Positions 1-64,000 of a DNA stretch of 64,000 bases are shown here, one piece after another (the stretch's first letter is position 1; the number at the start of each line of letters is the position of its first letter). The translations under genes were made by a program, and so were the position numbers. Origin of the DNA: Methanomassiliicoccales archaeon PtaU1.Bin124 (GTDB lineage: Archaea; Thermoplasmatota; Thermoplasmata; Methanomassiliicoccales; UBA472); NCBI GenBank assembly GCA_002067865.1, contig MVRC01000016.1, positions 1-64,000 of the forward strand, written 5' to 3'. The notes under the pieces are model-generated. The model did not search any database. It saw only the letters and a list, made by a program, of their open reading frames with translations, and had not been told where the DNA came from.

Positions 1-1955
1 TAGTTACCCCCGCCGTTTAACGGTCCTTCGTTCGGTTGGACCCGAGTTTCAGATACCGTCACTGGGCAGGCTTCAGCCACTATACACATCCTTTCGGACT
101 TGCAGTGACCTGTGTTTTTATTAAACAGTCGGAGCTCCCTTGTTACTGAGACCAGCCATCTTCATGGCTGGCACCCCTTCTACCTAAGGTACGGGGCTAA
201 TTTGCCGAGTTCCCTCGCCTGGATTTTCGCCGACACGCCTTAGTCTTCTCAACTAGGGGCACCTGTGTCAGTTCTAGGTACGATCGAAACAAATGACTTC
301 AGCCACGTTTTCATGGGCACCAGGAATCGACTGAAGGGGGCTTGCACCCCCCTACTCATGCTTTCACAAGGTTCTCACCATTACGGTTCTTCCCAAGCAT
401 ATACACTTGAATAGCCAGACAAGACTACTCAGTTTATCCCGATGCGTCAGCGACTGAACAAAATAAGTTTCGGCACAGGAATATTAACCTGTTTCCCTGT
501 CATCACTTCCGATTAAGTAGTGATTTAGGATCGGCTAACCCTCGGCTGACGAACATTGCCGAGGAACCCTGGCCCCTACGGCGGAACGGATTCTCACCGT
601 TCTTTGCTGCTACTCCCACCATGATCCTTATACGAACGCGGTCCACAAGACCTCACGGCCTTGCTTCTACCCACGCACGTCACCTCCTTACCAGATCACC
701 TTGCGGTGCTCGACAATATCGGTATTCGGTTTAGCCCCGTCCATTTTCGGGGCCCGCAATCTCGACTGGTGAGCTGTTACGCTTTCTTTAAAGGATGGCT
801 GCTTCTAAGCTCACCTCCCAGTTGTCTTGGACTGCGGACGCCCTTTCATATTACACTTAACCGAAATTTAGGGACCTTAATTGCCGGCAGGGTTGCATTC
901 CCTGATGGACCCCAAGCTTACCCCAGAGGCCCTCACTCCCGATTTCTATGATGGTCACAAGTTCGGAGTTTGACAGGGCACCGATCGATTTCTCGACCTA
1001 AGTCCCCAATCAGTGCTCTACCCCATGACCGATCTCCATCGAGGTCTAACTGCGATTAGTTTCAGGAGGAACCAGCTATTCCCAGCTTTGATTGACCTTT
1101 CATCCCTAATCCCAGGTCATCCGAAAGATTTGCACATCATTATCGGTTCAGTCCTCCACCTTCCTTTCGAAAGGCTTCAACTTACCCAGGACTAGATCAA
1201 CTGGCTTCGGGTATCCCTCCAGTGACTCCAGGCGAGCGCACCTCGTTCCTCACCTTGCGGTTGCGAACTTGTTGGTTTCCCTCCGGCTCCGAGTCGTAAA
1301 CTCTTAGCCTCGCCACTGAACAGAACTCCATGGCCCGTTATTCGAAACGGACGCTAGAACACTGGTACGTCTTGCGACATTATCCCTTTCATGCTCTAGC
1401 AAAATATAGCCAACTGGTTTCAGGCTCTTTTAACCTCCCGTCAAGGGTACTTTTCAGCTTTCACTCACGCTACTACTGCGCTATCGGTCTCGAGACGTAT
1501 TTAGGGTTGGATCTGAATGTGACCCAGCTTCACGCGCGATATCCAACGCACGATACTCCGGGCATCCGAAACTCTTCTTTCTAGATTGTTCTTACGGGAC
1601 TATCACCCTCTATGGTTCTGCGTTCCAGCAGAATTCTGATTGTCTAGCGAAGAAGTATCCGGGCCCACAACACCACATCTCCACTCCATTTCTAGAGCGG
1701 ATTCAGTTTGCCCTGTGCCGCGTTCGATCGCCTTTACTGACGGCATCTCTATTGATTTCTTTTCCTGCGGGTACTAGGATGTTTCGATCCCCCGCGTTCC
1801 CTACCATTACTGGTTATTCCGAAGAATGCGAAGTCGCATTAGGTAATCACCGGATCATAGGCTTCTTGCACCTACCCGGCGCTTATCGCAGCTTGACACG
1901 ACCTTCTTCAGCGCTCGAGCCGAGCCATCCCCCAATTGGCGTAGCAATTTTACGC
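1..1955 (-). rRNA. 23S ribosomal RNA, 5' part (3' part beyond window)
   Basis: The complement carries conserved large-subunit rRNA blocks: the archaeal 5' motif GGATGGCTCGGCTCGAGCGC near 1910-1930, and at the window edge the segment leading into the conserved stretch near E. coli position 1920. Domains I to III and part of IV are therefore present; the peptidyl-transferase domains and 3' end lie outside. The exact 5' end is uncertain by some tens of bases. A short inverted repeat (GGCGTA, 7-base loop, TACGCC at 1938-1956) lies at the presumed 5' boundary. No 16S gene or spacer tRNA precedes it on the coding strand; the next gene upstream is sucD. No intron or insertion was evident. Confidence 0.95.
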
Positions 1956-2369
1956 CGATTGACTATGTATAGTCGGCTTAACACACGTCCAGGTTGCGTA
2001 TGATCGGTAGTCACCGAAATGCCGAGGCCTCTTCCATTACCTCGACCTTCTCTACCACTTCCCCGGAGAAGCGAACTTCCCGGGTGCATCAGAGCACAAT
2101 TTTATCGCAGCCACATATGGCCGCGGTATCCCCCCAATATTTGAGGGGGTATTTATACGTTGTCTTTGCGCGTTTTTCGCACAAAGCAAACGATTCAGCT
2201 CGTCCATTTCCGACGAGCGTCCCGGCTACCACCGAACCCATATATAAGGATTCTCCATGCTACCTGGTAGCACTTATTTCCCCTCAATGAGGCGGGAAAG
2301 TATACTAGGTCGTGGCCCGAATAAATAACTGTCGCTTTTTCATTATGCAAGGTGGCATCCAGATGTGCA
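1956..2369 (-). promoter_or_regulatory. 23S rRNA leader and promoter region
   Basis: No credible protein gene lies here. On the minus strand a TATA-like box CCTTATATATGG (2238-2249) predicts transcription start near 2215, giving a pre-rRNA leader of about 260 bases. Within the leader is a hairpin, GTATCCCCCC / GGGGGTAT with a 9-base loop (2126-2152), directly next to another TATA-like string (TATAAATA, minus strand, about 2150-2157), so it could be a processing structure or part of a second promoter. Further upstream, an AGTATACT-like string near 2300 may be a distal element. The placement supports independent transcription of 23S. Confidence 0.6.
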
Positions 2370-3248
2370 TCAATGCACAGGGGTGGCCATCTTAATCATT
2401 GTTCCTACCTCTGCCATTGAGCGGCATACAATGACGTTCAAAGACAGCAGCTCATCTATCTTCTCACCGATGCCGGGCATCCCCTTGGACATGATGGCTC
2501 CCGCATGCCCCATCCGCTTGCCAGGAGGGGCCGAGCGACCTGCTAGGAAAGAGAAAACAGGTCCATCGAACCTGTCAGCAAGCACTCTGGCCGCTTCGAT
2601 CTCAACCCTCCCTCCGATCTCCCCGACCAAGAGTACCGAACGAATATCGTCATCGTTACAATATTCTCTAGCAACCTCTGTCATGCTCTTACCAACGATG
2701 GGATCCCCGCCGACACCGATACAGCATCTCTGGCCCACCCTGTTATCGGTAAGTTCCTGCACCAGCTCGTAGGTCAAAGTTCCGCTCCTGGAGATAACAC
2801 CGACATCTCCTGGCAAGAAGATCTGGTTGGGCATGATACCGAGCTTAACGATTCCAGGCATACCAACTCCTGGTGAATTTGGCCCGATGACTGTCACACC
2901 CTTATGGTCTGCGGCATTTCTTATCAAGAGGGCATCCTTCACCGGCAAATGCTCAGTGACTATGACTATGATCTTCAATCCTGAACCGATTGCATCCATC
3001 GTAGCGGCCAGGCATGAACTTGCAGGTACGAAAATTACAGATGCTTCAGCATTGAACTCATTCACAGCCTCATCAACGTTCTCGAAGATGTCCCATCCAT
3101 CGACCTTGGACCCACCCTTGCCTGGAACAACACCTGCGACCACATTCGTCCCGAACTCGGTCATCAGGCGACCGTGGATCCGCCCTTGATGACCGGTCAT
3201 ACCCTGGACGATGACGGGCATGTTGTTGTTCATGCCAAAGACCGTCAT
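2370..3248 (-). CDS. sucD: Succinate-CoA ligase, alpha subunit
   Basis: Succinyl-CoA synthetase alpha subunit (292 residues, normal length), which binds CoA and carries the phosphohistidine intermediate in the reversible conversion of succinyl-CoA and ADP (or GDP) to succinate and ATP (GTP). The N-terminal Rossmann CoA-binding domain contains the GMTGHQGRIH motif near residue 16; the active-site histidine is His248 in RMGHAGAI. The start codon overlaps the stop of sucC by four bases (ATGA), so the two subunits are translationally coupled. Downstream is the independently promoted 23S gene. It belongs to a TCA-type pathway; the sequence does not show which direction it runs in the cell. Confidence 0.95.
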   Translation of the reverse strand: MTVFGMNNNMPVIVQGMTGHQGRIHGRLMTEFGTNVVAGVVPGKGGSKVDGWDIFENVDEAVNEFNAEASVIFVPASSCLAATMDAIGSGLKIIVIVTEHLPVKDALLIRNAADHKGVTVIGPNSPGVGMPGIVKLGIMPNQIFLPGDVGVISRSGTLTYELVQELTDNRVGQRCCIGVGGDPIVGKSMTEVAREYCNDDDIRSVLLVGEIGGRVEIEAARVLADRFDGPVFSFLAGRSAPPGKRMGHAGAIMSKGMPGIGEKIDELLSLNVIVCRSMAEVGTMIKMATPVH

Positions 3249-4366
3249 CCCACCATCCTTTTGATCGCCTGGATCGATTCGCCAATGTCTAGATGAGCTT
3301 CGATCCCTTCCGCTCTCAGCATCTCCCTTCCTTCGATCTCATTCACGCCCCTCATTCGCACGACCAACGGGACATCCAGTGGTTTTTCCTTTACTGCATT
3401 GATGATGCCTTGGGCCACCACATCGCAACGGGTGATGCCTCCGAACATACAGATGAACGTCCCCTCCAGTCCATGCAATAAATTCTTATCCGATGCAAGA
3501 CGGACCGCGGTCTCAACGATGGCTGGATCATCGGTCCCCCCCATGTCCAGGAAACATGAACCACTGAGTCCGGCATCGGAGATCTCGTCCAGCACCGCCA
3601 TCGTAAGGCCAGCCCCGTTGGCGACCACTGCGATGTCACCTCCGAGTTCAACCCCGGTGAGCTTCACCTGTCTGCATGCCATTTCAAAATCAGTGCCACG
3701 TGGGATCCCCGATGATCCAAGATCTGGATGCCTGAACAGGGCATCATCGTCTATCGACAGCTTGGCATCACCTGCGATGAGGTGACCATCCACTTCAAAC
3801 AATGGATTGATCTCCAGTAACTGACAGTCCATATTCCAGAATGCGTCCCACGCGGCTAACAAGAACCGTTCCAGTTCTTCCCTGCCGGTTCGTCTTTCCA
3901 CCCGGTTCCATATCTCATCGATGTCGGTGAAGGTGATTCCTTTATCGATATCGATCATCGTTCTGGATATGCTTCCCCCTGCTGCTGCCTCAATATCAAT
4001 ACCGCCAATGGTGCCAAACAGCATGATGGGTGCGGCCACCTCCCGGTCTACAGTCAGGGCAAAATAGAATTCCTTCCTCACTGGAATAAGCTCTTCCGCC
4101 AATACCCCCATCGGAGAAAAACCGCCGATGCTTAGTCCCAGGATATTTTCCACCTTCTGTTTAGCATCCTGTAGGTCTGTGGCGATCTGGACACCACCAG
4201 CCTTGCCTCTGCCTCCTGCCGGAACCTGCGCCTTCAGAACCACTGGCAATCCGACCGATCGCACGGCCTCCTTGGCATCTTCCCCGCGAGAGACCAACGT
4301 TCCCCTCGGGACACAAATGCCAAACCTGTTGAGTATCTTCTTCCCCTCGTGTTCGATCAAATCCAT
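3245..4366 (-). CDS. sucC: Succinate-CoA ligase, beta subunit
   Basis: Succinyl-CoA synthetase beta subunit (373 residues). The N-terminal ATP-grasp domain begins MDLIEHEGKKILNRFG and contains VVLKAQVPAGGRGKAGGV, typical of the family; the C-terminal CoA-ligase domain includes NGAGLTMAVLD and FICMFGGITRCD, which contact the phosphohistidine of the alpha subunit. First gene of a two-gene operon with sucD. The best Shine-Dalgarno match (GGAGG, 4392-4396) is about 25 bases from the ATG, and the gap is largely filled by a perfect inverted repeat adjoining the start codon (separate entry). Confidence 0.95.
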   Translation of the reverse strand: MDLIEHEGKKILNRFGICVPRGTLVSRGEDAKEAVRSVGLPVVLKAQVPAGGRGKAGGVQIATDLQDAKQKVENILGLSIGGFSPMGVLAEELIPVRKEFYFALTVDREVAAPIMLFGTIGGIDIEAAAGGSISRTMIDIDKGITFTDIDEIWNRVERRTGREELERFLLAAWDAFWNMDCQLLEINPLFEVDGHLIAGDAKLSIDDDALFRHPDLGSSGIPRGTDFEMACRQVKLTGVELGGDIAVVANGAGLTMAVLDEISDAGLSGSCFLDMGGTDDPAIVETAVRLASDKNLLHGLEGTFICMFGGITRCDVVAQGIINAVKEKPLDVPLVVRMRGVNEIEGREMLRAEGIEAHLDIGESIQAIKRMVG

Positions 4367-4382
4367 CTGATTCGTGAATCAG
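4367..4382 (-). promoter_or_regulatory. Inverted repeat between sucC Shine-Dalgarno and ATG
   Basis: CTGATTC-GT-GAATCAG (7-base arms) ends directly at the sucC start codon. As RNA it could fold with a 4-base loop and bring the GGAGG at 4392-4396 to about nine bases from the ATG; as DNA it could be a small operator. Both readings are inference. Confidence 0.4.
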
Positions 4383-4479
4383 AGGGAAGGACCTCCTATT
4401 GAACGATTACCATGCAATTTCAACCCTGTCCCGGCCCCATCAAAACTATAAATAAAGGGATGGGCTTCAGAATTTTCAT

Positions 4480-5121
4480 ATGCCAGTACATACATTGATA
4501 GGGGTCGGTTACGATTCCAACATATTTGTTGTCACTGGCGATGAACCGATAATAGTGGATGCTGGCACTGGCATGCATACGAGGAAGGTCCTGGACAAGA
4601 TCAGCACCATGGCACCCGGTCTGGCACCAAAGACGATAGTTCTTACCCACAGACATATCGACCATGTGGGGGGTGCATCGGAGATGGCTGCAAAGTTCGG
4701 TGCCAAGATCGATATTCACGAAGCAGATGCTCATAGCGTGGAGACCGGCGATCTGAGATCGACCGCTGCCAGTACATTCGGTTGTGCCTTAAAGCCCATG
4801 GCTGTGAATCATCTGCACGATGGTGATATCATTTCCACAGGGGACCATGAGCTGAAGGTGCTGCATACCCCTGGGCATACCATCGGAAGCATGTGCCTGT
4901 TCGAAAAGGAGAGCGGCATTCTCATTTCTGGCGATACGGTGTTCGCGAATGGAGTTGGAAGATGGGACCTGCCTACCGGAAACCGTTCTGATATCGAAAG
5001 GTCGGTCAAAATGCTTTTATCTATGAAACCTAAACACCTTTTTCCGGGACACGGCGAGGTCGTCTACGACTCGGCGTCCGAAGCTATCAAAGAATCATTG
5101 ACAATGTTAGGGGAGTTTTGA
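4480..5121 (+). CDS. Metallo-beta-lactamase fold hydrolase (glyoxalase II-like)
   Basis: 213-residue single-domain MBL-fold protein. Zinc-binding motifs are all present: THRHIDH (56-62), HTPGHT near 130, SGDTVF near 149 and FPGHGE near 188. The family hydrolyses thioesters such as S-lactoylglutathione or acts on related substrates; archaea mostly lack glutathione, so the real substrate is open. A TATA-like CTATAAATAAAGG (about 4445-4457) puts transcription start within a few bases of the ATG, so the mRNA is probably leaderless. The stop codon directly adjoins the ATG of the next gene, suggesting an operon with the YrdC protein and methionine aminopeptidase. Divergent from sucC. Confidence 0.85.
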   Translation: MPVHTLIGVGYDSNIFVVTGDEPIIVDAGTGMHTRKVLDKISTMAPGLAPKTIVLTHRHIDHVGGASEMAAKFGAKIDIHEADAHSVETGDLRSTAASTFGCALKPMAVNHLHDGDIISTGDHELKVLHTPGHTIGSMCLFEKESGILISGDTVFANGVGRWDLPTGNRSDIERSVKMLLSMKPKHLFPGHGEVVYDSASEAIKESLTMLGEF

Positions 5122-5763
5122 ATGGAGATCATCAAGTGCCACGATGGGAACTGTGAGAAGTGTGATTTCTCCGAGGATGTGCTGGACCGCATTATCTCAG
5201 AGCTTAACTCTGGGAAACTGGTCGTATATCCCACCGAGACCCTGTATGGCCTGGGGGCTGACCCATTCGACGAGGCCGCAGTGAAAAGGGTCTTCATGGC
5301 AAAGAAGCGGCCTTTCGATATGCCCCTGAGCATCGCCGTCAGCAACCTGAGGATGCTGGAGGAATTAGCGGTCCTCGATGAGAGGGCGCGAAAGCTGGCG
5401 GAGAAGTTCCTCCCCGGTCCCCTAACGCTGATATTGCAAAAGAAGGCCATCATCCCGGACATCGTGACCGCGGCCTCGGTCGAGGTCGGAATTAGGATCC
5501 CGGACCACCCGATTGCCCTCAAGATCATCGATGAGTTCGGGCCGATCATATCCACCAGCGCCAACCTTCATTCTCACCCCAACCCCTACGACTGCCAGCT
5601 GGCCATCAAGGACCTCGGGGAGAGCGTGGGCGTGTACATCGATTGCGGCTCCACGAAATATGGACGTCCCTCCACAATAGTCCAGCTGATGGCCGGGGAG
5701 GTCGAGGTCATCAGACCCGGTGCCATCCCCATTGAAAAGATCGAGGCTGTGCTCCATGGATGA
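5122..5763 (+). CDS. YrdC/Sua5-type threonylcarbamoyl-AMP synthase
   Basis: 213 residues with one YrdC domain, beginning after a short Cys-containing N-terminus (CHDGNCEKC). The domain shows VVYPTETLYGLGADP (about 34-48), the nucleotide/threonine-binding stretch AKKRPFDMPLSI (the KxR-type motif), LPGPLTLIL and STSANLHSHPNP. The expected role is forming L-threonylcarbamoyladenylate from Thr, bicarbonate and ATP for the t6A37 modification of ANN-decoding tRNAs. It lacks the extra C-terminal Sua5 domain. Begins exactly where the upstream gene ends and overlaps the next gene by eight bases. A YciO-like protein of unknown role is the alternative. Confidence 0.85.
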   Translation: MEIIKCHDGNCEKCDFSEDVLDRIISELNSGKLVVYPTETLYGLGADPFDEAAVKRVFMAKKRPFDMPLSIAVSNLRMLEELAVLDERARKLAEKFLPGPLTLILQKKAIIPDIVTAASVEVGIRIPDHPIALKIIDEFGPIISTSANLHSHPNPYDCQLAIKDLGESVGVYIDCGSTKYGRPSTIVQLMAGEVEVIRPGAIPIEKIEAVLHG

Positions 5764-6652
5764 GCAAGCCCTGGAATCTGTAAGGAAAGCAGGGGCAATA
5801 GCAGCCGAAGCGCGGGACCTGGGCGTGAGCCTGGTCGATGACGGGATCACACTGGCATCGGTGGCCGAGGAGGTCGAGGCGCTGATACTCAAGAGAGGTG
5901 CCGGACTGGCATTTCCCACGAACATCAGCATAAACGATGTGGCCGCTCATTTCACACCGAACGCCGACGACGCTCAGAAGTTCCAGACCGGAGATGTCGT
6001 GAAGGTCGATGTTGGCGCACATGTGAACGGTTACATCGGCGATACGGCCGCGACGGTCGAGGTCAGGACGAAGAATTGGGCCGGCCTCATCGAGGCGTCG
6101 GCAAGGGCCTTGAAGATGGCCACCGAGATGATCGCCGATGGGACTCCAGTCGGTGCGATCGGGGGTACGGTGCAAAGGAGCATACTGGAGACGGGATACC
6201 GCCCCGTCAACAATCTCAACGGTCACGAGATGAAGCAGTACAATCTCCACGCTGGCCTATCCATTCCCAACATCGACGACGGATCTGCCCAACGGATCCA
6301 CACCGGCATGATCGTCGCCGTTGAGCCATTCGCTACCAACGGCCAGGGTCACGTTCTTAATTCCAAGCCTGGCAACATCTATCGCATAATCAGGGATAGG
6401 CCTCTGCGCGACCCCGCAGCGGCGAAGATGTTCGAACAGATGAAGACCAGGTTCAACAGCCTGCCGTTCTGCGAGCGGTGGTGCGACGATCTGGACCCCA
6501 ACGCCTCTCATCAGCTCAAGGTTCTCCTACGCCACGGGGTCATTTCCTCTTATGCGATCTTGAAGGAGACCGATGGGTCCAGGGTAAGCCAGGCCGAGCA
6601 CACCTTGGTCATCGTGAACGGTAAGTGCGAGATAACCACACGTTCCCGTTAA
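5756..6652 (+). CDS. map: Methionine aminopeptidase, type II
   Basis: Removes initiator Met from nascent proteins. The pita-bread fold is recognisable: metal ligands in KVDVGAHVNGYIGDTA (Asp), the second metal region at NLNGHEMKQYNLHAGLSIPN (His), a Glu in VAVEPFATNG and the last Glu in AEHTLVIV. The insert between roughly residues 195 and 255 marks the type II archaeal/eukaryotic form. The chosen ATG (MDEQALESVRKAG) gives 298 residues and overlaps yrdC by eight bases; an in-frame ATG 36 bases upstream would add an N-terminus foreign to the family. Third gene of an MBL-YrdC-MAP run. Confidence 0.93.
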   Translation: MDEQALESVRKAGAIAAEARDLGVSLVDDGITLASVAEEVEALILKRGAGLAFPTNISINDVAAHFTPNADDAQKFQTGDVVKVDVGAHVNGYIGDTAATVEVRTKNWAGLIEASARALKMATEMIADGTPVGAIGGTVQRSILETGYRPVNNLNGHEMKQYNLHAGLSIPNIDDGSAQRIHTGMIVAVEPFATNGQGHVLNSKPGNIYRIIRDRPLRDPAAAKMFEQMKTRFNSLPFCERWCDDLDPNASHQLKVLLRHGVISSYAILKETDGSRVSQAEHTLVIVNGKCEITTRSR

Positions 6653-6685
6653 AGAATCTGGACAGAACTTTTCCAATACCGGAAG

Positions 6686-6695
6686 GGTTAAAAAC
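6686..6695 (+). promoter_or_regulatory. TATA-like promoter of tRNA-Leu
   Basis: GGTTAAAAAC lies about 30 bases upstream of the tRNA 5' end, the normal archaeal spacing. Confidence 0.55.
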
Positions 6696-6723
6696 AGCCC
6701 CGTGTTTACGAGGTTGGCCTAAT

Positions 6724-6811
6724 GCGAGGGTAGCCAAGCCTGGTCAAAGGCGACAGACTCAAGATCTGTTCCTGCAGAGGTTCGCCGGTTCAAATCCGGC
6801 CCTTCGCACCA
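6724..6811 (+). tRNA. tRNA-Leu (anticodon CAA), CCA encoded
   Basis: A full cloverleaf can be drawn: acceptor GCGAGGG paired with CCTTCGC, anticodon stem ACAGA/TCTGT closing the loop CTCAAGA (anticodon CAA, reads UUG), a long class II variable arm (TCCTGCAGAGGTTC), T arm GCCGG-TTCAAAT-CCGGC, discriminator A and a genomic CCA at 6809-6811. A T-run follows at about 6824. A decayed copy lies 4.3 kb downstream in the same orientation (11001-11082). Confidence 0.95.
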
Positions 6812-6847
6812 TTCATCTCATCATTTTTCGAGCTAGATCGAGAATGG

Positions 6848-9800
6848 TCATCTTTTTCCCTTTAGTCGCATCGCGACAAATATGCAAGCACCGGCGATGC
6901 CCGCGATCGCGACCACGCCTAACAGCATGGCCATGTTGCCGTTATCTGGGCCAGGTGGTTCAGGTGCCGGGTCCTGGATGCTCAATGTGCTCGCCCCTAT
7001 CTCGTTTATCTGTTCCGGGGAGGACGACACTGCCCTGGTCATGGTCTGGTACCCTTCCTTGCTGATGGTCAGTTTATACGATCCGGTCGACACGTTGGCG
7101 AATGAGAAGCAGCCAGTCTCATTCGTGACGCACGTCATGCCATTGCTCAATGATACGATGGCGTTGGCCACAGGATCGCCATCTGCATCCCTGATGACGC
7201 CGGAGATCGTGCCCTCACCTTTTTCTATGCCGAAGGACCAGCTGAACTCCAATGGATTTCCTGCGATGTCACTTCCCATCATCGCGATCGAATAGTTCAT
7301 CCCGTAGTCAAATGACATCTCCATCTCGATAGTGAGATCATCGGTCCAGGAGGCCGTGACGATCTCGCCATTTATGAGAACCCGAACAGAACTCTTGTTC
7401 ATGCTCTCGGAAAATCTCAACGCGACCACCACATCATGCGGCTCACTGCTTCCCGTCGGCGAATGGGCCGTGACCATGGGAGAGACGGTGTCGATGGAGA
7501 AGAGCACGGCGCTCTCGTTCCAATTGCCCGCACGGTCCATGACCCTGATCCGCACGGAGTAATCCCCGTCGGGCAAGGACTCGAAGGAATGGCTCGAGAC
7601 CAATGCCTTCCCTATCCATCCCCCGCCATTCATCGCGATCCAATATTCATCGATGCCAGAGAGCGCCTCCGCATTCCAAGATATGAAGACGTCCGAGGCG
7701 GTCAGATAGATTCCCGTGCGGGGCGTCAGAATGATAAGCGACGGCGCTGTCGTCTCAATGCCGAACGAGCTCGTCAGCTCTTTGCAGTTACCTGCGACGT
7801 CATATGCCCGCACCCTCAGCGAATGCTGCCCTTCTGGCACATCATGGAGTACGAGGTATGGATGGGTGACGTTGTTCCATTGCTCCCCATCGATCGAAGC
7901 CCAATAGAATGCGATCCCGCTGGTAGGATCGTCCGATATCCAGGTCGCATTGAGGGAGGTCGAATTGCCCCAAGATCCCGAAGTCGGGACGGCAATTTCC
8001 AGGACAGGCGCCTGGGAATCGATGATGATGGACACCGAGTCCATCGAAATTCTCCCCGCGTCGTCGGTGACCTTGATAAATATCACATGGGGCCCTTCCG
8101 CCAGTTCGAGCGCAACACTTGCACCAGAGACGATGTTCCAGCTGCCGTCATCGACCTTAACCTCCGTCGATGCTATCATGGATGTAGGAGAAGCGCTCGC
8201 GCTCCAGCTAATTTTTACGCTGCTGGTATTGATGTAACCGGTCGAAGAAGGAGGTGCGATACCGACCGTTGGGGCCAATGTGTCCACCACGAACGTGACA
8301 GAGGTCGTCTCCACATTTCCTGCTGCATCGGTCGCCCTAACCTTGACTGTATGGGGGCCATCGCCCAGGGTCAGGTCCATGTTGAAACCCGTTGCCATCT
8401 CCCACCCCAGGTCATCAACGTTGATCTCGACCTTCGATATGCCAGACCCATCATCGTTGGCCATCCACTCGATCGTGACGATTTCTGGATTGACCGAATC
8501 GTTCGGCGGGGAGATGATGGACACGGTCGGAGCAACGGTATCCACAGTGAAGACGACCGACATCTCTCTGAAATTTCCGGCTAGGTCCGTTACCTTGAAC
8601 AAAATGGTATGTGGCCCATCACCAAGGGACAGCTCAAAGTTCATGTCTGTCACCGGCACCAGATCGTTCCCATCTATGCCGATCTCGCTCTTGCCAATGC
8701 CTATGGCATCATCGGCCAGTAATTCCACAGCTACGTTCGATCTGTTGAGGAACGTCCCTGTTCCCGGCAAAACGATCGACGCGTTCGGAACCACAGTATC
8801 GATGGTGAACGAGACCGATGCACTCTTTTCATTTCCAGCGGCATCGGTCGTTCTGATCGATATGGTGTGCACACCATCTGTCAGAATGAGCTCCTTGGCG
8901 TTTCCGGTCACCGTGCTCCATGCCCCCGAATCGATGTTGATCTCGGTGGAGACGATTCCAGAGCCGGAGTCGCTGGACGTCCATTCGGCCGTCAGGGTCG
9001 ATGTGTTCAGAAATATTGATTGGGACGGCTTTGTTATTGTGATGACCGGCCCGATCGTGTCAATGACGAACGAGACCGAGTCTTCCGCAGTTCCGCCCAG
9101 TGCATCGGTCAATCTCACAAGTACTGTGTGAGGGCCGTCTCCGAGCAAAATGTCATGGCTTGAACCGATCGCAGATGTCCAGCCACCACCATCAGCGCTG
9201 ACCTCGACCTTTGTGATCCCTGCAGGGGCTGCTGCGGTCCAGGATATCGTGACCGTCCCGGTTTTTTGATACGAACCATCCAGCGGGGCACTGATGATCA
9301 ACGTCGGTCCCGAGGTCGTTCGTATGACCGTAACATTTGCGGTTTTATCAACGCCCCTCTCGTCTGTCGCCGTTACCACGATATTATTATTGCCCAAGGC
9401 CAGATCGACCGTTGAGCTCCACGAGTCGGTACCATCGCACAGGCCGAAGGTATCATCTGCTTCATTGTGCCAGCTGACTCCCAAGATGCTATAATACCCA
9501 GAGGCCGTGCCAGAAATATCTATCGTCCCCTCACTGGTATATGACGGGGATGTAGGGGATGTTATCGTCACCGCCAATGCCAGCGGGTAGTAGTCGCGGT
9601 TCGTGCCTCCGTCAACCGCATAGTTCGTGTCGACAATCCCATCCAGGTCGCCATCAGGAGATGTCCAATCGCTCCAATAGTTACCATGGTCCGTAGCGTT
9701 CCAGACGTTCTTCCCCCCATCAGAGCATTGAACATGGGCGGAGCTGTAAGCCGATGATGCCCCATTGTTGTCGATCAGCTGGTTCCCGTAGATGCGATTG

Positions 9801-10795
9801 TTGTTAGAGGTCACCAGATTGATCCCCTGGCGGACATTTTCGCTGCAGGTGTTTTGATCGATCCGGTTCCCGTTCGCGCTGGTCAGGTAGATTCCAGAGT
9901 TATCGTTCTTGGTTACAGTGTTATTTGAAATGACATTCCCAGTAGTTGTTGAAAGGTAAATTCCATATGAGTTCTGGTCGCAGTTGTTGTTGGAAATGGT
10001 GTTTTTGGCACTGCTAGACTCGAGCTTAATCCCATAATTGTTGTTATTCACGATGGAATTGCCCCAGATCAAATTCTGATTGCTCGAGGAAGATAGGCGC
10101 AAGCCGTTGTTGCCAGAGCCGGTTATCGTGTTGTTCAGTATCCTATTGGAACCAGAACCGGTCAAGACAATGCCGCAGGCGCTGGTGCCCCCCGCATCAT
10201 TGTTCCTGATCGTATTGCCATTGCTGGAAGATCCCAGATTGATGGAATGAGAACCTCCATGACAGGTGTTGTACGCGATGGTGTTCGTGGAGGAGGAGGC
10301 CAGTTGTATCCTGTTATTACTGGTCCCGGTACAACTGTTGTTGGAGATCGAATTCCCGTTCGAACTGAAAAGGTAGATGTCGTAAAATCCCTTGCAGGTG
10401 TTCTCCACAATATCGCAATTGTCCGCGTTGTTGAGCTGTATCGCTCCGCCATTTTTCGAAGCGGCGCTCGTCACCGAGCAATTGCTGATGATCAGGTGGG
10501 CGGTCGTGTTCCCGATGAATATTCCAGAACTGGAACTTGATGCCGTTATCAGTAGATTCTCGATCTGAAATGGATCGATTTCCGTTCCGCTACCATTCCA
10601 TCCTTCCGTGCTGATAAGCGCGGCCAGTTCATCATTAGAATTCACACGGATGGGGCCGGTGTATGTGATCAGAGCGGGTTCGAAGCCATCGTAAGTCGTC
10701 TGTTCCATACATGTCGAGTTAGAACATGGGAAGAAAAACGAGAGCATCAATGATGCCACGACTAGGAAATGAAACGACCTAGCAATTCCTCTCAT
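6848..10795 (-). CDS. Large cell-surface protein: beta-helix plus Ig-like repeats
   Basis: 1315 residues, exported. The N-terminal signal peptide is hydrophobic (FLVVASLMLSFFFP). Residues about 45-400 form a right-handed parallel beta-helix (NosD/PbH1 type) with short repeats such as NRIYGNQLIDNN and GNTISNN. Residues about 400-1130 hold seven or eight tandem Ig-like repeats, each ending in FxIDTxxPxV-like strings (FVIDTIGPVI, FTVDTVAPTV) and containing LGDGPHTV-type turns. A further Ig-like region and a carboxypeptidase-regulatory-like domain (GTISGVIRDADGDPVANAIV) follow, then a PEPPGPDNG linker and one C-terminal membrane helix with basic end (RLKGKR). Strong Shine-Dalgarno GGGGAGGAG precedes the ATG. 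Probably an S-layer-associated or adhesive protein; no enzyme motif was recognised. It sits between tRNA-Leu and its pseudogene. Confidence 0.85.
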   Translation of the reverse strand: MRGIARSFHFLVVASLMLSFFFPCSNSTCMEQTTYDGFEPALITYTGPIRVNSNDELAALISTEGWNGSGTEIDPFQIENLLITASSSSSGIFIGNTTAHLIISNCSVTSAASKNGGAIQLNNADNCDIVENTCKGFYDIYLFSSNGNSISNNSCTGTSNNRIQLASSSTNTIAYNTCHGGSHSINLGSSSNGNTIRNNDAGGTSACGIVLTGSGSNRILNNTITGSGNNGLRLSSSSNQNLIWGNSIVNNNNYGIKLESSSAKNTISNNNCDQNSYGIYLSTTTGNVISNNTVTKNDNSGIYLTSANGNRIDQNTCSENVRQGINLVTSNNNRIYGNQLIDNNGASSAYSSAHVQCSDGGKNVWNATDHGNYWSDWTSPDGDLDGIVDTNYAVDGGTNRDYYPLALAVTITSPTSPSYTSEGTIDISGTASGYYSILGVSWHNEADDTFGLCDGTDSWSSTVDLALGNNNIVVTATDERGVDKTANVTVIRTTSGPTLIISAPLDGSYQKTGTVTISWTAAAPAGITKVEVSADGGGWTSAIGSSHDILLGDGPHTVLVRLTDALGGTAEDSVSFVIDTIGPVITITKPSQSIFLNTSTLTAEWTSSDSGSGIVSTEINIDSGAWSTVTGNAKELILTDGVHTISIRTTDAAGNEKSASVSFTIDTVVPNASIVLPGTGTFLNRSNVAVELLADDAIGIGKSEIGIDGNDLVPVTDMNFELSLGDGPHTILFKVTDLAGNFREMSVVFTVDTVAPTVSIISPPNDSVNPEIVTIEWMANDDGSGISKVEINVDDLGWEMATGFNMDLTLGDGPHTVKVRATDAAGNVETTSVTFVVDTLAPTVGIAPPSSTGYINTSSVKISWSASASPTSMIASTEVKVDDGSWNIVSGASVALELAEGPHVIFIKVTDDAGRISMDSVSIIIDSQAPVLEIAVPTSGSWGNSTSLNATWISDDPTSGIAFYWASIDGEQWNNVTHPYLVLHDVPEGQHSLRVRAYDVAGNCKELTSSFGIETTAPSLIILTPRTGIYLTASDVFISWNAEALSGIDEYWIAMNGGGWIGKALVSSHSFESLPDGDYSVRIRVMDRAGNWNESAVLFSIDTVSPMVTAHSPTGSSEPHDVVVALRFSESMNKSSVRVLINGEIVTASWTDDLTIEMEMSFDYGMNYSIAMMGSDIAGNPLEFSWSFGIEKGEGTISGVIRDADGDPVANAIVSLSNGMTCVTNETGCFSFANVSTGSYKLTISKEGYQTMTRAVSSSPEQINEIGASTLSIQDPAPEPPGPDNGNMAMLLGVVAIAGIAGACIFVAMRLKGKR

Positions 10796-10818
10796 AAGCT
10801 CCTCCCCGATCTTCTGTT

Positions 10819-10837
10819 TATTATCCGGAATAATAAC
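10819..10837. promoter_or_regulatory. Perfect dyad upstream of the surface-protein gene
   Basis: TTATTAT-CCGGA-ATAATAA, 7-base arms, lies 24 bases before the start codon of the surface-protein gene and downstream of AT-rich TATA candidates near 10850-10885 (minus strand). It fits a repressor operator near the transcription start; no regulator is known. Confidence 0.4.
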
Positions 10838-11000
10838 AATAGACCGATGAGATTATAAGGGAATCGACAATAATATTTAACACACACAATAATTATATTC
10901 GGAAGACATACCGATTATTTACTATATACCCATCCGGCCAGATCTACCGAACAATCGGACAATTCTTCATTCCATAGAAGGCCATTGCGTTGGGGGTTCT

Positions 11001-11082
11001 ATGCAGGTGCAGCCTCTGATGGTTCAAAGGTGACACGTCTCAAGATACGTTGCTGCAGTAGTTCGTCGGTCCAGATCAGCCC
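11001..11082 (+). pseudogene. Decayed tRNA-Leu(CAA) copy
   Basis: Reads almost in register with the intact tRNA-Leu at 6724: shared blocks include GGTTCAAAGG / GGTCAAAGG in the D arm, the identical anticodon loop CTCAAGA, CTGCAG in the variable arm, and GTTCGTCGGTCCAGATCAGCCC matching GTTCGCCGGTTCAAATCCGGCCC except for a few changes. The acceptor stem no longer pairs, the anticodon stem is shifted and the CCA end is lost, so it should not be functional. A T-run (11090-11095) follows, as after the intact gene. Same orientation as the intact copy. Confidence 0.75.
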
Positions 11083-11149
11083 GTTCTCATTTTTTACACA
11101 TGCCATTATTTGAAATGGCTTGCACGGTGTATGAATTTTGTCCACAGTA

Positions 11150-11166
11150 ATCTGCATATATCAGAT
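11150..11166 (+). promoter_or_regulatory. Promoter with TATA box inside a dyad (DUF4418 gene)
   Basis: ATCTG-CATATAT-CAGAT places the probable TATA box in the centre of a 5-base-arm inverted repeat; predicted start near 11185, about 80 bases before the DUF4418 ATG. A binding protein here would exclude TBP. Upstream, GCCATT/AATGGC (11102-11119) is a second small repeat after the pseudogene. Confidence 0.35.
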
Positions 11167-11264
11167 GGTCACACAAAAGGAACATTGTGGTCCGTTAACT
11201 CAACCAGTGGATGGACCAATGATCGCCTGAGCAGTGAATGGCGAATTTGACATGGGGAGTAAAC

Positions 11265-11687
11265 ATGGCAGAATCCATTGGTAAGGTCCAAGGTAGGTCA
11301 ACAATCATAATCGCCATCCTGTTGAGCATCATAGGGATACTCATCGCCCTGGGCCCGTGGACAATATTCCCTGTATGCGACAGTGGCGCCTCGACGATGA
11401 TATGCCATTATACTGCTGAGGCAGAGATCATCATCGGTTCACTGGTCGTTCTGGCGGCGGTCCCGCTTGTTTTCTTGAAAAGGGCCGAATCGATCATCGT
11501 CATCGGGCTGATGGAGGCAGCCCTTGGTGTATGGACGATATTGGTCCCTACGGCCCTTTTGGGCCTTTGTAAGCCCAGTTTCATGGAATGTCAAACCATC
11601 GGGGGGCCAGCATTGACACTTTGGGGGATCATCACAATTCTCCTTTCAATATATCTGATCATGAAAGGCTGGAGGAGAAAGGGTTAG
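11265..11687 (+). CDS. DUF4418-family membrane protein
   Basis: 140 residues with four predicted membrane helices (about 13-33, 53-75, 80-103, 115-134). The sequence LIALGPWTIFPVC, a cysteine-containing loop (CDSGASTMICHYTAEAE) and a late cysteine pair (CKPSFMEC) match what I recall of DUF4418, a small archaeal/bacterial membrane family often beside MacB-like ABC transporters; no biochemical function is established. The chosen ATG has Shine-Dalgarno GGGGAG six bases upstream; an in-frame ATG nine codons earlier has none. The DUF2318 gene follows after 15 bases and is probably cotranscribed. Confidence 0.75.
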   Translation: MAESIGKVQGRSTIIIAILLSIIGILIALGPWTIFPVCDSGASTMICHYTAEAEIIIGSLVVLAAVPLVFLKRAESIIVIGLMEAALGVWTILVPTALLGLCKPSFMECQTIGGPALTLWGIITILLSIYLIMKGWRRKG

Positions 11688-11702
11688 GGTGAGGGTTCGG
11701 AG

Positions 11703-12644
11703 GTGGTAAGATTGGAGATGGACAGACAAGAAAAACCAAATAACGAAGGAACGGGGAGGAAGAAAAGTTCAAGGGGTTTGATCATTGCCATCATCGCAAT
11801 AATCGTGGTCGCTTTGTTGGTGGTCAGTGCTTTCGCGCTTACCAACAATAAACCAAAGACCAATGATGCGATCTTGACAAAGGGCGTCACAGAGGTCAAT
11901 ATGACGACCCTATCGATCCCTCTGGCTTCTATCAGCCAGACAGCAACATGGTATGAGTATAACGTAAGCGGTGCCAACGTACGTTTCTTTGCCGTGATGG
12001 ATGGCAATGGAACGATCCACATGGCGTTCGATGAATGCCCGGTCTGTTATGATTCGGGCTTGGGCTTCCGGCAATCAGGTTCAGAAATGGTGGAGAACTG
12101 CTGCGAAATGCCCTATGCCATCGACTCCATAACAGCAGACAACAGCACAGGCGATGGCTGTCATCTGATCTCACTCGCTGGCTATATTGAGGGGGACCAA
12201 ATGATGATCAAGAAATCGACCTTGACCGCCCAGAGGTTCTTGTTCCTGGCGACCGATGAGGCAGCGAACGTAAGCATGTTTGATGCTACCCATATCCAAA
12301 TACCGTTATCGGGCATCAGCCAGAACGCTACCTGGTATCAATATTCGATCAACGGGACAGCGATTCGTTTCTTCGCCGTCAAGGACACACAGGGCGTGAT
12401 CCACACGTCCATGGACATCTGCCCCAAATGCTACAAGAAGCATGCTGGGTTCCGGCAGCAGGATGAGATCAACATGGTCGAGAACTGTTGCAACATGGCC
12501 TTCAAGATAGGCAACATCACGAAAGAAGGGTGCAACATCACAGCGTGTCATCCTGCATACATCCCGAACCAGATCATCGGCGATTATGTGGTGATCGCGA
12601 TCTCCGACCTCCAGGCAGGGCTACCACTGTTCGTGAAGACCTGA
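11703..12644 (+). CDS. Membrane-anchored protein with two DUF2318 domains
   Basis: 313 residues: one N-terminal membrane helix (about 26-47), then two copies of the same extracytoplasmic domain (about 60-180 and 190-313). Each copy carries SLxSISQxATWY-like and RFFAV strings, a CPxCY motif followed by GFRQ, then MVENCC and a further Cys (DGCH / EGCN). This matches the C-terminal region of DUF2318, annotated as a membrane-associated Fe-S or metal-binding protein in bacterial iron-uptake loci. Having two copies on one anchor, without the usual extra helices, is unusual. GTG is preferred as start (GAGGGT, six bases upstream), but the ATG five codons later, with GGAGGTGG eleven bases ahead, is possible. 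Likely partner of the ABC transporter encoded convergently. Confidence 0.75.
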   Translation: MVRLEMDRQEKPNNEGTGRKKSSRGLIIAIIAIIVVALLVVSAFALTNNKPKTNDAILTKGVTEVNMTTLSIPLASISQTATWYEYNVSGANVRFFAVMDGNGTIHMAFDECPVCYDSGLGFRQSGSEMVENCCEMPYAIDSITADNSTGDGCHLISLAGYIEGDQMMIKKSTLTAQRFLFLATDEAANVSMFDATHIQIPLSGISQNATWYQYSINGTAIRFFAVKDTQGVIHTSMDICPKCYKKHAGFRQQDEINMVENCCNMAFKIGNITKEGCNITACHPAYIPNQIIGDYVVIAISDLQAGLPLFVKT

Positions 12645-12678
12645 CCGGTCGAACAACCGTGGGGTGCATTCCGCGCCC

Positions 12679-12691
12679 TTTTTATTTTTTT
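12679..12691 (+). terminator. T-run terminator after the DUF2318 gene
   Basis: TTTTTATTTTTTT about 35 bases past the stop codon, following GC-rich sequence; typical archaeal U-tract termination signal. Confidence 0.5.
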
Positions 12692-12763
12692 CCAAACTGA
12701 ATAGATTGAATATCGGCGAGTCGCAAACTTTTCTGGCGGTCAGAATGCCTTGGGAAGGGACGG

Positions 12764-12952
12764 ATGAATACATTCCGAAGCGGTCATAGAGGCTCATACG
12801 AGTTCGAAAAGGGCTCAATAAGAACCATCATCATCAGTCAGGAAAAGGGGATAAATGCACTGGTCGGTTGTCCGAAACGTCATTTCCACGATGATAGGTA
12901 TGAGGCGGGGATGAACGTTCTCAGCTATCTTTTCGCCAAAGAGAACGGGTGA
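12764..12952 (+). CDS. Possible small protein, 62 residues
   Basis: A short reading frame preceded by GGGAAGGGACGG, usable as Shine-Dalgarno. The product ends in an ordered-looking stretch (GINALVGCPKRHF ... GMNVLSYLFAKENG) with one Cys, more protein-like than a random frame, but I do not recognise the family. It is the only candidate gene in the 420-base convergent gap between the DUF2318 gene and the ABC permease; the rest of that gap shows only T-rich termination signals. Confidence 0.35.
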   Translation: MNTFRSGHRGSYEFEKGSIRTIIISQEKGINALVGCPKRHFHDDRYEAGMNVLSYLFAKENG

Positions 12953-13065
12953 ACGATGTCCAAGCCAAAGGACTGGTTCGACCATAACAATAAATAAAAG
13001 GTCCTTGGGTGATAATTCATTTAGTCAAATTTGAAACATAATTAAAAAGGGCGTTGGAAGAGGGT

Positions 13066-14334
13066 TCATCGCAGACGAATAGAATCGTAAGGTTCGGTTC
13101 GGACAGATTTTACCGCTGGGTACAATGACGTCAATCCCCCGAACCCGATGGCAAGTCCAACAACCAATGTCGTCTGGATGGCCAGGTCAGTTAAAGGGGG
13201 CCATAAGAACGGTATCTCAAGGCTGGTCGTTATCAGGTTTTGGAAGATCATCAGCGAGGCTGTTGCGACGACTCCGCCTATCAGTGCACCTATCGATGCC
13301 AATAATATCGCCTCTGCCACCACGATCAAGAAAATGTAGAGTTTATTCGCCCCCATCGACCTTAACAGACCCAATTCCCTGCGGCGTTCGTTTGCTACCA
13401 TGGTGGATATGGTGGCGATGAGCGGGATCGATACAATGGCAACCGATGCAGCGGTGAGATAAAGTGTTGACAGTGTCCCTGAGACCTGATCGCTGATCTT
13501 CCTGGCCAAGTGATTTGAGGTAATTACCGACGACCCCACAACGGTGCTGGTAATGTTAGCCGCCACCTGTTCGCCATCGTAACCAGGAGCAAGCTTCACC
13601 AGAATGGAAGATATCTGCCCCGGCTTCAGGGTAAGTTCTTGCACCGCCAATTTTTTCGAATCATTCGCCATCGCCAAGGCGTCAGGATACTGGATGAAGA
13701 TGGACTGGTCGATCCCGGTCCCGGTTTTTTCCAAGACCCCAGCTACGGTAAAGTCGTGACCATAGAAGATGAGATGATACCCCTCCCCGCTGCCTATGAA
13801 CGAACTCCCCAGGATGATCTCATCTGGAAGAAGCTGGCGGCCCAGGGCTTGCCTGATCCATGGTTGAATGGTAAAATCCCGGGAGGAGTCAAAGGCAACT
13901 AACTGGGTGGGGAAAGCGCAGCATCCTGCGTTCAATGTAGCAATATATGTCTGTGGCGCGGTCTGAGCCACGCCGGGGACCTGTTCTATGCCGCTCAGCT
14001 CGCTGCTGTTAAAGAAGAACGTCGATGGATGGCCTGCCAGTAGAAGAGAGTCGGTGAGGTGCTCATATTGCTGAGGGACCACCATCAGGTCCGCCCCCAA
14101 GCGGTCCATCCCTACCTGCATGCTGTTCTCCGCACCCCCTATGAGGAAGAATGCCGAAAGCAAGATGGCCGCGACGACCGCGAAGGTCATTACCGTTACC
14201 ACGTTCCTGAACGTCCTCCGTTTTATGCCGCTCCAGATGAACTTGCTCATAGGGAGGCGGTCTCTCTTTCCAGCAGATTTTTTGGTCTTGGAACTCGAAT
14301 GCTTCTCCTCGCCGACCATCTCCTCCTGGCTCAT
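13066..14334 (-). CDS. ABC transporter permease, MacB/FtsX type
   Basis: 422 residues. A basic cytoplasmic N-terminus (to about 45), one membrane helix (about 46-68), a large extracytoplasmic domain, then three C-terminal helices (about 290-312, 335-362, 385-408) in the FtsX arrangement. The turn NERRRELGLLRSMGANKLYIF between the last helices is the hallmark FtsX-domain motif contacting the ATPase. Start overlaps the ATPase stop by four bases (ATGA). Last gene of a permease-ATPase-permease operon; similar to the other permease (GMDRLGADLMVVPQ versus GVDKMGADMIVIPY), so they probably form a heterodimer. MacB-type systems work by mechanotransmission rather than a substrate channel. Confidence 0.88.
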   Translation of the reverse strand: MSQEEMVGEEKHSSSKTKKSAGKRDRLPMSKFIWSGIKRRTFRNVVTVMTFAVVAAILLSAFFLIGGAENSMQVGMDRLGADLMVVPQQYEHLTDSLLLAGHPSTFFFNSSELSGIEQVPGVAQTAPQTYIATLNAGCCAFPTQLVAFDSSRDFTIQPWIRQALGRQLLPDEIILGSSFIGSGEGYHLIFYGHDFTVAGVLEKTGTGIDQSIFIQYPDALAMANDSKKLAVQELTLKPGQISSILVKLAPGYDGEQVAANITSTVVGSSVITSNHLARKISDQVSGTLSTLYLTAASVAIVSIPLIATISTMVANERRRELGLLRSMGANKLYIFLIVVAEAILLASIGALIGGVVATASLMIFQNLITTSLEIPFLWPPLTDLAIQTTLVVGLAIGFGGLTSLYPAVKSVRTEPYDSIRLR

Positions 14335-15005
14335 CTCGCCTCCAAGCGTATATGGCCAGTATCCATCCTCATGACCCTCGAGGCGAAGCTTGAGAGATCT
14401 GGATTATGGGTGACCATGATTATCGTCCGCCCCTCATCATTCATCTGGCGGAACACCTCCATGATCTCCATCTCTGTCTCCGCGTCCAGGTCCCCCGTTG
14501 GCTCATCTGCCAGTATGATGGACGGATCATTGATCAAGGCCCTGGCGATCGATGCCCTCTTCAGTTCCCCCCCAGAAATCTGGTGAGGGAACGAGTTCAC
14601 CTTGCCCCCGATTCCCAGTGTGTCCAGCAATTTTATCGCCCTATCCCCCACGCCCTCCCTTTTTTCGACGAAAGAAGAAGGAAGAATGACGTTCTCTAGC
14701 ACATCCAGGGTTGGCATGAGACCAGGGAACTGGAATACGAAACCGATCTCATGGCCGCGCAACTTGGACAGATCTTTATCGTTCATCTTCCAGATATCAT
14801 TACCATCGATCTCGATCGAACCATGGGTGGGGCGGCTCAGGCCGCCCAATAAGCTCAGCAATGTGGATTTTCCGCTTCCGGACCTGCCAATGATGATGAC
14901 GAACTCGCCACTCTGTATCGTCAGGTCCACCCCATCGAGAGCTCGTACCTCGTTGCCATTTCCAGAATAGATTTTTGAGATCCGGCTTGCTACGATCAAG
15001 TTCAT
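14331..15005 (-). CDS. ABC transporter ATPase, MacB/LolD type
   Basis: 224 residues after choosing the ATG that overlaps the upstream permease stop by four bases; a longer upstream frame is out of family. Walker A GRSGSGKST (40-48), signature ISGGELKR, Walker B SIILADEPTGDLD and switch His in VTHNPD are intact, so it should hydrolyse ATP. The closely related MacB/LolD/FtsE ATPases drive FtsX-type permeases. Both junctions of this operon are ATGA overlaps, suggesting tight stoichiometry. Confidence 0.93.
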   Translation of the reverse strand: MNLIVASRISKIYSGNGNEVRALDGVDLTIQSGEFVIIIGRSGSGKSTLLSLLGGLSRPTHGSIEIDGNDIWKMNDKDLSKLRGHEIGFVFQFPGLMPTLDVLENVILPSSFVEKREGVGDRAIKLLDTLGIGGKVNSFPHQISGGELKRASIARALINDPSIILADEPTGDLDAETEMEIMEVFRQMNDEGRTIIMVTHNPDLSSFASRVMRMDTGHIRLEAR

Positions 15006-16216
15006 TCCCTCCTTAGAGAATCGTATGGTTCCATCTGACTGACGCGATACGCCGGTATGATCGCTGCCAGGCCTGCCAATATAATCCCGGCCATCAATGC
15101 CACAGCGACCTGGGCCATCACCGTCCAAATGGAAGGCCAGAGGAACGTTGTATGCAGGCTGCTGGTGATCCAATCATGCAGCCCCCACATCAATGCGCTG
15201 GAAGCGATGATGCCTATGACCCCTCCGATGATGGCCAGCAGCACAGCTTCCATGAAGATCATTCTGAAAACATAGGGAGTCGTGGCTCCCATGGCCCTCA
15301 GGATACCGATCTCCCTCCGCCTTTCATTGGCTCCCATCATCGAGATCAGGGCCACCAAAGGCATCGACACCAGGATCACAACGGCAGTAGTAAGATAAAG
15401 GGTCTGGGTGGTGGTGGCGAACTGAGCGGTAACCTCTCGCCCCAACGCCGTCATGGGGTAGACCAATACCCCTGGATTGAGGGAGGAGATCCAGTATAGC
15501 ACCGGATCGATGCCGATGGACCTGTCTGCCTTGACGAAGACGGCAGAGATGTCCCCGTTCTGAGCCAGATATCCTCCCGAGACATGGTTCACGCTCGTAG
15601 AGACGTTGTACGCCTCCTCCATGGTGAAATAGACCGAGTAGTCAGGCGAGAAGCCGGTCATCTCCAGACGGCTGACTATGGTGTAGTTCTTTTCTGCGAT
15701 ATTGATGGCCGTTCCGATATCTCCTCTAACATATTGCCCAACGACGATCTCGTCTGAAGACAAGCCAGTTATCGATGTTTGCATCAAAGGGGAAATGGTA
15801 AAGTCGGAAGATGGATCAAAACCGATGAGCTGGACAGGATATTTGCACCAAGGGACCGATTCAATATACGCAGCAAAGACCTGGGGCGTCACTCTCAATA
15901 CACCGGGGGTTGCTTCGATATCTTGCACGATGGAACCATTGAAGTTGTTCAGATTGGTCTGGCCAGTAAAAAAGATGCCACTGTCCTTAGAATATGGCGC
16001 ATACGGGATGACAATCATGTCGGCCCCCATTTTGTCCACGCCTGCCTGAACGCTCATCTGGGCTCCCGCAACCAAGAATCCAGCCGTTACCATCGTTCCG
16101 ATCACGAACGCGAAGCAGGCTGCGATAGCCACGTTTCGGAGGGGCCTCTTATGGACGTTGCTGGAGATGAGCTTGAACAAACCAATATGAACGTTCGTCT
16201 TCCTTGCTCGAACCAT
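15002..16216 (-). CDS. ABC transporter permease, MacB/FtsX type
   Basis: 404 residues; first helix about 28-50, extracytoplasmic domain to about 270, then three helices with the FtsX signature turn NERRREIGILRAMGATTPYVF. First gene of the permease-ATPase-permease operon. Upstream sequence is AT-rich, with a TATA candidate (TTAAATAGG on the minus strand, about 16297-16306). In Campylobacter-type P19/Fet loci two FtsX-like permeases and one ATPase accompany a DUF2318 protein; the same set occurs here, arranged convergently, which argues for a metal- or redox-related role over lipid or drug export. That link is inference. Confidence 0.88.
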   Translation of the reverse strand: MVRARKTNVHIGLFKLISSNVHKRPLRNVAIAACFAFVIGTMVTAGFLVAGAQMSVQAGVDKMGADMIVIPYAPYSKDSGIFFTGQTNLNNFNGSIVQDIEATPGVLRVTPQVFAAYIESVPWCKYPVQLIGFDPSSDFTISPLMQTSITGLSSDEIVVGQYVRGDIGTAINIAEKNYTIVSRLEMTGFSPDYSVYFTMEEAYNVSTSVNHVSGGYLAQNGDISAVFVKADRSIGIDPVLYWISSLNPGVLVYPMTALGREVTAQFATTTQTLYLTTAVVILVSMPLVALISMMGANERRREIGILRAMGATTPYVFRMIFMEAVLLAIIGGVIGIIASSALMWGLHDWITSSLHTTFLWPSIWTVMAQVAVALMAGIILAGLAAIIPAYRVSQMEPYDSLRRE

Positions 16217-16360
16217 TTGCAGCCACCGTTTTACATGACAATCGAAGTGGGTTTTTCTACCGCTATTTTTCTGTGCGAATATGATTTGCCAGGTCGACCT
16301 ATTTAATGGGTTATTTTATATTCATATATATTATAAAAAAATAAATATGGAAGGTGTTTA

Positions 16361-18289
16361 TCAAATTACATTCGGGACCACGTGGTACGGCCGGATCATG
16401 TCCTGGTCCTCATGATCGACGATGTGGCAATGCCACACGTAATCAGGTCCAGCCGTCACATCGAATGGGAAGCTACCTCCATCCACTGGTCCGAATTTCA
16501 CAATTATGGTCAGAACCTGTCCAGGGAATATCTGGATGGTGTCCTTCCAACCTTGTTCTATCGGCGCCGGTCCTTCCGGAGTTCCCAGCAGGTAGTTCTC
16601 AAGGTTCAGATTCAACGTCGGATGCGAGAACGGTAATGGTCCATTGAGGGCCATCCAATCCGTATCATACGTTGCCTGATCATAGGCCTGACGGCTGACG
16701 ACCTGGAAGTTCACCAAGTGCAGGTGCATCGGGTGTGCATCTCCCGTGTTGTCGATCAGCCTCCAGATCTCAGTTGCTCCCACCTGGGGTGCCTCAGATA
16801 TTGGGCTGGAGTATTGCTGTCCGTCCACCGTTACCATCTGCGGACCGTTCGGCCCCATCCATTCCTTCAAGGTGATGTTCCTGTACACGGAAACATCGCT
16901 CATGGACAAGGATGGGAAACCCACCTGGAGGGTTGGGTTAAGAACTCCTGGCAGGGTCTGAGCCTGGAATCCCGGGTTCGCTCCGACGGTGAACTGCATG
17001 ATGACTCCGTTGGTGTTGGGGTCGGCGGGGTCTCCGTCAGGATACGGGGCGTTGGCGTTGTTCGTCAACACAATCTTTGTTCCAGGTGCAATCCCAGTGA
17101 AGTCTACCAGAACGTCGTAACGCTCGCCCGGTGCCATCACAAAGCTGTCGGTGACCACTGCGCTCCTCAGGTAGTTCTCGTCACTGGCAATGACCGTGAA
17201 CGGCATGCCGTTCGACATCGACAGGTTGTAGAAGCGGGCGTTGGAACCGTCCAGCATCCTGAACCTATACTGTCCTTGGTCCACGTTCATGTTCGGCCAG
17301 GCAAGTCCATTGACCATGATCACGTTACCGAAGAACTCGGGCACCCAGTATGGATGGATCTCAGGGTTCGGCGGCACATCGCTGGGGAACATCAGTGAGC
17401 CATCGGTATAGAACATCCTGTCCTGGATGGCCAGCGGTACATCGTACTTGCCGCTCGGCAGCAGAGGTGCGATCTGATCTGCCGAGTCTCTTAGCAGGTA
17501 GAATCCTGCCAGGCCAGAGTATACATTGCTCCTGGTCAATCCCATCGCATGGTCATGGAACCACAACGTTCCGGCAGCCTGCTGGTTGTCATAGTGGAAC
17601 ACCTGAGCGTTGCTCAAGGTCGAGGTGTAAGTGTTGTAATCAGGTCCATGCAGTCCGTTCCAGCTGACCCAGTTGAACGGACCTCCATCGAACTTCGCAC
17701 TGTTCTCAGCTCCATGCAGGTGGGTCGCGATTGTCACAGGATACTGGTATGGTGAGCAGAATCCGGGTACGGATGGCAACGTGGTCGGGTCGGGCGTCAC
17801 CAAGTTGTTCGGGTTGGTCCAGTCAAGCGTCGGATCAACTGCGAACAGGTATCTCGTATAGATGCCGTTCACCCAAGCTACGTTCACTGGCACTCCCACC
17901 TTCGCCTCTATCGAAGGCGATGGGCTGTTCCTGACGAATCCAAGGTACTGGCCAGTTACTGCATCCTTGGCGAATCCACCATAGCCCCAGACCTTTGTCA
18001 TGGGCATTCCCGGTGGTAATATCTGCTCCTTGAACTCAGATGCGATGATAGTGTAATAATCGCTCCTCAAGCCTGTTTGTCTATCCAGTTTGCTCATGGG
18101 TATGAACACTGGCGGCGGGCCTGTTATCTGGTTCACAAACTTAGCCACGGTCGTGGGGTCCAAGGGGGTTTTTGCGACCGGCGCAGCGTATGTTGCTGAT
18201 GCGGCTAATGGCATCATCATCGCTATGCAGATCAAAAAAACCAAAAGAATCCTCACGGTTTTTCTGTCGCTATTTTCATTCCTTTTCAA
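16361..18289 (-). CDS. Exported multicopper oxidase (CotA-like)
   Basis: 642 residues, three cupredoxin domains, with a signal peptide (ILLVFLICIAMMMPLAASATYA). All four copper-binding motifs are present: HLHG (about 189), WFHDH (about 240), HPMHLH (about 516) and HCHIVDHEDQDM (from 620), the last supplying the type 1 Cys, two His and an axial Met. It should oxidise a substrate or metal ion (Fe2+, Cu+ or phenolics) with O2; the physiological substrate is unknown. The start is TTG with a strong GGGAGG seven bases ahead; no ATG suits better. It is transcribed in the same direction as the ABC operon 145 bases downstream. Oxygen-dependent activity is surprising if the host is a methanogen relative. 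Confidence 0.9.
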   Translation of the reverse strand: MKRNENSDRKTVRILLVFLICIAMMMPLAASATYAAPVAKTPLDPTTVAKFVNQITGPPPVFIPMSKLDRQTGLRSDYYTIIASEFKEQILPPGMPMTKVWGYGGFAKDAVTGQYLGFVRNSPSPSIEAKVGVPVNVAWVNGIYTRYLFAVDPTLDWTNPNNLVTPDPTTLPSVPGFCSPYQYPVTIATHLHGAENSAKFDGGPFNWVSWNGLHGPDYNTYTSTLSNAQVFHYDNQQAAGTLWFHDHAMGLTRSNVYSGLAGFYLLRDSADQIAPLLPSGKYDVPLAIQDRMFYTDGSLMFPSDVPPNPEIHPYWVPEFFGNVIMVNGLAWPNMNVDQGQYRFRMLDGSNARFYNLSMSNGMPFTVIASDENYLRSAVVTDSFVMAPGERYDVLVDFTGIAPGTKIVLTNNANAPYPDGDPADPNTNGVIMQFTVGANPGFQAQTLPGVLNPTLQVGFPSLSMSDVSVYRNITLKEWMGPNGPQMVTVDGQQYSSPISEAPQVGATEIWRLIDNTGDAHPMHLHLVNFQVVSRQAYDQATYDTDWMALNGPLPFSHPTLNLNLENYLLGTPEGPAPIEQGWKDTIQIFPGQVLTIIVKFGPVDGGSFPFDVTAGPDYVWHCHIVDHEDQDMIRPYHVVPNVI

Positions 18290-18548
18290 GCTAATTCCTC
18301 CCTCATTTCACCCCTCCAACCCCCCCACCAAACTCAAATATTACTGATAATTTCGGTTATATATTGTTATCTCATCTGAGAATATCGTTAACATAAAGAA
18401 TAGCTAAAGGGTGAATTCTTATCGGACGTTTATTGCTGGAATGGGTAAAACTTCTCCTAGTTGACCATCACATTCCAAAGCGATTATTGATTTTTAAATA
18501 ATATAATATATTATATGATTAAAATTAAATTCTTTTTCGAAAATTCAC
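18290..18548 (-). promoter_or_regulatory. Promoter region of the multicopper oxidase
   Basis: AT-rich, no credible gene. On the minus strand AATATATAACC (about 18356-18366) is a TATA candidate with start near 18335; just upstream lies the dyad TCTCA-TC-TGAGA (18370-18381), positioned like an activator site next to the TATA element. Farther away, near 18495-18530, is a run of A/T only. Confidence 0.4.
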
Positions 18549-19049
18549 TCAATTCACATAGTATGCGAATTCTATGCTGCAATCAATTCCCGCATCTTCA
18601 TGAGGCGATGCAAGGCTCCACGAGCCCGACGCATCCATATCATTCGTGGCATTGTAGAGAGGCGATGAACCATCATTTGTGTACCTCATGTTCACCACTG
18701 CGCCATCACCTATCCTGATCACTTCGATCTTGAAATGGAAGACCTTGACATCGGTATTGACGGGACCTCCAAGCTTGAAGGGTGCCATCTCGAAAGTCGT
18801 TGAATTAAATGTGGCACTGGTCTTATTTATCTCGCAAACGCCATCGCCATCTAGATCCAGAGAGATCCTAAATTGAACGTCTACCAAGGATGTGTCGTTC
18901 GGGCCCAATGTCCAGCTCGTGATGTAGACCTGTGCCGCATTATAAGTCGGAACTTTTTGATTGCCCATCAGTGCAAATGCCGTTCCAACCAAGACGACGG
19001 CCGCAACAATTACCACTGCGATGGCCAGTAAACCCTTTTTCTTCATCAT
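18549..19049 (-). CDS. Small exported protein, unknown function
   Basis: 166 residues: MMKKKG followed by one hydrophobic helix (about 7-28) and an extracytoplasmic beta-rich domain with an Asp-rich turn (DLDGDGVCE) that could bind calcium, and two cysteines (VCE, IDCS). The N-terminus resembles a type IV pilin-like or uncleaved-anchor protein, but no prepilin peptidase site is clear. ATG at MMKKK is preferred to an in-frame TTG five codons earlier. I do not recognise the family. Same strand as the multicopper oxidase. Confidence 0.7.
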   Translation of the reverse strand: MMKKKGLLAIAVVIVAAVVLVGTAFALMGNQKVPTYNAAQVYITSWTLGPNDTSLVDVQFRISLDLDGDGVCEINKTSATFNSTTFEMAPFKLGGPVNTDVKVFHFKIEVIRIGDGAVVNMRYTNDGSSPLYNATNDMDASGSWSLASPHEDAGIDCSIEFAYYVN

Positions 19050-19181
19050 GAACCCTATTGCCAAAAAAATTGCAGCAGGTCCTTAATAATACTTACCAAG
19101 GATGGAACGGTCGACATTTGTGCTATTCCAGATCAGTTATGTCACAAAATGACTTTGGCCAGCATCGGTTCGAATTCGATG

Positions 19182-19200
19182 TGCATAAATAGTATATGCA
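19182..19200 (+). promoter_or_regulatory. Promoter with TATA box inside a dyad
   Basis: TGCATA-AATAGTA-TATGCA spans the TATA candidate of the following gene (start codon 50 bases on). Similar logic to the dyad at 11150-11166 but a different sequence. Confidence 0.35.
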
Positions 19201-19250
19201 TCGTTGGGGCAGATTGGGTCGAGAACTCGATTCAATAGGATGTGACATTC

Positions 19251-19847
19251 ATGGCAGAAAAGAAGGCAACCAAGGCAAAGACCAAGGAGGAAAAGCCCAA
19301 GGCCAAGGCGGCCCCGAAGAAGAAACCAGTGGCCAAGCCAGAGCCGGTTGTGGAGGAACATGTGCACGAGCATGAGCACGACGAGGAATGCTGCTGTTGC
19401 GAAGAGGATGGGGACGACCCCATAGAGAAGAACTCTTGCCGTTCATACTTGCTGAGGGACATATGGTTCGAGGGTCTGAACCAGGTGGTCGAAGAGGAGT
19501 CCGCCCCGGAGGAGAACAAGCAGGAGATGATGTTCCTTACCTTGAGCAACGCCATCCTGGACCTGGTAATGGACATCGTGCCGCTGCAGAACGCTCAGAT
19601 GATCGCAGAGAACCTCGATGACTTCCTGACGGTCACCGTGGTGAACCGCGAGTACAATGTCGACCTCCTGCAGATGTTCAAGGAGGACTTCGTCAAAGAG
19701 AAGGGCGACACGTTCGAGGACGAGATCGAGCTGAACAACGCCCTGGGCGAGTTCGAGGAATCCTGGTGGAACGCGCCCCGTAAGGACCTGAAGGGGAAGA
19801 GTCCCAACGAGGCCCTGGACGAAGCAGCGAAGCACTACGACCTCTGA
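19251..19847 (+). CDS. Conserved-looking acidic protein with Lys/Ala/Pro-rich N-terminus
   Basis: 198 residues. Residues 1-40 are Lys/Ala/Pro/Glu-rich and unstructured (KKATKAKTKEEKPKAKAAPK); residues 41-60 hold a His/Glu/Cys patch (HVHEHEHDEECCCCEE) that looks metal-binding; residues about 65-198 form a helical acidic domain (FLTLSNAILDLVMDIVP, LGEFEESWWNAP). I do not recognise a family. The ATG is chosen over a GTG three codons upstream. The mevalonate kinase gene follows after 23 bases, so the two may be cotranscribed. A second protein with a comparable tail lies at 30780. Confidence 0.75.
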   Translation: MAEKKATKAKTKEEKPKAKAAPKKKPVAKPEPVVEEHVHEHEHDEECCCCEEDGDDPIEKNSCRSYLLRDIWFEGLNQVVEEESAPEENKQEMMFLTLSNAILDLVMDIVPLQNAQMIAENLDDFLTVTVVNREYNVDLLQMFKEDFVKEKGDTFEDEIELNNALGEFEESWWNAPRKDLKGKSPNEALDEAAKHYDL

Positions 19848-19870
19848 TTAGCTGAACAAACGGGTTCTGC

Positions 19871-20809
19871 ATGAAAGGGGCGGTCACGGCATCGGCGCCC
19901 GGCAAGGTCATCTTGCTCGGCGAGCATGCGGTGGTCTTCGGAAAGACCGCCATCTCCGTCGCCGTTGGGCTGAGACTCCACTGTCGTGCAGAACCTTCTT
20001 CATTCTTTTCATTGAACGGGCATCTGCTCTCGCCTCAGACCCACGGGTACATCTATCAGTGCGTTCAGCAAGAATGGAGAGGTGACCCGATTGCATTCCA
20101 GACACGTTCCGAGTTCCCTTCTGGTTCCGGTCTTGGTTCTTCCGCAGCCGTCACAACATCGACCCTGGCCGTGCTCGCTGGGATGAATGGAAAAGGGATA
20201 GATGAGGAACGGATCGCCCGGCAGGCATTCACCGTCGAATCCGATGTTCAAGGAAGGGCCAGCCCAATAGACACGTCCACCTCGTCACATGGCCATGGCA
20301 TTTTGATCGATTCGAAGCCCGGCCCAGGACTACTATGGCATATCCAGAAGGACACCAGGGAATGGTATATCCATCACTGCCCAGTGCCTCAATTGACCCT
20401 GGTGGTCGGCTTCACCGGAATATCGGCTCCCACCGGTCCATTGGTCGCTAAGGTGAAGAGATATGCGGACAAGAACACCTTCGCAAGAGAGGTGATCGAG
20501 GAGATCGGCATGCTGTCCCAGGAAGGTGTGGTCTGCCTCAGGCGCAATGACCAGGAGGGATTGGGGCGGTTGATGACCAAGGACCACCGCCTTCTCGCCA
20601 TCCTCGGTGTTTCGTGCAAAGAACTGGATAAATTGGTCGAGGCGGCCCTACCATATTCCTACGGAGCAAAACTGACGGGGGCCGGCGGCGGAGGCAGCAT
20701 GATCGCCCTCACCGATCGGCCAGAGATCGTGGCCGAAGAAATTAGGAACAAAGGGGGAACGCCGTTCATCGTCAGGACCGACGTGGCCGGCGTGACCCTG
20801 GAAAAATAA
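19871..20809 (+). CDS. mvk: Mevalonate kinase
   Basis: GHMP-family kinase, 312 residues, phosphorylating mevalonate to 5-phosphomevalonate in isoprenoid synthesis for archaeal lipids. Motif 1 SAPGKVILLGEHAVV (8-22), ATP-binding motif 2 PSGSGLGSSAA (83-93) and motif 3 KLTGAGGGGSMIAL near 272-285 are intact. It faces the lipid operon (reductase, ferredoxin, tetraether synthase) and converges on it with only eight bases between stop codons, in an A/T-rich stretch likely to terminate both transcripts. Confidence 0.93.
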   Translation: MKGAVTASAPGKVILLGEHAVVFGKTAISVAVGLRLHCRAEPSSFFSLNGHLLSPQTHGYIYQCVQQEWRGDPIAFQTRSEFPSGSGLGSSAAVTTSTLAVLAGMNGKGIDEERIARQAFTVESDVQGRASPIDTSTSSHGHGILIDSKPGPGLLWHIQKDTREWYIHHCPVPQLTLVVGFTGISAPTGPLVAKVKRYADKNTFAREVIEEIGMLSQEGVVCLRRNDQEGLGRLMTKDHRLLAILGVSCKELDKLVEAALPYSYGAKLTGAGGGGSMIALTDRPEIVAEEIRNKGGTPFIVRTDVAGVTLEK

Positions 20810-20817
20810 AAAAAAGT

Positions 20818-22008
20818 TTAAAGGAATTCCTCGAACTCCTTCACCAGCTCTGGGTGCTTCTCCTTGATGGCCATGAGGAGATTGTAGACCGTCACCTTCT
20901 CCACACCGACCTCGGCGATCGTCTGGATGACGCTATCGAGGGTCTTGTCGGAAAGCGTGACGAACTTCTCCTTTGCCATCCAGTTCCTCCAAAGCCTGTT
21001 CTCCATGTCCTTGCGCCACAGGTCCTCGAACTCCTGCATGTTGGCCTCGGTGAAGTCCTTCGCCTGGGCACACCTTCCCAGTACGTTACCGGCGTGCATG
21101 CCTTGGAGCAGACCGTTGGCGATCCCGCCTCCGGTGATGGGGTCGATGATACGGGCCGCATCTCCGACGATCATTAGGCCATCGGCGATGCACTTCTCCA
21201 ACGGCGGGGAGATGGAAACGGCGCCAGCGATCGCTTCGACCGGCTGTCCGCAGTTCAGGCGGGGGTCCTTCGCGATGTACTTGTCCAGATACCCCTTGAC
21301 CTCGCCCGGCTTCTTCAGCTTGGAGAGCATGACGCCGATGCCGACATTGGCGGTGTCTCCGCCCTTAGGGAATATCCACACGTATCCACCGGGAGCGGCG
21401 GAACCGATGATGAACTCGCAATAATCCTGCACGTGCTTGATGTTCGTCATGCGGTACTGGAAGCAGGTCGTGATATCAGTGGGCTTCAACGTGCTGTCGA
21501 TCCCGGCCCAGCGAGCCACCTGTGACTCGTATCCATCCGCTGCCACGACGCAGCCCGCCTTGATGGTCAGCGGCTCACCATAACTGACCGCCTTTACTCC
21601 AGTGACCTTGCCGTTCTCCTTGATGACATCGACGGCAGAGGTCTTCAGCATGATCTCAGCTCCGGCCCTGGCAGCCTCGCTGGCCACGTACTTGTCGAAC
21701 ATGTGGCGCTCGAGCACCATGCCCACCTCGTTACCGGCAGACTTCTCGTCGATCTGCAGGAGGTGCCCTCCGGGAGAGACCAGACGGGCTCCGGCGACCT
21801 CTGTGGAGACCCACTTGGGGTCCGGAGTGATCCCGACCTTGTACAATCCCTTGTGGGATATGCCCTCGGCGCAGCGCAGGGACGAGCCGATCTCCTGGCG
21901 CTTCTCGATCATCAGCACCTTCGCTCCGGCCTTGGCCGCCCTCCAGGCGGTCATGCTTCCGGCCGGCCCGCCGCCCACGACGACGATGTCATAGTTCAGC
22001 TTCTTCAT
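20818..22008 (-). CDS. Geranylgeranyl reductase (archaeal lipid saturation)
   Basis: FAD-dependent digeranylgeranylglycerophospholipid reductase, 396 residues, which saturates isoprenoid chains of archaeal membrane lipids. The N-terminal dinucleotide motif VVVGGGPAGSMTAW (9-22) and a second FAD motif MIVGDAARIIDPITGGGI near 275-292 are clear; RWAGIDS and YVWIFPKG are family features. The ATG giving MKKLNYDIVVV overlaps the ferredoxin stop by four bases (ATGA); a longer upstream frame only reads ferredoxin DNA out of frame. In Methanosarcina the homologous reductase uses the adjacent ferredoxin as electron donor, and the same order is seen here. Confidence 0.93.
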   Translation of the reverse strand: MKKLNYDIVVVGGGPAGSMTAWRAAKAGAKVLMIEKRQEIGSSLRCAEGISHKGLYKVGITPDPKWVSTEVAGARLVSPGGHLLQIDEKSAGNEVGMVLERHMFDKYVASEAARAGAEIMLKTSAVDVIKENGKVTGVKAVSYGEPLTIKAGCVVAADGYESQVARWAGIDSTLKPTDITTCFQYRMTNIKHVQDYCEFIIGSAAPGGYVWIFPKGGDTANVGIGVMLSKLKKPGEVKGYLDKYIAKDPRLNCGQPVEAIAGAVSISPPLEKCIADGLMIVGDAARIIDPITGGGIANGLLQGMHAGNVLGRCAQAKDFTEANMQEFEDLWRKDMENRLWRNWMAKEKFVTLSDKTLDSVIQTIAEVGVEKVTVYNLLMAIKEKHPELVKEFEEFL

Positions 22009-22178
22009 TTCTTCGCCTCCATGGTGATGGCGCCGACAGGGCAGGTCTTGACGCAGCGGCCACAGCGGTTGCACTTGTCGTTGAACACCAGGACGATCTC
22101 GTTAAGGTAAATCGCATTCTGCGGGCACGAGCCAACGCAGGCGCCGCAGTGCATGCACTTCTCGATTGACACGATCAT
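22005..22178 (-). CDS. Ferredoxin, 2[4Fe-4S]
   Basis: 57 residues, starting MIVSIEKCMHCGACVGSCP. Two clusters are predicted from C8-C11-C14-C18 and C36-C39-C42-C46, each followed by Pro. It is sandwiched between the tetraether synthase gene (12 bases upstream) and the geranylgeranyl reductase (4-base overlap), so it is probably the dedicated electron donor for the reductase and possibly for the radical SAM enzyme. Shine-Dalgarno GGAGG precedes the ATG. Confidence 0.93.
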   Translation of the reverse strand: MIVSIEKCMHCGACVGSCPQNAIYLNEIVLVFNDKCNRCGRCVKTCPVGAITMEAKK

Positions 22179-22190
22179 GTTGCTGCCTCC

Positions 22191-23744
22191 TTAGGTGTAT
22201 TGGTCCCCGTGCTTCTTCCTCCACTCGGCCAGGGGCACAGAGAACTTCTTCTCCACTTCATCGCGGTAGGTCGGGCCGCCGTTGTATGCGCAGAACGGGA
22301 TGATCCTTCCGTCCGGCACTGCATAATGGATGCAGCAGCGTTTGACCCTTTCTATGTCATAGTTATAGTTGTCCTGGAAGTGCATTCCGCCGACGAACAT
22401 CATGTTCCAAGAGAACTTGGCCAGGGATGCCTTGGTGCTGTCGCCCAGCATGGACTGCATGAGGCCTAAGAACATCTTCAGGTCCAGCCCTTCCGGCATC
22501 TTGTCCTCGTCGATGTGGCGCTTCAGAGCGTTGTACGCCTTGAGCTTGGACGGGAACTTCACCTTGGTCTTCTCGGCCTTGACGGAGATGTCGTACAGGT
22601 CCTTGAACAGGCCCTCTGCATCGACGAACCTGGTCAATGGGACGACCTCCTTCTTGTCGTTGACGAACAGATACGTCGCGAGGCCGCAGTGCGGGTGGGC
22701 GGTGAAGGCCACCTTGCTCTCTCCCAGCAGGGCAGAGGCTAGAGTGGACACCGGTACCACCGAGGGAACAGGGAACCAATCCGATTTGGCGATCTGCCCG
22801 TTGGTCTGGTCGCCCAGGTCCTTCACCAGGTCGGTGAGGGTATAGCGCTGCTTCTCCCTCTCCTCCTGGTTGATGCGGCCAGTGAATGCGACGGGCTGGA
22901 AATTGATGCCGCGGATGACGTCTAGATTGTCCAGCGCGTAGCGGAAGATGTCCCCCACCTGCTGGCTGTTCATGCCCTTAACGACGGTCGGGACCAGAAC
23001 GATCGAAGGGCGCTTCTCCAACGCCCTGACATTGGTTATGACCTTGTTCTTGATGGCCAGCATCTTCCTGGCACGGCTCATCATGTAAATGTCATCGTTG
23101 AGACCATCGAACTGCAGATAGATGGTGTTCATGCCCGCTTCGGTGGCCGCTTTCAGGTACTCTGGTTCCTCAGCGAACTTGATCCCGTTGGTGGCCACCT
23201 GGATCTGGGAAACGCCCAATTCCTTGGCCTTGGCCAGGGCCTCGATGAACTTAGGATATATGGTAGGCTCGCCGCCAGCGAACTGAACTGCGGGGCAGGG
23301 AACAGGTCTGGAAGCGCGCAGCACCTGCAGCATCTTGGTGACCTCCTCGAAAGAAGGCTCATAAACATATCCAGACTGGTTCGCGTTGGCGAAGCAGATG
23401 GGGCACTTCATGTTGCATCTGTTGGTCAGGTCGATGTTGGCCAACGAGGTATGGCTGAGGTGGATCTGGCAGAGTCCGCATTCGTTCGGACAGACATTCG
23501 CGTTGGGAATGGCGGGGTTGGAGACTCCAATGCCATCGAAGGCGAACTTCTCCGCCTTGAGATACAGCTCCACGTCCGACCAATAGACATCAGTGACCTT
23601 CCCATGCTCGGGGCAGGTCTTCTCCATGTAGACCTTTCCGTCCTTCTCGAAGATAGTGGCCTGAATGATCTTCTTGCATTCTGGACACAAAGAATCTGTC
23701 TTCTTCGGAAGTCCCTTCTGAAGTGTGCTCTCCCTTGCTATCAA
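22191..23744 (-). CDS. tes: Radical SAM tetraether lipid synthase (Tes-like)
   Basis: 517 residues. N-terminal cysteine-rich segment (C20PEC23, C44PEHG, C85PNEC89GLC92) precedes the radical SAM core with C110-C114-C117 (RCNMKCPICFANA) and the SAM-binding GGEPT near 157. This arrangement matches the family of MJ0619 and MA1486, shown to join two archaeol chains into tetraether (GDGT) lipid. The order synthase-ferredoxin-reductase is also that of MA1486-MA1485-MA1484. The start is TTG with GAGGG six bases upstream; the next Met is beyond the first Cys pair. Divergent from a TrmB-like regulator with a shared promoter region of about 75 bases. Confidence 0.9.
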   Translation of the reverse strand: MIARESTLQKGLPKKTDSLCPECKKIIQATIFEKDGKVYMEKTCPEHGKVTDVYWSDVELYLKAEKFAFDGIGVSNPAIPNANVCPNECGLCQIHLSHTSLANIDLTNRCNMKCPICFANANQSGYVYEPSFEEVTKMLQVLRASRPVPCPAVQFAGGEPTIYPKFIEALAKAKELGVSQIQVATNGIKFAEEPEYLKAATEAGMNTIYLQFDGLNDDIYMMSRARKMLAIKNKVITNVRALEKRPSIVLVPTVVKGMNSQQVGDIFRYALDNLDVIRGINFQPVAFTGRINQEEREKQRYTLTDLVKDLGDQTNGQIAKSDWFPVPSVVPVSTLASALLGESKVAFTAHPHCGLATYLFVNDKKEVVPLTRFVDAEGLFKDLYDISVKAEKTKVKFPSKLKAYNALKRHIDEDKMPEGLDLKMFLGLMQSMLGDSTKASLAKFSWNMMFVGGMHFQDNYNYDIERVKRCCIHYAVPDGRIIPFCAYNGGPTYRDEVEKKFSVPLAEWRKKHGDQYT

Positions 23745-23790
23745 GAGTATCCCTCAAACCGCGATAGTCTTGATGAAGAATTTAATACTA

Positions 23791-23811
23791 TTGTAGTTCT
23801 ACTAGCTACAA
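23791..23811. promoter_or_regulatory. Operator-like dyad between tes and the TrmB-like gene
   Basis: TTGTAG-TTCTACTAG-CTACAA (6-base arms) lies next to TTTAATACTA (23781-23790), which can serve as a TATA element in both directions. The dyad occupies the predicted start region of the regulator gene and the upstream region of tes, suiting autoregulation plus control of the lipid operon. Confidence 0.5.
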
Positions 23812-23819
23812 GATTCACC

Positions 23820-24563
23820 ATGAACATCATCGACGTCCTTCGTCTGGACCTTAAGGACCTAGGGGAGGAGTATGACAAGGTTGCTTCCGTTCTGATGAAA
23901 TTGGGCCTGAGCGAGTATGAGGCTCGTTTGTTCGTCGCGGCAGTGATACGGTCCTTCGGCACCGCGGACGAGCTGGCCGAGCTTTCCATGGTTCCGCGTA
24001 CTTCGGCGTATAAGGCATTGCAGGCTCTCGAGGAGAAGGATTTCGTCACCTCTTCTTCGGGCCGCCCGACCATCTATCACCCTGTAGACCTGAATGAGAT
24101 CAGGTCAAGGGTCCAGAACGAACTGAACGATGTCTTTGACAAATTGGCCAGCGTAAAAGGCCTTCTTTCTGAAAAGGGGACCCCCGAGCTCGTTTACACC
24201 ATCGTGGGTAAGAAGCGGATCATGTCAAAGATAGGCGAGATGGTCGAAGCGGCCAAGAGGCGGATCCTTATCTCCTCTCCATTGATGAAGGAGATACGAT
24301 TGGAACATAATCAGCGTTTTAAGGAAGCCATGAAGAGGGGGGTCGAGGTGATCATCATCAGCGAGTCTATGGTGAAGCTTCCAGATGCGACCCGCATCAT
24401 CCGGAAGAAGAATCTGATGGCCACGGATGTTATCATCGACAGCTCGATGGCGATAATGGCATCACCGGAACTCGACCTGTGCGGTTATTCCGACAATCCG
24501 TTCCTCGCATCACACCTGGAGAATTTTATCATGGACTCATTGGAGAAGGCGGATGTAGTCTAG
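23820..24563 (+). CDS. TrmB-family transcriptional regulator
   Basis: 247 residues. Residues about 18-85 form the TrmB winged helix-turn-helix (LMKLGLSEYEARLFVAAV, MVPRTSAYKALQALEEKDFV, GRPTIYHPV). Residues about 90-120 form a short coiled coil, and residues about 135-247 a PLD-like effector domain (AKRRILISSPLM, VEVIIISES, CGYSDNPFLASHLENF). No long sugar-binding domain is present, so this is the short TrmB type. The ATG given is 30-40 bases downstream of the TATA candidate; an apparent upstream extension only runs antisense to tes. The divergent layout points to tes-ferredoxin-reductase and itself as targets. The ligand is unknown. Confidence 0.87.
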   Translation: MNIIDVLRLDLKDLGEEYDKVASVLMKLGLSEYEARLFVAAVIRSFGTADELAELSMVPRTSAYKALQALEEKDFVTSSSGRPTIYHPVDLNEIRSRVQNELNDVFDKLASVKGLLSEKGTPELVYTIVGKKRIMSKIGEMVEAAKRRILISSPLMKEIRLEHNQRFKEAMKRGVEVIIISESMVKLPDATRIIRKKNLMATDVIIDSSMAIMASPELDLCGYSDNPFLASHLENFIMDSLEKADVV

Positions 24564-24608
24564 ATGTAGCTCTCCTTCTCAATATAGTCCGAAGCGTCAC
24601 CATCCCCG

Positions 24609-27600
24609 ATGGCGAGCAGCGAGGAGCCCTTTAAGAACAGATCATCGAGGCGGATGGTTCACGACCGGCATGGTGCGATGGCATTCTCCATGGTCGCCAT
24701 TATCCTCCTTCTGGTGGCAGGGGCGAGCGTGATGATATATGGCTCATCGACAATCCTCTCCGAACGCTCCGCACAAGATCTTTCCAGCAGGGAAGAGGCA
24801 TGCGATGATGCATTTGCCACGGCCCGGGAGGTAGCATATGTGACCGCATGGGCGGCATTGAACTGTTCTTGGGCGGACATTGAGACAGCACGTCTCTCAT
24901 TTCTGCTGGCGCTGAACGAATCGATGAGGGACATCTCTCCCTATCGATACGGTCAGCATCAGATTACTATCGACGTCGGACGGGTCGATCTTGCCATTAT
25001 GACCCTTCCTGAGCCGACGGCAAGTTCAGGCGATATGCTGTTCCCCGCATTTTTCTCACTCATCGGAAGTGTCCAGGTAAATGTAACAGATGGTTCAGGA
25101 AGGCTTGATCGGAGCTACCCATTAGCCGAAAAACTTTACATTCCGCTCCCTCTGCTGAAAGCGGTTACATCCAACCTCGTCCACGCCACTTCTGGAGGAA
25201 GTTCCGAACTTTGGAGCTGCGTACGATATGAACTCTCTTGTCTTTTGCAGATGAGGGCACTCCAGGATCCCTCCTTGGCGGTAGATTCGACCCAAACCGC
25301 GTCTCTCCTTTCTGATGAGGATGTGAAGAACGCCTTGGTGCTGGCGATCATTTTGGAACAACGGAGCGCTCTCCATATCTACGACCCATCTTTACTGGAC
25401 CAATTCATCGCCCCTCCCGGCATTCAGATCGAAGTCGGTGCGATCGAAAAATATCTGGAGATGGGTGGAACGGCAGACCCCGCCGATCTGATGCTGATTC
25501 TCTATGGCTTCGAGGAATTCCAGGTGCATCAAGCACTTGCTCAAGCCCTATATGCTTCGGCCGACCTCCTGGCATTGCGATATCTCGATTATTTTCACAT
25601 CGTCGAGGTAGTGAACTTCATCGAGGAGACGGTCCAGTCTGGGATCTTCATGATATCCGATCTGCTTTCGAAGGCATTTGGAGAAGATCCTACTGCAGAG
25701 CAGGTCATGGGTTGGCTTAAGGAGAAGATGATTAGGGCCGGGTTCGAGGAAAGCACATACCGCTACCTCTGGACCTCTCCTATCGATTGGAACATCGAGG
25801 TCGGTCCAGAGGCACTAAATCTTTACAATTCCACTGGAGGAAGAGTAACGATCACCATCGACGGAAGCTATTCACTCGATGTCGACTCCGTGGATTTGCT
25901 TTCATCTTCGTTCTGGAAGAACACCTATAGATCATACCAGCTCAGCGCAGACCAATTGGCCGGCCGCATAACTGGGCTATTCAAGGACATTGCCAAGTCG
26001 ATCGCTAGCGGCGCCACGCCTATCGTCGTTGTCCCCTCCCTAGATCCATTCGATGGGTCGACTCCAATGCAATCCTTGAGCCTCTCCCTGAACGAGGCCT
26101 TAGATACTAACCAGGACTGGTTCACCGACGCTGCGTGCAGAATTCAATATGTCTCTGGTCCCGACCCCCTCGGCGAGGCGATGTGTCTGGCTCTGGAATC
26201 AAATTCCGGGCTCCTATTCGATAAAGATGTCGTGCTGAGGAACGCGTTTTGTTCCCTCACCGATCAAATCTACAAACAACTGGTCGCAGAGAACCAGGAG
26301 CTAAGGGATGCCCCTCATGAGACGAACCTCCGATCTCTTAGAATGAGCCTGCAGAGCACAGATGCAAGTGTCTGGAGCGCATTGGAAAATGCTTATCGCG
26401 AAGATACCGAGCCAGTTCTTCAGATGATGCGCTCTAGTTTTCTCAGGCCAGGTGAAGAGGATTATATTTATAAGTGTTTTATAATAATATCATCTGGACT
26501 CTTGACCAACGCACTTCCCATCGAAGAATGGACCGAGGGAAGACTGCAGGACATGACCAACGATATCCTTGCCTATTACCAGATGAACGGCATGGTCACG
26601 AATGTCACCTTGCCTTCGTTCGGGGTCATGGACCTGAAGGATGGGGATGGCGGTGCGATATCGATCCAGATCAGATCCAGAACCTCGTTCGAAGGTCTGT
26701 CGATATCCATCACAGATCCGGTAAGAGGTGCTGGCCAGATGCCAAGCGTTCACATAACCGACCTTCTCAATGGAACCATATCTCCCTTCCAGGCGACATG
26801 GGGATTGGCGATCAAGGGTTCCCTATCCACTTATGTCTCTGTGGCCAGTCCGTCCGGCCAGTTCCCTCAAATGTCGCAAAAGGTGACGACCCCCATCGAA
26901 TCCGATCTGAGGTTCTGCGTGGTCAGCGGTTGGCCGCTGGCAGGCATCGAGTACAAAGCCAGTAACACCATCTCCGGGGATTTCCTTGCCCTCCTGAAAC
27001 AGATATGGGCTGTCCTCTCCAATGCAGTAAGTAAGATAGCCAATGGTGCAGCTCAGGTGCTTCAACTTGTGGTGCAAGCTGTTCAGGAGCAGGGACGCCT
27101 GGCTCAAATGGCTCTCGAGCTCGCAATGGGGTCCTTGGAGTCATTCATGGACTACGTTCGTGATTTTTCCGAATCGCTCATCGTCGATGGTCTGGGAATG
27201 TTATTGGAAACGCTGACAGGAGGAAGGTCCTGCAGCTCTGGCATCATCGATTTCCTTGGGGTTAAGATGGGCATCGAACTGAACCAAGGTGATCTGGCCT
27301 TGGCCACCGCAAAGAACATTGTCAAGATCACAGTGGGCTTCGCGATCTGCGACTCAGCTTTTTCGATCTCTGGAAGGATCATCAAGATTGGCGATGGTTA
27401 TCAGCTATTGGTAAATGGCACGTTCCGTACCCCCGGATCACGTCTTACACTTGTCATAGACCCCTTCATGACGGCCTTCTCCCATTTCATCGAGGTGCGT
27501 GGCTGGGCCGATGGCACCTATGTGGAGATGAACGTGCCAGAGGTGCGTTCCTTCACTACCTTCAAATTCAGCCTTCATGACATACCTGGGATCGAAGCAC

Positions 27601-28763
27601 TCCTTTCGAACATACCCACTCCGCTGCCCCCTCTCAAGATGTCCTTGAACGCCGGCATAAGCGTCAACCTGGCGACGGGTGGCGATCCTCATCCGGTCAT
27701 AAATGAGTTCGACTCGAATCCCTCCGGTCCTGATGCGGGAAAGGAGTGGGTGGAGATTTTCAATCCCTCTGACCAGGTCATCAGTCTTAGCGGGTGGTCG
27801 TTGCAGACGACCCACGGGATGACCAGATTGGACGATCTGGGCGACATAATACTTCTACCCTATTCCCGGGTCATTTACACCCTTTCAGGGCAAGCCCTCG
27901 ACAATGGGGACCCCAAGACCTTCCCATACTCCGATAGTCTGGCACTTCTTGATGCGGAAGGGAAGAGGATCGATGTGGCCCCAACGGTGATGGATAAAAA
28001 GAACGATGGAAGGACATGGCAACGGGCCGACGACGGATCGGAACAGTGGGAGTTCCGTACCTCCACCAAGGGCACACAAAACTCCCACGTGCGATATGGT
28101 CAGGTAGACGATGTGAACCTCGCTTCAATGGTCACTGGTCTGTTCGGTCAGGTCATAGAACGATGCGAGGCAAGTGGTTGGACCCTCGAATCTCTGTCTT
28201 ATGCGATGAAGACGACCTTGATCGATTTTCAACGGGACATGATAGAGGCATTCAGCGAATCTATCACCCAAATTAAAATCTTCATCGACATTGCGTTGAA
28301 GGACCCCGCCAGCGTTGGAGGCATCGGACAAACCTATTCCATAATTCTGGATTCCAGCATAATAATGAGCGCATGGGAGTGGACCTGCCAGACCATCTCC
28401 GAAATGATCGTCCACCCCCTCGACTGCGTAAGGTCGTTGATAGTCACTCTTCCACCAAAGGTCCTGTTCGAGCACATTTGGTTCAGCATCCAAACATATG
28501 CGAAGGTCGAGACCCCAAAATTGCTGAAATCATGCTCCCAAATGCTCGGCGGGGTCGTCGGAGAGGCTAAGCTCACTTCCAACGTCAGAATCAACCTGGC
28601 ATCCATCGGCATGTTCATCGGGAAGGATCTCGGCAAGCCCAAGCTGGAGGTGGGTGTCTCCTTCGAAATGGCCTCGAGCAAGATGAAGATAGCCCAGGGA
28701 TCTCCCACCGGGACTCAGGTGGTCGACGCATGGCTCTTCAAAATCAAAATGAGCAAGGCATGA
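24609..28763 (+). CDS. Giant exported protein with lamin-tail domain
   Basis: 1384 residues. A basic N-terminus and one hydrophobic helix (about 28-48, FSMVAIILLLVAGASVMIYG) anchor or export it; the following region is mainly helical with many conserved-looking amphipathic stretches. Residues about 1030-1160 form a lamin-tail (LTD) domain: INEFDSNPSGPDAGKEWVEI, LSGWSLQT, SRVIYTL, TWQRADDGSEQWEF. The C-terminal 220 residues are helical then beta-rich, with no second anchor. LTD domains in prokaryotic exported proteins are thought to mediate surface attachment or DNA/protein contact. I do not recognise the bulk of the protein. ATG is leaderless by TATA position (CAATATAG, about 24580); ATG at residue 16 is an alternative. 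Confidence 0.8.
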   Translation: MASSEEPFKNRSSRRMVHDRHGAMAFSMVAIILLLVAGASVMIYGSSTILSERSAQDLSSREEACDDAFATAREVAYVTAWAALNCSWADIETARLSFLLALNESMRDISPYRYGQHQITIDVGRVDLAIMTLPEPTASSGDMLFPAFFSLIGSVQVNVTDGSGRLDRSYPLAEKLYIPLPLLKAVTSNLVHATSGGSSELWSCVRYELSCLLQMRALQDPSLAVDSTQTASLLSDEDVKNALVLAIILEQRSALHIYDPSLLDQFIAPPGIQIEVGAIEKYLEMGGTADPADLMLILYGFEEFQVHQALAQALYASADLLALRYLDYFHIVEVVNFIEETVQSGIFMISDLLSKAFGEDPTAEQVMGWLKEKMIRAGFEESTYRYLWTSPIDWNIEVGPEALNLYNSTGGRVTITIDGSYSLDVDSVDLLSSSFWKNTYRSYQLSADQLAGRITGLFKDIAKSIASGATPIVVVPSLDPFDGSTPMQSLSLSLNEALDTNQDWFTDAACRIQYVSGPDPLGEAMCLALESNSGLLFDKDVVLRNAFCSLTDQIYKQLVAENQELRDAPHETNLRSLRMSLQSTDASVWSALENAYREDTEPVLQMMRSSFLRPGEEDYIYKCFIIISSGLLTNALPIEEWTEGRLQDMTNDILAYYQMNGMVTNVTLPSFGVMDLKDGDGGAISIQIRSRTSFEGLSISITDPVRGAGQMPSVHITDLLNGTISPFQATWGLAIKGSLSTYVSVASPSGQFPQMSQKVTTPIESDLRFCVVSGWPLAGIEYKASNTISGDFLALLKQIWAVLSNAVSKIANGAAQVLQLVVQAVQEQGRLAQMALELAMGSLESFMDYVRDFSESLIVDGLGMLLETLTGGRSCSSGIIDFLGVKMGIELNQGDLALATAKNIVKITVGFAICDSAFSISGRIIKIGDGYQLLVNGTFRTPGSRLTLVIDPFMTAFSHFIEVRGWADGTYVEMNVPEVRSFTTFKFSLHDIPGIEALLSNIPTPLPPLKMSLNAGISVNLATGGDPHPVINEFDSNPSGPDAGKEWVEIFNPSDQVISLSGWSLQTTHGMTRLDDLGDIILLPYSRVIYTLSGQALDNGDPKTFPYSDSLALLDAEGKRIDVAPTVMDKKNDGRTWQRADDGSEQWEFRTSTKGTQNSHVRYGQVDDVNLASMVTGLFGQVIERCEASGWTLESLSYAMKTTLIDFQRDMIEAFSESITQIKIFIDIALKDPASVGGIGQTYSIILDSSIIMSAWEWTCQTISEMIVHPLDCVRSLIVTLPPKVLFEHIWFSIQTYAKVETPKLLKSCSQMLGGVVGEAKLTSNVRINLASIGMFIGKDLGKPKLEVGVSFEMASSKMKIAQGSPTGTQVVDAWLFKIKMSKA

Positions 28764-28807
28764 GGTCGAGCCCCATGGATTAATTATTACGATGGAGATT
28801 CCCCATT

Positions 28808-30133
28808 ATGTTTTGGACCGAGGGCTGGTACGCCCTGGAGATCGGCGATGAGAAATGGATGAACGACGTGGGATGGCCACTCCTGTTCGTGATTGCTCTG
28901 TTCGTGGCCTCGCTGTACATATGGTCCTATGTATCCCGTACCTTCGACCAGATCCGCAACAATGAAGGAAGGTTCGTCAACAGGGATGTGGCGAACTATA
29001 TGGAAAAGATGGTCAAGACCATCATCGTGCTCCTCCTGATCATCTGGGCGATGTATGTGGTGACCTTGATATGGGAAGAATTCAGGGAGATGGTCTGGAC
29101 CCCGTTGTATCCATATATCGTGGACCTGGTCCTGATCATATTCATATTTTTGGTCTCGATGCTGCTGGTCCGGCTGCTGCGCAGAATGTCCACATACGGC
29201 CGCCGGAAGGGGATCGATGACATTCACACCACCAAAGGGGCGGTACAGGTCAGTCTTCTCGCCCTCAGCTATCTGGTGTACGTCGTGGCCGTCATCATAT
29301 CCATCGCTCTGATAGTGTCCCTAGTGCCTGGGTTGAACGTCTATCGGTCCTTGGGTGAATTCCTCACGGCGCATGGAAACGTCATACTCTCCGTTCTCGT
29401 CATCATCCTGGCCATTTACTTCGTGACCAGATTGGTGGATGAACTTTTGGAGGACTACAAGTTCAAGACCAAGAAGTTCAATCCTCAAGTGATCGACCTC
29501 ACCAAGATGGTGGTCAACTATATTCTGTGGACAGTTGCGATACTGACTATCACATTCAGCCTGTTCGCCATGTTCGGTCTGGCAGAGACGGGATTCCTGC
29601 TGATCGGTCTGATACTGGTCTTTATTTCCATCGGCCTGGCCACCTCCTATCATACGCTCAGGAACATCTTTGCGGGGCTGGCATTGATGGGGCCTGCCCT
29701 CTATGACCTCAACGATCGGATACTCGTTGCAGAAGGGGTGGAGGGAGACGTGATGCAGAAGAATCTAATGTTCACCGAGCTGAGATTGCTGGATGGGACA
29801 TATGCGAACATCCCGAACGCCAAGATGATGGAAGGCAGCATCTACAACCTGACCCGCTCTGGAAGGCACGCGGTGACGGTGCAGTTCCAGACCAGCTTCT
29901 CACTGCCTTATGCAGAGGTTGACAAACTCGTTTCTGCGGCCATAGGGAAGCTCAACGGGCTTTCTAAGGAGGTGGCGCCGGTCATTCTGGCCAAGGGCCT
30001 GGATGGCAACAAGGTGACCTACGAAGTGGAGGTCTTCACCCTGGATGTGAACGACATCGAGCGTACCAGATCCGAACTCATCTTGGGTCTGCAGGAGATG
30101 TTCCACAACGCAGGCCTGGAGAACCTGATCTAG
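28808..30133 (+). CDS. MscS-family mechanosensitive channel
   Basis: 441 residues with about five or six membrane helices before the pore helix (LILVFISIGLATSYHTLRNIFAGL, split here at about 270-293) and the cytoplasmic beta domain (ALYDLNDRILVAEGVEGDV, LLDGTYANIPNAKMMEGSI), as in MscS relatives. The family opens on membrane tension to release solutes on hypo-osmotic shock. The MscS glycine-rich pore pattern is only loosely kept. The ATG is about 25 bases past an AT-rich TATA candidate (ATTAATTATTA, near 28778), giving a leaderless mRNA. Its stop overlaps by four bases the stop of the convergent methyltransferase gene. Confidence 0.87.
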   Translation: MFWTEGWYALEIGDEKWMNDVGWPLLFVIALFVASLYIWSYVSRTFDQIRNNEGRFVNRDVANYMEKMVKTIIVLLLIIWAMYVVTLIWEEFREMVWTPLYPYIVDLVLIIFIFLVSMLLVRLLRRMSTYGRRKGIDDIHTTKGAVQVSLLALSYLVYVVAVIISIALIVSLVPGLNVYRSLGEFLTAHGNVILSVLVIILAIYFVTRLVDELLEDYKFKTKKFNPQVIDLTKMVVNYILWTVAILTITFSLFAMFGLAETGFLLIGLILVFISIGLATSYHTLRNIFAGLALMGPALYDLNDRILVAEGVEGDVMQKNLMFTELRLLDGTYANIPNAKMMEGSIYNLTRSGRHAVTVQFQTSFSLPYAEVDKLVSAAIGKLNGLSKEVAPVILAKGLDGNKVTYEVEVFTLDVNDIERTRSELILGLQEMFHNAGLENLI

Positions 30134-30684
30134 GCCTTCCTCAGTTCGAACTGGTAGTATTCGGGCAGGCTGACCCGATCATCTTCGGTGAAACCAACGA
30201 ACATATCCGGGATGTCCCTCTCATCGATCCGTTCTTCCATGGGCGGACCAAAGCTCGTCGGTCTCTTCTGGAATTCTACCAATGTCAAGACCCCCCCTGG
30301 CCTTAGGATCCGGGAGCATTCCCTGATCAGTCCATCCTTGTCCTTCAGTTCATGGAATATGTTGACGAGGAAGATATGATCGACCGCATCCGACCGGATC
30401 GGGACCTGGGGCAGATTGGCCTGTACAGGCATGATGGAATCCATGCCCTTCCCCCTCTTGACGAGGTCCTGGAGCATCTCTCGTTGACGATCCACGGCGA
30501 TGACGTTCGCACCGCTTTGGGCCATAGGCACTGACAGATATCCATTCCCGCATCCCAGGTCCGCTACCAGATCTCCAGGTCGGACCGAGGTTCGGTCAAG
30601 GATCTCCTTGATCGGCTGCATCCTGCGACGCTCCTCACCGACCAGCCTTTCCTTCTCAGCCTCATGGAACATATGGGGACACAT
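30130..30684 (-). CDS. Class I SAM-dependent methyltransferase
   Basis: 184 residues from the ATG given. Motif I DLVADLGCGNGYLSVPMA, motif II around VIAVDRQREML, DHIFLVNIFHEL and the post-motif LRPGGVLTLVEF are typical of the UbiE/MenG-like class; the substrate cannot be told. A TATA box on the minus strand (GATATAAAATAT at 30709-30720) predicts transcription start near 30688, which excludes an in-frame ATG at 30729 and favours 30684 (leaderless) or 30672. Convergent with the channel gene. Confidence 0.87.
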   Translation of the reverse strand: MCPHMFHEAEKERLVGEERRRMQPIKEILDRTSVRPGDLVADLGCGNGYLSVPMAQSGANVIAVDRQREMLQDLVKRGKGMDSIMPVQANLPQVPIRSDAVDHIFLVNIFHELKDKDGLIRECSRILRPGGVLTLVEFQKRPTSFGPPMEERIDERDIPDMFVGFTEDDRVSLPEYYQFELRKA

Positions 30685-30779
30685 CGTTGTCTCGATGGAC
30701 ACCCAGCTGATATAAAATATGCTGTCCATCCCCCAGATTATTATAATAGTTGGGCACTATGGGTGTCTGGTGATTTTTA

Positions 30780-31085
30780 ATGGTGACGCTAGGCGAACTG
30801 TTCGACGAGCTCGATTATGAGCTGGAAGACATGCTGGACGTTCTATCTCAGGCCATCGACCTCATAGAGGACGGAAAGGTAAAGGAGGGCGTCGAGGTCC
30901 TGAAGGCGTTGGAAGAGGACATGTTCGACTTCCTTGATTATGTGGATGTCGAGGAAGGAGAGGTCGACGTCATTCTTGAAGAGGAGGCCGAGGACGAGAA
31001 GCCGGCGAAGGCCCCGAAGAAGGCCGCAAAGCCTGCCCCCAAGCCTGCTGCAAAGAAGGCCGAGAAGCCGAAGGGCAAGAAGTAA
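30780..31085 (+). CDS. Small acidic protein with histone H1-like tail
   Basis: 101 residues: an acidic helical N-terminal half (ELFDELDYELEDMLDVLSQ, two likely helices) and a C-terminal tail of Lys/Ala/Pro (APKKAAKPAPKPAAKK). No family recognised. The ATG lies about 28 bases past TTATTATAATAG (30737-30748), hence near-leaderless. The tail is reminiscent of nucleic-acid- or polyanion-binding tails, and resembles the N-terminus of the protein at 19251; this is compositional only. Confidence 0.7.
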   Translation: MVTLGELFDELDYELEDMLDVLSQAIDLIEDGKVKEGVEVLKALEEDMFDFLDYVDVEEGEVDVILEEEAEDEKPAKAPKKAAKPAPKPAAKKAEKPKGKK

Positions 31086-31134
31086 CCGACCCCGTTCCAA
31101 ACCACTTAAACATATTCCCATTTGGTGCTTTTAA

Positions 31135-31632
31135 GTGACTGGCAATATCGTCATCGAGCCGATCAGTGAGCGATCGTTCCCTGAGTTCATCCACCTCGTC
31201 AGAGAACTGGCCAGGTTCGAGCATCTGGACCCGCCCGATGAGGCGGCGGAGGAAAGGCTGCGCCAGCATGCCTTCCAGGAGCGGCCTTTCTACGAGGCCT
31301 TCCTTGCCCGGTTGGATGGGAAGGCGATCGGTTACATCATCTATTTCCTATCATATTCTTCGTTCAAGGCAAAACCGACGCTCTATCTAGAGGACATCTT
31401 CCTGGAGGAACAGTACCGGGGGCAAGGATTCGGGAAGGAGATGTTCCTGTTCGTTGTCCGCAAGGCCGATGAGATCGGTTGTGGGAGGATGGAATGGAGC
31501 GCGCTCAAATGGAACAAGAAGGCTATCGACTTCTATCTGGCCATGGGGGCAAAGCCCCTCGATGAATGGACATATTATCGCATGACCGAGGATACGATCC
31601 TCGCAACGGCCCGTAGGCCATCTCAGAAATAG
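31135..31632 (+). CDS. GNAT acetyltransferase (spermidine acetyltransferase-like)
   Basis: 165 residues. Acetyl-CoA-binding motif A is LEDIFLEEQYRGQGFGKEMF (Q/RxxGxG/A), with motif B WNKKAIDFYLAMGAKP. The similarity to SSAT/thialysine acetyltransferases suggests a polyamine or amino-acid amine as substrate, but this is family-level inference. GTG start, about 25 bases after TATA-like CTTAAACAT (31104-31112), so leaderless. The next gene is a tandem paralogue. Confidence 0.85.
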   Translation: MTGNIVIEPISERSFPEFIHLVRELARFEHLDPPDEAAEERLRQHAFQERPFYEAFLARLDGKAIGYIIYFLSYSSFKAKPTLYLEDIFLEEQYRGQGFGKEMFLFVVRKADEIGCGRMEWSALKWNKKAIDFYLAMGAKPLDEWTYYRMTEDTILATARRPSQK

Positions 31633-31655
31633 GTTCAAGCGGTTACCTTTTCCTC

Positions 31656-32144
31656 ATGGTGCCCACATCAGAAGGACTGGTCTTCGAGAAGGTGACCCCT
31701 GAGACATTTCCAGAGCTAGCGAGGCACATAAAAGGTCTGGCCAGCTACGAGCGTTGTCCAGTGGATGATGCCCACATCGAAAGGGTAATGGCGGAGGCTT
31801 TCAAGGAGCACTCATGCTTCGAGGGGTATCTGGCACGCAAGGAAGGGGAAGCGGTGGGCTCGATCATCTGCATCTGGTCATTCTCCACCTCCAAGGGTAG
31901 GCCGACCATGGTCATGGACCATCTCTTTGTCGCAGACGGGCACCGGGGAAAAGGCATCGGAAAAATGCTCTTCCAGTTCGCGATAGGAAAAGCGGTGGGG
32001 GCGGGGTGCGGCCGAATGGAATGGAACGCCCTCGAATGGAACACGAACGCTCTGAAATTCTACCAGACCATGGGGGCGAAGTCCATCGATGGCGTGGTCT
32101 ATTTCCGAATGACCGACGCTGACCTCGAGCACATGATCGAATGA
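31656..32144 (+). CDS. GNAT acetyltransferase, tandem paralogue
   Basis: 162 residues, parallel to the preceding acetyltransferase along its whole length: MDHLFVADGHRGKGIGKMLF corresponds to LEDIFLEEQYRGQGFGKEMF, and GCGRMEWNALEWNTNALKFY to GCGRMEWSALKWNKKAIDFY. A local duplication, 23 bases between genes. Same predicted class (SSAT-like); whether substrates differ is unknown. Convergent with serS, six bases between stops. Confidence 0.85.
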   Translation: MVPTSEGLVFEKVTPETFPELARHIKGLASYERCPVDDAHIERVMAEAFKEHSCFEGYLARKEGEAVGSIICIWSFSTSKGRPTMVMDHLFVADGHRGKGIGKMLFQFAIGKAVGAGCGRMEWNALEWNTNALKFYQTMGAKSIDGVVYFRMTDADLEHMIE

Positions 32145-32150
32145 TAGTTC

Positions 32151-33413
32151 TCACTCGATGAGCTCTTGACCCTGCATATACTGCCTGAGCGCCTTCGGTA
32201 TGACGACCTTTCCGTCCTTCGTCTGGTTGTTCTCGAGTATCGACACCATCGTCCTGGGAAGGGCCACGCCAGATCCGTTCAACGTGTGCACGAACTCGCT
32301 CTTCAGGTGTGCCTCTTGACGGAACTTGATCCTCGCCCGGCGGGCCTGGAAGTCGGTGAAGCAGCTGCAGGACGAGCACTCCAGCCACTTTTTCGTGCCA
32401 GGGGCCCACGATTCGATATCGAACGTCTTCGCAGATGCGAAGCCCATGTCCCCGGTGCAGAGCAGCAGGACGCGGAATGGAAGTTCCAGCCGGCGGAATA
32501 CGTCCTCTGCGTCGGTTCTCAATTTCTCGAGCTCCGCCCATGATGTGCTGGGGTGGACGAACTTGACCAGCTCCACCTTGTTGAACTCATGCACCCTGAT
32601 GATCCCCCTCATCTCCGCGTGCCTGCCCGCCTCCCGGCGGAAGGAGGGAAGGTATGCGGTTAGATTCATCGGTAGTTTCTCGACGTCCAGGATCTCGTCC
32701 TGGAATAGGTTCGTGACCGGCACCTCGGCCGTTGGGTTGAGCCAAAGGTCATCCCTCTCGCACCAGTACATATCATCCTTCATCTTGGGATACTGGCCCG
32801 TTCCGATGACCGCATTGCGGTTGATGACGACCGGAGGGAACACCTCAGTATATCCCTGCTCCCGGTGCAGGTCCAGCATGAAATTGATCATGGCGCGTTC
32901 CAGGCGCGCTCCATCTCCTTTCAGCACGTAGAAACCGCTTCCCGCGATCTTCGTGCCACGGGCGAAATCGATGATGTCCAGGTCCTCACCCAGCTGGATA
33001 TGGTCCTTTGGTTCGAAATCGAACTGCTGGAGTTCGACGGAATCGAGCGTGCAGATGTTGTTATCGTAGCAGGAACCGACCGGAACGCTCTCGTGAGGCA
33101 TGTTTGGGAAAAGCAGGACCTGCTCGTTCCGTTGCTGTTCCAGCTCGGCCACCTTGGCCTCGATCTCAGTGATCCTGGCGGCCACCTTCTTCATCTCATC
33201 TAGGAGGTTCTTCTTTTCCTCGCCTTGAAGCTTCGGGACCTTGATGGCGGCCTCGTTGCGCTGCTTGCGGAGGTGGTTGCCCTCATCGACCAGACGGCGC
33301 CACTCCCCATCGATGCCGAGGAATGTGTCCAGCACCCCCTCGTCATAGTTACGGTTCTTCAGCATCGCGCGGATCTTATCCTGGTCCGCCCTGATGACGT
33401 TGATATCCAACAT
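32151..33413 (-). CDS. serS: Seryl-tRNA synthetase, common (non-methanogen) type
   Basis: 420 residues. The N-terminal coiled-coil tRNA-binding arm (about 30-105, GNHLRKQRNEAAIK ... KKVAARITEIEAKVAELEQQ) and class II motifs (motif 2 around FRREAGRHAEMRGIIRVHEF, motif 3 NGSGVALPRTMVSILENNQ) match the widespread SerRS, not the shortened type of Methanocaldococcus and Methanothermobacter. TAEVPVTNLFQDEI is also characteristic. Upstream on the same strand, 20 bases away, is the yhbY-like gene. Confidence 0.95.
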   Translation of the reverse strand: MLDINVIRADQDKIRAMLKNRNYDEGVLDTFLGIDGEWRRLVDEGNHLRKQRNEAAIKVPKLQGEEKKNLLDEMKKVAARITEIEAKVAELEQQRNEQVLLFPNMPHESVPVGSCYDNNICTLDSVELQQFDFEPKDHIQLGEDLDIIDFARGTKIAGSGFYVLKGDGARLERAMINFMLDLHREQGYTEVFPPVVINRNAVIGTGQYPKMKDDMYWCERDDLWLNPTAEVPVTNLFQDEILDVEKLPMNLTAYLPSFRREAGRHAEMRGIIRVHEFNKVELVKFVHPSTSWAELEKLRTDAEDVFRRLELPFRVLLLCTGDMGFASAKTFDIESWAPGTKKWLECSSCSCFTDFQARRARIKFRQEAHLKSEFVHTLNGSGVALPRTMVSILENNQTKDGKVVIPKALRQYMQGQELIE

Positions 33414-33432
33414 CCGCTCACTCTCGGGGCTC

Positions 33433-33711
33433 CTAATCGGCCTTTACTTGGAAATATCTTTTCTCGCACAACGTGGCCACCGAACCGCGCACGTCCACCA
33501 GCGTGGCCTTGCTCTTCTCCGCGAGATCGAGCGCCAACTGCTTCTTGTCCTCCCCGGCGGAGGGCAGCAGCTTCACCTTAACTATCCTGCGGGTCTTGAG
33601 CTGAAGCTTTACTTCGTCCACCAGCGTGTCCGTGATGCCGTCCTTGCCCACATGGACCGTGGGGGTCAGCTCCGTGGCCTCGCGCATCACATCCTTTCTT
33701 GTCCTTGGCAT
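33433..33711 (-). CDS. YhbY-like CRM-domain RNA-binding protein
   Basis: 92 residues, one CRM domain: ATELTPTVHVGKDGITDTLVDEV then KVKLLPSAGEDKKQLALDLAE and LVDVRGSVATLCEKR; the GxxG-type loop here reads GKDG. In bacteria YhbY associates with pre-50S subunits; archaeal copies are thought to act in rRNA or tRNA maturation. The ATG lies inside the end of the RNase P gene (25-base overlap), so the pair is translationally coupled. A longer upstream frame belongs to the other gene's DNA. Confidence 0.88.
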   Translation of the reverse strand: MPRTRKDVMREATELTPTVHVGKDGITDTLVDEVKLQLKTRRIVKVKLLPSAGEDKKQLALDLAEKSKATLVDVRGSVATLCEKRYFQVKAD

Positions 33712-34037
33712 TTGATTACCTCCTTCTTCTCGCGCAGATAAGGCAGTCTTCTCACCTTTCCGCAGCTCAGGCAGCTCAACGTGAGCCTTGAGCGGTTCAA
33801 GCGAACCCTGCATGTCAGCCCGGGGACCAGCGAGACGAGGCAGTACGGACACACCGTCGTTCCGTACCTCATACCCACACTGCATCGCATGGCGATCCGC
33901 CGGGCGAGATCGTTATACCTCTTGGACCGGACAAGGTCTCCTTGGCGGGCTTCTTGCTCGGCCATGGCGGTAAGGCGTTGCATGCGTCCCAACGCAATGG
34001 AACGCACCGCCTTGTCCCCGATCCTCTTCCTGCCCAA
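33687..34037 (-). CDS. rnp4: RNase P protein component 4 (Rpp21/Rpr2)
   Basis: 116 residues. Two N-terminal helices (SIALGRMQRLTAMAEQEARQ, NDLARRIAMRCSVGM) then a zinc ribbon with C63PYC66 and C89LSC92; TCRVRLNRSRLTLSC is typical of the family. As part of archaeal RNase P it binds the specificity domain with component 1-type partners and helps mature tRNA 5' ends. No in-frame ATG precedes the conserved N-terminus, so TTG is the likely start. Overlaps the CRM gene by 25 bases. Confidence 0.87.
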   Translation of the reverse strand: MGRKRIGDKAVRSIALGRMQRLTAMAEQEARQGDLVRSKRYNDLARRIAMRCSVGMRYGTTVCPYCLVSLVPGLTCRVRLNRSRLTLSCLSCGKVRRLPYLREKKEVIKCQGQERM

Positions 34038-34268
34038 GGTAGCACCGTCGTCATTAACGCCCTCACACTGAAATAGTTTCTTCCTATCCGCTGAATTGCG
34101 CTTTGTCGGGTATTACCCGTCTTATCTCATCCCAGCCTTTATATCCTACCATTCTTTCCTGGCGATGCTGGCTGTTGGGTGTGTCCATTCGCGTATCCAT
34201 CAGCCTTAAATAGGAAAATACTAATGTAGCCATCCCATCAGGATAGCTGTATCGTTTGGTGATTGATT
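34038..34268. promoter_or_regulatory. Divergent promoter region of rnp4 and L10e
   Basis: No gene seen. For L10e the TATA candidate is CTTAAATAGG (34203-34212), with start near 34235. For rnp4, GGATATAAAGG on the minus strand (34135-34145) predicts a leader of roughly 75 bases that contains the small inverted repeat CGGGT-ATT-ACCCG. Confidence 0.45.
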
Positions 34269-34787
34269 ATGGCACGGAAGCCAGCAAGAATGTACCGTCA
34301 GATAAGGGGTCAGTCCTATTGCCGCAGGGAGTACATGGGCGGTGTCCCAGCCTCCCGCATTAACACGTTCGACATAGGGGTAACGAACGGTGACTTCCCT
34401 GTCACTATCTCCCTTCACGTGAGGGAGCCCTGCCAGATACGCCACACTGCCTTGGAGGCAGCGCGTATCACCTGCAACCGCATACTCTCTAAGCTGGCCG
34501 GAGGCGCCAACTATCATATCAAGTTCCGCGTCTACCCGCACCACGTCCTCCGCGAGAACAAGCTCGCTACCGGCGCCGGTGCTGACCGTGTTTCCAGCGG
34601 AATGCGTGCTGCGTTCGGCAAGGCCGTCGGAACCGCTGCCAGGGTTCAGGCTGGACAGGTCGTCATAACCGTCCGTGTTCCGGTCCAGTATGTGGCCGCC
34701 GCCAAGGAGGCCCTGTGGAGCGCCTCTCTGAAGCTGCCCACGCCCTGCTACACCGAGTTCGAGGCCGGCGCTGAGCTGGTCCATTAA
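34269..34787 (+). CDS. rpl10e: Ribosomal protein L10e (uL16)
   Basis: 172 residues, archaeal/eukaryotic L10e: begins [20 protein letters not shown], with the family features [19 protein letters not shown] and RMAAFGKxVGTAARV-like segments (here [16 protein letters not shown]). It is the uL16 homologue lying near the peptidyl-transferase centre and tRNA acceptor ends. The ATG at MARKP is chosen over a TTG two codons earlier. Highly expressed promoter type. Confidence 0.96.
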
Positions 34788-34831
34788 ACTTTTTATTGGG
34801 AGCTTCCTCTGCCTTATTGGAGGCGGCCCCC

Positions 34832-35818
34832 TTGTATGATTTCCATCTCGACGACATCATCGCTTTTGTGAGGTCCAAGAACGCCCGGACCGTGGCATTG
34901 CAGATGCCAGAGGGTTTAAAGACGCATGCCCTGAGGCTCTCCGACCAGATATCTGAAGCGACTGGAGCCAGGTGCATCATCATCGGTGATCCGTGCTATG
35001 GTGCTTGCGACCTGTATCGCAACCATTCGGCCATCGCTGATGTCCTGGTTCACCTCGGGCACGCCGCCATGCCTTCATTGGGCGCGACCGACCGAGTCCT
35101 TTTCGTCGAGGTCGGGCTGCCGTTCGAGATCGAGCCAATTCTGAAAAAGGCCATGCCTTCGTTGATCGGCAGGATAGGGATCGTGACGACCATACAGCAC
35201 TCGTCCATGATCAGGCCGGCCATGGACCTGCTGAGGGCGGAAGGGAAGGAAGTGTTCGTCGGGATCGGGGATACCCGCATCCACCATCCCGGCCAGGTAC
35301 TGGGCTGCAACGTATCGTCGGCCATCGCGGTAGCCCACGAGGTCGACACCTTCCTTTACATCGGCAGCGGCAATTTCCATCCCCTTTCGGTCGCACTGCA
35401 GACCGGTAAGAAGGTGGTTGTGATCGATCCGATCACCAACGAGGTCCGGGAGCTGGGGGAGCTGAGCGATCGGATCCTGAGGCAGAGACATGCTGCGATA
35501 GCCCGGTCCAGGGACGTTCAGCGGTTCGGGGTCCTGGTCTCATCCAAGGTGGGCCAGGCAAGGATGCCGCTCGCATTGGACATCGTTGACCGGCTGAAGA
35601 AGCACGGCAGGAAGGGCGACATCATAGTCATGGAGGAGGTCCGCCCAGAGCAGCTCCTGCCTTATGAGGTGGGGGGCTTCGTTTCCACCGCCTGTCCCCG
35701 CCTGGCGATCGATGATCAAATGAGATACCCCAAACCGATCCTGACGCCGCAGGAACTGGAGATCGTTCTGGGGGAACGGTCCTGGGACGATTACCGCCTG
35801 GATATGATCGACGGTTGA
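34832..35818 (+). CDS. dph2: Diphthamide synthase subunit Dph2-like (radical SAM-type)
   Basis: 328 residues. Transfers 3-amino-3-carboxypropyl from SAM to the diphthamide histidine of elongation factor 2. Three conserved cysteines that bind the unusual [4Fe-4S] cluster are seen in GDPCYGACD, VLGCNVSS and STACPRLAIDD. The TTG at 34832 has GGAGG eight bases upstream and gives the usual N-terminus (YDFHLDDIIAF); a TTG 36 bases earlier, nearly touching the L10e stop, is the alternative. Convergent with a small hypothetical gene. Confidence 0.92.
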   Translation: MYDFHLDDIIAFVRSKNARTVALQMPEGLKTHALRLSDQISEATGARCIIIGDPCYGACDLYRNHSAIADVLVHLGHAAMPSLGATDRVLFVEVGLPFEIEPILKKAMPSLIGRIGIVTTIQHSSMIRPAMDLLRAEGKEVFVGIGDTRIHHPGQVLGCNVSSAIAVAHEVDTFLYIGSGNFHPLSVALQTGKKVVVIDPITNEVRELGELSDRILRQRHAAIARSRDVQRFGVLVSSKVGQARMPLALDIVDRLKKHGRKGDIIVMEEVRPEQLLPYEVGGFVSTACPRLAIDDQMRYPKPILTPQELEIVLGERSWDDYRLDMIDG

Positions 35819-35820
35819 GC

Positions 35821-36162
35821 TCAGGCCTGCCTTCGGCGCTCATACTCTTCGAGGAAGTGCAGATATGCCCTCTGGCCTGCCTCCTCTATCATCGGGACCA
35901 TCTGGTCATAGATAGGTCTGAAGTCATCTTGATAGAGGTTGTAGTTGCCGTTGCAATAGAACTCCGCCACCAGTTCATTGCCGCCCATATCCCTCACCTC
36001 AAAGACCGGTCGGGGTATCGGGCCGCACCATCCCTGAGGATGTTTCACCGGGGGGATTGTGACGAGATGGTATTTTCCCAATGGGGCAGCGAATCTTTCG
36101 AAGGCCTCAGGGATGGCCTTCTGCCGGCCTTTGTCCATCTCTTCATACTGGGGAGGTTTCAT
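35821..36162 (-). CDS. Hypothetical protein, 113 residues
   Basis: Soluble, charged, with a compact alpha/beta look: GKYHLVTIPPVKHPQGWCGP, VFEVRDMGGNELVAEFYCNG and a C-terminal helix (MVPMIEEAGQRAYLHFLEEYE). Two cysteines. I do not recognise a family. It converges on dph2 with two bases between stops and diverges from the MtxX-like gene. Confidence 0.6.
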   Translation of the reverse strand: MKPPQYEEMDKGRQKAIPEAFERFAAPLGKYHLVTIPPVKHPQGWCGPIPRPVFEVRDMGGNELVAEFYCNGNYNLYQDDFRPIYDQMVPMIEEAGQRAYLHFLEEYERRRQA

Positions 36163-36199
36163 TCAGACGCCTCGATGGCCGTTCCAAGGATTTCGGACC

Positions 36200-36211
36200 A
36201 GTTTATATAAT
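36200..36211 (+). promoter_or_regulatory. TATA-like promoter of the MtxX-like gene
   Basis: GTTTATATAATG, predicted start near 36230, about 30 bases before the GTG. Confidence 0.5.
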
Positions 36212-36261
36212 GTTTTTGTCATTATGTAGTCCGGACGCAACGCGTCATCTCACATTCTGGA

Positions 36262-37068
36262 GTGGTTCATTTGTTCACTGCGGAAATGGTCTTCAGGGCG
36301 GCCAAGGGCAAGGGAAGGACGATCGGCATCGGCAGCTTGGAAGGTTCTGAGTCGGTGCGCACCAGCATGGCGCTCGCCGAGGCCACTGGCTATGGACATC
36401 CGGTCGCCTATTTCGATGCCGTCAGCTTGGTGGAGGACCTAAGGGACGGGAAGGTCGATGCGGCCGTCAGAGGCGATCTCGACTCGAAGGAGGCCATGGC
36501 CGCCATCAAATCGGTGTTCGGCCTGAAGAAGATCATGAGGATGGCGCTTCTGCAACCCCGTGGGGAGGGCATCTTCTTCCTGGCCCCGGTGGGTGTGGAT
36601 GAGGGAGAGACGGTTGCGGAAAAGATCGAACTGGCAAGACGGGGGGCGGCCTTCATTTCCCGCATGGGCGTCGAGGTCCGCATCGGAGTGATGAGCGGCG
36701 GCAGGAACACCGATAGGGGAAGGAGCAAGATCGTCGACAAGACCATCGACGAGGCCGATGAGATGGTCCTGAAGCTGAAGGAGGACGGTCTGGATGCTGA
36801 AGATGTGCAGATATTGATCGAGGATGCGGTGAAGAACAAGACGATCGTCATCGCGCCCGATGGGATATCGGGGAACCTGATATTCCGTTGCATCCATCTG
36901 GTGGACGGCGGAAGGTCCATGGGCGCCCCTGTCCTGAACCTGGACAAGGTGTTCATCGATACTTCGAGGGCGAAGGGGAGCTACGTCGACTCCATCGCGC
37001 TGGCATCGGCCCTGTCGGCCAACGCCATCCATCCGCACAAGGGTCACCCCGGTAACATTAAGAGATGA
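36262..37068 (+). CDS. MtxX/Mmp4-like protein (phosphotransacetylase superfamily)
   Basis: 268 residues with an isocitrate/isopropylmalate dehydrogenase-like phosphotransacetylase fold. MSGGRNTDRGRSKIVDKTI, IVIAPDGISGNLIFRC and GAPVLNLDKVFIDTSRA fit what I know of MtxX, methanogenesis marker protein 4, found in methanogens and of unproven function (first proposed as a methyltransferase subunit). Assignment is by motif memory; a generic phosphate acyltransferase-like protein is the alternative. Start is GTG; TTG at 36271 and ATG at 36286 are possible. Upstream of the queD-queC-queE genes but 30 bases separate it from queD. Confidence 0.65.
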   Translation: MVHLFTAEMVFRAAKGKGRTIGIGSLEGSESVRTSMALAEATGYGHPVAYFDAVSLVEDLRDGKVDAAVRGDLDSKEAMAAIKSVFGLKKIMRMALLQPRGEGIFFLAPVGVDEGETVAEKIELARRGAAFISRMGVEVRIGVMSGGRNTDRGRSKIVDKTIDEADEMVLKLKEDGLDAEDVQILIEDAVKNKTIVIAPDGISGNLIFRCIHLVDGGRSMGAPVLNLDKVFIDTSRAKGSYVDSIALASALSANAIHPHKGHPGNIKR

Positions 37069-37098
37069 ATCGCGGATAGGCATCCGAAGGTGTTCCCA

Positions 37099-37572
37099 AT
37101 GAGGCTGGAGGTCGACGGCGAGCACGCCAATATCAAATTCTCCGCATGTCATTTCATCGCAGGCCATGAGAAGTGCGGCCGGCTGCATGGTCATTCCTAC
37201 GTGGTGAGCGTCAAGCTCCACGGGGAGACGGGGGAGCACGGGATGATCATGGATTTCGTCACGCTCAAGAGGGCTCTGCGCCGCCTGGCGGACGATCTGG
37301 ACCACCGGGTCCTCATCCCTGCCAACTCGAAAAGGATCAACATCTCGGTCGGGGAGGAGGTCTTCGTCAAGGTGGGGCACAAAAGGTACGTGTTCCCTCT
37401 GGAGGACGTCGTGCTGCTGGACACCGAGGAATCAAGCGCCGAGGAGATGGCCCGCTCCCTGTTGGCCCAGCTGATCGCCGCGGTAAAGTTCCCGGAGAAC
37501 GTCGACACGGTCGAGCTCGGCATCCATGAGGAACTGGGCCAGAGCGCGTGGGCCTGTCACAAGTTCAGGTGA
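37099..37572 (+). CDS. queD: 6-carboxytetrahydropterin synthase-like (QueD/PTPS)
   Basis: 157 residues, PTPS fold. Zinc ligands H18, H30 and H32 and catalytic C26 are visible in CHFIAGHEKCGRLHGHSY; MIMDFVTLKRALR and LDHRVLIP are typical. Converts dihydroneopterin triphosphate to 6-carboxytetrahydropterin on the path to preQ0, the base exchanged into tRNA for archaeosine. ATG with GAAGGTG eight bases ahead is chosen over an upstream GTG. First of the queD-queC-queE run. Confidence 0.92.
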   Translation: MRLEVDGEHANIKFSACHFIAGHEKCGRLHGHSYVVSVKLHGETGEHGMIMDFVTLKRALRRLADDLDHRVLIPANSKRINISVGEEVFVKVGHKRYVFPLEDVVLLDTEESSAEEMARSLLAQLIAAVKFPENVDTVELGIHEELGQSAWACHKFR

Positions 37573-37576
37573 TCCC

Positions 37577-38254
37577 ATGAAGGCGATAGCACTACTTTCC
37601 GGAGGTCTAGATTCGACGGTGTCGCTGGCTTACGCCCTTTCCCAAGGGTATGAGGTCGTTCCGCTGACCATGCATTATGGCCAGAGGCATTCTCGCGAGC
37701 TGCAGAGCGCGAAGGCGGTGGCCAAGCATTATGGCCTTGCCCATCACGTTTTCATCGACCTCGATCTCAGCTCCTTCAGGACCAGCGCATTGATATCCAA
37801 GGACGTGGACGTGCCGATGAAACGGGATGCCGCAGAGATCGGGAACGATATTCCCGTTACCTACGTCCCGGCCAGGAACATAATCTTCCTCAGCATAGCG
37901 GCCGGGCTGTGCGAGAGCGAAGGGGCCGATGCGATGTTCATCGGTGCCAATGCCATCGATTATTCCGGTTACCCCGACTGCCGTCCGGACTTCTTCCGGG
38001 CGTTCGAAAGGACGCTCCAGGTGGGTACGAAGGCCGGAGTGGAGGGCCATGCCCCTACCATCGAGCACCCGCTGCTTTATCTGACCAAGGCCGACATAGT
38101 GCGCTTGGGAAAGAAGCTGAATGCGCCGCTGGAGCTCACTTGGAGCTGCTATTCTGGCGGGGCCAAGGCCTGTGGCAAATGCGATTCATGCCTGCTGCGG
38201 TTGAAGGGCTTCGAGGAGGCGGGGTATAAGGACCCGATCGATTACGAGGGATGA
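37577..38254 (+). CDS. queC: 7-cyano-7-deazaguanine (preQ0) synthase QueC
   Basis: 225 residues, ATP-pyrophosphatase superfamily. PP-loop SGGLDS (8-13), the family's TMHYGQRHSRE and the zinc-binding cysteines in SCYSGGAKACGKCDSC are intact. Uses ATP and ammonia to turn 7-carboxy-7-deazaguanine into preQ0. Starts two bases after the queD stop; overlaps queE by four bases. The ATG is preferred to an in-frame ATG 51 bases upstream within queD. Confidence 0.94.
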   Translation: MKAIALLSGGLDSTVSLAYALSQGYEVVPLTMHYGQRHSRELQSAKAVAKHYGLAHHVFIDLDLSSFRTSALISKDVDVPMKRDAAEIGNDIPVTYVPARNIIFLSIAAGLCESEGADAMFIGANAIDYSGYPDCRPDFFRAFERTLQVGTKAGVEGHAPTIEHPLLYLTKADIVRLGKKLNAPLELTWSCYSGGAKACGKCDSCLLRLKGFEEAGYKDPIDYEG

Positions 38255-38886
38255 AGATGAAGGTCTGTGAGATTTTCCGTTCATTGCAGGGCGAGGGCAC
38301 GCTCATCGGCACGCCGACCACGTTCATTCGCCTAACCGGATGCAACCTCGACTGCAATTGGTGCGATACGGCCTATGCGCGAAACGAGGGGAAGGAGATG
38401 ACCGTCGAGCAGATCCTGATGGAGGTGGACGAGCTGGAGACCCACTTCGTCTGCGTGACCGGCGGCGAACCGCTCATGCAGAAGGGCATCAACGAACTGC
38501 TTGAGGAGCTTCTTGACGATGGGTACCACGTCAGTCTGGAAACGAACGGGTCGTATTCGTTGGAGGATCTTCCCTGCTCCATGGACCTCCTGGTCAGCAT
38601 GGACGTCAAGTGCCCCTCGTCCGGGATGGAGGACAGGATGGTGCTGGAGAACCTGGAGTTGCTGTCCCCGGTGGACCAGTTGAAGTTCATCGTGGCCGAC
38701 CGTTCCGACATGATGTACGCGTTCGAACTGCTGGAGAAGAACCCGGTGCAATGCAATATCATCTTCACGCCGGTCGGGGGGATGGACCTCAAGCCGGTGG
38801 CCGACTTCGTTCTGAAGAAGAAGCTCAATGCCAGGGTGCTCCCCCAGCTGCACAAGATCATATGGGGCGACGAAAGGAAGAGATGA
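38251..38886 (+). CDS. queE: 7-carboxy-7-deazaguanine synthase QueE
   Basis: 211 residues, radical SAM with C31xxxC35xxC38 (GCNLDCNWCD), preceded by EIFRSLQGEG, typical of QueE, and GGEPL for SAM binding. Rearranges 6-carboxytetrahydropterin to the 7-deazapurine. The first ATG overlaps the queC stop (ATGA); a second ATG six bases on has GAGGG at better spacing and may be the true start. Converges on the histidine kinase gene, whose stop abuts this one. Confidence 0.94.
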   Translation: MKMKVCEIFRSLQGEGTLIGTPTTFIRLTGCNLDCNWCDTAYARNEGKEMTVEQILMEVDELETHFVCVTGGEPLMQKGINELLEELLDDGYHVSLETNGSYSLEDLPCSMDLLVSMDVKCPSSGMEDRMVLENLELLSPVDQLKFIVADRSDMMYAFELLEKNPVQCNIIFTPVGGMDLKPVADFVLKKKLNARVLPQLHKIIWGDERKR

Positions 38887-41040
38887 TCAGGCGGTGCGGC
38901 AGTTCTCCCGCGGCACCGTGATGATGAACCTGACGCCCCGGCCTTCCGGGCCTTCCTCCCTGATCCCCATCTGGGTGATCTCCAGGATGGACCTGACCAG
39001 GAACATGCCTAGGCCGGTGTTCTTCCCGTAGCCTAGCTGGAACACCTTCTCCTTATCGCCGATGGGGATGCCCACACCGTCGTCCGAATAAATGATCTGG
39101 TAACCGCCATCTGCCGGTTCGATGCTGATATCGATGGCGCTGACCTTCTGACCATGTCGGAGCGAGTTGTCCAGAAGGTTGTAGAACACCTTCTCGAACA
39201 TGCCGTCGGCGAAGACCTGGAATCCATCTCCCTGCAGACGGACGCTGATGCCCTGCATGTCCAATCCGGCCAAGGACTTCTGCCAGACCGCCGTCAGCCC
39301 CTGCCAAGTTGGCTCCTTCACCCCCATGTTCTGATAGTCACGGGTGAACTCTATCTGGCGTTTGATGGCCCTCAGCGCCCGGTCGATCCGTCTGAGGTAG
39401 TCCGCATACTGGCCCCCCGTGTCCTTCTCCTTGACCAGGTCGGAGTAGCCTTGTACCAAGATGAGCTGGTTAAGAATGTCGTGCCGGGTTATCGTGTTGA
39501 GGAGGTTCAGCTTGTCGTTGGCCTTCTTCAGCGCCATGACTGCCATGCGCCTTTCCGTGACATCCTCGACCGTGCCTTCGAAATAGATGGTCTGGCCGTC
39601 CGCCCCCCGGACCGCCTTGGAATTATCACGCACGAATATCGTGGAACCGTCCTTGCGCCTCCAGGCCACCTCCATACCCGAAACATACCCAGCCTTATCG
39701 ATCGCTTCGATGTATGTGTTCCTGTCCCCCGAGATGTAGAGGTCATATGCGTTCGTGCTGGTCAAGAGGTCCTCCAAAGAGTCGTACGCCAGCATCTTTA
39801 CGAGCGCGGGGTTGGCCATCAGGATCCGCCCCTCCCTGTCGGTGCGGTATATGCCTATCTGGGAGCTTTCAAATACGCTTTTCAGCTCCTCCTGGGACCG
39901 CCTCAGCGCCTCCTTGTCCCTCACCATCTCGCTGTTGTCCCGGACCACGCTGATGAAACCGCCATCGGCGAGCCTGGTCATGGACACGTCCAGCGGGAAG
40001 ACGGTACCATCCGCCTTGATGCCAACGCTCTCTCCCCTCCAGGACCCTTGCCTCATGACCACTGGGATATGCTCTCTCTCGAACTTCACCCGCTCCTCCG
40101 GAGAGAACAGGGCCTTCCAGCTCCTGGACGCCAGCTCCTCTGGCCTTTCATAACCGTAGATGCTCGCGAACGCCTGGTTCAAGAATACGAACATGTGATT
40201 CTTATCGATGATGGCCATTCCGTCGATCGAGGTCTCCATGGCCTTCATGGTGCGCTGTACCGCTTCCTCCGCCAGCTTTCTTTCGCTGATGTCGTTGATA
40301 AACGAATAGTAATAGCGGATCTCGCCCCTGACATCCCTGTCGACGTTGACGAGTATCTCCACCGGAACGGTGGAACCGTCCTTCCTCAATATCTCCCGTT
40401 CATACCTCTGGGGCCGTCCAGTGCTCTCCAGCGCGTTGAATGCGTTCGTGTCCGCCGGTCTCCATGAATCTGGCGTGAGGTCGATGGCCCAGTTCCTCGC
40501 CTTGAGCTCCTCCTCGGTATAACCGGTCAGGTGGCAGAATGCGTCGTTCGGAAGGCCCAGCCCTCCATCGGAATAGATCACCACGAATGCCTGGGTGGAT
40601 TGCTTGATGATATTGACCAGGAACTTCTCGTGTCTCTCCACCACCGTCAACGCGTACTCTGCCTGTCGCCGTTGCACTGATTGCCTCACCTTGTGCTCCA
40701 GCTCTACGAACTGCGCCTTGACCCCGCCACCCTTCTGGATGTAGAAGTCGGCACCGTTGTTCAACGCATCGATGACGACCTCTTCCCTTCCCTTCCCAGT
40801 GAACAACAGGAACGGAACGTCCGGCGTCCTCTCCCTCACCTTCTTCAGGAATTGGATGCCGTCCATGCCTGGCATGTCATAATCAGAGATGATGGCATCA
40901 TATCCAGAACGGGAGAACTTTTCCAAGCCCTCTATGGCTGAGGAGGCGATGTCGACCCTCAGGTCCCCTGACCGTTCAAGGAACGCCTGGGTGATCTCCA
41001 GTATGTATGGTTCATCATCGACGCAGAGAATGTGGATCAA
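38887..41040 (-). CDS. Soluble histidine kinase: REC, three PAS, HATPase
   Basis: 717 residues, no membrane helix. Residues 1-125 form a receiver domain with the phospho-acceptor D53 (IISDYDMPGMDG) and conserved Lys in LLFTGKGREEVV. Three PAS domains follow (about 145-262, 265-382, 385-505), each closing with a PAC-like strand (FINDISERKLAEE, GTVEDVTERRMA). The phosphorylated His is in NTITRHDILNQL (about 516), and the ATPase domain ends the protein (NLLDNSLRHG, DDGVGI, GLGMFL). An N-terminal receiver in front of PAS sensors is common in methanogen kinases; the receiver may regulate the kinase rather than transmit output. No DNA-binding partner is adjacent, so the target is unknown. Confidence 0.9.
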   Translation of the reverse strand: MIHILCVDDEPYILEITQAFLERSGDLRVDIASSAIEGLEKFSRSGYDAIISDYDMPGMDGIQFLKKVRERTPDVPFLLFTGKGREEVVIDALNNGADFYIQKGGGVKAQFVELEHKVRQSVQRRQAEYALTVVERHEKFLVNIIKQSTQAFVVIYSDGGLGLPNDAFCHLTGYTEEELKARNWAIDLTPDSWRPADTNAFNALESTGRPQRYEREILRKDGSTVPVEILVNVDRDVRGEIRYYYSFINDISERKLAEEAVQRTMKAMETSIDGMAIIDKNHMFVFLNQAFASIYGYERPEELASRSWKALFSPEERVKFEREHIPVVMRQGSWRGESVGIKADGTVFPLDVSMTRLADGGFISVVRDNSEMVRDKEALRRSQEELKSVFESSQIGIYRTDREGRILMANPALVKMLAYDSLEDLLTSTNAYDLYISGDRNTYIEAIDKAGYVSGMEVAWRRKDGSTIFVRDNSKAVRGADGQTIYFEGTVEDVTERRMAVMALKKANDKLNLLNTITRHDILNQLILVQGYSDLVKEKDTGGQYADYLRRIDRALRAIKRQIEFTRDYQNMGVKEPTWQGLTAVWQKSLAGLDMQGISVRLQGDGFQVFADGMFEKVFYNLLDNSLRHGQKVSAIDISIEPADGGYQIIYSDDGVGIPIGDKEKVFQLGYGKNTGLGMFLVRSILEITQMGIREEGPEGRGVRFIITVPRENCRTA

Positions 41041-41200
41041 GCAGCGCCACCATTTTTCCTTCTTTGTTCGTTCAGCGAGTGGAGTGGACCGTATATAATA
41101 TTGTCAGGATAGATGACGGATTTGATATGGACGGAACGATAATTATCTTCGATACCGCCATTATGTTGATTTTTTTGTAAAAATCCGCCTTCTCGGAATG

Positions 41201-41235
41201 GTTATATACCGTGTGTGTCATCCCTTGACACGCAC
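41201..41235 (+). promoter_or_regulatory. leu operon promoter with large operator-like inverted repeat
   Basis: TATA box GTTATATACC (41201-41210) predicts transcription start near 41230. Directly after it, GTGTGTGTCA-TCCCT-TGACACGCAC (41211-41235) is an inverted repeat with one mismatch in ten. It covers the space between TATA and start, an ideal position for a repressor. If transcription begins earlier it could instead be a leader hairpin. Confidence 0.6.
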
Positions 41236-41247
41236 CGAGGGTAGCAG

Positions 41248-41292
41248 ATGAGGCAATCCATCTTTATTGGCGAATTGCTTTTGCTTCACTGA
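41248..41292 (+). CDS. Candidate leucine leader peptide, 14 codons
   Basis: ATG through TGA encodes MRQSIFIGELLLLH. It lies between the predicted start of transcription and leuA, with GAGGG six bases before the ATG, a perfect archaeal ribosome-binding site. Four consecutive leucine codons (TTG CTT TTG CTT) precede His and the stop. The stop is 42 bases before the leuA ATG. The Leu codons and stop overlap one arm of a possible hairpin (TTCACTG 41285-41291 with CGGTGAA 41313-41319), and CCATCT (41258-41263) can pair with the leuA Shine-Dalgarno AGGTGG (41323-41328). The arrangement fits ribosome-dependent control by leucine-tRNA supply. Not proven; 14 codons is short and chance is possible. Confidence 0.55.
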   Translation: MRQSIFIGELLLLH

Positions 41293-41333
41293 AAGGACTC
41301 ATTGCTTAATCCCGGTGAATTCAGGTGGTTATA

Positions 41334-42938
41334 ATGACCGACCCAAGGAATTCGGACAGCGCGGGCTCAAAAGGGCCAGACCAGGCGACGGTACAGGAGC
41401 ACATATTTACTAGCCAGTACAACCGCTTGGCCTTGCTGGACACGGTTCCAGAACATGTCATGATACTGGACACGACGCTGCGTGACGGGGAGCAGACCCC
41501 GGGAGTGGCGCTCTCCATCGATGACAAGATCAAGATAGCGACCGCCCTGGCAGAACTGGGCGTGGACGTCATAGAGGCCGGGTTCCCGATGACATCCGCC
41601 GGCGAAAGGGAGTCGATGCGGAAGATCGCAGACCTGAAACTGGGCTCTAGGATCTGCGGCCTGGCGAGGTGCAACAAGGCCGACATAGATGCGGCGCTGG
41701 ACTGCAAACTGGACTATGTTCACACCTTCATAGCCACATCCGACCTCCACCTCACCCACAAGCTCCGCATGACGCGGGAGCAGGTGAAGGCCAAGGCCAT
41801 CGAGGCCATCGAATATGCCAAATCCCACGGTCTCACAGTGGAGTTCAGCTGCGAGGACGGAACCAGGACGGACCTGGCGTTCCTGAAGGAGATGCATCAG
41901 GCGGTGCAGCAGGCAGGGGTGGACAAGATCAACCTGCCCGACACGGTAGGAACCATGTCGCCTCCGGCCATGGAGGAGCTGGTGAAACAGCTCATGACCG
42001 TCACCAAGGTCCCCCTCAGCATACATTGCCATAACGATTTCGGACTGGCCGTGGCCAACTCGCTTGCTGCGGTCAGGCAGGGCGCCAAGCAGGTGCACGT
42101 CTGCGTGAACGGCATGGGGGAGAGATGCGGCAACGCCTCCCTGGAGGAGATAGTCATGGGCCTAACCGCCTTCTATGGGACGAAGACCAATGTGGTCATG
42201 AACCGCATCGGTTACACCTCCAAGATGGTCTCTAGGCTGACAGGCATACCGATCCCCGACAACAAGCCCATCGTGGGCAATCACGCCTTCGCCCATGAAT
42301 CAGGCATCCACGTTCACGGCGTGCTCAAGAACCCCGCCACTTATGAGGCGTTCAGCCCCGAGCTGGTGGGAATGAGGCGCAACATCGTGGTGGGAAAGCA
42401 CAGCGGGGCCCACTCCATCCGGGAGAAGCTTTCGCAATACGGCATGGAGCTCACAGAGCCCCAGCTGACCGATGTGCTGGAGAAGGTGAAGCGCCTGGCC
42501 GAGAGCGGCAAGGAGGTGGACGACGCAGAACTGGTGGCGTTGGCATCCCACGTGCTGGGCCAGAGCGTGCGTTCCAGGCACAAGATAACGCTGAAGGAGT
42601 TCACTGTCTTCACCGGCCTGAACATCACCCCAACCTCCACCGTCGTGATCGAACTGGACGGGGAGACGAGACGCAGCTCCAACATCGGCATCGGGCCGGT
42701 GGACGCAGCCCTCAACGCGATAAAGGCGGCGGTCAGCGACAAGATATCGCTAGTGGAGTACCGCCTGAGCGCCATCACCGGCGGCAGCGACGCCCTGTGC
42801 GAAGTGAGCGTCAAGCTGCAGCTGAACGACGAGAAGGCACTTTCCATCGGCAAGAGCATAGGCACGGACATAGTCCTCACCAGTGTGGATGCGACCATCG
42901 AGGCCATCGACCGCCTTTACTCGCGCAAGAACGCCTGA
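41334..42938 (+). CDS. leuA: 2-isopropylmalate synthase (or related citramalate synthase)
   Basis: 534 residues. A 38-residue N-terminal extension precedes the DRE-TIM barrel: LDTTLRDGEQTPG near 48-60 and the metal-binding HCHNDFG are intact, and the C-terminal regulatory (LeuA dimer) domain is present from about 390. First committed step of leucine synthesis: acetyl-CoA and 2-oxoisovalerate. Related synthases using pyruvate (CimA) or 2-oxoglutarate (homocitrate synthase) share this layout, but the downstream leuC-leuD-leuB genes and the leucine-rich leader favour LeuA. ATG with AGGTGG five bases ahead is chosen over a GTG three codons upstream. Confidence 0.85.
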   Translation: MTDPRNSDSAGSKGPDQATVQEHIFTSQYNRLALLDTVPEHVMILDTTLRDGEQTPGVALSIDDKIKIATALAELGVDVIEAGFPMTSAGERESMRKIADLKLGSRICGLARCNKADIDAALDCKLDYVHTFIATSDLHLTHKLRMTREQVKAKAIEAIEYAKSHGLTVEFSCEDGTRTDLAFLKEMHQAVQQAGVDKINLPDTVGTMSPPAMEELVKQLMTVTKVPLSIHCHNDFGLAVANSLAAVRQGAKQVHVCVNGMGERCGNASLEEIVMGLTAFYGTKTNVVMNRIGYTSKMVSRLTGIPIPDNKPIVGNHAFAHESGIHVHGVLKNPATYEAFSPELVGMRRNIVVGKHSGAHSIREKLSQYGMELTEPQLTDVLEKVKRLAESGKEVDDAELVALASHVLGQSVRSRHKITLKEFTVFTGLNITPTSTVVIELDGETRRSSNIGIGPVDAALNAIKAAVSDKISLVEYRLSAITGGSDALCEVSVKLQLNDEKALSIGKSIGTDIVLTSVDATIEAIDRLYSRKNA

Positions 42939-42947
42939 GGGATGACA

Positions 42948-44210
42948 ATGCACGGACATCACAAGACCATAGCAGAGAAGATTTTGAGCGCCAAGTCCGG
43001 TAAGGACGCCAAGGCAGGCGACATCGTCGATGCGAACGTGGATTATGTCATGGTGAACGATGTGACCGGTCCCCTCGCCTTCCAGGAGTTCGAGGCGCTG
43101 GACTGCCAGCCTGTCAGGGAGAAGATCGTCCTCATCCCTGACCACTATGTGCCGAACAAGGACGTGGCCTCGGCCCAGCAGGCCAAGGAGATGAGGGAGT
43201 TCGCCAAGCGCTGGAACATCCCTAACTACTACGAAGTGGGGAGGGGCGGCGTATGCCACCAGGTGATGATCGACGAGGGTTTCGCGGCCCCTGGACGTCT
43301 CATCGTCGGGGCGGACAGCCATACCTGCACCTACGGCGCCCTTAACGCCTTCAGCACCGGCGTCGGTTCCACCGAGGCCGCAGCGGTCTTCGCCACCGGC
43401 CGGCTCTGGTTCAAGGTGCCCGAGTCCATCCATGTCGTTTTGAAGGGCCGCCTGGGCCAATACGTGGCCGGAAAGGACCTTATCCTCAAGCTTATCACCG
43501 ACATCGGAGTGGACGGGGCGAACTACAAAGCACTGGAGTTCGCCGGTACCGGCGTCGCTGGCCTCAACGTATCGGAGCGAATGAGCATCTCCAACATGGC
43601 CATCGAGGCCGGCGGGAAGGCCGGCATATTCCCTTGCGATTCGGCCACCGTGGCCTTCATGAAGACCACCGACGCTGGCAAGTGGTCGGCGGTCACCGCC
43701 GATTCCAGCGCCGTCTACTGTTCGGAGCTGGAATACGACCTCTCCAAGCTGGAGAGCATGGTCTCCATGCCCCACCTTCCATCAAACGGAAAACCGGTCA
43801 CGGAGGTCGACGTGCAGATCGACCAGGCCTTCCTCGGATCTTGCACCAACGGTAGGATCGAGGACCTTCGTCTGGGGGCGCAGATCCTGAAGGGCAAGAA
43901 GGTCCATCCGGACGTGCGCTTGATAGTCGTACCGGCCAGCACCAGGATATACCAGCAGGCTCTGGAAGAAGGCCTCATCGCCGAGTTCGTGAAGGCCGGG
44001 GCGTTCGTCTCCGGACCGACCTGCGCCGCCTGCCTGGGCGGTCATATGGGCGTGCTGGCCAAGGGTGAGAGGTGTGTCAGCACCACCAACCGCAACTTCA
44101 TCGGCCGCATGGGCCACAAGGAATCATTCGTCTACCTGGCCAGCCCGGCGGTCGTGGCCGCCAGCGCCATCGCGGGCCGCATCGTCCGCCCGCAGGACCT
44201 GAAGGAGTGA
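42948..44210 (+). CDS. leuC: 3-isopropylmalate dehydratase, large subunit (or homologous aconitase family)
   Basis: 420 residues, aconitase superfamily with the three cluster cysteines: GSCTNGRIEDLR and GPTCAACLGGHMG. Isomerises 2- to 3-isopropylmalate with LeuD. Archaeal paralogues can act on homoaconitate or citramalate, so specificity rests on context. A first ATG (42942) lies directly against GAGGG; the second ATG, six bases on, has proper spacing and is used here. The same tandem-ATG junction recurs at argB. Confidence 0.88.
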   Translation: MHGHHKTIAEKILSAKSGKDAKAGDIVDANVDYVMVNDVTGPLAFQEFEALDCQPVREKIVLIPDHYVPNKDVASAQQAKEMREFAKRWNIPNYYEVGRGGVCHQVMIDEGFAAPGRLIVGADSHTCTYGALNAFSTGVGSTEAAAVFATGRLWFKVPESIHVVLKGRLGQYVAGKDLILKLITDIGVDGANYKALEFAGTGVAGLNVSERMSISNMAIEAGGKAGIFPCDSATVAFMKTTDAGKWSAVTADSSAVYCSELEYDLSKLESMVSMPHLPSNGKPVTEVDVQIDQAFLGSCTNGRIEDLRLGAQILKGKKVHPDVRLIVVPASTRIYQQALEEGLIAEFVKAGAFVSGPTCAACLGGHMGVLAKGERCVSTTNRNFIGRMGHKESFVYLASPAVVAASAIAGRIVRPQDLKE

Positions 44211-44219
44211 GGTGAGAAA

Positions 44220-44714
44220 ATGAAGAACGTGAAGGGCAAGGTCTGGAGGTTCGGGGACCATGTGGACACGGACCAGATCATACCGGCCGAGAGGCTCACC
44301 AGCGATAACAATGACAAACTGGGCAAGTTCGCCTTCGAGAAGGTACGACCAGGCATGGCCGAGAAGGTGAAGAAGGGCGACGTTATCGTGGCGGGGAGGA
44401 ACTTCGGCTGCGGTTCGAGCAGGGAGCACGCGCCGCGCGCGCTGCTCCAGATGGGCATAAACTGCGTCGTGGCGCAGAGCTATGCCCGCATTTTCTATCG
44501 CAATTGCATCAACACCGGACTGCTGCCGGTGGAATGTTCGGTCGAGGCCGATGAGGGCGATGTCCTATCGGTCGATTTCGGAAAGGGCACGATCAGGAAC
44601 GAGACCAGCGGCAAGGAATGGCGGTTCGCTCCCTTCCCTGAGTTCGTCCAGGACCTGATCGACAAGGGCGGCCTCATGGCCAAGATCAAGGAGGAAAAGA
44701 AATGCACAAAGTAG
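44220..44714 (+). CDS. leuD: 3-isopropylmalate dehydratase, small subunit
   Basis: 164 residues, swivel domain: begins VKGKVWRFGDHVDTDQIIPA, with YLRT/ERLT-type loop (AERLTSD) that determines substrate in the family, and NFGCGSSREHAP near 62-73 binding substrate. Partner of leuC, nine bases downstream; its last 13 bases overlap leuB, so all four leu genes form one transcription unit. Confidence 0.9.
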   Translation: MKNVKGKVWRFGDHVDTDQIIPAERLTSDNNDKLGKFAFEKVRPGMAEKVKKGDVIVAGRNFGCGSSREHAPRALLQMGINCVVAQSYARIFYRNCINTGLLPVECSVEADEGDVLSVDFGKGTIRNETSGKEWRFAPFPEFVQDLIDKGGLMAKIKEEKKCTK

Positions 44715-45817
44715 CGGTCCTGCCAGGGGACGGCATTGGCCCGGAGGTTGTCCGGGAGGGCATGAAAGTATTGAACGCTCTGGAAGAGAACTACTCGGTC
44801 AAGTTCGACTTCACCGAGATGAACATCGATGCAGAGCGCTACCTGAAAACGGGGAAGCTGCTCACAGCTGAGGACGTGGACGCCCTGAAGAAGTTCGATG
44901 TCATCTTCCTCGGCGCCATCGGCGACGACCGCGTGGCACCGGGGGTGCTGGAGAAGGGCATCCTGCTCAGCCTCCGCTTCACCTTCGACCAGTACATCAA
45001 TCACCGCCCTGCGCCCCTATGGAAGCCGTTCGGCCGCCTGAAGCGGGATGTGGACTTCAACATCGATGTGTTCAGGGAGAACACCGAGGACTACTACATC
45101 GGTGCCGGGGGAAGGGTCAACAATGGTTCTGGCAAGCTTGACCTGAGGGTCAAGAGGAACCTCTACGACCTCAAGGTGCAGCTGCAGGCAGAGGCGGACA
45201 CCAAGACCGACTTCGCCTTCGAGATCGGCATGATGTCCCGCAAGAACATCGAGCGCTTTGCAGATTTCACCATCTCCTACGCCAAGCTCATAGGGGAAAA
45301 ATATGTGACCATCGTGGACAAGGCCAACGTATGCAGTAACATCTACGGCCTGTGGCGCGAGGTCTGGACCGAGAAGTGCAAGCAGTCCAACATGGAGTTC
45401 GGCTTCATGTTCGTGGACGCGATGTCCATGGCCTTGGTGAAGAACCCGGACAAGTTCAGGGTGGTCGCGACGCCGAACATGTTCGGTGACATCCTCACCG
45501 ACCTGCTGGCCGAGGTCACCGGCGGTCTCGGTCTGGCCCCAGGCGGCAACATCAACCCGAACGGCATCTCCATGTTCGAGCCAGTGCATGGCTCCGCCCC
45601 GAAGTACAAGGGCATGAACACCATCAACCCCATCGCCACCATCCTGGCGGCGAAGATGATGCTGGACAACCTCGGCCACCGCGACCTGGGCCAGATCGTC
45701 CACGACGGCGTGAGGAAGGCCCTCGACCAGCATGTCTACACCAGGGACCTGGGCGGAAAGGCGACCACCAGCGAGATGGGGGACGCCGTGGTCAAGGCCA
45801 TCCGCGCGATGAAGTGA
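44702..45817 (+). CDS. leuB: 3-isopropylmalate dehydrogenase
   Basis: 371 residues, decarboxylating dehydrogenase: NAD-binding and substrate motifs LPGDGIGPEVV (6-16), RENTEDYYIGAGG, and the late signature TPNMFGDILTDLLAEVTGGLGLAP. Converts 3-isopropylmalate to 2-oxoisocaproate. Members of the family acting on isocitrate or homoisocitrate are close, so specificity rests on the operon. No branched-chain aminotransferase or acetolactate synthase gene is in the window. Followed by a T-run. Confidence 0.9.
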   Translation: MHKVAVLPGDGIGPEVVREGMKVLNALEENYSVKFDFTEMNIDAERYLKTGKLLTAEDVDALKKFDVIFLGAIGDDRVAPGVLEKGILLSLRFTFDQYINHRPAPLWKPFGRLKRDVDFNIDVFRENTEDYYIGAGGRVNNGSGKLDLRVKRNLYDLKVQLQAEADTKTDFAFEIGMMSRKNIERFADFTISYAKLIGEKYVTIVDKANVCSNIYGLWREVWTEKCKQSNMEFGFMFVDAMSMALVKNPDKFRVVATPNMFGDILTDLLAEVTGGLGLAPGGNINPNGISMFEPVHGSAPKYKGMNTINPIATILAAKMMLDNLGHRDLGQIVHDGVRKALDQHVYTRDLGGKATTSEMGDAVVKAIRAMK

Positions 45818-45837
45818 AAACCCCTTCCATTTTCCCA

Positions 45838-45843
45838 TTTTTT
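45838..45843 (+). terminator. T-run terminator of the leu operon
   Basis: TTTTTT 20 bases past the leuB stop, preceded by C/T-rich sequence (CCCCTTCCATTTTCCC). Confidence 0.45.
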
Positions 45844-45893
45844 GATAATCGTTTCGATAGATGGATGCACCCTGCCGACCATCTGGGTGTGAC

Positions 45894-46727
45894 ATGGATG
45901 TCAAGGTCCGGAACCTGATCAAGGACGAGGTGGTGCAAATGGTCGACTGGACAGCCGACGAGGGCTGGAATCCAGGCCTTCACGACGCCGAGGCGTTCTA
46001 TGCCACCGACCCCGATGGTTTCTATGGTTGCTTCGACGAGAAGGGAATGGCCGGATGCTACTCACTTGTCAGATATGAGGGCGATATGGCCTTCGCTGGG
46101 TGTTACGTGGTCCGGCCCGACCTGCGAGGCGGCGGTGTCGGCCGTCTCCTCCTGAATGATGTACTTGCTAGGGCTCAGCGATACAACTTGGGCATCGACG
46201 GCGTGCTCCAGATGGTGCCTAAGTACGAACGCTCCGGTTTCATCCGTTCCCATGAGAACGCCAGGTTCCGCGGGGTTGGCGAGGGGGAGATGCCGGAGGA
46301 CCTCCACATCATCGAGGAACTGTCGATCGAGGAGCTGGAGGAGTTCGATTCGCGATTCTTTGGATGTAAGCGGGGAACGTTCCTCGAAGCATTCGTCGAT
46401 CAGCCTGGCACTGTCGGTCTGGTCTCGATGGTCGGAGACAAGGTGAACGGGTATGGCCTGATGCGCAAGTGCCGTCAGGGACGTAAGGTCGGTCCGTTGT
46501 TCGCCGACGATGCCACATCGGCCAGGAAATTGCTGTCGGGGCTCTTCTCCCTCGCCTTCGGCGAGGATGTGTTCTTGGATGCACCGATGGTGAATCGGGA
46601 TGCGGTATCTATGGCGCAGGAGTTCAAGATGGAGCCGGTGTTCAGGACCGCCAGAATGTACACAAAGAACATACCCAGGTTGCCCTGGGAAAGGGTTTAC
46701 GGGATCACGACCTTCGAGCTAGGCTAG
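45894..46727 (+). CDS. GNAT acetyltransferase with C-terminal second domain
   Basis: 277 residues. The N-terminal GNAT domain has the acetyl-CoA motif VVRPDLRGGGVGRLLLND and MVPKYERSGF; the C-terminal half (from about 145, LSIEELEEFDSRFFGCKR, YGLMRKCRQGRKVGPLFAD) matches the YitH/Acetyltransf_18-type extension seen in many two-domain GNATs. Substrate unknown. The ATG is chosen over one 33 bases earlier that would start within the leu terminator region. Convergent with thrS with two bases between stops. Confidence 0.82.
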   Translation: MDVKVRNLIKDEVVQMVDWTADEGWNPGLHDAEAFYATDPDGFYGCFDEKGMAGCYSLVRYEGDMAFAGCYVVRPDLRGGGVGRLLLNDVLARAQRYNLGIDGVLQMVPKYERSGFIRSHENARFRGVGEGEMPEDLHIIEELSIEELEEFDSRFFGCKRGTFLEAFVDQPGTVGLVSMVGDKVNGYGLMRKCRQGRKVGPLFADDATSARKLLSGLFSLAFGEDVFLDAPMVNRDAVSMAQEFKMEPVFRTARMYTKNIPRLPWERVYGITTFELG

Positions 46728-46729
46728 GC

Positions 46730-48565
46730 TTAGAAGTCCACCTGGCGGCTCATCTCGTAAGGCATATACATGGGCCTGTTCGGCATACCCTTGGTCTGCG
46801 ACTTGATCGAGGCGATCAGCTCGCCCAGCGTCATCTCCACGTTCTTGTTGGCAGCACGGTCGTAGACCATCAGCGTTTCAGAGGAGACCTCCTTGTCGCC
46901 GATGACGATGGCATATGCCACCCAGTCCTGCTTGGCCTCGCGCACCTTCTTGCCGACCGTCTCAGAACGGTCGTCCAGACCGACACGGATGCCCTCGGAC
47001 CTCATGCGGTCCGCCAGGTCCCTCGCCCTGGCCAGATGGTTCTCGGAGACGCTCATGAACCTGACCTGCTCCGGATTGACCCAGAGGGGCAGGGTGCCGA
47101 TCTTACCCTGGGACTCCTGCATGACGGCGGTGTCGAACAGGGTGTAGAGGTACCTCTCGATGGTGCCGATGACAGCGCAGTGCAGGATGACCGGGAAGAC
47201 CTTCTTGCCGTTCTCATCGGTATATGCGATACCGAAGCGGTTGGCGTTGCCGACGTCGATCTGTACGGTACCGATCTCCCTGGCCCTCTTCATATCGTCC
47301 AGGATGTGGTACTCGATGTTGACGGTCCAGTAATAGTTGATGCCTTCGGGGTAGAAGTGCAGCAGGGCGGGCTTGTTGTGCTTCCGCAGGATCTGCAGCA
47401 TCATCTCCTTGTGCTGCTGGTAGTTGTCCCAGGAGGAGAAGTTGGCCAGCATCTCATAGTCGCGGTCCAGCTTGTTCGCCTCCTTGTAGATGCGCTCGTC
47501 CAGCTTCATGAACCAGTCCTCGGACTCCGGGATGTCCTTGCAGATGACATGGAGGTCCGGCATGTTCATGCGCCTGGTCCTGAAGCACAGCATCGTCTCG
47601 CCGGATTGCTCGAAGCGGTATGAGTCGGCGACCTCGAAGGCGCCATAAGGCAGCGACTTGTAACTGATGTTCCAATTGCGCATCATGGCGAACTGCTGAT
47701 GGCAGGCCGCGTAGCGCAGTACGAAGTCCTTCTTCTCCCCGGTGATCTTGTACAAGCGGTCCCCGAATAGCTTGGCGTGCTCTGCCACCGGGCCCTCGTC
47801 CAGGGAGAACATGTTGGTCCCCTTGACGGTGTAGACCGGGAGCTTTAGGTCGTTCACGATCTGCCAGGAATAATCGGAGCAGAGGTCGAACATCAATGCG
47901 CCCTTGGAAGAGAAGCACATATGGCCAACATCGGACATCGATTCCCACTGTATGCCGAACTTCTTGCAGAGGCGGGCGTACTTGACCTCGCCGGTGGAGG
48001 GCCAGTCCTTCTTCATGGCCTCCTTCGCCATCATGATCTGGAAGCACTCGGTTCCGCCCTTGTACTCCAACGGGCTGACCTCGGTCCCGTCCGGCAGGAG
48101 GACGATGAACTTCTCCTCTCCTTTCTTGCCGGCAGCGGCCTCCTTCCCCTCGAAGTCGCGGGACAGCTCGGACAGTGGGTGACCCTTGCAGCTGATCTTG
48201 AAGGCCTTGTACCATCCGAACGGAGCTCTGATGACCTCGACCTCCATCTCCTTAAGGTCGGACTCCAGGCGGCGGAGCATCTCCTTTCCGGTCTTGGGGT
48301 CGGACAGTTCGGGACTGAGATGGGCATAGGGGTACAGCATGACCCTCTGCGCCCCGACCTTCTTCATGACCTCGGCCAGGTCTGCGGCGGCCTCGGCGGC
48401 CACGACCTCGACCTTTCCCTCATCCTTCTTCTCGACGGTAATGAAAGCGACCAATACCTCATCGGCCCTGCCCTTGGCATGGCCCTCCGGCAGCTCCTCG
48501 GCCACCGGGGTGGGCTTCTTGGTCTCATATTCCATGAAATCCGCATGTATGTAAAGGGTCTTCAT
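46730..48565 (-). CDS. thrS: Threonyl-tRNA synthetase, archaeal type
   Basis: 611 residues. Residues 1-140 form the archaea-specific editing domain related to D-aminoacyl-tRNA deacylase (YIHADFMEYETKK, LYPYAHLSPELSDP), which removes mischarged serine. The class II catalytic core (MCFSSKGALMFDLCSD, LRYAACHQQFAMMRNW, FRTRRMNMPDLH) and anticodon-binding domain follow. A minus-strand TATA (TTTTTATATACGG, 48609-48621) predicts a leader of about 25 bases, too short for a T-box. Divergent from the FKBP-like gene. Confidence 0.95.
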   Translation of the reverse strand: MKTLYIHADFMEYETKKPTPVAEELPEGHAKGRADEVLVAFITVEKKDEGKVEVVAAEAAADLAEVMKKVGAQRVMLYPYAHLSPELSDPKTGKEMLRRLESDLKEMEVEVIRAPFGWYKAFKISCKGHPLSELSRDFEGKEAAAGKKGEEKFIVLLPDGTEVSPLEYKGGTECFQIMMAKEAMKKDWPSTGEVKYARLCKKFGIQWESMSDVGHMCFSSKGALMFDLCSDYSWQIVNDLKLPVYTVKGTNMFSLDEGPVAEHAKLFGDRLYKITGEKKDFVLRYAACHQQFAMMRNWNISYKSLPYGAFEVADSYRFEQSGETMLCFRTRRMNMPDLHVICKDIPESEDWFMKLDERIYKEANKLDRDYEMLANFSSWDNYQQHKEMMLQILRKHNKPALLHFYPEGINYYWTVNIEYHILDDMKRAREIGTVQIDVGNANRFGIAYTDENGKKVFPVILHCAVIGTIERYLYTLFDTAVMQESQGKIGTLPLWVNPEQVRFMSVSENHLARARDLADRMRSEGIRVGLDDRSETVGKKVREAKQDWVAYAIVIGDKEVSSETLMVYDRAANKNVEMTLGELIASIKSQTKGMPNRPMYMPYEMSRQVDF

Positions 48566-48696
48566 TCGTATCCACTACCTGAACGAACGCCATTGTTAAT
48601 GGAGGCCGTATATAAAAAGAATCTCCGGCCACGCTGCGCTGGATGAACGGAGTAAAAATATAAATGGTGCCATACGATTGCCTGCTCTGTATCATT

Positions 48697-49611
48697 ATGC
48701 GGTTGAAGGACTTAAGGAAGGACAAGGAGGGCCTGAGCAAGGCCTTGTTGGCCATCATCGTGGTCGTACTGCTGTTGGCATCGACTGCAGCGGTCGTGCT
48801 CATGACCATGAGCGGGTCAAGCACCAACGAGACCGTGCAAAACGGCGACTATGTGACCTTGAACTACACTGGCACCGTTCTTATCAACGGCGTATACAAG
48901 ACCTTCGACACGTCCTTGTGGACCGTGGCCACGGACAACAGCACATATCCCAAGACCTGTTGGTTCAGCGCTAAGTCCGAGAGCTCCTATTCCACCCTTA
49001 AGTTCTATGTCGGCAAAGGCACCGTGGTCACTGGATTCGATCAGGGCGTCCTCGGAATGAAGGTCGGAGAGCCCAAGACCATCTCGATCTCCCCGTCACA
49101 GGGTTACGGCGAGATGGACACCACCAAGCTGACGACCTTCTCCATCAACGACAACGTGCCGGTCTTCGTCACCACGACCATCTCCAAGTTCGCCAGCGAC
49201 TTCGGTGCCGCCGCCGTCGTAGGGCTGAGCATGACCCACCCGGTGTATGAATGGCCCGTTACCGTCCTGTCGGTGGATAGCAATGCCGGCACCGTGATGT
49301 ACCAGAACCAGCCGACCATCAACACCGACTACCACATCTACGGATCGAGCGATGCGAAGGTCGTGGCCGGTTGGAACATCACCGTGACCTCGATCGAGAG
49401 CACCGTCAATGAGGGTGCAGGTCAGATCAGCTTCACCAACAACATCGATGATGCTGACTCTTGGGAGATCCAGGGCTACAACAGCGCAGGCAGCCTGTTC
49501 ATCCTGATCAACGTCAACACCGCTGCAGGGACGGCAGTGATGAACTTCAACAACCCGCTGAAGGGGCAGACGATGGTCTTCACCGTGACCGTCGTGGCCA
49601 TCAGGAAGTAA
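48697..49611 (+). CDS. Membrane-anchored FKBP-type peptidyl-prolyl isomerase
   Basis: 304 residues. N-terminal helix (about 15-40, LSKALLAIIVVVLLLASTAAVVL) anchors an extracytoplasmic FKBP domain: DYVTLNYTGTVLINGVYKTFDTS, then KFYVGKGTVVTGFDQGVLGM and KTISISPSQGYGEMD. The remainder fits the SlyD/FKBP insert-in-flap chaperone type and a C-terminal domain of beta strands. Likely folds exported proteins, fitting the many large exported proteins here. A TATA box (AAAAATATAAATGG, 48653-48664) predicts start near 48685, which favours this ATG over one at 48664. Confidence 0.87.
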   Translation: MRLKDLRKDKEGLSKALLAIIVVVLLLASTAAVVLMTMSGSSTNETVQNGDYVTLNYTGTVLINGVYKTFDTSLWTVATDNSTYPKTCWFSAKSESSYSTLKFYVGKGTVVTGFDQGVLGMKVGEPKTISISPSQGYGEMDTTKLTTFSINDNVPVFVTTTISKFASDFGAAAVVGLSMTHPVYEWPVTVLSVDSNAGTVMYQNQPTINTDYHIYGSSDAKVVAGWNITVTSIESTVNEGAGQISFTNNIDDADSWEIQGYNSAGSLFILINVNTAAGTAVMNFNNPLKGQTMVFTVTVVAIRK

Positions 49612-49669
49612 ACGATTTCCGGGGGGCAAGACCCCCTGTTCCTTTTCTTAAAATACCGATATCAGCAGC

Positions 49670-50284
49670 TCATTTCTTCGGGTCCATCGGGCATAGTTCG
49701 CCGGTCGACTCTGGCCCCAATATCTTGTCCCTTCTCACGTAGGAGATGATGACGCTGATGATGATGATGGTGATGACCATGGCCAGGCTTACGAAGAACG
49801 CCTGGTTGCTGTTCAAGTAGGCATAGAAGAACGCGCTAGCGGAAAGGATGAGGGAATATTTCACCATGCCACCGACCAGAGTGTATCGAATGCACTTCTT
49901 GAAATCCCAGTGGCATACCGCTGCGAAGGCCCCCATGAACGGCAGGACCGGAGCGATGCGGTTGACCAGGATGATCTTCTCGTCCTTCACCACGAGGAAC
50001 TTTGTGTAGCGGTTGATGGCCGACTCGATCCTGTGAGGTATGCTGACCTTCTGCACGATGACATAGAGGGTCGTCAGACCAGCAACCTCCGCCAGGAGGA
50101 TGGTCACCAGAATGGCGATGGCGAAAGGGATGTTCGGACTGCCGTTGTAGATCAGGATGGCCATGACCTCGGGCAGCGTCGGAAAGAGGATGGCATCTAT
50201 GTAGAAGAAGATGAACACGCCCAGGAGAACGCCGATCACTCCCAGTGGGCCTAGCACCGATGATATCCATCCGAAGTCCGTCAT
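49670..50284 (-). CDS. VTT/DedA-like membrane protein
   Basis: 204 residues with about five membrane helices and a re-entrant-like segment (FYIDAILFPTLPEVMAILI). NRIAPVLPFMGAFAAV matches the conserved arginine-proline loop of the VTT (SNARE-associated/DedA-like) superfamily, linked to lipid scrambling or flippase functions in bacteria. GAGGGGCGG precedes the ATG. Which VTT subgroup is uncertain; the substrate is unknown. Confidence 0.75.
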   Translation of the reverse strand: MTDFGWISSVLGPLGVIGVLLGVFIFFYIDAILFPTLPEVMAILIYNGSPNIPFAIAILVTILLAEVAGLTTLYVIVQKVSIPHRIESAINRYTKFLVVKDEKIILVNRIAPVLPFMGAFAAVCHWDFKKCIRYTLVGGMVKYSLILSASAFFYAYLNSNQAFFVSLAMVITIIIISVIISYVRRDKILGPESTGELCPMDPKK

Positions 50285-50333
50285 CCGCCCCTCAACAATG
50301 AGGTACCGGTATTAAATCTTCCACCCACGAATT

Positions 50334-51491
50334 TTAACTTCTAGCCTTCTTTGATTCGATGGACTGGGCATATATCTTGAGGAGCTTCGTGGCACCGGAC
50401 TCGATGGAATAGGCCTCAGCCGTCGTCCTAGCGTTCCTGAGGACGTTCTGCCCGGCACCCAAGGCCTTCAACGTGGCCTCGCTCCAGGCCTTCGGGTCCT
50501 CGGTGAACTTGTAACCGTTCTTGCCATCCTCGATGAGCTCCCCCACCGCCCGGAAATCGATGCCTACCACCGGTTTCGCCGTGGCCATGGCCTCCAGGAG
50601 AACCAGCCCCTGTGTCTCGAACTTGGAGGCGATGGTGAATGCATCGCAGGCGGAATAGAGGCCAGGCAGATCGTCATCGCTCACGAACCCGGTGAAGGTC
50701 GTCGAGTCCCAAATGCCCAGGTCCTTCGCCATCTTCTGATAATGTTCCATTGCTGGACCGTTCCCCGCCACCACCAATCGGGTCTTGGGGTCCGACCGCC
50801 TCAGGTCGGCGAATCCCTTCAGCACCAGGTCCAGGTTCTTCTCCCACGCCACCCTTCCAACGGTGAGCACCATCTTCTCATCTGGCATCAGTCCCAGACG
50901 GCCCCTCATCTCCTTGCCGCTGTTGTTAGGATTGAACCTGTCGCAATCGATCCCGGTCGGGACGACCTCGATGCAGCGGGCGTTCGGGGCATATTTCAAT
51001 AGCTCCTGCCTGATCGATTCGGTCGGGGCCACGATGCACTCGGCCCGGTTCAGGAGGGAGACCAGATATCTCCACATGAGCAGGTCGACCATCCAGTCGG
51101 GGAACATGGTGAAATTGTAATACTTGGCCGCATCGGTCACCATGGTATGCCAGGTGATCACCACTGGCAGCTTCATGGACCTTCCTGCGAACATGCTGCG
51201 CAGGGCCTGGAACAGCAATCCGTGAGTGTGGATGACCTCCACGTTCAATTTTGTCAGGATATGGCACTTGTCCGTTGGGAACATCGGGATGGTGTATCCC
51301 TGGTAACGACTGAACGCCTTGGCTCGGAAGTAGTGTACATCCGGTTGCCTATCGCTGTCGAACTTAGGGGCGGGAGCGAAAAGAAAGACATCATGACCCA
51401 TGCTCTGCAACTGCTTGCGCGTGGACATGATGGACGTGACCACCCCGTCCCTCGCCGGGAGATATGTGTCCGTGAACATCGCGATGCGCAA
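50334..51491 (-). CDS. GT4-family glycosyltransferase
   Basis: 385 residues, GT-B fold. N-terminal FTDTYLPARDGVVTSI, the middle VVPTGIDCDRFNP, the nucleotide-sugar-binding VLTVGRVAWEKNLDLVLKGF and the C-terminal EX7E motif around SKFETQGLVLLEAMATAKPV identify the family of lipid- and polysaccharide-modifying transferases. Possible role: archaeal glycolipid or surface glycan synthesis. TTG start with AGGGTGA five bases ahead, overlapping the thiDN stop region, suggests cotranscription with the thiamine gene. Confidence 0.92.
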   Translation of the reverse strand: MRIAMFTDTYLPARDGVVTSIMSTRKQLQSMGHDVFLFAPAPKFDSDRQPDVHYFRAKAFSRYQGYTIPMFPTDKCHILTKLNVEVIHTHGLLFQALRSMFAGRSMKLPVVITWHTMVTDAAKYYNFTMFPDWMVDLLMWRYLVSLLNRAECIVAPTESIRQELLKYAPNARCIEVVPTGIDCDRFNPNNSGKEMRGRLGLMPDEKMVLTVGRVAWEKNLDLVLKGFADLRRSDPKTRLVVAGNGPAMEHYQKMAKDLGIWDSTTFTGFVSDDDLPGLYSACDAFTIASKFETQGLVLLEAMATAKPVVGIDFRAVGELIEDGKNGYKFTEDPKAWSEATLKALGAGQNVLRNARTTAEAYSIESGATKLLKIYAQSIESKKARS

Positions 51492-51500
51492 GACTTCACC

Positions 51501-52721
51501 CTACTGAAGAATGGGTCTCAGCGTGGCCAACAGTTCCTCGGGATCTCTCCCGACGACACATATTGTAGATTCGTGCCCCATCCCCCGGGACGAAGATGGC
51601 AGAACAAATACTAAACCTGTTTGCTTTACTCGCCGTTCCAGTCCCAATCTCTCCATGATCTTTTCAGTCCCTTTCAGCAGAATCGCTGACCTGATCTCCG
51701 GGGAGGCACGATTCATTTTCAACAGCTCTCTGGAAACCTCCCTCGCTGCCCCGAACGATGCGGAGGTCCGATCGCATCGCGGGTCGTGCATTGCGCCGCA
51801 GACATCGTTGAATCCTTGCGGAGAAGGTAAGGAGTAGACCATTTCCAGTCCATCCTCCATCAACGCCTCTGCCGGGAGTCTTTTGCCGATCTCATCAGCG
51901 GCCATCCTAAGGCCGTTCTGGACCTCCATCCTCATGGCCTCCTTCTGCTTGGTGGCCAAGGGATTGATGACCATGACGCCCTTCCCCACTGGATAGCCCA
52001 TGGCGATGGAATCGGTGATCCTCCTTTTGGCGTCCAGCGACGCCTCCTTCACCGCCATCCCCCTGGCCAGATTGCATGCCAAGAAGGATGCCACGGTGCA
52101 CCCTGCCCCGTGCACCTTGTTCTTCGATCTCGGGGCGGTGAACTCATACGTCTTGCCATCATGGTACAGGACATCGATGACATCATCACCCTCGAAGTGA
52201 CCGCCTTTGAGCAGGACCGCCTCCGGCCCCAGTTCCGCGATGGCCAGACAGGCCCTCCTCGCCGTCTCGGGGTCATCGATCGTCATGGATGACAGGACCT
52301 CTGCCTCGTGGCGGTTGGGAGTAACAACCGTTGCCAAGGGGAAGAGCCTCTCCTTCATTACCTGGACCAATCCTTCAGAATACAGTTTGTCCCCCACACC
52401 GGCGATCAGCACCGGGTCGACCACGAGCGGAATTCCAGCGCCTTTCAGCTTGCGCTCCAACAGCCTAGGCACGGCGGGCGAATATAGCATACCGGTCTTC
52501 ACCGCCTCGACCTTTGCATCGTCCAGCACGGCATTGAGCTGGGCATTGATGTCAGAGGTCGGCACGGCCTTGATCTTCGCCACCCTTTGCGTGTTCTGCG
52601 CGGTGATGGCCGTGACCACGCACGCTCCGTGCATGTCCATAGCGGCGATGGCCTTCAGGTCAGCCTGCAGCCCTGCCCCGCCGATGGAGTCCGATCCCGC
52701 CACGCTCAGGACGACATTCAT
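51501..52721 (-). CDS. thiDN: Bifunctional HMP-P kinase / thiamine phosphate synthase (ThiD-ThiN)
   Basis: 406 residues. ThiD (1-250): SVAGSDSIGGAGLQADLK, VDPVLIAGVGDKL and NKVHGAGCTVASFLACNLARG phosphorylate hydroxymethylpyrimidine phosphate. ThiN (about 260-406): LPSPQGFNDVCGAMHDPR, RFDxxx-type loop here CDRTSASFGAAREVS, and SSSRGMGHESTICVVG; it joins pyrimidine and thiazole phosphates, replacing bacterial ThiE in many archaea. The fusion is common in archaea. No TPP-riboswitch-like motif was seen upstream. Confidence 0.93.
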   Translation of the reverse strand: MNVVLSVAGSDSIGGAGLQADLKAIAAMDMHGACVVTAITAQNTQRVAKIKAVPTSDINAQLNAVLDDAKVEAVKTGMLYSPAVPRLLERKLKGAGIPLVVDPVLIAGVGDKLYSEGLVQVMKERLFPLATVVTPNRHEAEVLSSMTIDDPETARRACLAIAELGPEAVLLKGGHFEGDDVIDVLYHDGKTYEFTAPRSKNKVHGAGCTVASFLACNLARGMAVKEASLDAKRRITDSIAMGYPVGKGVMVINPLATKQKEAMRMEVQNGLRMAADEIGKRLPAEALMEDGLEMVYSLPSPQGFNDVCGAMHDPRCDRTSASFGAAREVSRELLKMNRASPEIRSAILLKGTEKIMERLGLERRVKQTGLVFVLPSSSRGMGHESTICVVGRDPEELLATLRPILQ

Positions 52722-52863
52722 GCAAGAATATCCTCTGGGTGGTAATTAGTCCTTGGCCCAAGATCCGTCCCCCTAGGTCATCCAGCATGGAAATATTTCA
52801 GACCGACCAATCCATCTCCTTTTCGAAAAACCTTATATAGAGTCATCCATATCAAAAAATTCC

Positions 52864-53232
52864 ATGAAGGCGAGCAGTGGGCATTTTGTTTTGAAAGACA
52901 ACATAGAGTACCGGGACATGGCCAAGGTCTTCCCGGAAGTGCTCACCACCTTCCTTGAGGAGACGGAACAGGTCCCCGAGGACGAGGACGTCATGAAGAT
53001 GTTCATCTACCTCAACATGACCGAGCTAGAAAAGAACAGCAAGCCTGAGGGATACAACCGGAAGGGCAGGATGCGCCTTGTCTTCCCCATGACCCGGAAG
53101 GAGTTCTACATCCGCGGCTCATCAAAGAGCGGTGAGGTCGTCCGCCTGACCGAGAAGATAAGCAAGATCCTGACCAAGGCGGGAATTAAGCACGATGTGG
53201 AATGGAACGCCCTCTCCATAATCGAAGAGTGA
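52864..53232 (+). CDS. Hypothetical protein, 122 residues
   Basis: Soluble, alpha/beta, with RKGRMRLVFPMTRKEFYIRG and MFIYLNMTELEKN; no recognised motif. A strong TATA box (CCTTATATAG, 52829-52838) predicts start within a few bases of the ATG, so the mRNA is leaderless. Convergent with argH. Confidence 0.65.
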   Translation: MKASSGHFVLKDNIEYRDMAKVFPEVLTTFLEETEQVPEDEDVMKMFIYLNMTELEKNSKPEGYNRKGRMRLVFPMTRKEFYIRGSSKSGEVVRLTEKISKILTKAGIKHDVEWNALSIIEE

Positions 53233-53264
53233 ACAGTTCTTCTTTCGTTCGTTGAATTCAACCA

Positions 53265-54716
53265 TCACTCGTGGTAGATAAGGCGGTTCCAGACATCCAG
53301 CAATCTTTTCCTCTCGACCTCGCAGAACGACCGCTGGATGCTTGCGTTGGAGCGGCCCAGTTCGATCTGGTTCTCCACCTGGGCCGGCGCCGTGCCCCCA
53401 TACGAAAGACGCCGTGAGACGCACCGTTCCATGGATATGAACTCATTGATGTCAGGACCGATAAGGCTCGAGAAACCAGACATCTCCTGGACGGTCATGT
53501 CCTCTAGGCCAATGCCCATGTCGATGCAATGCCGCACCATCTTGCCCACGACCTCATGCGCCTGGCGGAACGGGAGCCCTTTCCTGACCAGGTAATCTGC
53601 CAGGTCCGTGGCGTTGAGGAAGCCGCCCTTCAGTGAGGAGTTCATCCGTTCCGGACGGAACTGTGCCTCCGCCAACATCCCGCTCATCATACGCAGGCAT
53701 GAGACGGTGTTGTCGTATGCCCGGAACACGGCCTCCTTGTCCTCCTGCAGATCGCGGTTGTAGGAAAGTGGCAATCCCTTGACCAACGTAAGCATGGCCA
53801 TGAGGGAACCGGTGCCTCTCGCGCTCCTTCCACGGATGAGCTCGGCCACATCAGGGTTCTTCTTCTGCGGCATGATGGAGCTGCCCGTGCTGTACCCTTC
53901 GCTGATCTCCACGAAACCGAACTCCGGGCTGCTCCAAAGGACCAGCTCCTCGGCCATGGAGCTGAGGTGCATCAGGCACAATGAGGATGCGAAGCAATAT
54001 TCCAAGGCGAAGTCCCTGTCGCTAACCGTGTCCAGGGCATTCCCCGTCGGGCGTTCGAAGCCCAGCAGGTGCGCGGTCATATGGCGGTCTATGGGATAGG
54101 TCGTCCCTGCCAGCGCGGCTGAGCCTAATGGACAGAGATTGACGCGCTTGTAGGAATCGATCAACCTTTCGGCATCGCGCTGCAACTTGAACGCATATGC
54201 CATCAGGTGGAAACCGAGAGTGATCGGCTGTGCGTGCTGCACATGCGTGAAACCCGGCAGGATGGTATCCTTGTACTTCTCGGCCAGATCGATCAAGGTC
54301 GATTGCAGTTGCACAACCGCTTCGACGCTCAGCAATATCGCATCCCGCATGAAAAGGCGGAAGTCCGTGACGACCTGGTCGTTCCGGCTGCGGGCCGTGT
54401 GCAAACGCCCGCCCGCCTCGCCGATCTTCTTGGTGAGCAGGAACTCGACGGCGGAATGCACGTCCTCGCTGTCCTCCGCCAGCTCTACCGTCCCGGACTC
54501 GATCTCGCTGAGGATGGTCTTCAGTCCTTCCACTATCTTGTCCGCATCCTCCTGCTTGAGGACGCCCTGCTTGGCCAGCATATGGGCATGGGCCAGCGAG
54601 CCCATCACGTCATACCATGCCAGGCGGACATCCACCCCGAAGGAGGTGGTGAACTCGATGGTGGAGCGGTCCGGACCCTTTCCGAAGCGTCCGGACCATA
54701 GGACCTTTTCTGCCAT
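53265..54716 (-). CDS. argH: Argininosuccinate lyase
   Basis: 483 residues, fumarase/aspartase superfamily. Signature GSSIMPQKKNPDVAE and the conserved HTARSRNDQV and DVHSAVE are present. Cleaves argininosuccinate to arginine and fumarate. Downstream of argG in an operon: a GTG at 54725 overlaps the argG stop (GTGA), and an ATG three codons on is used here because it begins the family's MAEKVLWSGRF. argG-argH and argC-argJ-argB-argD are divergent halves of one arginine cluster. Confidence 0.95.
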   Translation of the reverse strand: MAEKVLWSGRFGKGPDRSTIEFTTSFGVDVRLAWYDVMGSLAHAHMLAKQGVLKQEDADKIVEGLKTILSEIESGTVELAEDSEDVHSAVEFLLTKKIGEAGGRLHTARSRNDQVVTDFRLFMRDAILLSVEAVVQLQSTLIDLAEKYKDTILPGFTHVQHAQPITLGFHLMAYAFKLQRDAERLIDSYKRVNLCPLGSAALAGTTYPIDRHMTAHLLGFERPTGNALDTVSDRDFALEYCFASSLCLMHLSSMAEELVLWSSPEFGFVEISEGYSTGSSIMPQKKNPDVAELIRGRSARGTGSLMAMLTLVKGLPLSYNRDLQEDKEAVFRAYDNTVSCLRMMSGMLAEAQFRPERMNSSLKGGFLNATDLADYLVRKGLPFRQAHEVVGKMVRHCIDMGIGLEDMTVQEMSGFSSLIGPDINEFISMERCVSRRLSYGGTAPAQVENQIELGRSNASIQRSFCEVERKRLLDVWNRLIYHE

Positions 54717-54721
54717 TTCTC

Positions 54722-55951
54722 TCACTTTTTCTGCTTCTTCGCCACGCTACGGAGCGGCAGGCCCCATACATAAATGAATCCCTTGGCGCTGGTGTGATCG
54801 AACTTGTCCCCTTCGGCGTAGGTGGCAAGGCCATGGTCGTACAGCGAATAGGACGATTTGCGGCCCACGACCGTGCAGCTGCCCTTGAAGAACTTCAGGC
54901 GGACCTCTCCGGTCACGAACTCCTGGGTCTTTTCGATGAATGCATCCAGGGCCTCCTTCAGCGGGCTGAACCACAGGCCATCATAGCACAGCTCTGCATA
55001 ACGCTGCTCCACCAGGCGCTTATAGTTGGCCACGTCCTTGGTCAGTACCATCTTTTCCAGGTCCTTGTGGGCGGCGATGAGCGCAATGGCCGCGGGAGCC
55101 TCATAGATCTCCCTGGACTTTATCCCGACCAGGCGGTCCTCTATCTGGTCGATGCGGCCCACGCCGTGCTTGCCGGCGATCTCGTTCATCTTCTTGATCA
55201 GCTTGACCGCATCCATCTTCTTCCCGTCGATGGCGACCGGCACGCCCTTGTCGAACTTCACCACGACATACTGTGCCTCCGCAGGTGCCTTGGCCGGGCT
55301 GACGGTCCATTCGAAAGCATCCTCGGGCGGCTCCACCCAGGCATCCTCAAGGATGCCGCATTCGCAGCTCCGTCCCCACAGGTTCTCATCGGTGCTGTAT
55401 GGGCAGGCCTTCTTGACCTTTATCGGGATGTCGTGCTCCTTTGCATACTCGATCTCATCCTCACGGGTCATGACCCACTCGCGCATTGGAGCGATGATCT
55501 TCAGGTTGGGGTCGAGGGCGTTGATGGAAACATCGAAGCGCACCTGGTCGTTCCCCTTGGCGGTGCAGCCGTGGGCGATGAACTTGGCCCCTTCCTTCTT
55601 CGCCACATCCACCAGCAGCTTCGCGATGAGCGGGCGGGCCACCGACGTGGCCATGGGGTAGGTCTGCATGTACATGGCATTGGCCTTCAGGCATGGCCAC
55701 ACATAGTCATTCGCGAACTCTTCCTGGGCATCGAGGGCGTATGCGTTCACGGCGCCGATATTGCGCGCCCGCTCGATGTTCTCCTCCATGTCGCCAGGCT
55801 GTCCCACATCGACGGAGACGGCGATCACGTCAAGGTTGTAGTTGTCCTGCAACCAGCGGATGGCCACCGAGGTGTCGAGGCCTCCGGAATATGCGAGGAC
55901 GACCTTGTCGCGCTTGGATGACTTGCTAGCTGATGCCTTCTTGACTGCCAT
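54722..55951 (-). CDS. argG: Argininosuccinate synthase
   Basis: 409 residues. PP-loop AYSGGLDTS (about 19-27) with a preceding Lys-rich N-terminus, the family's HGCTAKGNDQVRF and SCECGILEDAW. Joins citrulline and aspartate with ATP. A minus-strand TATA (TCATATATCG, 55978-55987) places transcription start only about 10 bases before the ATG. Ornithine carbamoyltransferase and carbamoyl-phosphate synthase genes are not in the window. Confidence 0.96.
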   Translation of the reverse strand: MAVKKASASKSSKRDKVVLAYSGGLDTSVAIRWLQDNYNLDVIAVSVDVGQPGDMEENIERARNIGAVNAYALDAQEEFANDYVWPCLKANAMYMQTYPMATSVARPLIAKLLVDVAKKEGAKFIAHGCTAKGNDQVRFDVSINALDPNLKIIAPMREWVMTREDEIEYAKEHDIPIKVKKACPYSTDENLWGRSCECGILEDAWVEPPEDAFEWTVSPAKAPAEAQYVVVKFDKGVPVAIDGKKMDAVKLIKKMNEIAGKHGVGRIDQIEDRLVGIKSREIYEAPAAIALIAAHKDLEKMVLTKDVANYKRLVEQRYAELCYDGLWFSPLKEALDAFIEKTQEFVTGEVRLKFFKGSCTVVGRKSSYSLYDHGLATYAEGDKFDHTSAKGFIYVWGLPLRSVAKKQKK

Positions 55952-56023
55952 TGGAATCGCTTGGCGAGTAATGCGTCGATATATGATTAGAATGACAATT
56001 AACCGACATTTGGGTCGCTACCC

Positions 56024-56043
56024 GTTCCTTTTCGGACAGGAAC
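56024..56043. promoter_or_regulatory. Dyad in the argG/argC divergent region
   Basis: GTTCCT-TTTCGGAC-AGGAAC lies between the promoters of argG (TATA near 55983) and argC (TATTA-like TTAAATATC at 56126-56134), a suitable place for a shared regulator site. Function unproven. Confidence 0.35.
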
Positions 56044-56165
56044 TGACCGAACGTCCTTTTACATAGGTCATCAAGTCGCTTGAAAAATCAACACAACGTG
56101 CCGGGCGTGGCTCTCGGTTAACACATTAAATATCGCATGTCTCATTTCGGTCATCATTCTTAATA

Positions 56166-56185
56166 GGCGAATCAGGAAATTCGCC
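56166..56185 (+). promoter_or_regulatory. Hairpin in the argC leader
   Basis: GGCGAAT-CAGGAA-ATTCGCC, a perfect 7-base-pair stem with a 6-base loop, about 10 bases past the predicted transcription start and 24 bases before the argC ATG. No arginine-rich upstream peptide was found. Confidence 0.45.
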
Positions 56186-56209
56186 CAAATCAACAGAGGA
56201 AAGAACCGC

Positions 56210-57226
56210 ATGAAACGAGTCGCCATAATCGGGGGTTCGGGTTACACCGGAGGGGAGCTAGCACGGCTGTTGAGCCGCCATCCTGATCTCAACTTGGTCT
56301 CGATGACGTCCAGGCAGCACGCTGGTTCGAAGGTTACGACTGTGCATCCATTTCTGCAAGGCTTCGTAGACCTGAACTTCGAGGAGAGGGTCAACTCCGC
56401 CGATTGCGATGTGGTGTTCACAGCCACTCCGCACGGTGCTTCGATGGACATCGTCCCGGAACTCGTGGAGAGCGGTATCAAGGTCATTGACCTGAGCGGC
56501 GACTACAGGCTCAAGGACCCTGGCACCTACAAGAAATGGTACGGGGCGGAGCACAAGGACCTGAAGAACCTGGAGAAGGCCGTCTATGGCATTCCAGAGC
56601 TCTTCCGCAAGGATATCAAGAAGGCGAACTTCATCTCCAATCCTGGCTGCTATCCGACCTGTTCGATATTGGGGCTGGCACCACTGGTGGCGAACGACCT
56701 CGTGGAACCGGACATCATCGTGGACGGCAAGAGCAGCACCTCCGGCGCCGGAGCGGAGCTCACCAAGGCCACTCATCATCCGGCCTGCGGTTCCAGCATC
56801 TCGCCGTACAAGGTCGGCAATCACCGTCATACTCCAGAGATACAGATGGCGTTGGAGAAGGTGGGCAAGGGCAAGCTCGACGTCGTATTCACGCCGCACC
56901 TCCTGCCAGTCGTCCGCGGCATGTTGTGTACCTCATATGTATCGCTCAAAACCCCGATGGAGAAGGAGGAGGTCCAAAAGACCTTCGCCAAGTTCTATCA
57001 AGGGGAAAGATTCATCCGTATGACAGCGGTCCCGTCCATGGCGTCGGTGACCGGATCGAACTTCATCGAGATCGGGGCTGAGAGGGCAGGAAGACGGACA
57101 GTCGTGGTGATGAGCGCCATCGACAACCTCGTCAAGGGGGCGTCCGGACAGGCCATCCAGAACTGCAATATCATGTTGGGGCTCGAAGAACGGACCGGGC
57201 TGGACTTCCCCGGATTGGGGGTATGA
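56210..57226 (+). CDS. argC: N-acetyl-gamma-glutamyl-phosphate reductase
   Basis: 338 residues. NADP-binding IIGGSGYTGGELARLL (6-21), catalytic cysteine in SNPGCYPTCSI, and PHLLPVVRGM. Reduces N-acetylglutamyl phosphate to the semialdehyde. GAGGA eight or so bases ahead of the ATG. Overlaps argJ by four bases. In some archaea the homologous LysY works in lysine synthesis through a carrier protein; no LysW gene is present here, so arginine is favoured. Confidence 0.93.
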   Translation: MKRVAIIGGSGYTGGELARLLSRHPDLNLVSMTSRQHAGSKVTTVHPFLQGFVDLNFEERVNSADCDVVFTATPHGASMDIVPELVESGIKVIDLSGDYRLKDPGTYKKWYGAEHKDLKNLEKAVYGIPELFRKDIKKANFISNPGCYPTCSILGLAPLVANDLVEPDIIVDGKSSTSGAGAELTKATHHPACGSSISPYKVGNHRHTPEIQMALEKVGKGKLDVVFTPHLLPVVRGMLCTSYVSLKTPMEKEEVQKTFAKFYQGERFIRMTAVPSMASVTGSNFIEIGAERAGRRTVVVMSAIDNLVKGASGQAIQNCNIMLGLEERTGLDFPGLGV

Positions 57227-58461
57227 AGATGGCATACGAGATCATTGAAGGGGGCATCACCTCTCCCAAGGGCTACAAGGCTGCTGGTGTTCACAGCGGG
57301 ATCAAGAAGCAGAACCTCGACCTCGCTCTAATCTACTCGGAGGTGCCGGCAAAGTGCGCCATTGCTTACACTCAGAACAAGATGCGCGCCGCCCCCATCG
57401 AGGTCATGATGAAGAAGGACCCGAAGCAGATCCAGGCCATCATCGTCAACAGCGGCAACGCCAACGCTCTCACCGGATCTAAGGGCATCTACGATGCCAG
57501 GGAGATGTGCGCAGTGACCGCTGACGCATTGCATATCGTAGAGGACAACGTGGCAGTGGCCAGCACCGGAGTGATCTCCCGGTTCCTGCCCATGCCCAAG
57601 ATCATCGCGGGGATACCGAAGGCGGTCGACCTTCTGAACCGGGGGCGCGAGGCCGATCAGCTGGCGGCCCGGGCCATCATGACCACCGACACGAAGATGA
57701 AGGAGGCGGCCTGCCGGGTCAAGCTGCGTGATGGAACGATCGTCACCATCGGCGGCATCACCAAGGGATCGGGCATGATCGCCCCGTCCATGAAGGTCAT
57801 GCACGCCACCACGCTCAGCTTCGTCACCACGGATGCGGTCCTGGGCAAGAACGCAAACGCGAAGTGGCAAGAGATGATGGATTCCAGTTTCAACGTTATC
57901 TCGGTCGACGGCGACCAGAGCACGAACGACGTTTCGATGCTCATGGCCAACGGGGCAGCGGGCGGACCGGCCTGCGACAACGATTCTAACTTCTGGGAAG
58001 GGGTCAGGTTCGTGGCACAGTCGTTGGCGAAGCAGGTGGTCATCGACGGGGAAGGGGCCACAAAGCTCATCGAGGTCCATGTGAAGGATGCCAAGACCTC
58101 CCGTGAGGCGCGCAGCGCTGCCAGGGCGATCATATCGTCCAGCCTCGTCAAGACGGCCATTTTCGGGGCCGATCCGAACTTCGGTAGGATATTGGCCGCG
58201 CTGGGCAACTCGGACGCCTCGTTCAAACTGGACGAGGTAAGGCTGAACATCCGCGATGATGAGACCGAGGTGACATTGTTCGAGAAGGGCTCTCCGACCA
58301 TGGTCCCGGCATCGCAGAACGAGCTGGACGCCCGGAAGATACTCAAGGGGTCCAAGGTCATCATCGATCTTTACCTGGGCGTAGGTCATTCCTCCGGCGA
58401 GGCCTGGGGCTGTGACCTCACCTACGATTATGTCAAGATCAATGCGGACTACACCACCTGA
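57223..58461 (+). CDS. argJ: Bifunctional ornithine/glutamate acetyltransferase
   Basis: 412 residues. The self-cleavage site is in MHATTLSFVTTDAVL, where the Thr nucleophile follows Ala; GGITKGSGMIAP and NSNIVNSGNANALTG-type strings (IVNSGNANALTG) are typical. It recycles the acetyl group from N-acetylornithine to glutamate, making the cyclic pathway. The first ATG overlaps argC (ATGA); a second six bases on is possible. Ends 3 bases from argB's junction. Confidence 0.93.
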   Translation: MKMAYEIIEGGITSPKGYKAAGVHSGIKKQNLDLALIYSEVPAKCAIAYTQNKMRAAPIEVMMKKDPKQIQAIIVNSGNANALTGSKGIYDAREMCAVTADALHIVEDNVAVASTGVISRFLPMPKIIAGIPKAVDLLNRGREADQLAARAIMTTDTKMKEAACRVKLRDGTIVTIGGITKGSGMIAPSMKVMHATTLSFVTTDAVLGKNANAKWQEMMDSSFNVISVDGDQSTNDVSMLMANGAAGGPACDNDSNFWEGVRFVAQSLAKQVVIDGEGATKLIEVHVKDAKTSREARSAARAIISSSLVKTAIFGADPNFGRILAALGNSDASFKLDEVRLNIRDDETEVTLFEKGSPTMVPASQNELDARKILKGSKVIIDLYLGVGHSSGEAWGCDLTYDYVKINADYTT

Positions 58462-58470
58462 GGGATGACC

Positions 58471-59334
58471 ATGTCCGAAAGAATGGTCCATTATCCCTGC
58501 GCGGGGAGCCTGCATGGCAGGCAGGTAGTGATAAAGTTCGGCGGAAGTTCGATCGACGAGGACAGTTTGAAGCGCTTCGCTTCAGATATCAACGAGTTCG
58601 TCAAGCTGGGCGTTCGACCGGTCATCGTGCACGGGGGCGGGCCAGAGATAACCGAGGAGATGAAGCGCAGGGGCCTGCCGGTGCGCAAGGTACTGGGGCT
58701 CCGCATCACCGACGATGCCACGCTGGAGGTGGCCAAGGGCGTTCTGACCCGCATCAACGATCAGATCGTGCGGGCGCTCCAGAGCGCCGGTATCAGGTCC
58801 ATCGGTATGGCCGGGACGGAATGCAACACCGTGATATGCCACAAGATGGCCCCCGTGAAAGGGAAGGACGAGAAAGGCTCTCCGATAGAGGCCGATCTGG
58901 GCTGGGTGGGCGAGCCGGAGAAGGTGGACCCAAGGTTGCTTTTGAACCTCACCTCACGCGGTTTCGTTCCGGTCATGTTCACCATCTGCGCCGATGCCGA
59001 AGGGAACCTGATGAACGTGAACGCCGACACGGCCGCGGCACATGTGGCCGTCGGTGTGAAAGCGGCAGACCTTCTGCTGGTCACGGACGTGCCAGGTCTG
59101 ATGAGGGTCTTCGGCGACCCGTCCACCATCATCCCGGAGATCCGCACGTCGGAGTTCCAGTCGCTGGTGAATGATGGCGTGGTCAAGGACGGCATGATCC
59201 CGAAGCTGGAGGCATGCGTCATGGCGGTGAAGGGCGGCGTAGGGGCGGCCCACATGGTCGACGGCAAGGATGCCGACGCCATCGTCGGGCAATTGCTGGC
59301 CGGGAAGAATCACGGTACCCGCATCATATCTTGA
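58471..59334 (+). CDS. argB: Acetylglutamate kinase
   Basis: 287 residues, amino-acid kinase fold: VIKFGGSSIDE, VIVHGGGPEITEEMKRRG and NVNADTAAAHVAVGVKA. Phosphorylates N-acetylglutamate; usually the point of arginine feedback, although the N-terminal extension that mediates it in some bacteria is short here (about 15 residues). Start is the second of two ATGs after GAGGG, matching leuC. The argD ATG follows ten bases after the stop. Confidence 0.93.
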   Translation: MSERMVHYPCAGSLHGRQVVIKFGGSSIDEDSLKRFASDINEFVKLGVRPVIVHGGGPEITEEMKRRGLPVRKVLGLRITDDATLEVAKGVLTRINDQIVRALQSAGIRSIGMAGTECNTVICHKMAPVKGKDEKGSPIEADLGWVGEPEKVDPRLLLNLTSRGFVPVMFTICADAEGNLMNVNADTAAAHVAVGVKAADLLLVTDVPGLMRVFGDPSTIIPEIRTSEFQSLVNDGVVKDGMIPKLEACVMAVKGGVGAAHMVDGKDADAIVGQLLAGKNHGTRIIS

Positions 59335-59344
59335 GGTGGTCAAA

Positions 59345-60526
59345 ATGAAGTTCGATGAGGTCAAGACGCTTTACGATTCATATCTGTTCCAGAACTACGG
59401 AAGAGAGGCTCTGTGCATCGCTCGTGGAGAGCGCGAGATGGTGTACGACCTCGATGGGAAGGAGTACATCGATTTCGTGGCCGGTATAGCGGTCAACTGC
59501 CTGGGCCACAACCACCCGGCAATTGTCAAGGCGATCAGCGAGCAGGCCGGGCGGATGATACACGTCTCCAATCTTTACTATACCAAGGAACAGGCGGAAC
59601 TGGGTGAGGCGCTGGCATCGATCACACCCGTGCCGAACGCGGTCTCCATGTTCTGCAATAGCGGGGCAGAGGCCAACGAGGCGGCCTTGAAACTGGCCGT
59701 GAAGCACACCAAGAAGAGCAGGGTCGTCACCTGCTGGAACTCGTTCCATGGCAGGACCTCTGCTTCTCTCTCTGCCACGGCACAGCCGAAGTACCAGGAG
59801 GGGTATGAGCCTCTCCTGTCCAAGGCGTTCGACTACATCAACTACGATGACGTCGAGGCTTTGAAGGCATGGGTCACTTCCAACACGGCGGCAGTCCTAT
59901 TGGAGGTCATTCAGGGCGAGGCCGGTGTCATCCCAGCTTCGACTGAGTTCATAAAGACCGCGCGGGACCTGTGCGATGAGAAAGGGGCCATGCTTATAAT
60001 CGATGAAGTCCAGACCGGCATGGGAAGGACCGGTAGATGGTTCGGATTCGAGCATTATGGGATTGAGCCAGACATAGTATCGATGGCTAAGGGGCTGGGC
60101 GGTGGAGTACCCATCGGCGCCATCGTCGCCCGCAGGGATGTCGCCAAGACCTTCACACCCGGTTCTCACGGCACGACCTTTGGAGGCAATCCGTTGGCCT
60201 GCGCTGCCGCCAACGCCGTCATCACCACCATGAAGGAGGAGAGGCTGGTAGAGCGCACCGATGCGATCGGAAGCACTTGGAAGGCCCAGATCGAGACGAT
60301 GGTGAAGAAGCACACATCGGTCAAGGCGGTGCGCGGCAAAGGTCTCATGATAGGGATCGAGATGGGGGACAAGGCCAAGGAGTTCCAGAAGGAGGCGTTC
60401 TGCCAAGGGATGTTGATCAATGTGGCCGGGGGCAAGACCGTCAGGCTGGTTCCGCCCCTCATCGTCCGCATGGAAAGCATCTCCAAGCTCAACCGCTGCC
60501 TGGGTGACTTTCTTTCTAGACAGTGA
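59345..60526 (+). CDS. argD: Acetylornithine aminotransferase
   Basis: 394 residues, class III PLP aminotransferase. PLP-binding Lys in SMAKGLGGGVPIGA, the GxGHNHPAIV-type N-terminal loop (CLGHNHPAIV), NSGAEANEAALKLA and IIDEVQTGMGRTG. Converts N-acetylglutamate semialdehyde to N-acetylornithine; may also serve lysine synthesis. The ATG at MKFDEVK is used; an upstream frame reaches into argB and is out of family. Last arginine gene; no argF follows. Confidence 0.93.
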   Translation: MKFDEVKTLYDSYLFQNYGREALCIARGEREMVYDLDGKEYIDFVAGIAVNCLGHNHPAIVKAISEQAGRMIHVSNLYYTKEQAELGEALASITPVPNAVSMFCNSGAEANEAALKLAVKHTKKSRVVTCWNSFHGRTSASLSATAQPKYQEGYEPLLSKAFDYINYDDVEALKAWVTSNTAAVLLEVIQGEAGVIPASTEFIKTARDLCDEKGAMLIIDEVQTGMGRTGRWFGFEHYGIEPDIVSMAKGLGGGVPIGAIVARRDVAKTFTPGSHGTTFGGNPLACAAANAVITTMKEERLVERTDAIGSTWKAQIETMVKKHTSVKAVRGKGLMIGIEMGDKAKEFQKEAFCQGMLINVAGGKTVRLVPPLIVRMESISKLNRCLGDFLSRQ

Positions 60527-60574
60527 TGTCTGAAATAAAACATTTTAATATTCTTCTTTTCATATGAATGCGCG

Positions 60575-61264
60575 ATGAAAGAGCAACCGCAGAAGGAAAG
60601 CATAGCGGAGAAGACGCGCTCTTACATTGACGCGCATCCCAGCATCAAGGACTGCATATCGAAGGATCTGATCAATTACTCGTCCTTGGCCAGGCAGATC
60701 ATGAAGGACCTGGACGTAAAGAACGAGGAGGCGGTCATGATCGCCTGCCGCAGGTACGCCCAGAAGCTTTCCAAGAGGGACCACGAGAAGGAGATCCTGA
60801 ACGTTCTGGGCAACAGCAGGTTGGAGGTGAAGACGAAGATATGCTCGGTGACCGCAAAGAACGATTGGACCGTTCTGCACAAACTGGAGCTGGTCTTCGT
60901 GAAGCTCATCAACGAGAAGGCCATAATGCAGGTCATCCAGGGCGCCCAGGCTATCACCATCATCGCCGACGAGAAGCTCAAGAACGAGGTGGTCAACACG
61001 GTAGGCCGGGACAACGTTCTCAGGGTCAGGCCGGACCTCGTGGAGATCACCATCAAATCGCCGGAGAAGATAACCGACACTTCTGGTGTATTTGCATACC
61101 TGGCCGACAATCTTTCAGAGAACGGGGTCAACTTCGAGGAGACCGTCTCCTGCTATACCGACACCATATTCATCGTCCACGAGAAGGACATGATCCATGC
61201 CTATTCGATCCTGACCAACATCATCGAGAGCGCGGAGAGGTCGCTGGGGGCAGATGAGGATTGA
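60575..61264 (+). CDS. ACT-domain protein (archaeal conserved)
   Basis: 229 residues. N-terminal helical segment (PSIKDCISKDLINYSSLARQI, a likely HTH-like unit), then about two ACT-like alpha/beta repeats (SRLEVKTKICSVTAKNDWTVL, NVLRVRPDLVEITIKSP, GVFAYLADNLSENGVNFEE). ACT domains bind amino acids to regulate enzymes. I recall a conserved archaeal family with this N-terminus but no proven function. A TATA-like TTTTAATATTC (about 60541) predicts its own promoter, though the location after argD suggests arginine-linked control as a hypothesis. Confidence 0.75.
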   Translation: MKEQPQKESIAEKTRSYIDAHPSIKDCISKDLINYSSLARQIMKDLDVKNEEAVMIACRRYAQKLSKRDHEKEILNVLGNSRLEVKTKICSVTAKNDWTVLHKLELVFVKLINEKAIMQVIQGAQAITIIADEKLKNEVVNTVGRDNVLRVRPDLVEITIKSPEKITDTSGVFAYLADNLSENGVNFEETVSCYTDTIFIVHEKDMIHAYSILTNIIESAERSLGADED

Positions 61265-61364
61265 TATAAATCCATAATTTCATGTCTATTTCCAGACAAT
61301 AGGTGAATATCATCTCCCTCTTTACTGGCCAGCAAATCATAAAATAGGATGTGCTGGATGGTAA

Positions 61365-62726
61365 ATGATCGACAGGGGTGTTGGATTGGTTAAGGCGCCA
61401 AATATCATGATAGATCCACCGGGTCCGAACGCGGCGGAGATAATCAAGACAGACCAGGAGTACCTGGCCACTTCCACGAAAACGGCGCCGATCGCAGTGG
61501 CGAGCGCCAAGGGTTCCATCGTGACCGACGTGGATGGCAACACCTACATTGATTTCGCATCGGGCGTTTCCGTTCTGAACGTGGGCCACTGCCATCCCAA
61601 GGTCGTAAAGGCAGTGCAGGAACAGGCAGCAAAGCTGATGCATTTCGCCGGGACCGATTATTACTATTCCGTCCAGAGCGATCTGGTAAAACGCCTCGCC
61701 CACATTGCGCCAGGCGATCGTGCAAAGAAGGTGTTCCTTTCCAACTCGGGCACGGAATCGGTCGAGGCGGCCATGAAGGTGGCGAGATGGCACGACCCAT
61801 TGCGAAAGCAGTACATCGCCTTCACCGGGTGCTTCCACGGTCGGACCATGGGGTCGTTGTCGCTCACTGCCAGCAAGAAGGTGCAGAGGGACAGATACTT
61901 CCCACTGGTGCCGGGCGTCACCCATATTCCCTATGCATATTGCTTCCGCTGCCCTTACAAGTTGGAATTCCCTTCATGCGGGCTTTGGTGCGCCAAGATA
62001 TTGAAGGAGCATTTCTTCGAGACCGCACTTCCTCCGGCGGAGGTCGCTGCCCTGTTCCTCGAACCGGTTCAGGGAGAAGGAGGATACATCGTACCGCCAA
62101 AGGGGTGGCTCAACGAGATCTTCCGCATCGTGCATGATGCCGGCATATTGTTGGTGGATGACGAGGTCCAGACAGGAATGGGACGAAGCGGACGGATGTG
62201 GGCCATCGAGCACAGTGACTTGGTCCCGGACATCCTTTGCACCGCAAAGTCCCTGGGGTCCGGACTCCCCATCGGGGCTACGATCTTCCCGCGGGAGCTG
62301 GACTTCGGTGTCCAAGGGGCTCATTCAAACACCTTCGGGGGCAACTGCGTGGCCTGCGCTTCTGCACTGGCAACGCTGGACATCCTGGAGGAGGAACATC
62401 TTCTGGAACAGGCGGAAAAGAAGGGGAAGCATATGCACAAGCGCCTGCTCGAGATGCAGCAATCCCACGAGGTCATAGGTGACGTTCGCGGTCTGGGGAT
62501 GCTCCAGGCCATCGAATTCGTTACGGACCGGAAGAGCAAAGAGCCCGCCAAGCACCTGCGAGACGATGTGGCGGCACTATGCACGAGAAGAGGGATAGTG
62601 GTCATCGGTTGCGGTCGTTCCAGCATGAGGTTCATCCCTCCCCTGAACATCGAGATGGACCTTTTGGACAAAGGCCTGGACGTCATCGAGACATGTATAC
62701 GGGATGGGGCGAAGAGCTGTAAATGA
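61365..62726 (+). CDS. Class III aminotransferase / amino-acid racemase-like
   Basis: 453 residues. PLP Lys is in CTAKSLGSGLPIGA; NSGTESVEAAMKVARW and LLVDDEVQTGMGRSGRMWA are class III signatures. An insert with four cysteines (YCFRCPYKLEFPSCGLWC) is known in several archaeal members. Pyrococcus relatives in this group act as broad amino-acid racemases, so a GABA/ornithine aminotransferase and a racemase are both possible. It overlaps the cupin gene by four bases (ATGA). A second argD-like paralogue beside the arginine cluster. Confidence 0.85.
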   Translation: MIDRGVGLVKAPNIMIDPPGPNAAEIIKTDQEYLATSTKTAPIAVASAKGSIVTDVDGNTYIDFASGVSVLNVGHCHPKVVKAVQEQAAKLMHFAGTDYYYSVQSDLVKRLAHIAPGDRAKKVFLSNSGTESVEAAMKVARWHDPLRKQYIAFTGCFHGRTMGSLSLTASKKVQRDRYFPLVPGVTHIPYAYCFRCPYKLEFPSCGLWCAKILKEHFFETALPPAEVAALFLEPVQGEGGYIVPPKGWLNEIFRIVHDAGILLVDDEVQTGMGRSGRMWAIEHSDLVPDILCTAKSLGSGLPIGATIFPRELDFGVQGAHSNTFGGNCVACASALATLDILEEEHLLEQAEKKGKHMHKRLLEMQQSHEVIGDVRGLGMLQAIEFVTDRKSKEPAKHLRDDVAALCTRRGIVVIGCGRSSMRFIPPLNIEMDLLDKGLDVIETCIRDGAKSCK

Positions 62727-63070
62727 AGCTGTACAAGGCATCCGAAAAGGAATGGATAAGGGGGAAGGGCTATGCCAAGAGGCCCCTCATCACCTCATCT
62801 GAACTGGGAATCGAAGGCAGCTTCATCCAGGAGGTCTCCTTCAACAGGGGCGATATCGTTCCGCTGCATCATCACGCTCAGCAGACCGAGGTGTTCTACG
62901 CCATCGATGAGGCCTGGTTCGAGATAAATGGCAAGAATGTAGTGATGCAGCCAGGGGACATCGTCATGTGCGAGCCAGGGGATGTGCACGGCAACCCCGA
63001 GATACCGCATGATTTCAAGATACTAGTCCTTAAGATCGGTTACAAGGAGAACGACACCTTCTGGGATTGA
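62723..63070 (+). CDS. Small cupin-domain protein
   Basis: 115 residues, one cupin fold: motif 1 PLHHHAQQTEVFYAIDE (metal ligands His/His/Glu) and motif 2 MQPGDIVMCEPGDVHGN. Could be an isomerase/epimerase, a sugar or amino-acid binding protein. Translationally coupled to the class III aminotransferase/racemase, suggesting shared substrate chemistry. No family assignment possible. Confidence 0.85.
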   Translation: MKLYKASEKEWIRGKGYAKRPLITSSELGIEGSFIQEVSFNRGDIVPLHHHAQQTEVFYAIDEAWFEINGKNVVMQPGDIVMCEPGDVHGNPEIPHDFKILVLKIGYKENDTFWD

Positions 63071-63103
63071 GCAACGTCATCACAAAATGCAGAAATAGTG
63101 ATA

Positions 63104-63180
63104 TGGAGCCACCAGAGGGATTTGAACCCTCGACCTGCTGATTACAAGTCAGCTGCTCTACCGGTCTAGGCTATGGTGGC
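63104..63180 (-). tRNA. tRNA-Thr (anticodon TGT), CCA encoded
   Basis: Minus strand: acceptor GCCACCA with TGGTGGC, discriminator T then genomic CCA; anticodon stem GCTGA/TCAGC closing the loop CTTGTAA, anticodon TGT (reads ACA). T arm GAGGG-TTCAAAT-CCCTC. TATA candidate ACATTTATGG on the plus strand reads CCATAAATGT, about 63205-63214, some 30 bases upstream. Confidence 0.95.
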
Positions 63181-63443
63181 CTAGGTCGAGGTAATCCCCG
63201 CCTTACATTTATGGTTTTTCAGTCGGATAGGCCATACTGCAATAATATTACCACGTCGGTGCTCCGGCCAATACACTATTTCGTCATATGGCGAATTACT
63301 CTCAATGATGATTTCTGTTCAATATCGTTAATATACTGTAAAAACCACCCTAATGTCAACAACCCTGAGAAAGGGCTTGCTATCAGATGTAATGGGTCAA
63401 TCGTCTGGTAGCATGACAACCACTTCCCCAGGAGACATTGACT
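63181..63443. promoter_or_regulatory. Divergent region of tRNA-Thr and the PAS-sensor gene
   Basis: No gene of substance. TTAATATACTG (about 63328-63338) is the TATA candidate of the sensor gene; its predicted leader is about 80 bases, with GGAG (63431-63434) before the ATG. Confidence 0.4.
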
Positions 63444-64000
63444 ATGCAAAACGAGAATGCGAAATGTGTAGATGAAATGCTCGAACTGCTGCCGGTTCCC
63501 TCCGTCATCGTCGACGCGAACGGAAAGGTATCGAAGATGAACCAGGTAGCGAAGGAATTCCTCGGTTACCGATCCACTGAGATCGATCTTAAACTCGCCG
63601 AGATTCTCGTTGGTTCCTACGGGTCCAAGGGCGATCCGATCAAGGGAGCCATCCAGACAAAGGGAACGGTCTTGAAGCATGAGGCCGATGTGGCTCTCGA
63701 GTCCGGCGACAGGGTGAAGGCCATCGTGTCCGTCCGCCCGAGCCCCGGTACGGAAGGCATGTCAATAGTGTTTCTTGAGGCCGCCGCCTCCAATAAGAAA
63801 TACGAGGAGGAGATGGCCAAGCAGAATATCGCGATACAGAACAGCGTCTCCGCCCTGAACAAGATCGCCATGGGCGATATCAACTTCCAGCTTGAGCCGA
63901 CCAACGAAGTGTCCAAGGCCATACTGCAGATCAGGGACGGCTTCTCAATGTTCTTCCAGGCATCCGTGGAATATCGGGAACACACGAAGAGGGGCGACCT
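63444..64000 (+). CDS. PAS-domain sensor protein, truncated by window end
   Basis: 185 codons visible, open at the window edge. An N-terminal PAS-like domain (about 1-110: LPVPSVIVDANGKVSKMN, FLGYRSTEI) is followed by a helical linker (EEEMAKQNIAIQNSVSALNK) and a HAMP-like stretch (IAMGDINFQLEP). No membrane helix in the visible part. The layout fits soluble chemoreceptors or sensor kinases; the output domain lies outside. ATG has GGAG nine bases upstream. Confidence 0.8.
   Translation, partial: MQNENAKCVDEMLELLPVPSVIVDANGKVSKMNQVAKEFLGYRSTEIDLKLAEILVGSYGSKGDPIKGAIQTKGTVLKHEADVALESGDRVKAIVSVRPSPGTEGMSIVFLEAAASNKKYEEEMAKQNIAIQNSVSALNKIAMGDINFQLEPTNEVSKAILQIRDGFSMFFQASVEYREHTKRGD

Follow-up and report, generated by a model that had tools for sequence, protein, structure and literature searches.

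A putative leucine leader peptide ahead of leuA in Methanomassiliicoccales and a proposed control of the leu operon by ribosome stalling

The locus

The window, i.e., the whole stretch of 64,000 nucleotides that was analysed, comes from a genome of 2.2 Mb that belongs to the order Methanomassiliicoccales. It carries the operon leuA-leuC-leuD-leuB, with leuA as the first gene (Table 1); the function of leuA and the names of leuC, leuD and leuB are those that we presume from the translations and from established knowledge of these families. Ahead of leuA lies a complete short reading frame, MRQSIFIGELLLLH, comprising 14 codons and a TGA that is separated by 41 nt from the leuA ATG at 41334. Transcription is predicted from the TATA box to start at approximately 41229-41232. 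An earlier note, made from the letters of this DNA, had described the frame, its Shine-Dalgarno (SD) sequence, the four Leu codons and the leuA SD, and had located the motifs TTCACTG (41285-41291), CGGTGAA (41313-41319) and CCATCT (41258-41263); our reading of the sequence agrees with it in all of these positions.

Table 1. Features of the leader region and the leu operon in the window
Feature	Position	Strand	Basis
Predicted TATA box TTATATAC	41202..41209	+	sequence, comparison with relatives
Leader stem, 5' strand: P0 CACCG-A-GGGT and P1 AGCA-G-ATGAG	41233..41252	+	holds leader SD and start codon
Leader SD GAGGG	41237..41241	+	sequence; spacing to leader ATG 6 nt
Leader ORF, codons ATG AGG CAA TCC ATC TTT ATT GGC GAA TTG CTT TTG CTT CAC TGA	41248..41292	+	orthologues ahead of leuA in 84 of the order's 90 readable upstream regions, plus other Thermoplasmata families
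Run of four consecutive rare Leu codons, TTG CTT TTG CTT	41275..41286	+	sequence and rare-codon enrichment
Leader stem, 3' strand: CTCATTGCT (P1), ATCCCGGTG (P0)	41298..41317	+	between leader stop and leuA SD
leuA SD AGGTGG	41323..41328	+	sequence; 5 nt 3' of stem
leuA (2-isopropylmalate synthase type), proposed controlled gene	41334..42938	+	ORF; orthologues across the order
leuC, leuD, leuB, downstream in operon	42942..45817	+	ORFs, translations

Conservation of the leader frame

The comparison covered 147 genomes of Methanomassiliicoccales, 101 of which have leuA, with 90 readable upstream regions; the family and genus labels used below (f1, g1 and so on) are groups of the genome search, and the leader in each genome was chosen by eye among the candidate frames. 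A leader with a Leu run occupies the same place in 84 of the 90 regions, in six families of the order. Its stop lies 18-69 nt (mostly 32-45 nt) upstream of leuA in these 84 regions, its length varies from 12 to 21 aa, and its N-termini are unrelated between families; examples are MRHNKMICLLLLLH, MNKHILANILLLRH, MSAIHYSIYCLLRL, MSIIIVDGHGLLRA and MSINVLDWNLILRLL, as well as MNAERLGLLLILRLVPAPLL, MCIIATKLALILREY, MICNAFIGLLLLLE, MIFKLTTELILLK and MVDVHDVPDILLL. A GAGG- or GAGGT-like SD precedes the leader in most relatives, some f5 leaders being without one. In 58 of the 84 regions a TATA-like box stands 45-51 nt ahead of the leader ATG, a placement that fits a leader inside the transcript; in 12 it stands elsewhere, 14 regions are unmatched, and the interval from the leader to leuA contains no such box. 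The leader extends beyond the order: it was present in all 16 of the f8 genomes examined (e.g., MAHKSTGLLILPLGLLILA), in f24 (MDAKRSSASILPLQLLLLLC) and in f27 (MEPQFRKPLLLTLRLLPQA), and absent from one shorter, more distant match outside the order (L218). Within the order, six f6 genomes of genera g22 and g27 (L119, L120, L127, L128, L097 and L098) have leuA without a Leu-run leader. In L119 and L120 the apparent P0 pairing is kept and the Leu run is absent, a possible natural loss.

Of the 84 leuA regions, 63 contain a correctly placed frame with at least three Leu among its last eight residues, compared to 1.5 expected from dinucleotide shuffles; these 84 regions were selected for carrying the leader, and the unselected figure is 84/90. 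None of 30 hisG and trpE upstream regions from the same genomes had even two Leu in the last eight residues. It should be noted that the automatic leuA start is wrong in a few loci (in the window, GTG 41325 instead of ATG 41334), so that the 3' edge is slightly shifted in some of the statistics. The leuA leader frame is not a chance occurrence. The comparison of relatives that the earlier note had proposed shows a conserved short frame and Leu run among residues that drift, and lends strong support to its core claim of a leucine leader peptide ahead of an archaeal leuA.

Codon usage and selection

In the closest within-genus pairs, the non-Leu codons of the leader differ by 88 nonsynonymous and 26 synonymous changes, compared to 27.0 synonymous changes expected, i.e., they evolve neutrally. 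In the same pairs, 31 of the 40 changed Leu codons either remain Leu (17) or exchange with Ile (14). The Leu codons are also unusual in kind: TTG and CTT account for 56 of 68 (82%) in f1 leaders and for 109 of 700 (16%) in leuA genes (Fisher p = 8e-30; p-values are descriptive, because related genomes are not independent), while CTG, the main Leu codon, falls from 59% in leuA genes to 4% in f1 leaders. The codons that make up the Leu run differ in f6 and f8 (CTT CTT CTT; CTT ATT CTG), the f6 nucleotides being CTTCTTCTT. Conserved control codons in an otherwise drifting frame, and control codons that are rare, are thus found here as in leaders of the leuL/ilvL kind. Neutral drift elsewhere, combined with rare Leu codons that are kept, is indicative of control by codon reading and not of a functional peptide. 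A sequence-specific arrest peptide or a functional small protein is accordingly most improbable; the frequent Leu-Leu-Arg of the f1-f5 leaders is in its favour, but the neutral rate at the non-Leu residues, the range of lengths and the unrelated N-termini are against it.

A separate observation concerns CTTTTGCG (CTTTTGCT in g1), at 41278-41285 in the window, which is nearly invariant in the f1-f5 leuA leaders despite possible synonymous codons. This suggests an extra constraint, which may act at the RNA level or on codons.

Leaders at ilvB and control operons

Lineages with the leuA leader (f1, f2, f3, f5 and f8) also have a leader with Val/Ile/Leu runs upstream of ilvB. That of the window's genome is MSNVRTSVPVVLLGLGVVVVI (L130); others are MSNDSTGEKRSMLLSLLTVVVVL, MTTRSSFRTISCISAVVIIIS and MSRCSTDRSVFSVLSVVVVLIR, and, in f8, MREPAGQGGPMPILVVLGVLVDLRILRP. 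The number of Val per leader is 4.23 at ilvB versus 0.62 at leuA, and residue specificity tracks the operon product, with Leu at leuA and Val/Ile/Leu at ilvB. Both biosynthetic operons are thus preceded by a short translatable frame with a run of end-product codons. In f1-f5, a hairpin (mostly GAGGCATCC..GGATGTCCTC) begins at or just 3' of the ilvB leader stop. No leader frame was found upstream of hisG or trpE in the same genomes, nor upstream of ilvD, the leuA paralogues or the f6 ilvB genes at the loci examined; these leaderless genes serve as negative controls.

Under termination-reinitiation, a mechanism suggested for bacterial leader genes that lie a short distance from the next gene (PMC4833913), the leader would merely deliver ribosomes to leuA. 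Translational coupling is lost beyond approximately 30 nt in E. coli and Haloferax volcanii (PMC12548453), and the prevailing stop-to-start spacing of 32-45 nt exceeds this limit, which makes reinitiation unlikely. Mere delivery also leaves the Leu runs at leuA and the Val/Ile runs at ilvB unexplained, and we regard this explanation as very unlikely.

Three further observations were made at related loci. In genomes with two ilvB copies (L130 and L154 in G000:C15; L221/L222; L219/L237), the two leaders differ, one being Val/Ile-rich (VVVVI, VVIII) and the other having a Val/Leu run without Ile (PVVLSVVV, SVQVLLV, SVQVLVV), as if the isozymes answered to different amino acids. In the trpE promoters (L181-L192), which have no leader frame, a palindromic sequence (e.g., TGTACAATAATGATTATATATGCTCATTGATGTAC) surrounds the TATA box and resembles a TrpY-type operator. 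In a Woesearchaeota MAG (JAFGPE010000157.1; L033 ~2800-2990), the frame MNISYQVGLVLVLVVLLVLI lies shortly after a TATA box, ahead of leuA-ilvB-ilvN, and is followed by a GC-rich hairpin; it is a candidate for an independent branched-chain leader in another archaeal phylum.

Structure of the leader RNA

The leader of the window is predicted to fold with a minimum free energy of -28.6 kcal/mol (z -2.39). RNAalifold applied to alignments returned nearly nothing for f1-f5 and only a 5-bp helix for f6, because the leaders are too diverged to be aligned; for this reason, partner-swap tests were used instead, in which the pairing of a strand with its own partner is compared to its pairing with the partners of other genera. 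The outer helix, P0, recurs with differing sequences in the majority of genera in each family (CACCGAG/CTCGGTG, CCAATCC/GGATTGG, AGCCGGG/CCCGGCT, ACCGTC/GACGGT and CCACTT/AAGTGG), and its own partner paired better in 24 of 26 genera. The same test favoured P1, between the start codon region and sequence at the leader stop or 3' of it, in 14 of 16 genera of f1-f5, and P2, between the stretch before the Leu codons and the stretch after the stop, in 9 of 10 genera of f6. Shuffled sequences were less stable than the leader in 25 of 26 genera, and the predictions include a closing stem in 25 of 26; among the genera shown, P0 mostly ends near the leuA SD or overlaps it. By these predictions, the initiation region of the leader is paired with the stretch between the leader stop and the leuA SD in a conserved, covarying stem.

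The pairings put forward in the earlier note fared differently. TTCACTG/CGGTGAA is present in genera g1 and g4, where it would compete with P0, and is not general beyond these two; CCATCT/AGGTGG was absent upon inspection of the relatives. Besides the conserved stem, no conserved competing structure was seen across genera, and conservation is lacking for a hairpin between the leuA SD and leuA codons (15 of 26 genera). Rfam yielded no match in 10 loci at the gathering score and none at E<=1 within 41100-41500. In f6 leaders such as that of L106, the nucleotides that follow the leader stop (CCAGTGAGAGCTAGG) are similar to part of the N-terminal leuA codons (CCAGTGAGAACGCTAGG).

The conserved stem, together with the near-invariant octamer of the f1-f5 leaders, would also be expected of a riboswitch or a protein-binding hairpin whose reading frame has no role of its own. 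Such a structured RNA element is hardly to be expected here, given that f6 and f8 keep the Leu run in other nucleotides, that ilvB has a parallel Val/Ile/Leu leader, that the codons are biased toward rare ones and that Rfam has no match.

Terminator search and output models

The search for intrinsic terminators found no site in 41150-41450, and no GC hairpin followed by a U run, the mark of classical attenuators, lies between the leader and the first gene. The longest T run is at most 3 in 40 of the 84 leaders, and a U run is not conserved. A terminator-antiterminator attenuator of the classical kind is thus not supported, given the absent terminator and the unconserved U run. In transcription attenuation more broadly, the stalled ribosome would determine which RNA structure forms, so that RNA polymerase is either halted or released before leuA, at a U-tract or through FttA. 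This is how classical bacterial leu/ilv leaders operate, and some f6 and f8 leaders do have U runs of 5-6 after the stem; the window, however, has no terminator-like site, and the short T runs in nearly half of the leaders are against it. FttA is probably the cause of archaeal polarity (PMC12548453), but its action on untranslated RNA would cut expression upon stalling, the wrong direction for a biosynthetic operon. We consider transcription attenuation improbable, albeit the least so of the alternatives.

Folding models were also applied to access to the leuA SD. When pairs across the stalled ribosome are allowed, the predicted cost of opening the leuA SD is nearly unchanged, and when P0 is blocked, with leuA codons included, the SD becomes harder to open (20-21 of 26 genera). 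When the stalled ribosome is treated as a barrier, the SD with 9 upstream bases becomes more accessible in 22 of 26 genera, a gain that is partly built in because this interval overlaps the stem itself, whereas the SD alone becomes less accessible. At ilvB, the SD is predicted to be harder to open with the ribosome at the stop than with the ribosome stalled upstream in 19 of 30 cases, which is the expected direction, and the opposite holds in 7. The folding models disagree on the output, and the sign of their predictions depends on the assumptions.

Discussion

Comparison of relatives shows a leader frame that is selected for rare end-product codons at two operons and lies inside a conserved stem. 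We propose, with a probability of roughly 70%, that the frame in the window is a genuine leucine leader peptide, in which sensing by stalling is joined to a stem-based output that controls leuA. The parts of this proposal differ in strength. Sensing of leucine by ribosome stalling is strongly supported by the comparative evidence as a whole; control of leuA at translation initiation is probable; the output step is the least certain part.

In the proposed mechanism, ribosomes would translate the leader and, upon shortage of Leu-tRNA, stall at the rare Leu codons. If no stall occurs, the ribosome would run off and the RNA could close the stem of 41233-41252 with 41298-41317, which would hide the leader SD and start codon and abut or overlap the leuA SD, such that translation of leuA is lowered. 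A ribosome stalled in the loop would block closure of the stem, and leuA and the leu operon would be translated when leucine is scarce. This fits the positions of the helices, as the inner ones adjoin the Leu codons and P0 adjoins the leuA SD. Translation initiation at leuA is favoured as the controlled step because a terminator is absent, U runs are unconserved and polarity through FttA has the wrong sign. The ilvB leader of the same lineages, with its Val/Ile/Leu codons and, in f1-f5, its hairpin directly 3' of the stop, may follow the same principle. More tentatively, and with a chance that we would put a little short of even, the class Thermoplasmata may have its own terminator-free form of stall attenuation, in which a stalled ribosome props open a stem that otherwise shuts both the leader and the first gene, at leuA and ilvB, and possibly also in other archaeal phyla (Woesearchaeota leuA-ilvBN).

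In bacteria, attenuation by a leader peptide is textbook knowledge; we know of no archaeal amino-acid leader peptide. The open-access literature searched yielded work on bacterial leader peptides, surveys of archaeal small proteins and reviews, and contained no such example, although one may exist in a subscription journal. Judging from the sequence comparisons, archaea with leuA and ilvB leaders very probably use ribosome stalling to detect a lack of amino acids, a control hitherto known from bacteria. Two residue-matched leaders conserved over an archaeal class make amino-acid sensing by leader translation directly testable in archaea, and likewise the question of which output operates where a terminator is absent. 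In addition, more than 100 conserved small frames are added that are normally left unannotated by length cut-offs.

Among known systems, enteric leuL is a short, SD-preceded frame with consecutive Leu codons, some of them rare, before the leu operon, with pairings that overlap the frame. The archaeal leader is similar in its short SD-preceded frame, its consecutive rare Leu codons, its position next to the leu operon and its predicted RNA pairings overlapping the frame; it differs in its archaeal host and promoter, in having no intrinsic terminator and no Rfam match, and in a stem formed by the leader's own initiation region and the segment preceding leuA. In translation attenuators, e.g., of the erm type, ribosome stalling exposes a downstream SD. 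The output level proposed here, access to a downstream SD, would be the same, but the signal would be a shortage of charged tRNA at rare codons and not an antibiotic, and the SD switch is putative. Archaeal trp genes are under DNA-binding control of the TrpY type. TK0271 of Thermococcus is reported to be a DNA-binding protein that controls amino-acid genes (PMC6737238). These systems share with the leuA leader the control of amino-acid operons in archaea, and are not known to involve codon sensing. The bacterial ilvBNC leader of Corynebacterium is reported to be a short frame with a run of branched-chain codons (PMC11857589, PMC10272879). The archaeal ilvB leader likewise has branched-chain codons in a row within a short frame ahead of ilvB; it differs in being archaeal, in having at its stop a conserved GAGG..CCTC hairpin that lacks a U run and in its unrelated sequence. 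The archaeal leaders thus appear to work like the bacterial leu/ilv leaders, yet lack the terminator that defines classical transcription attenuators.
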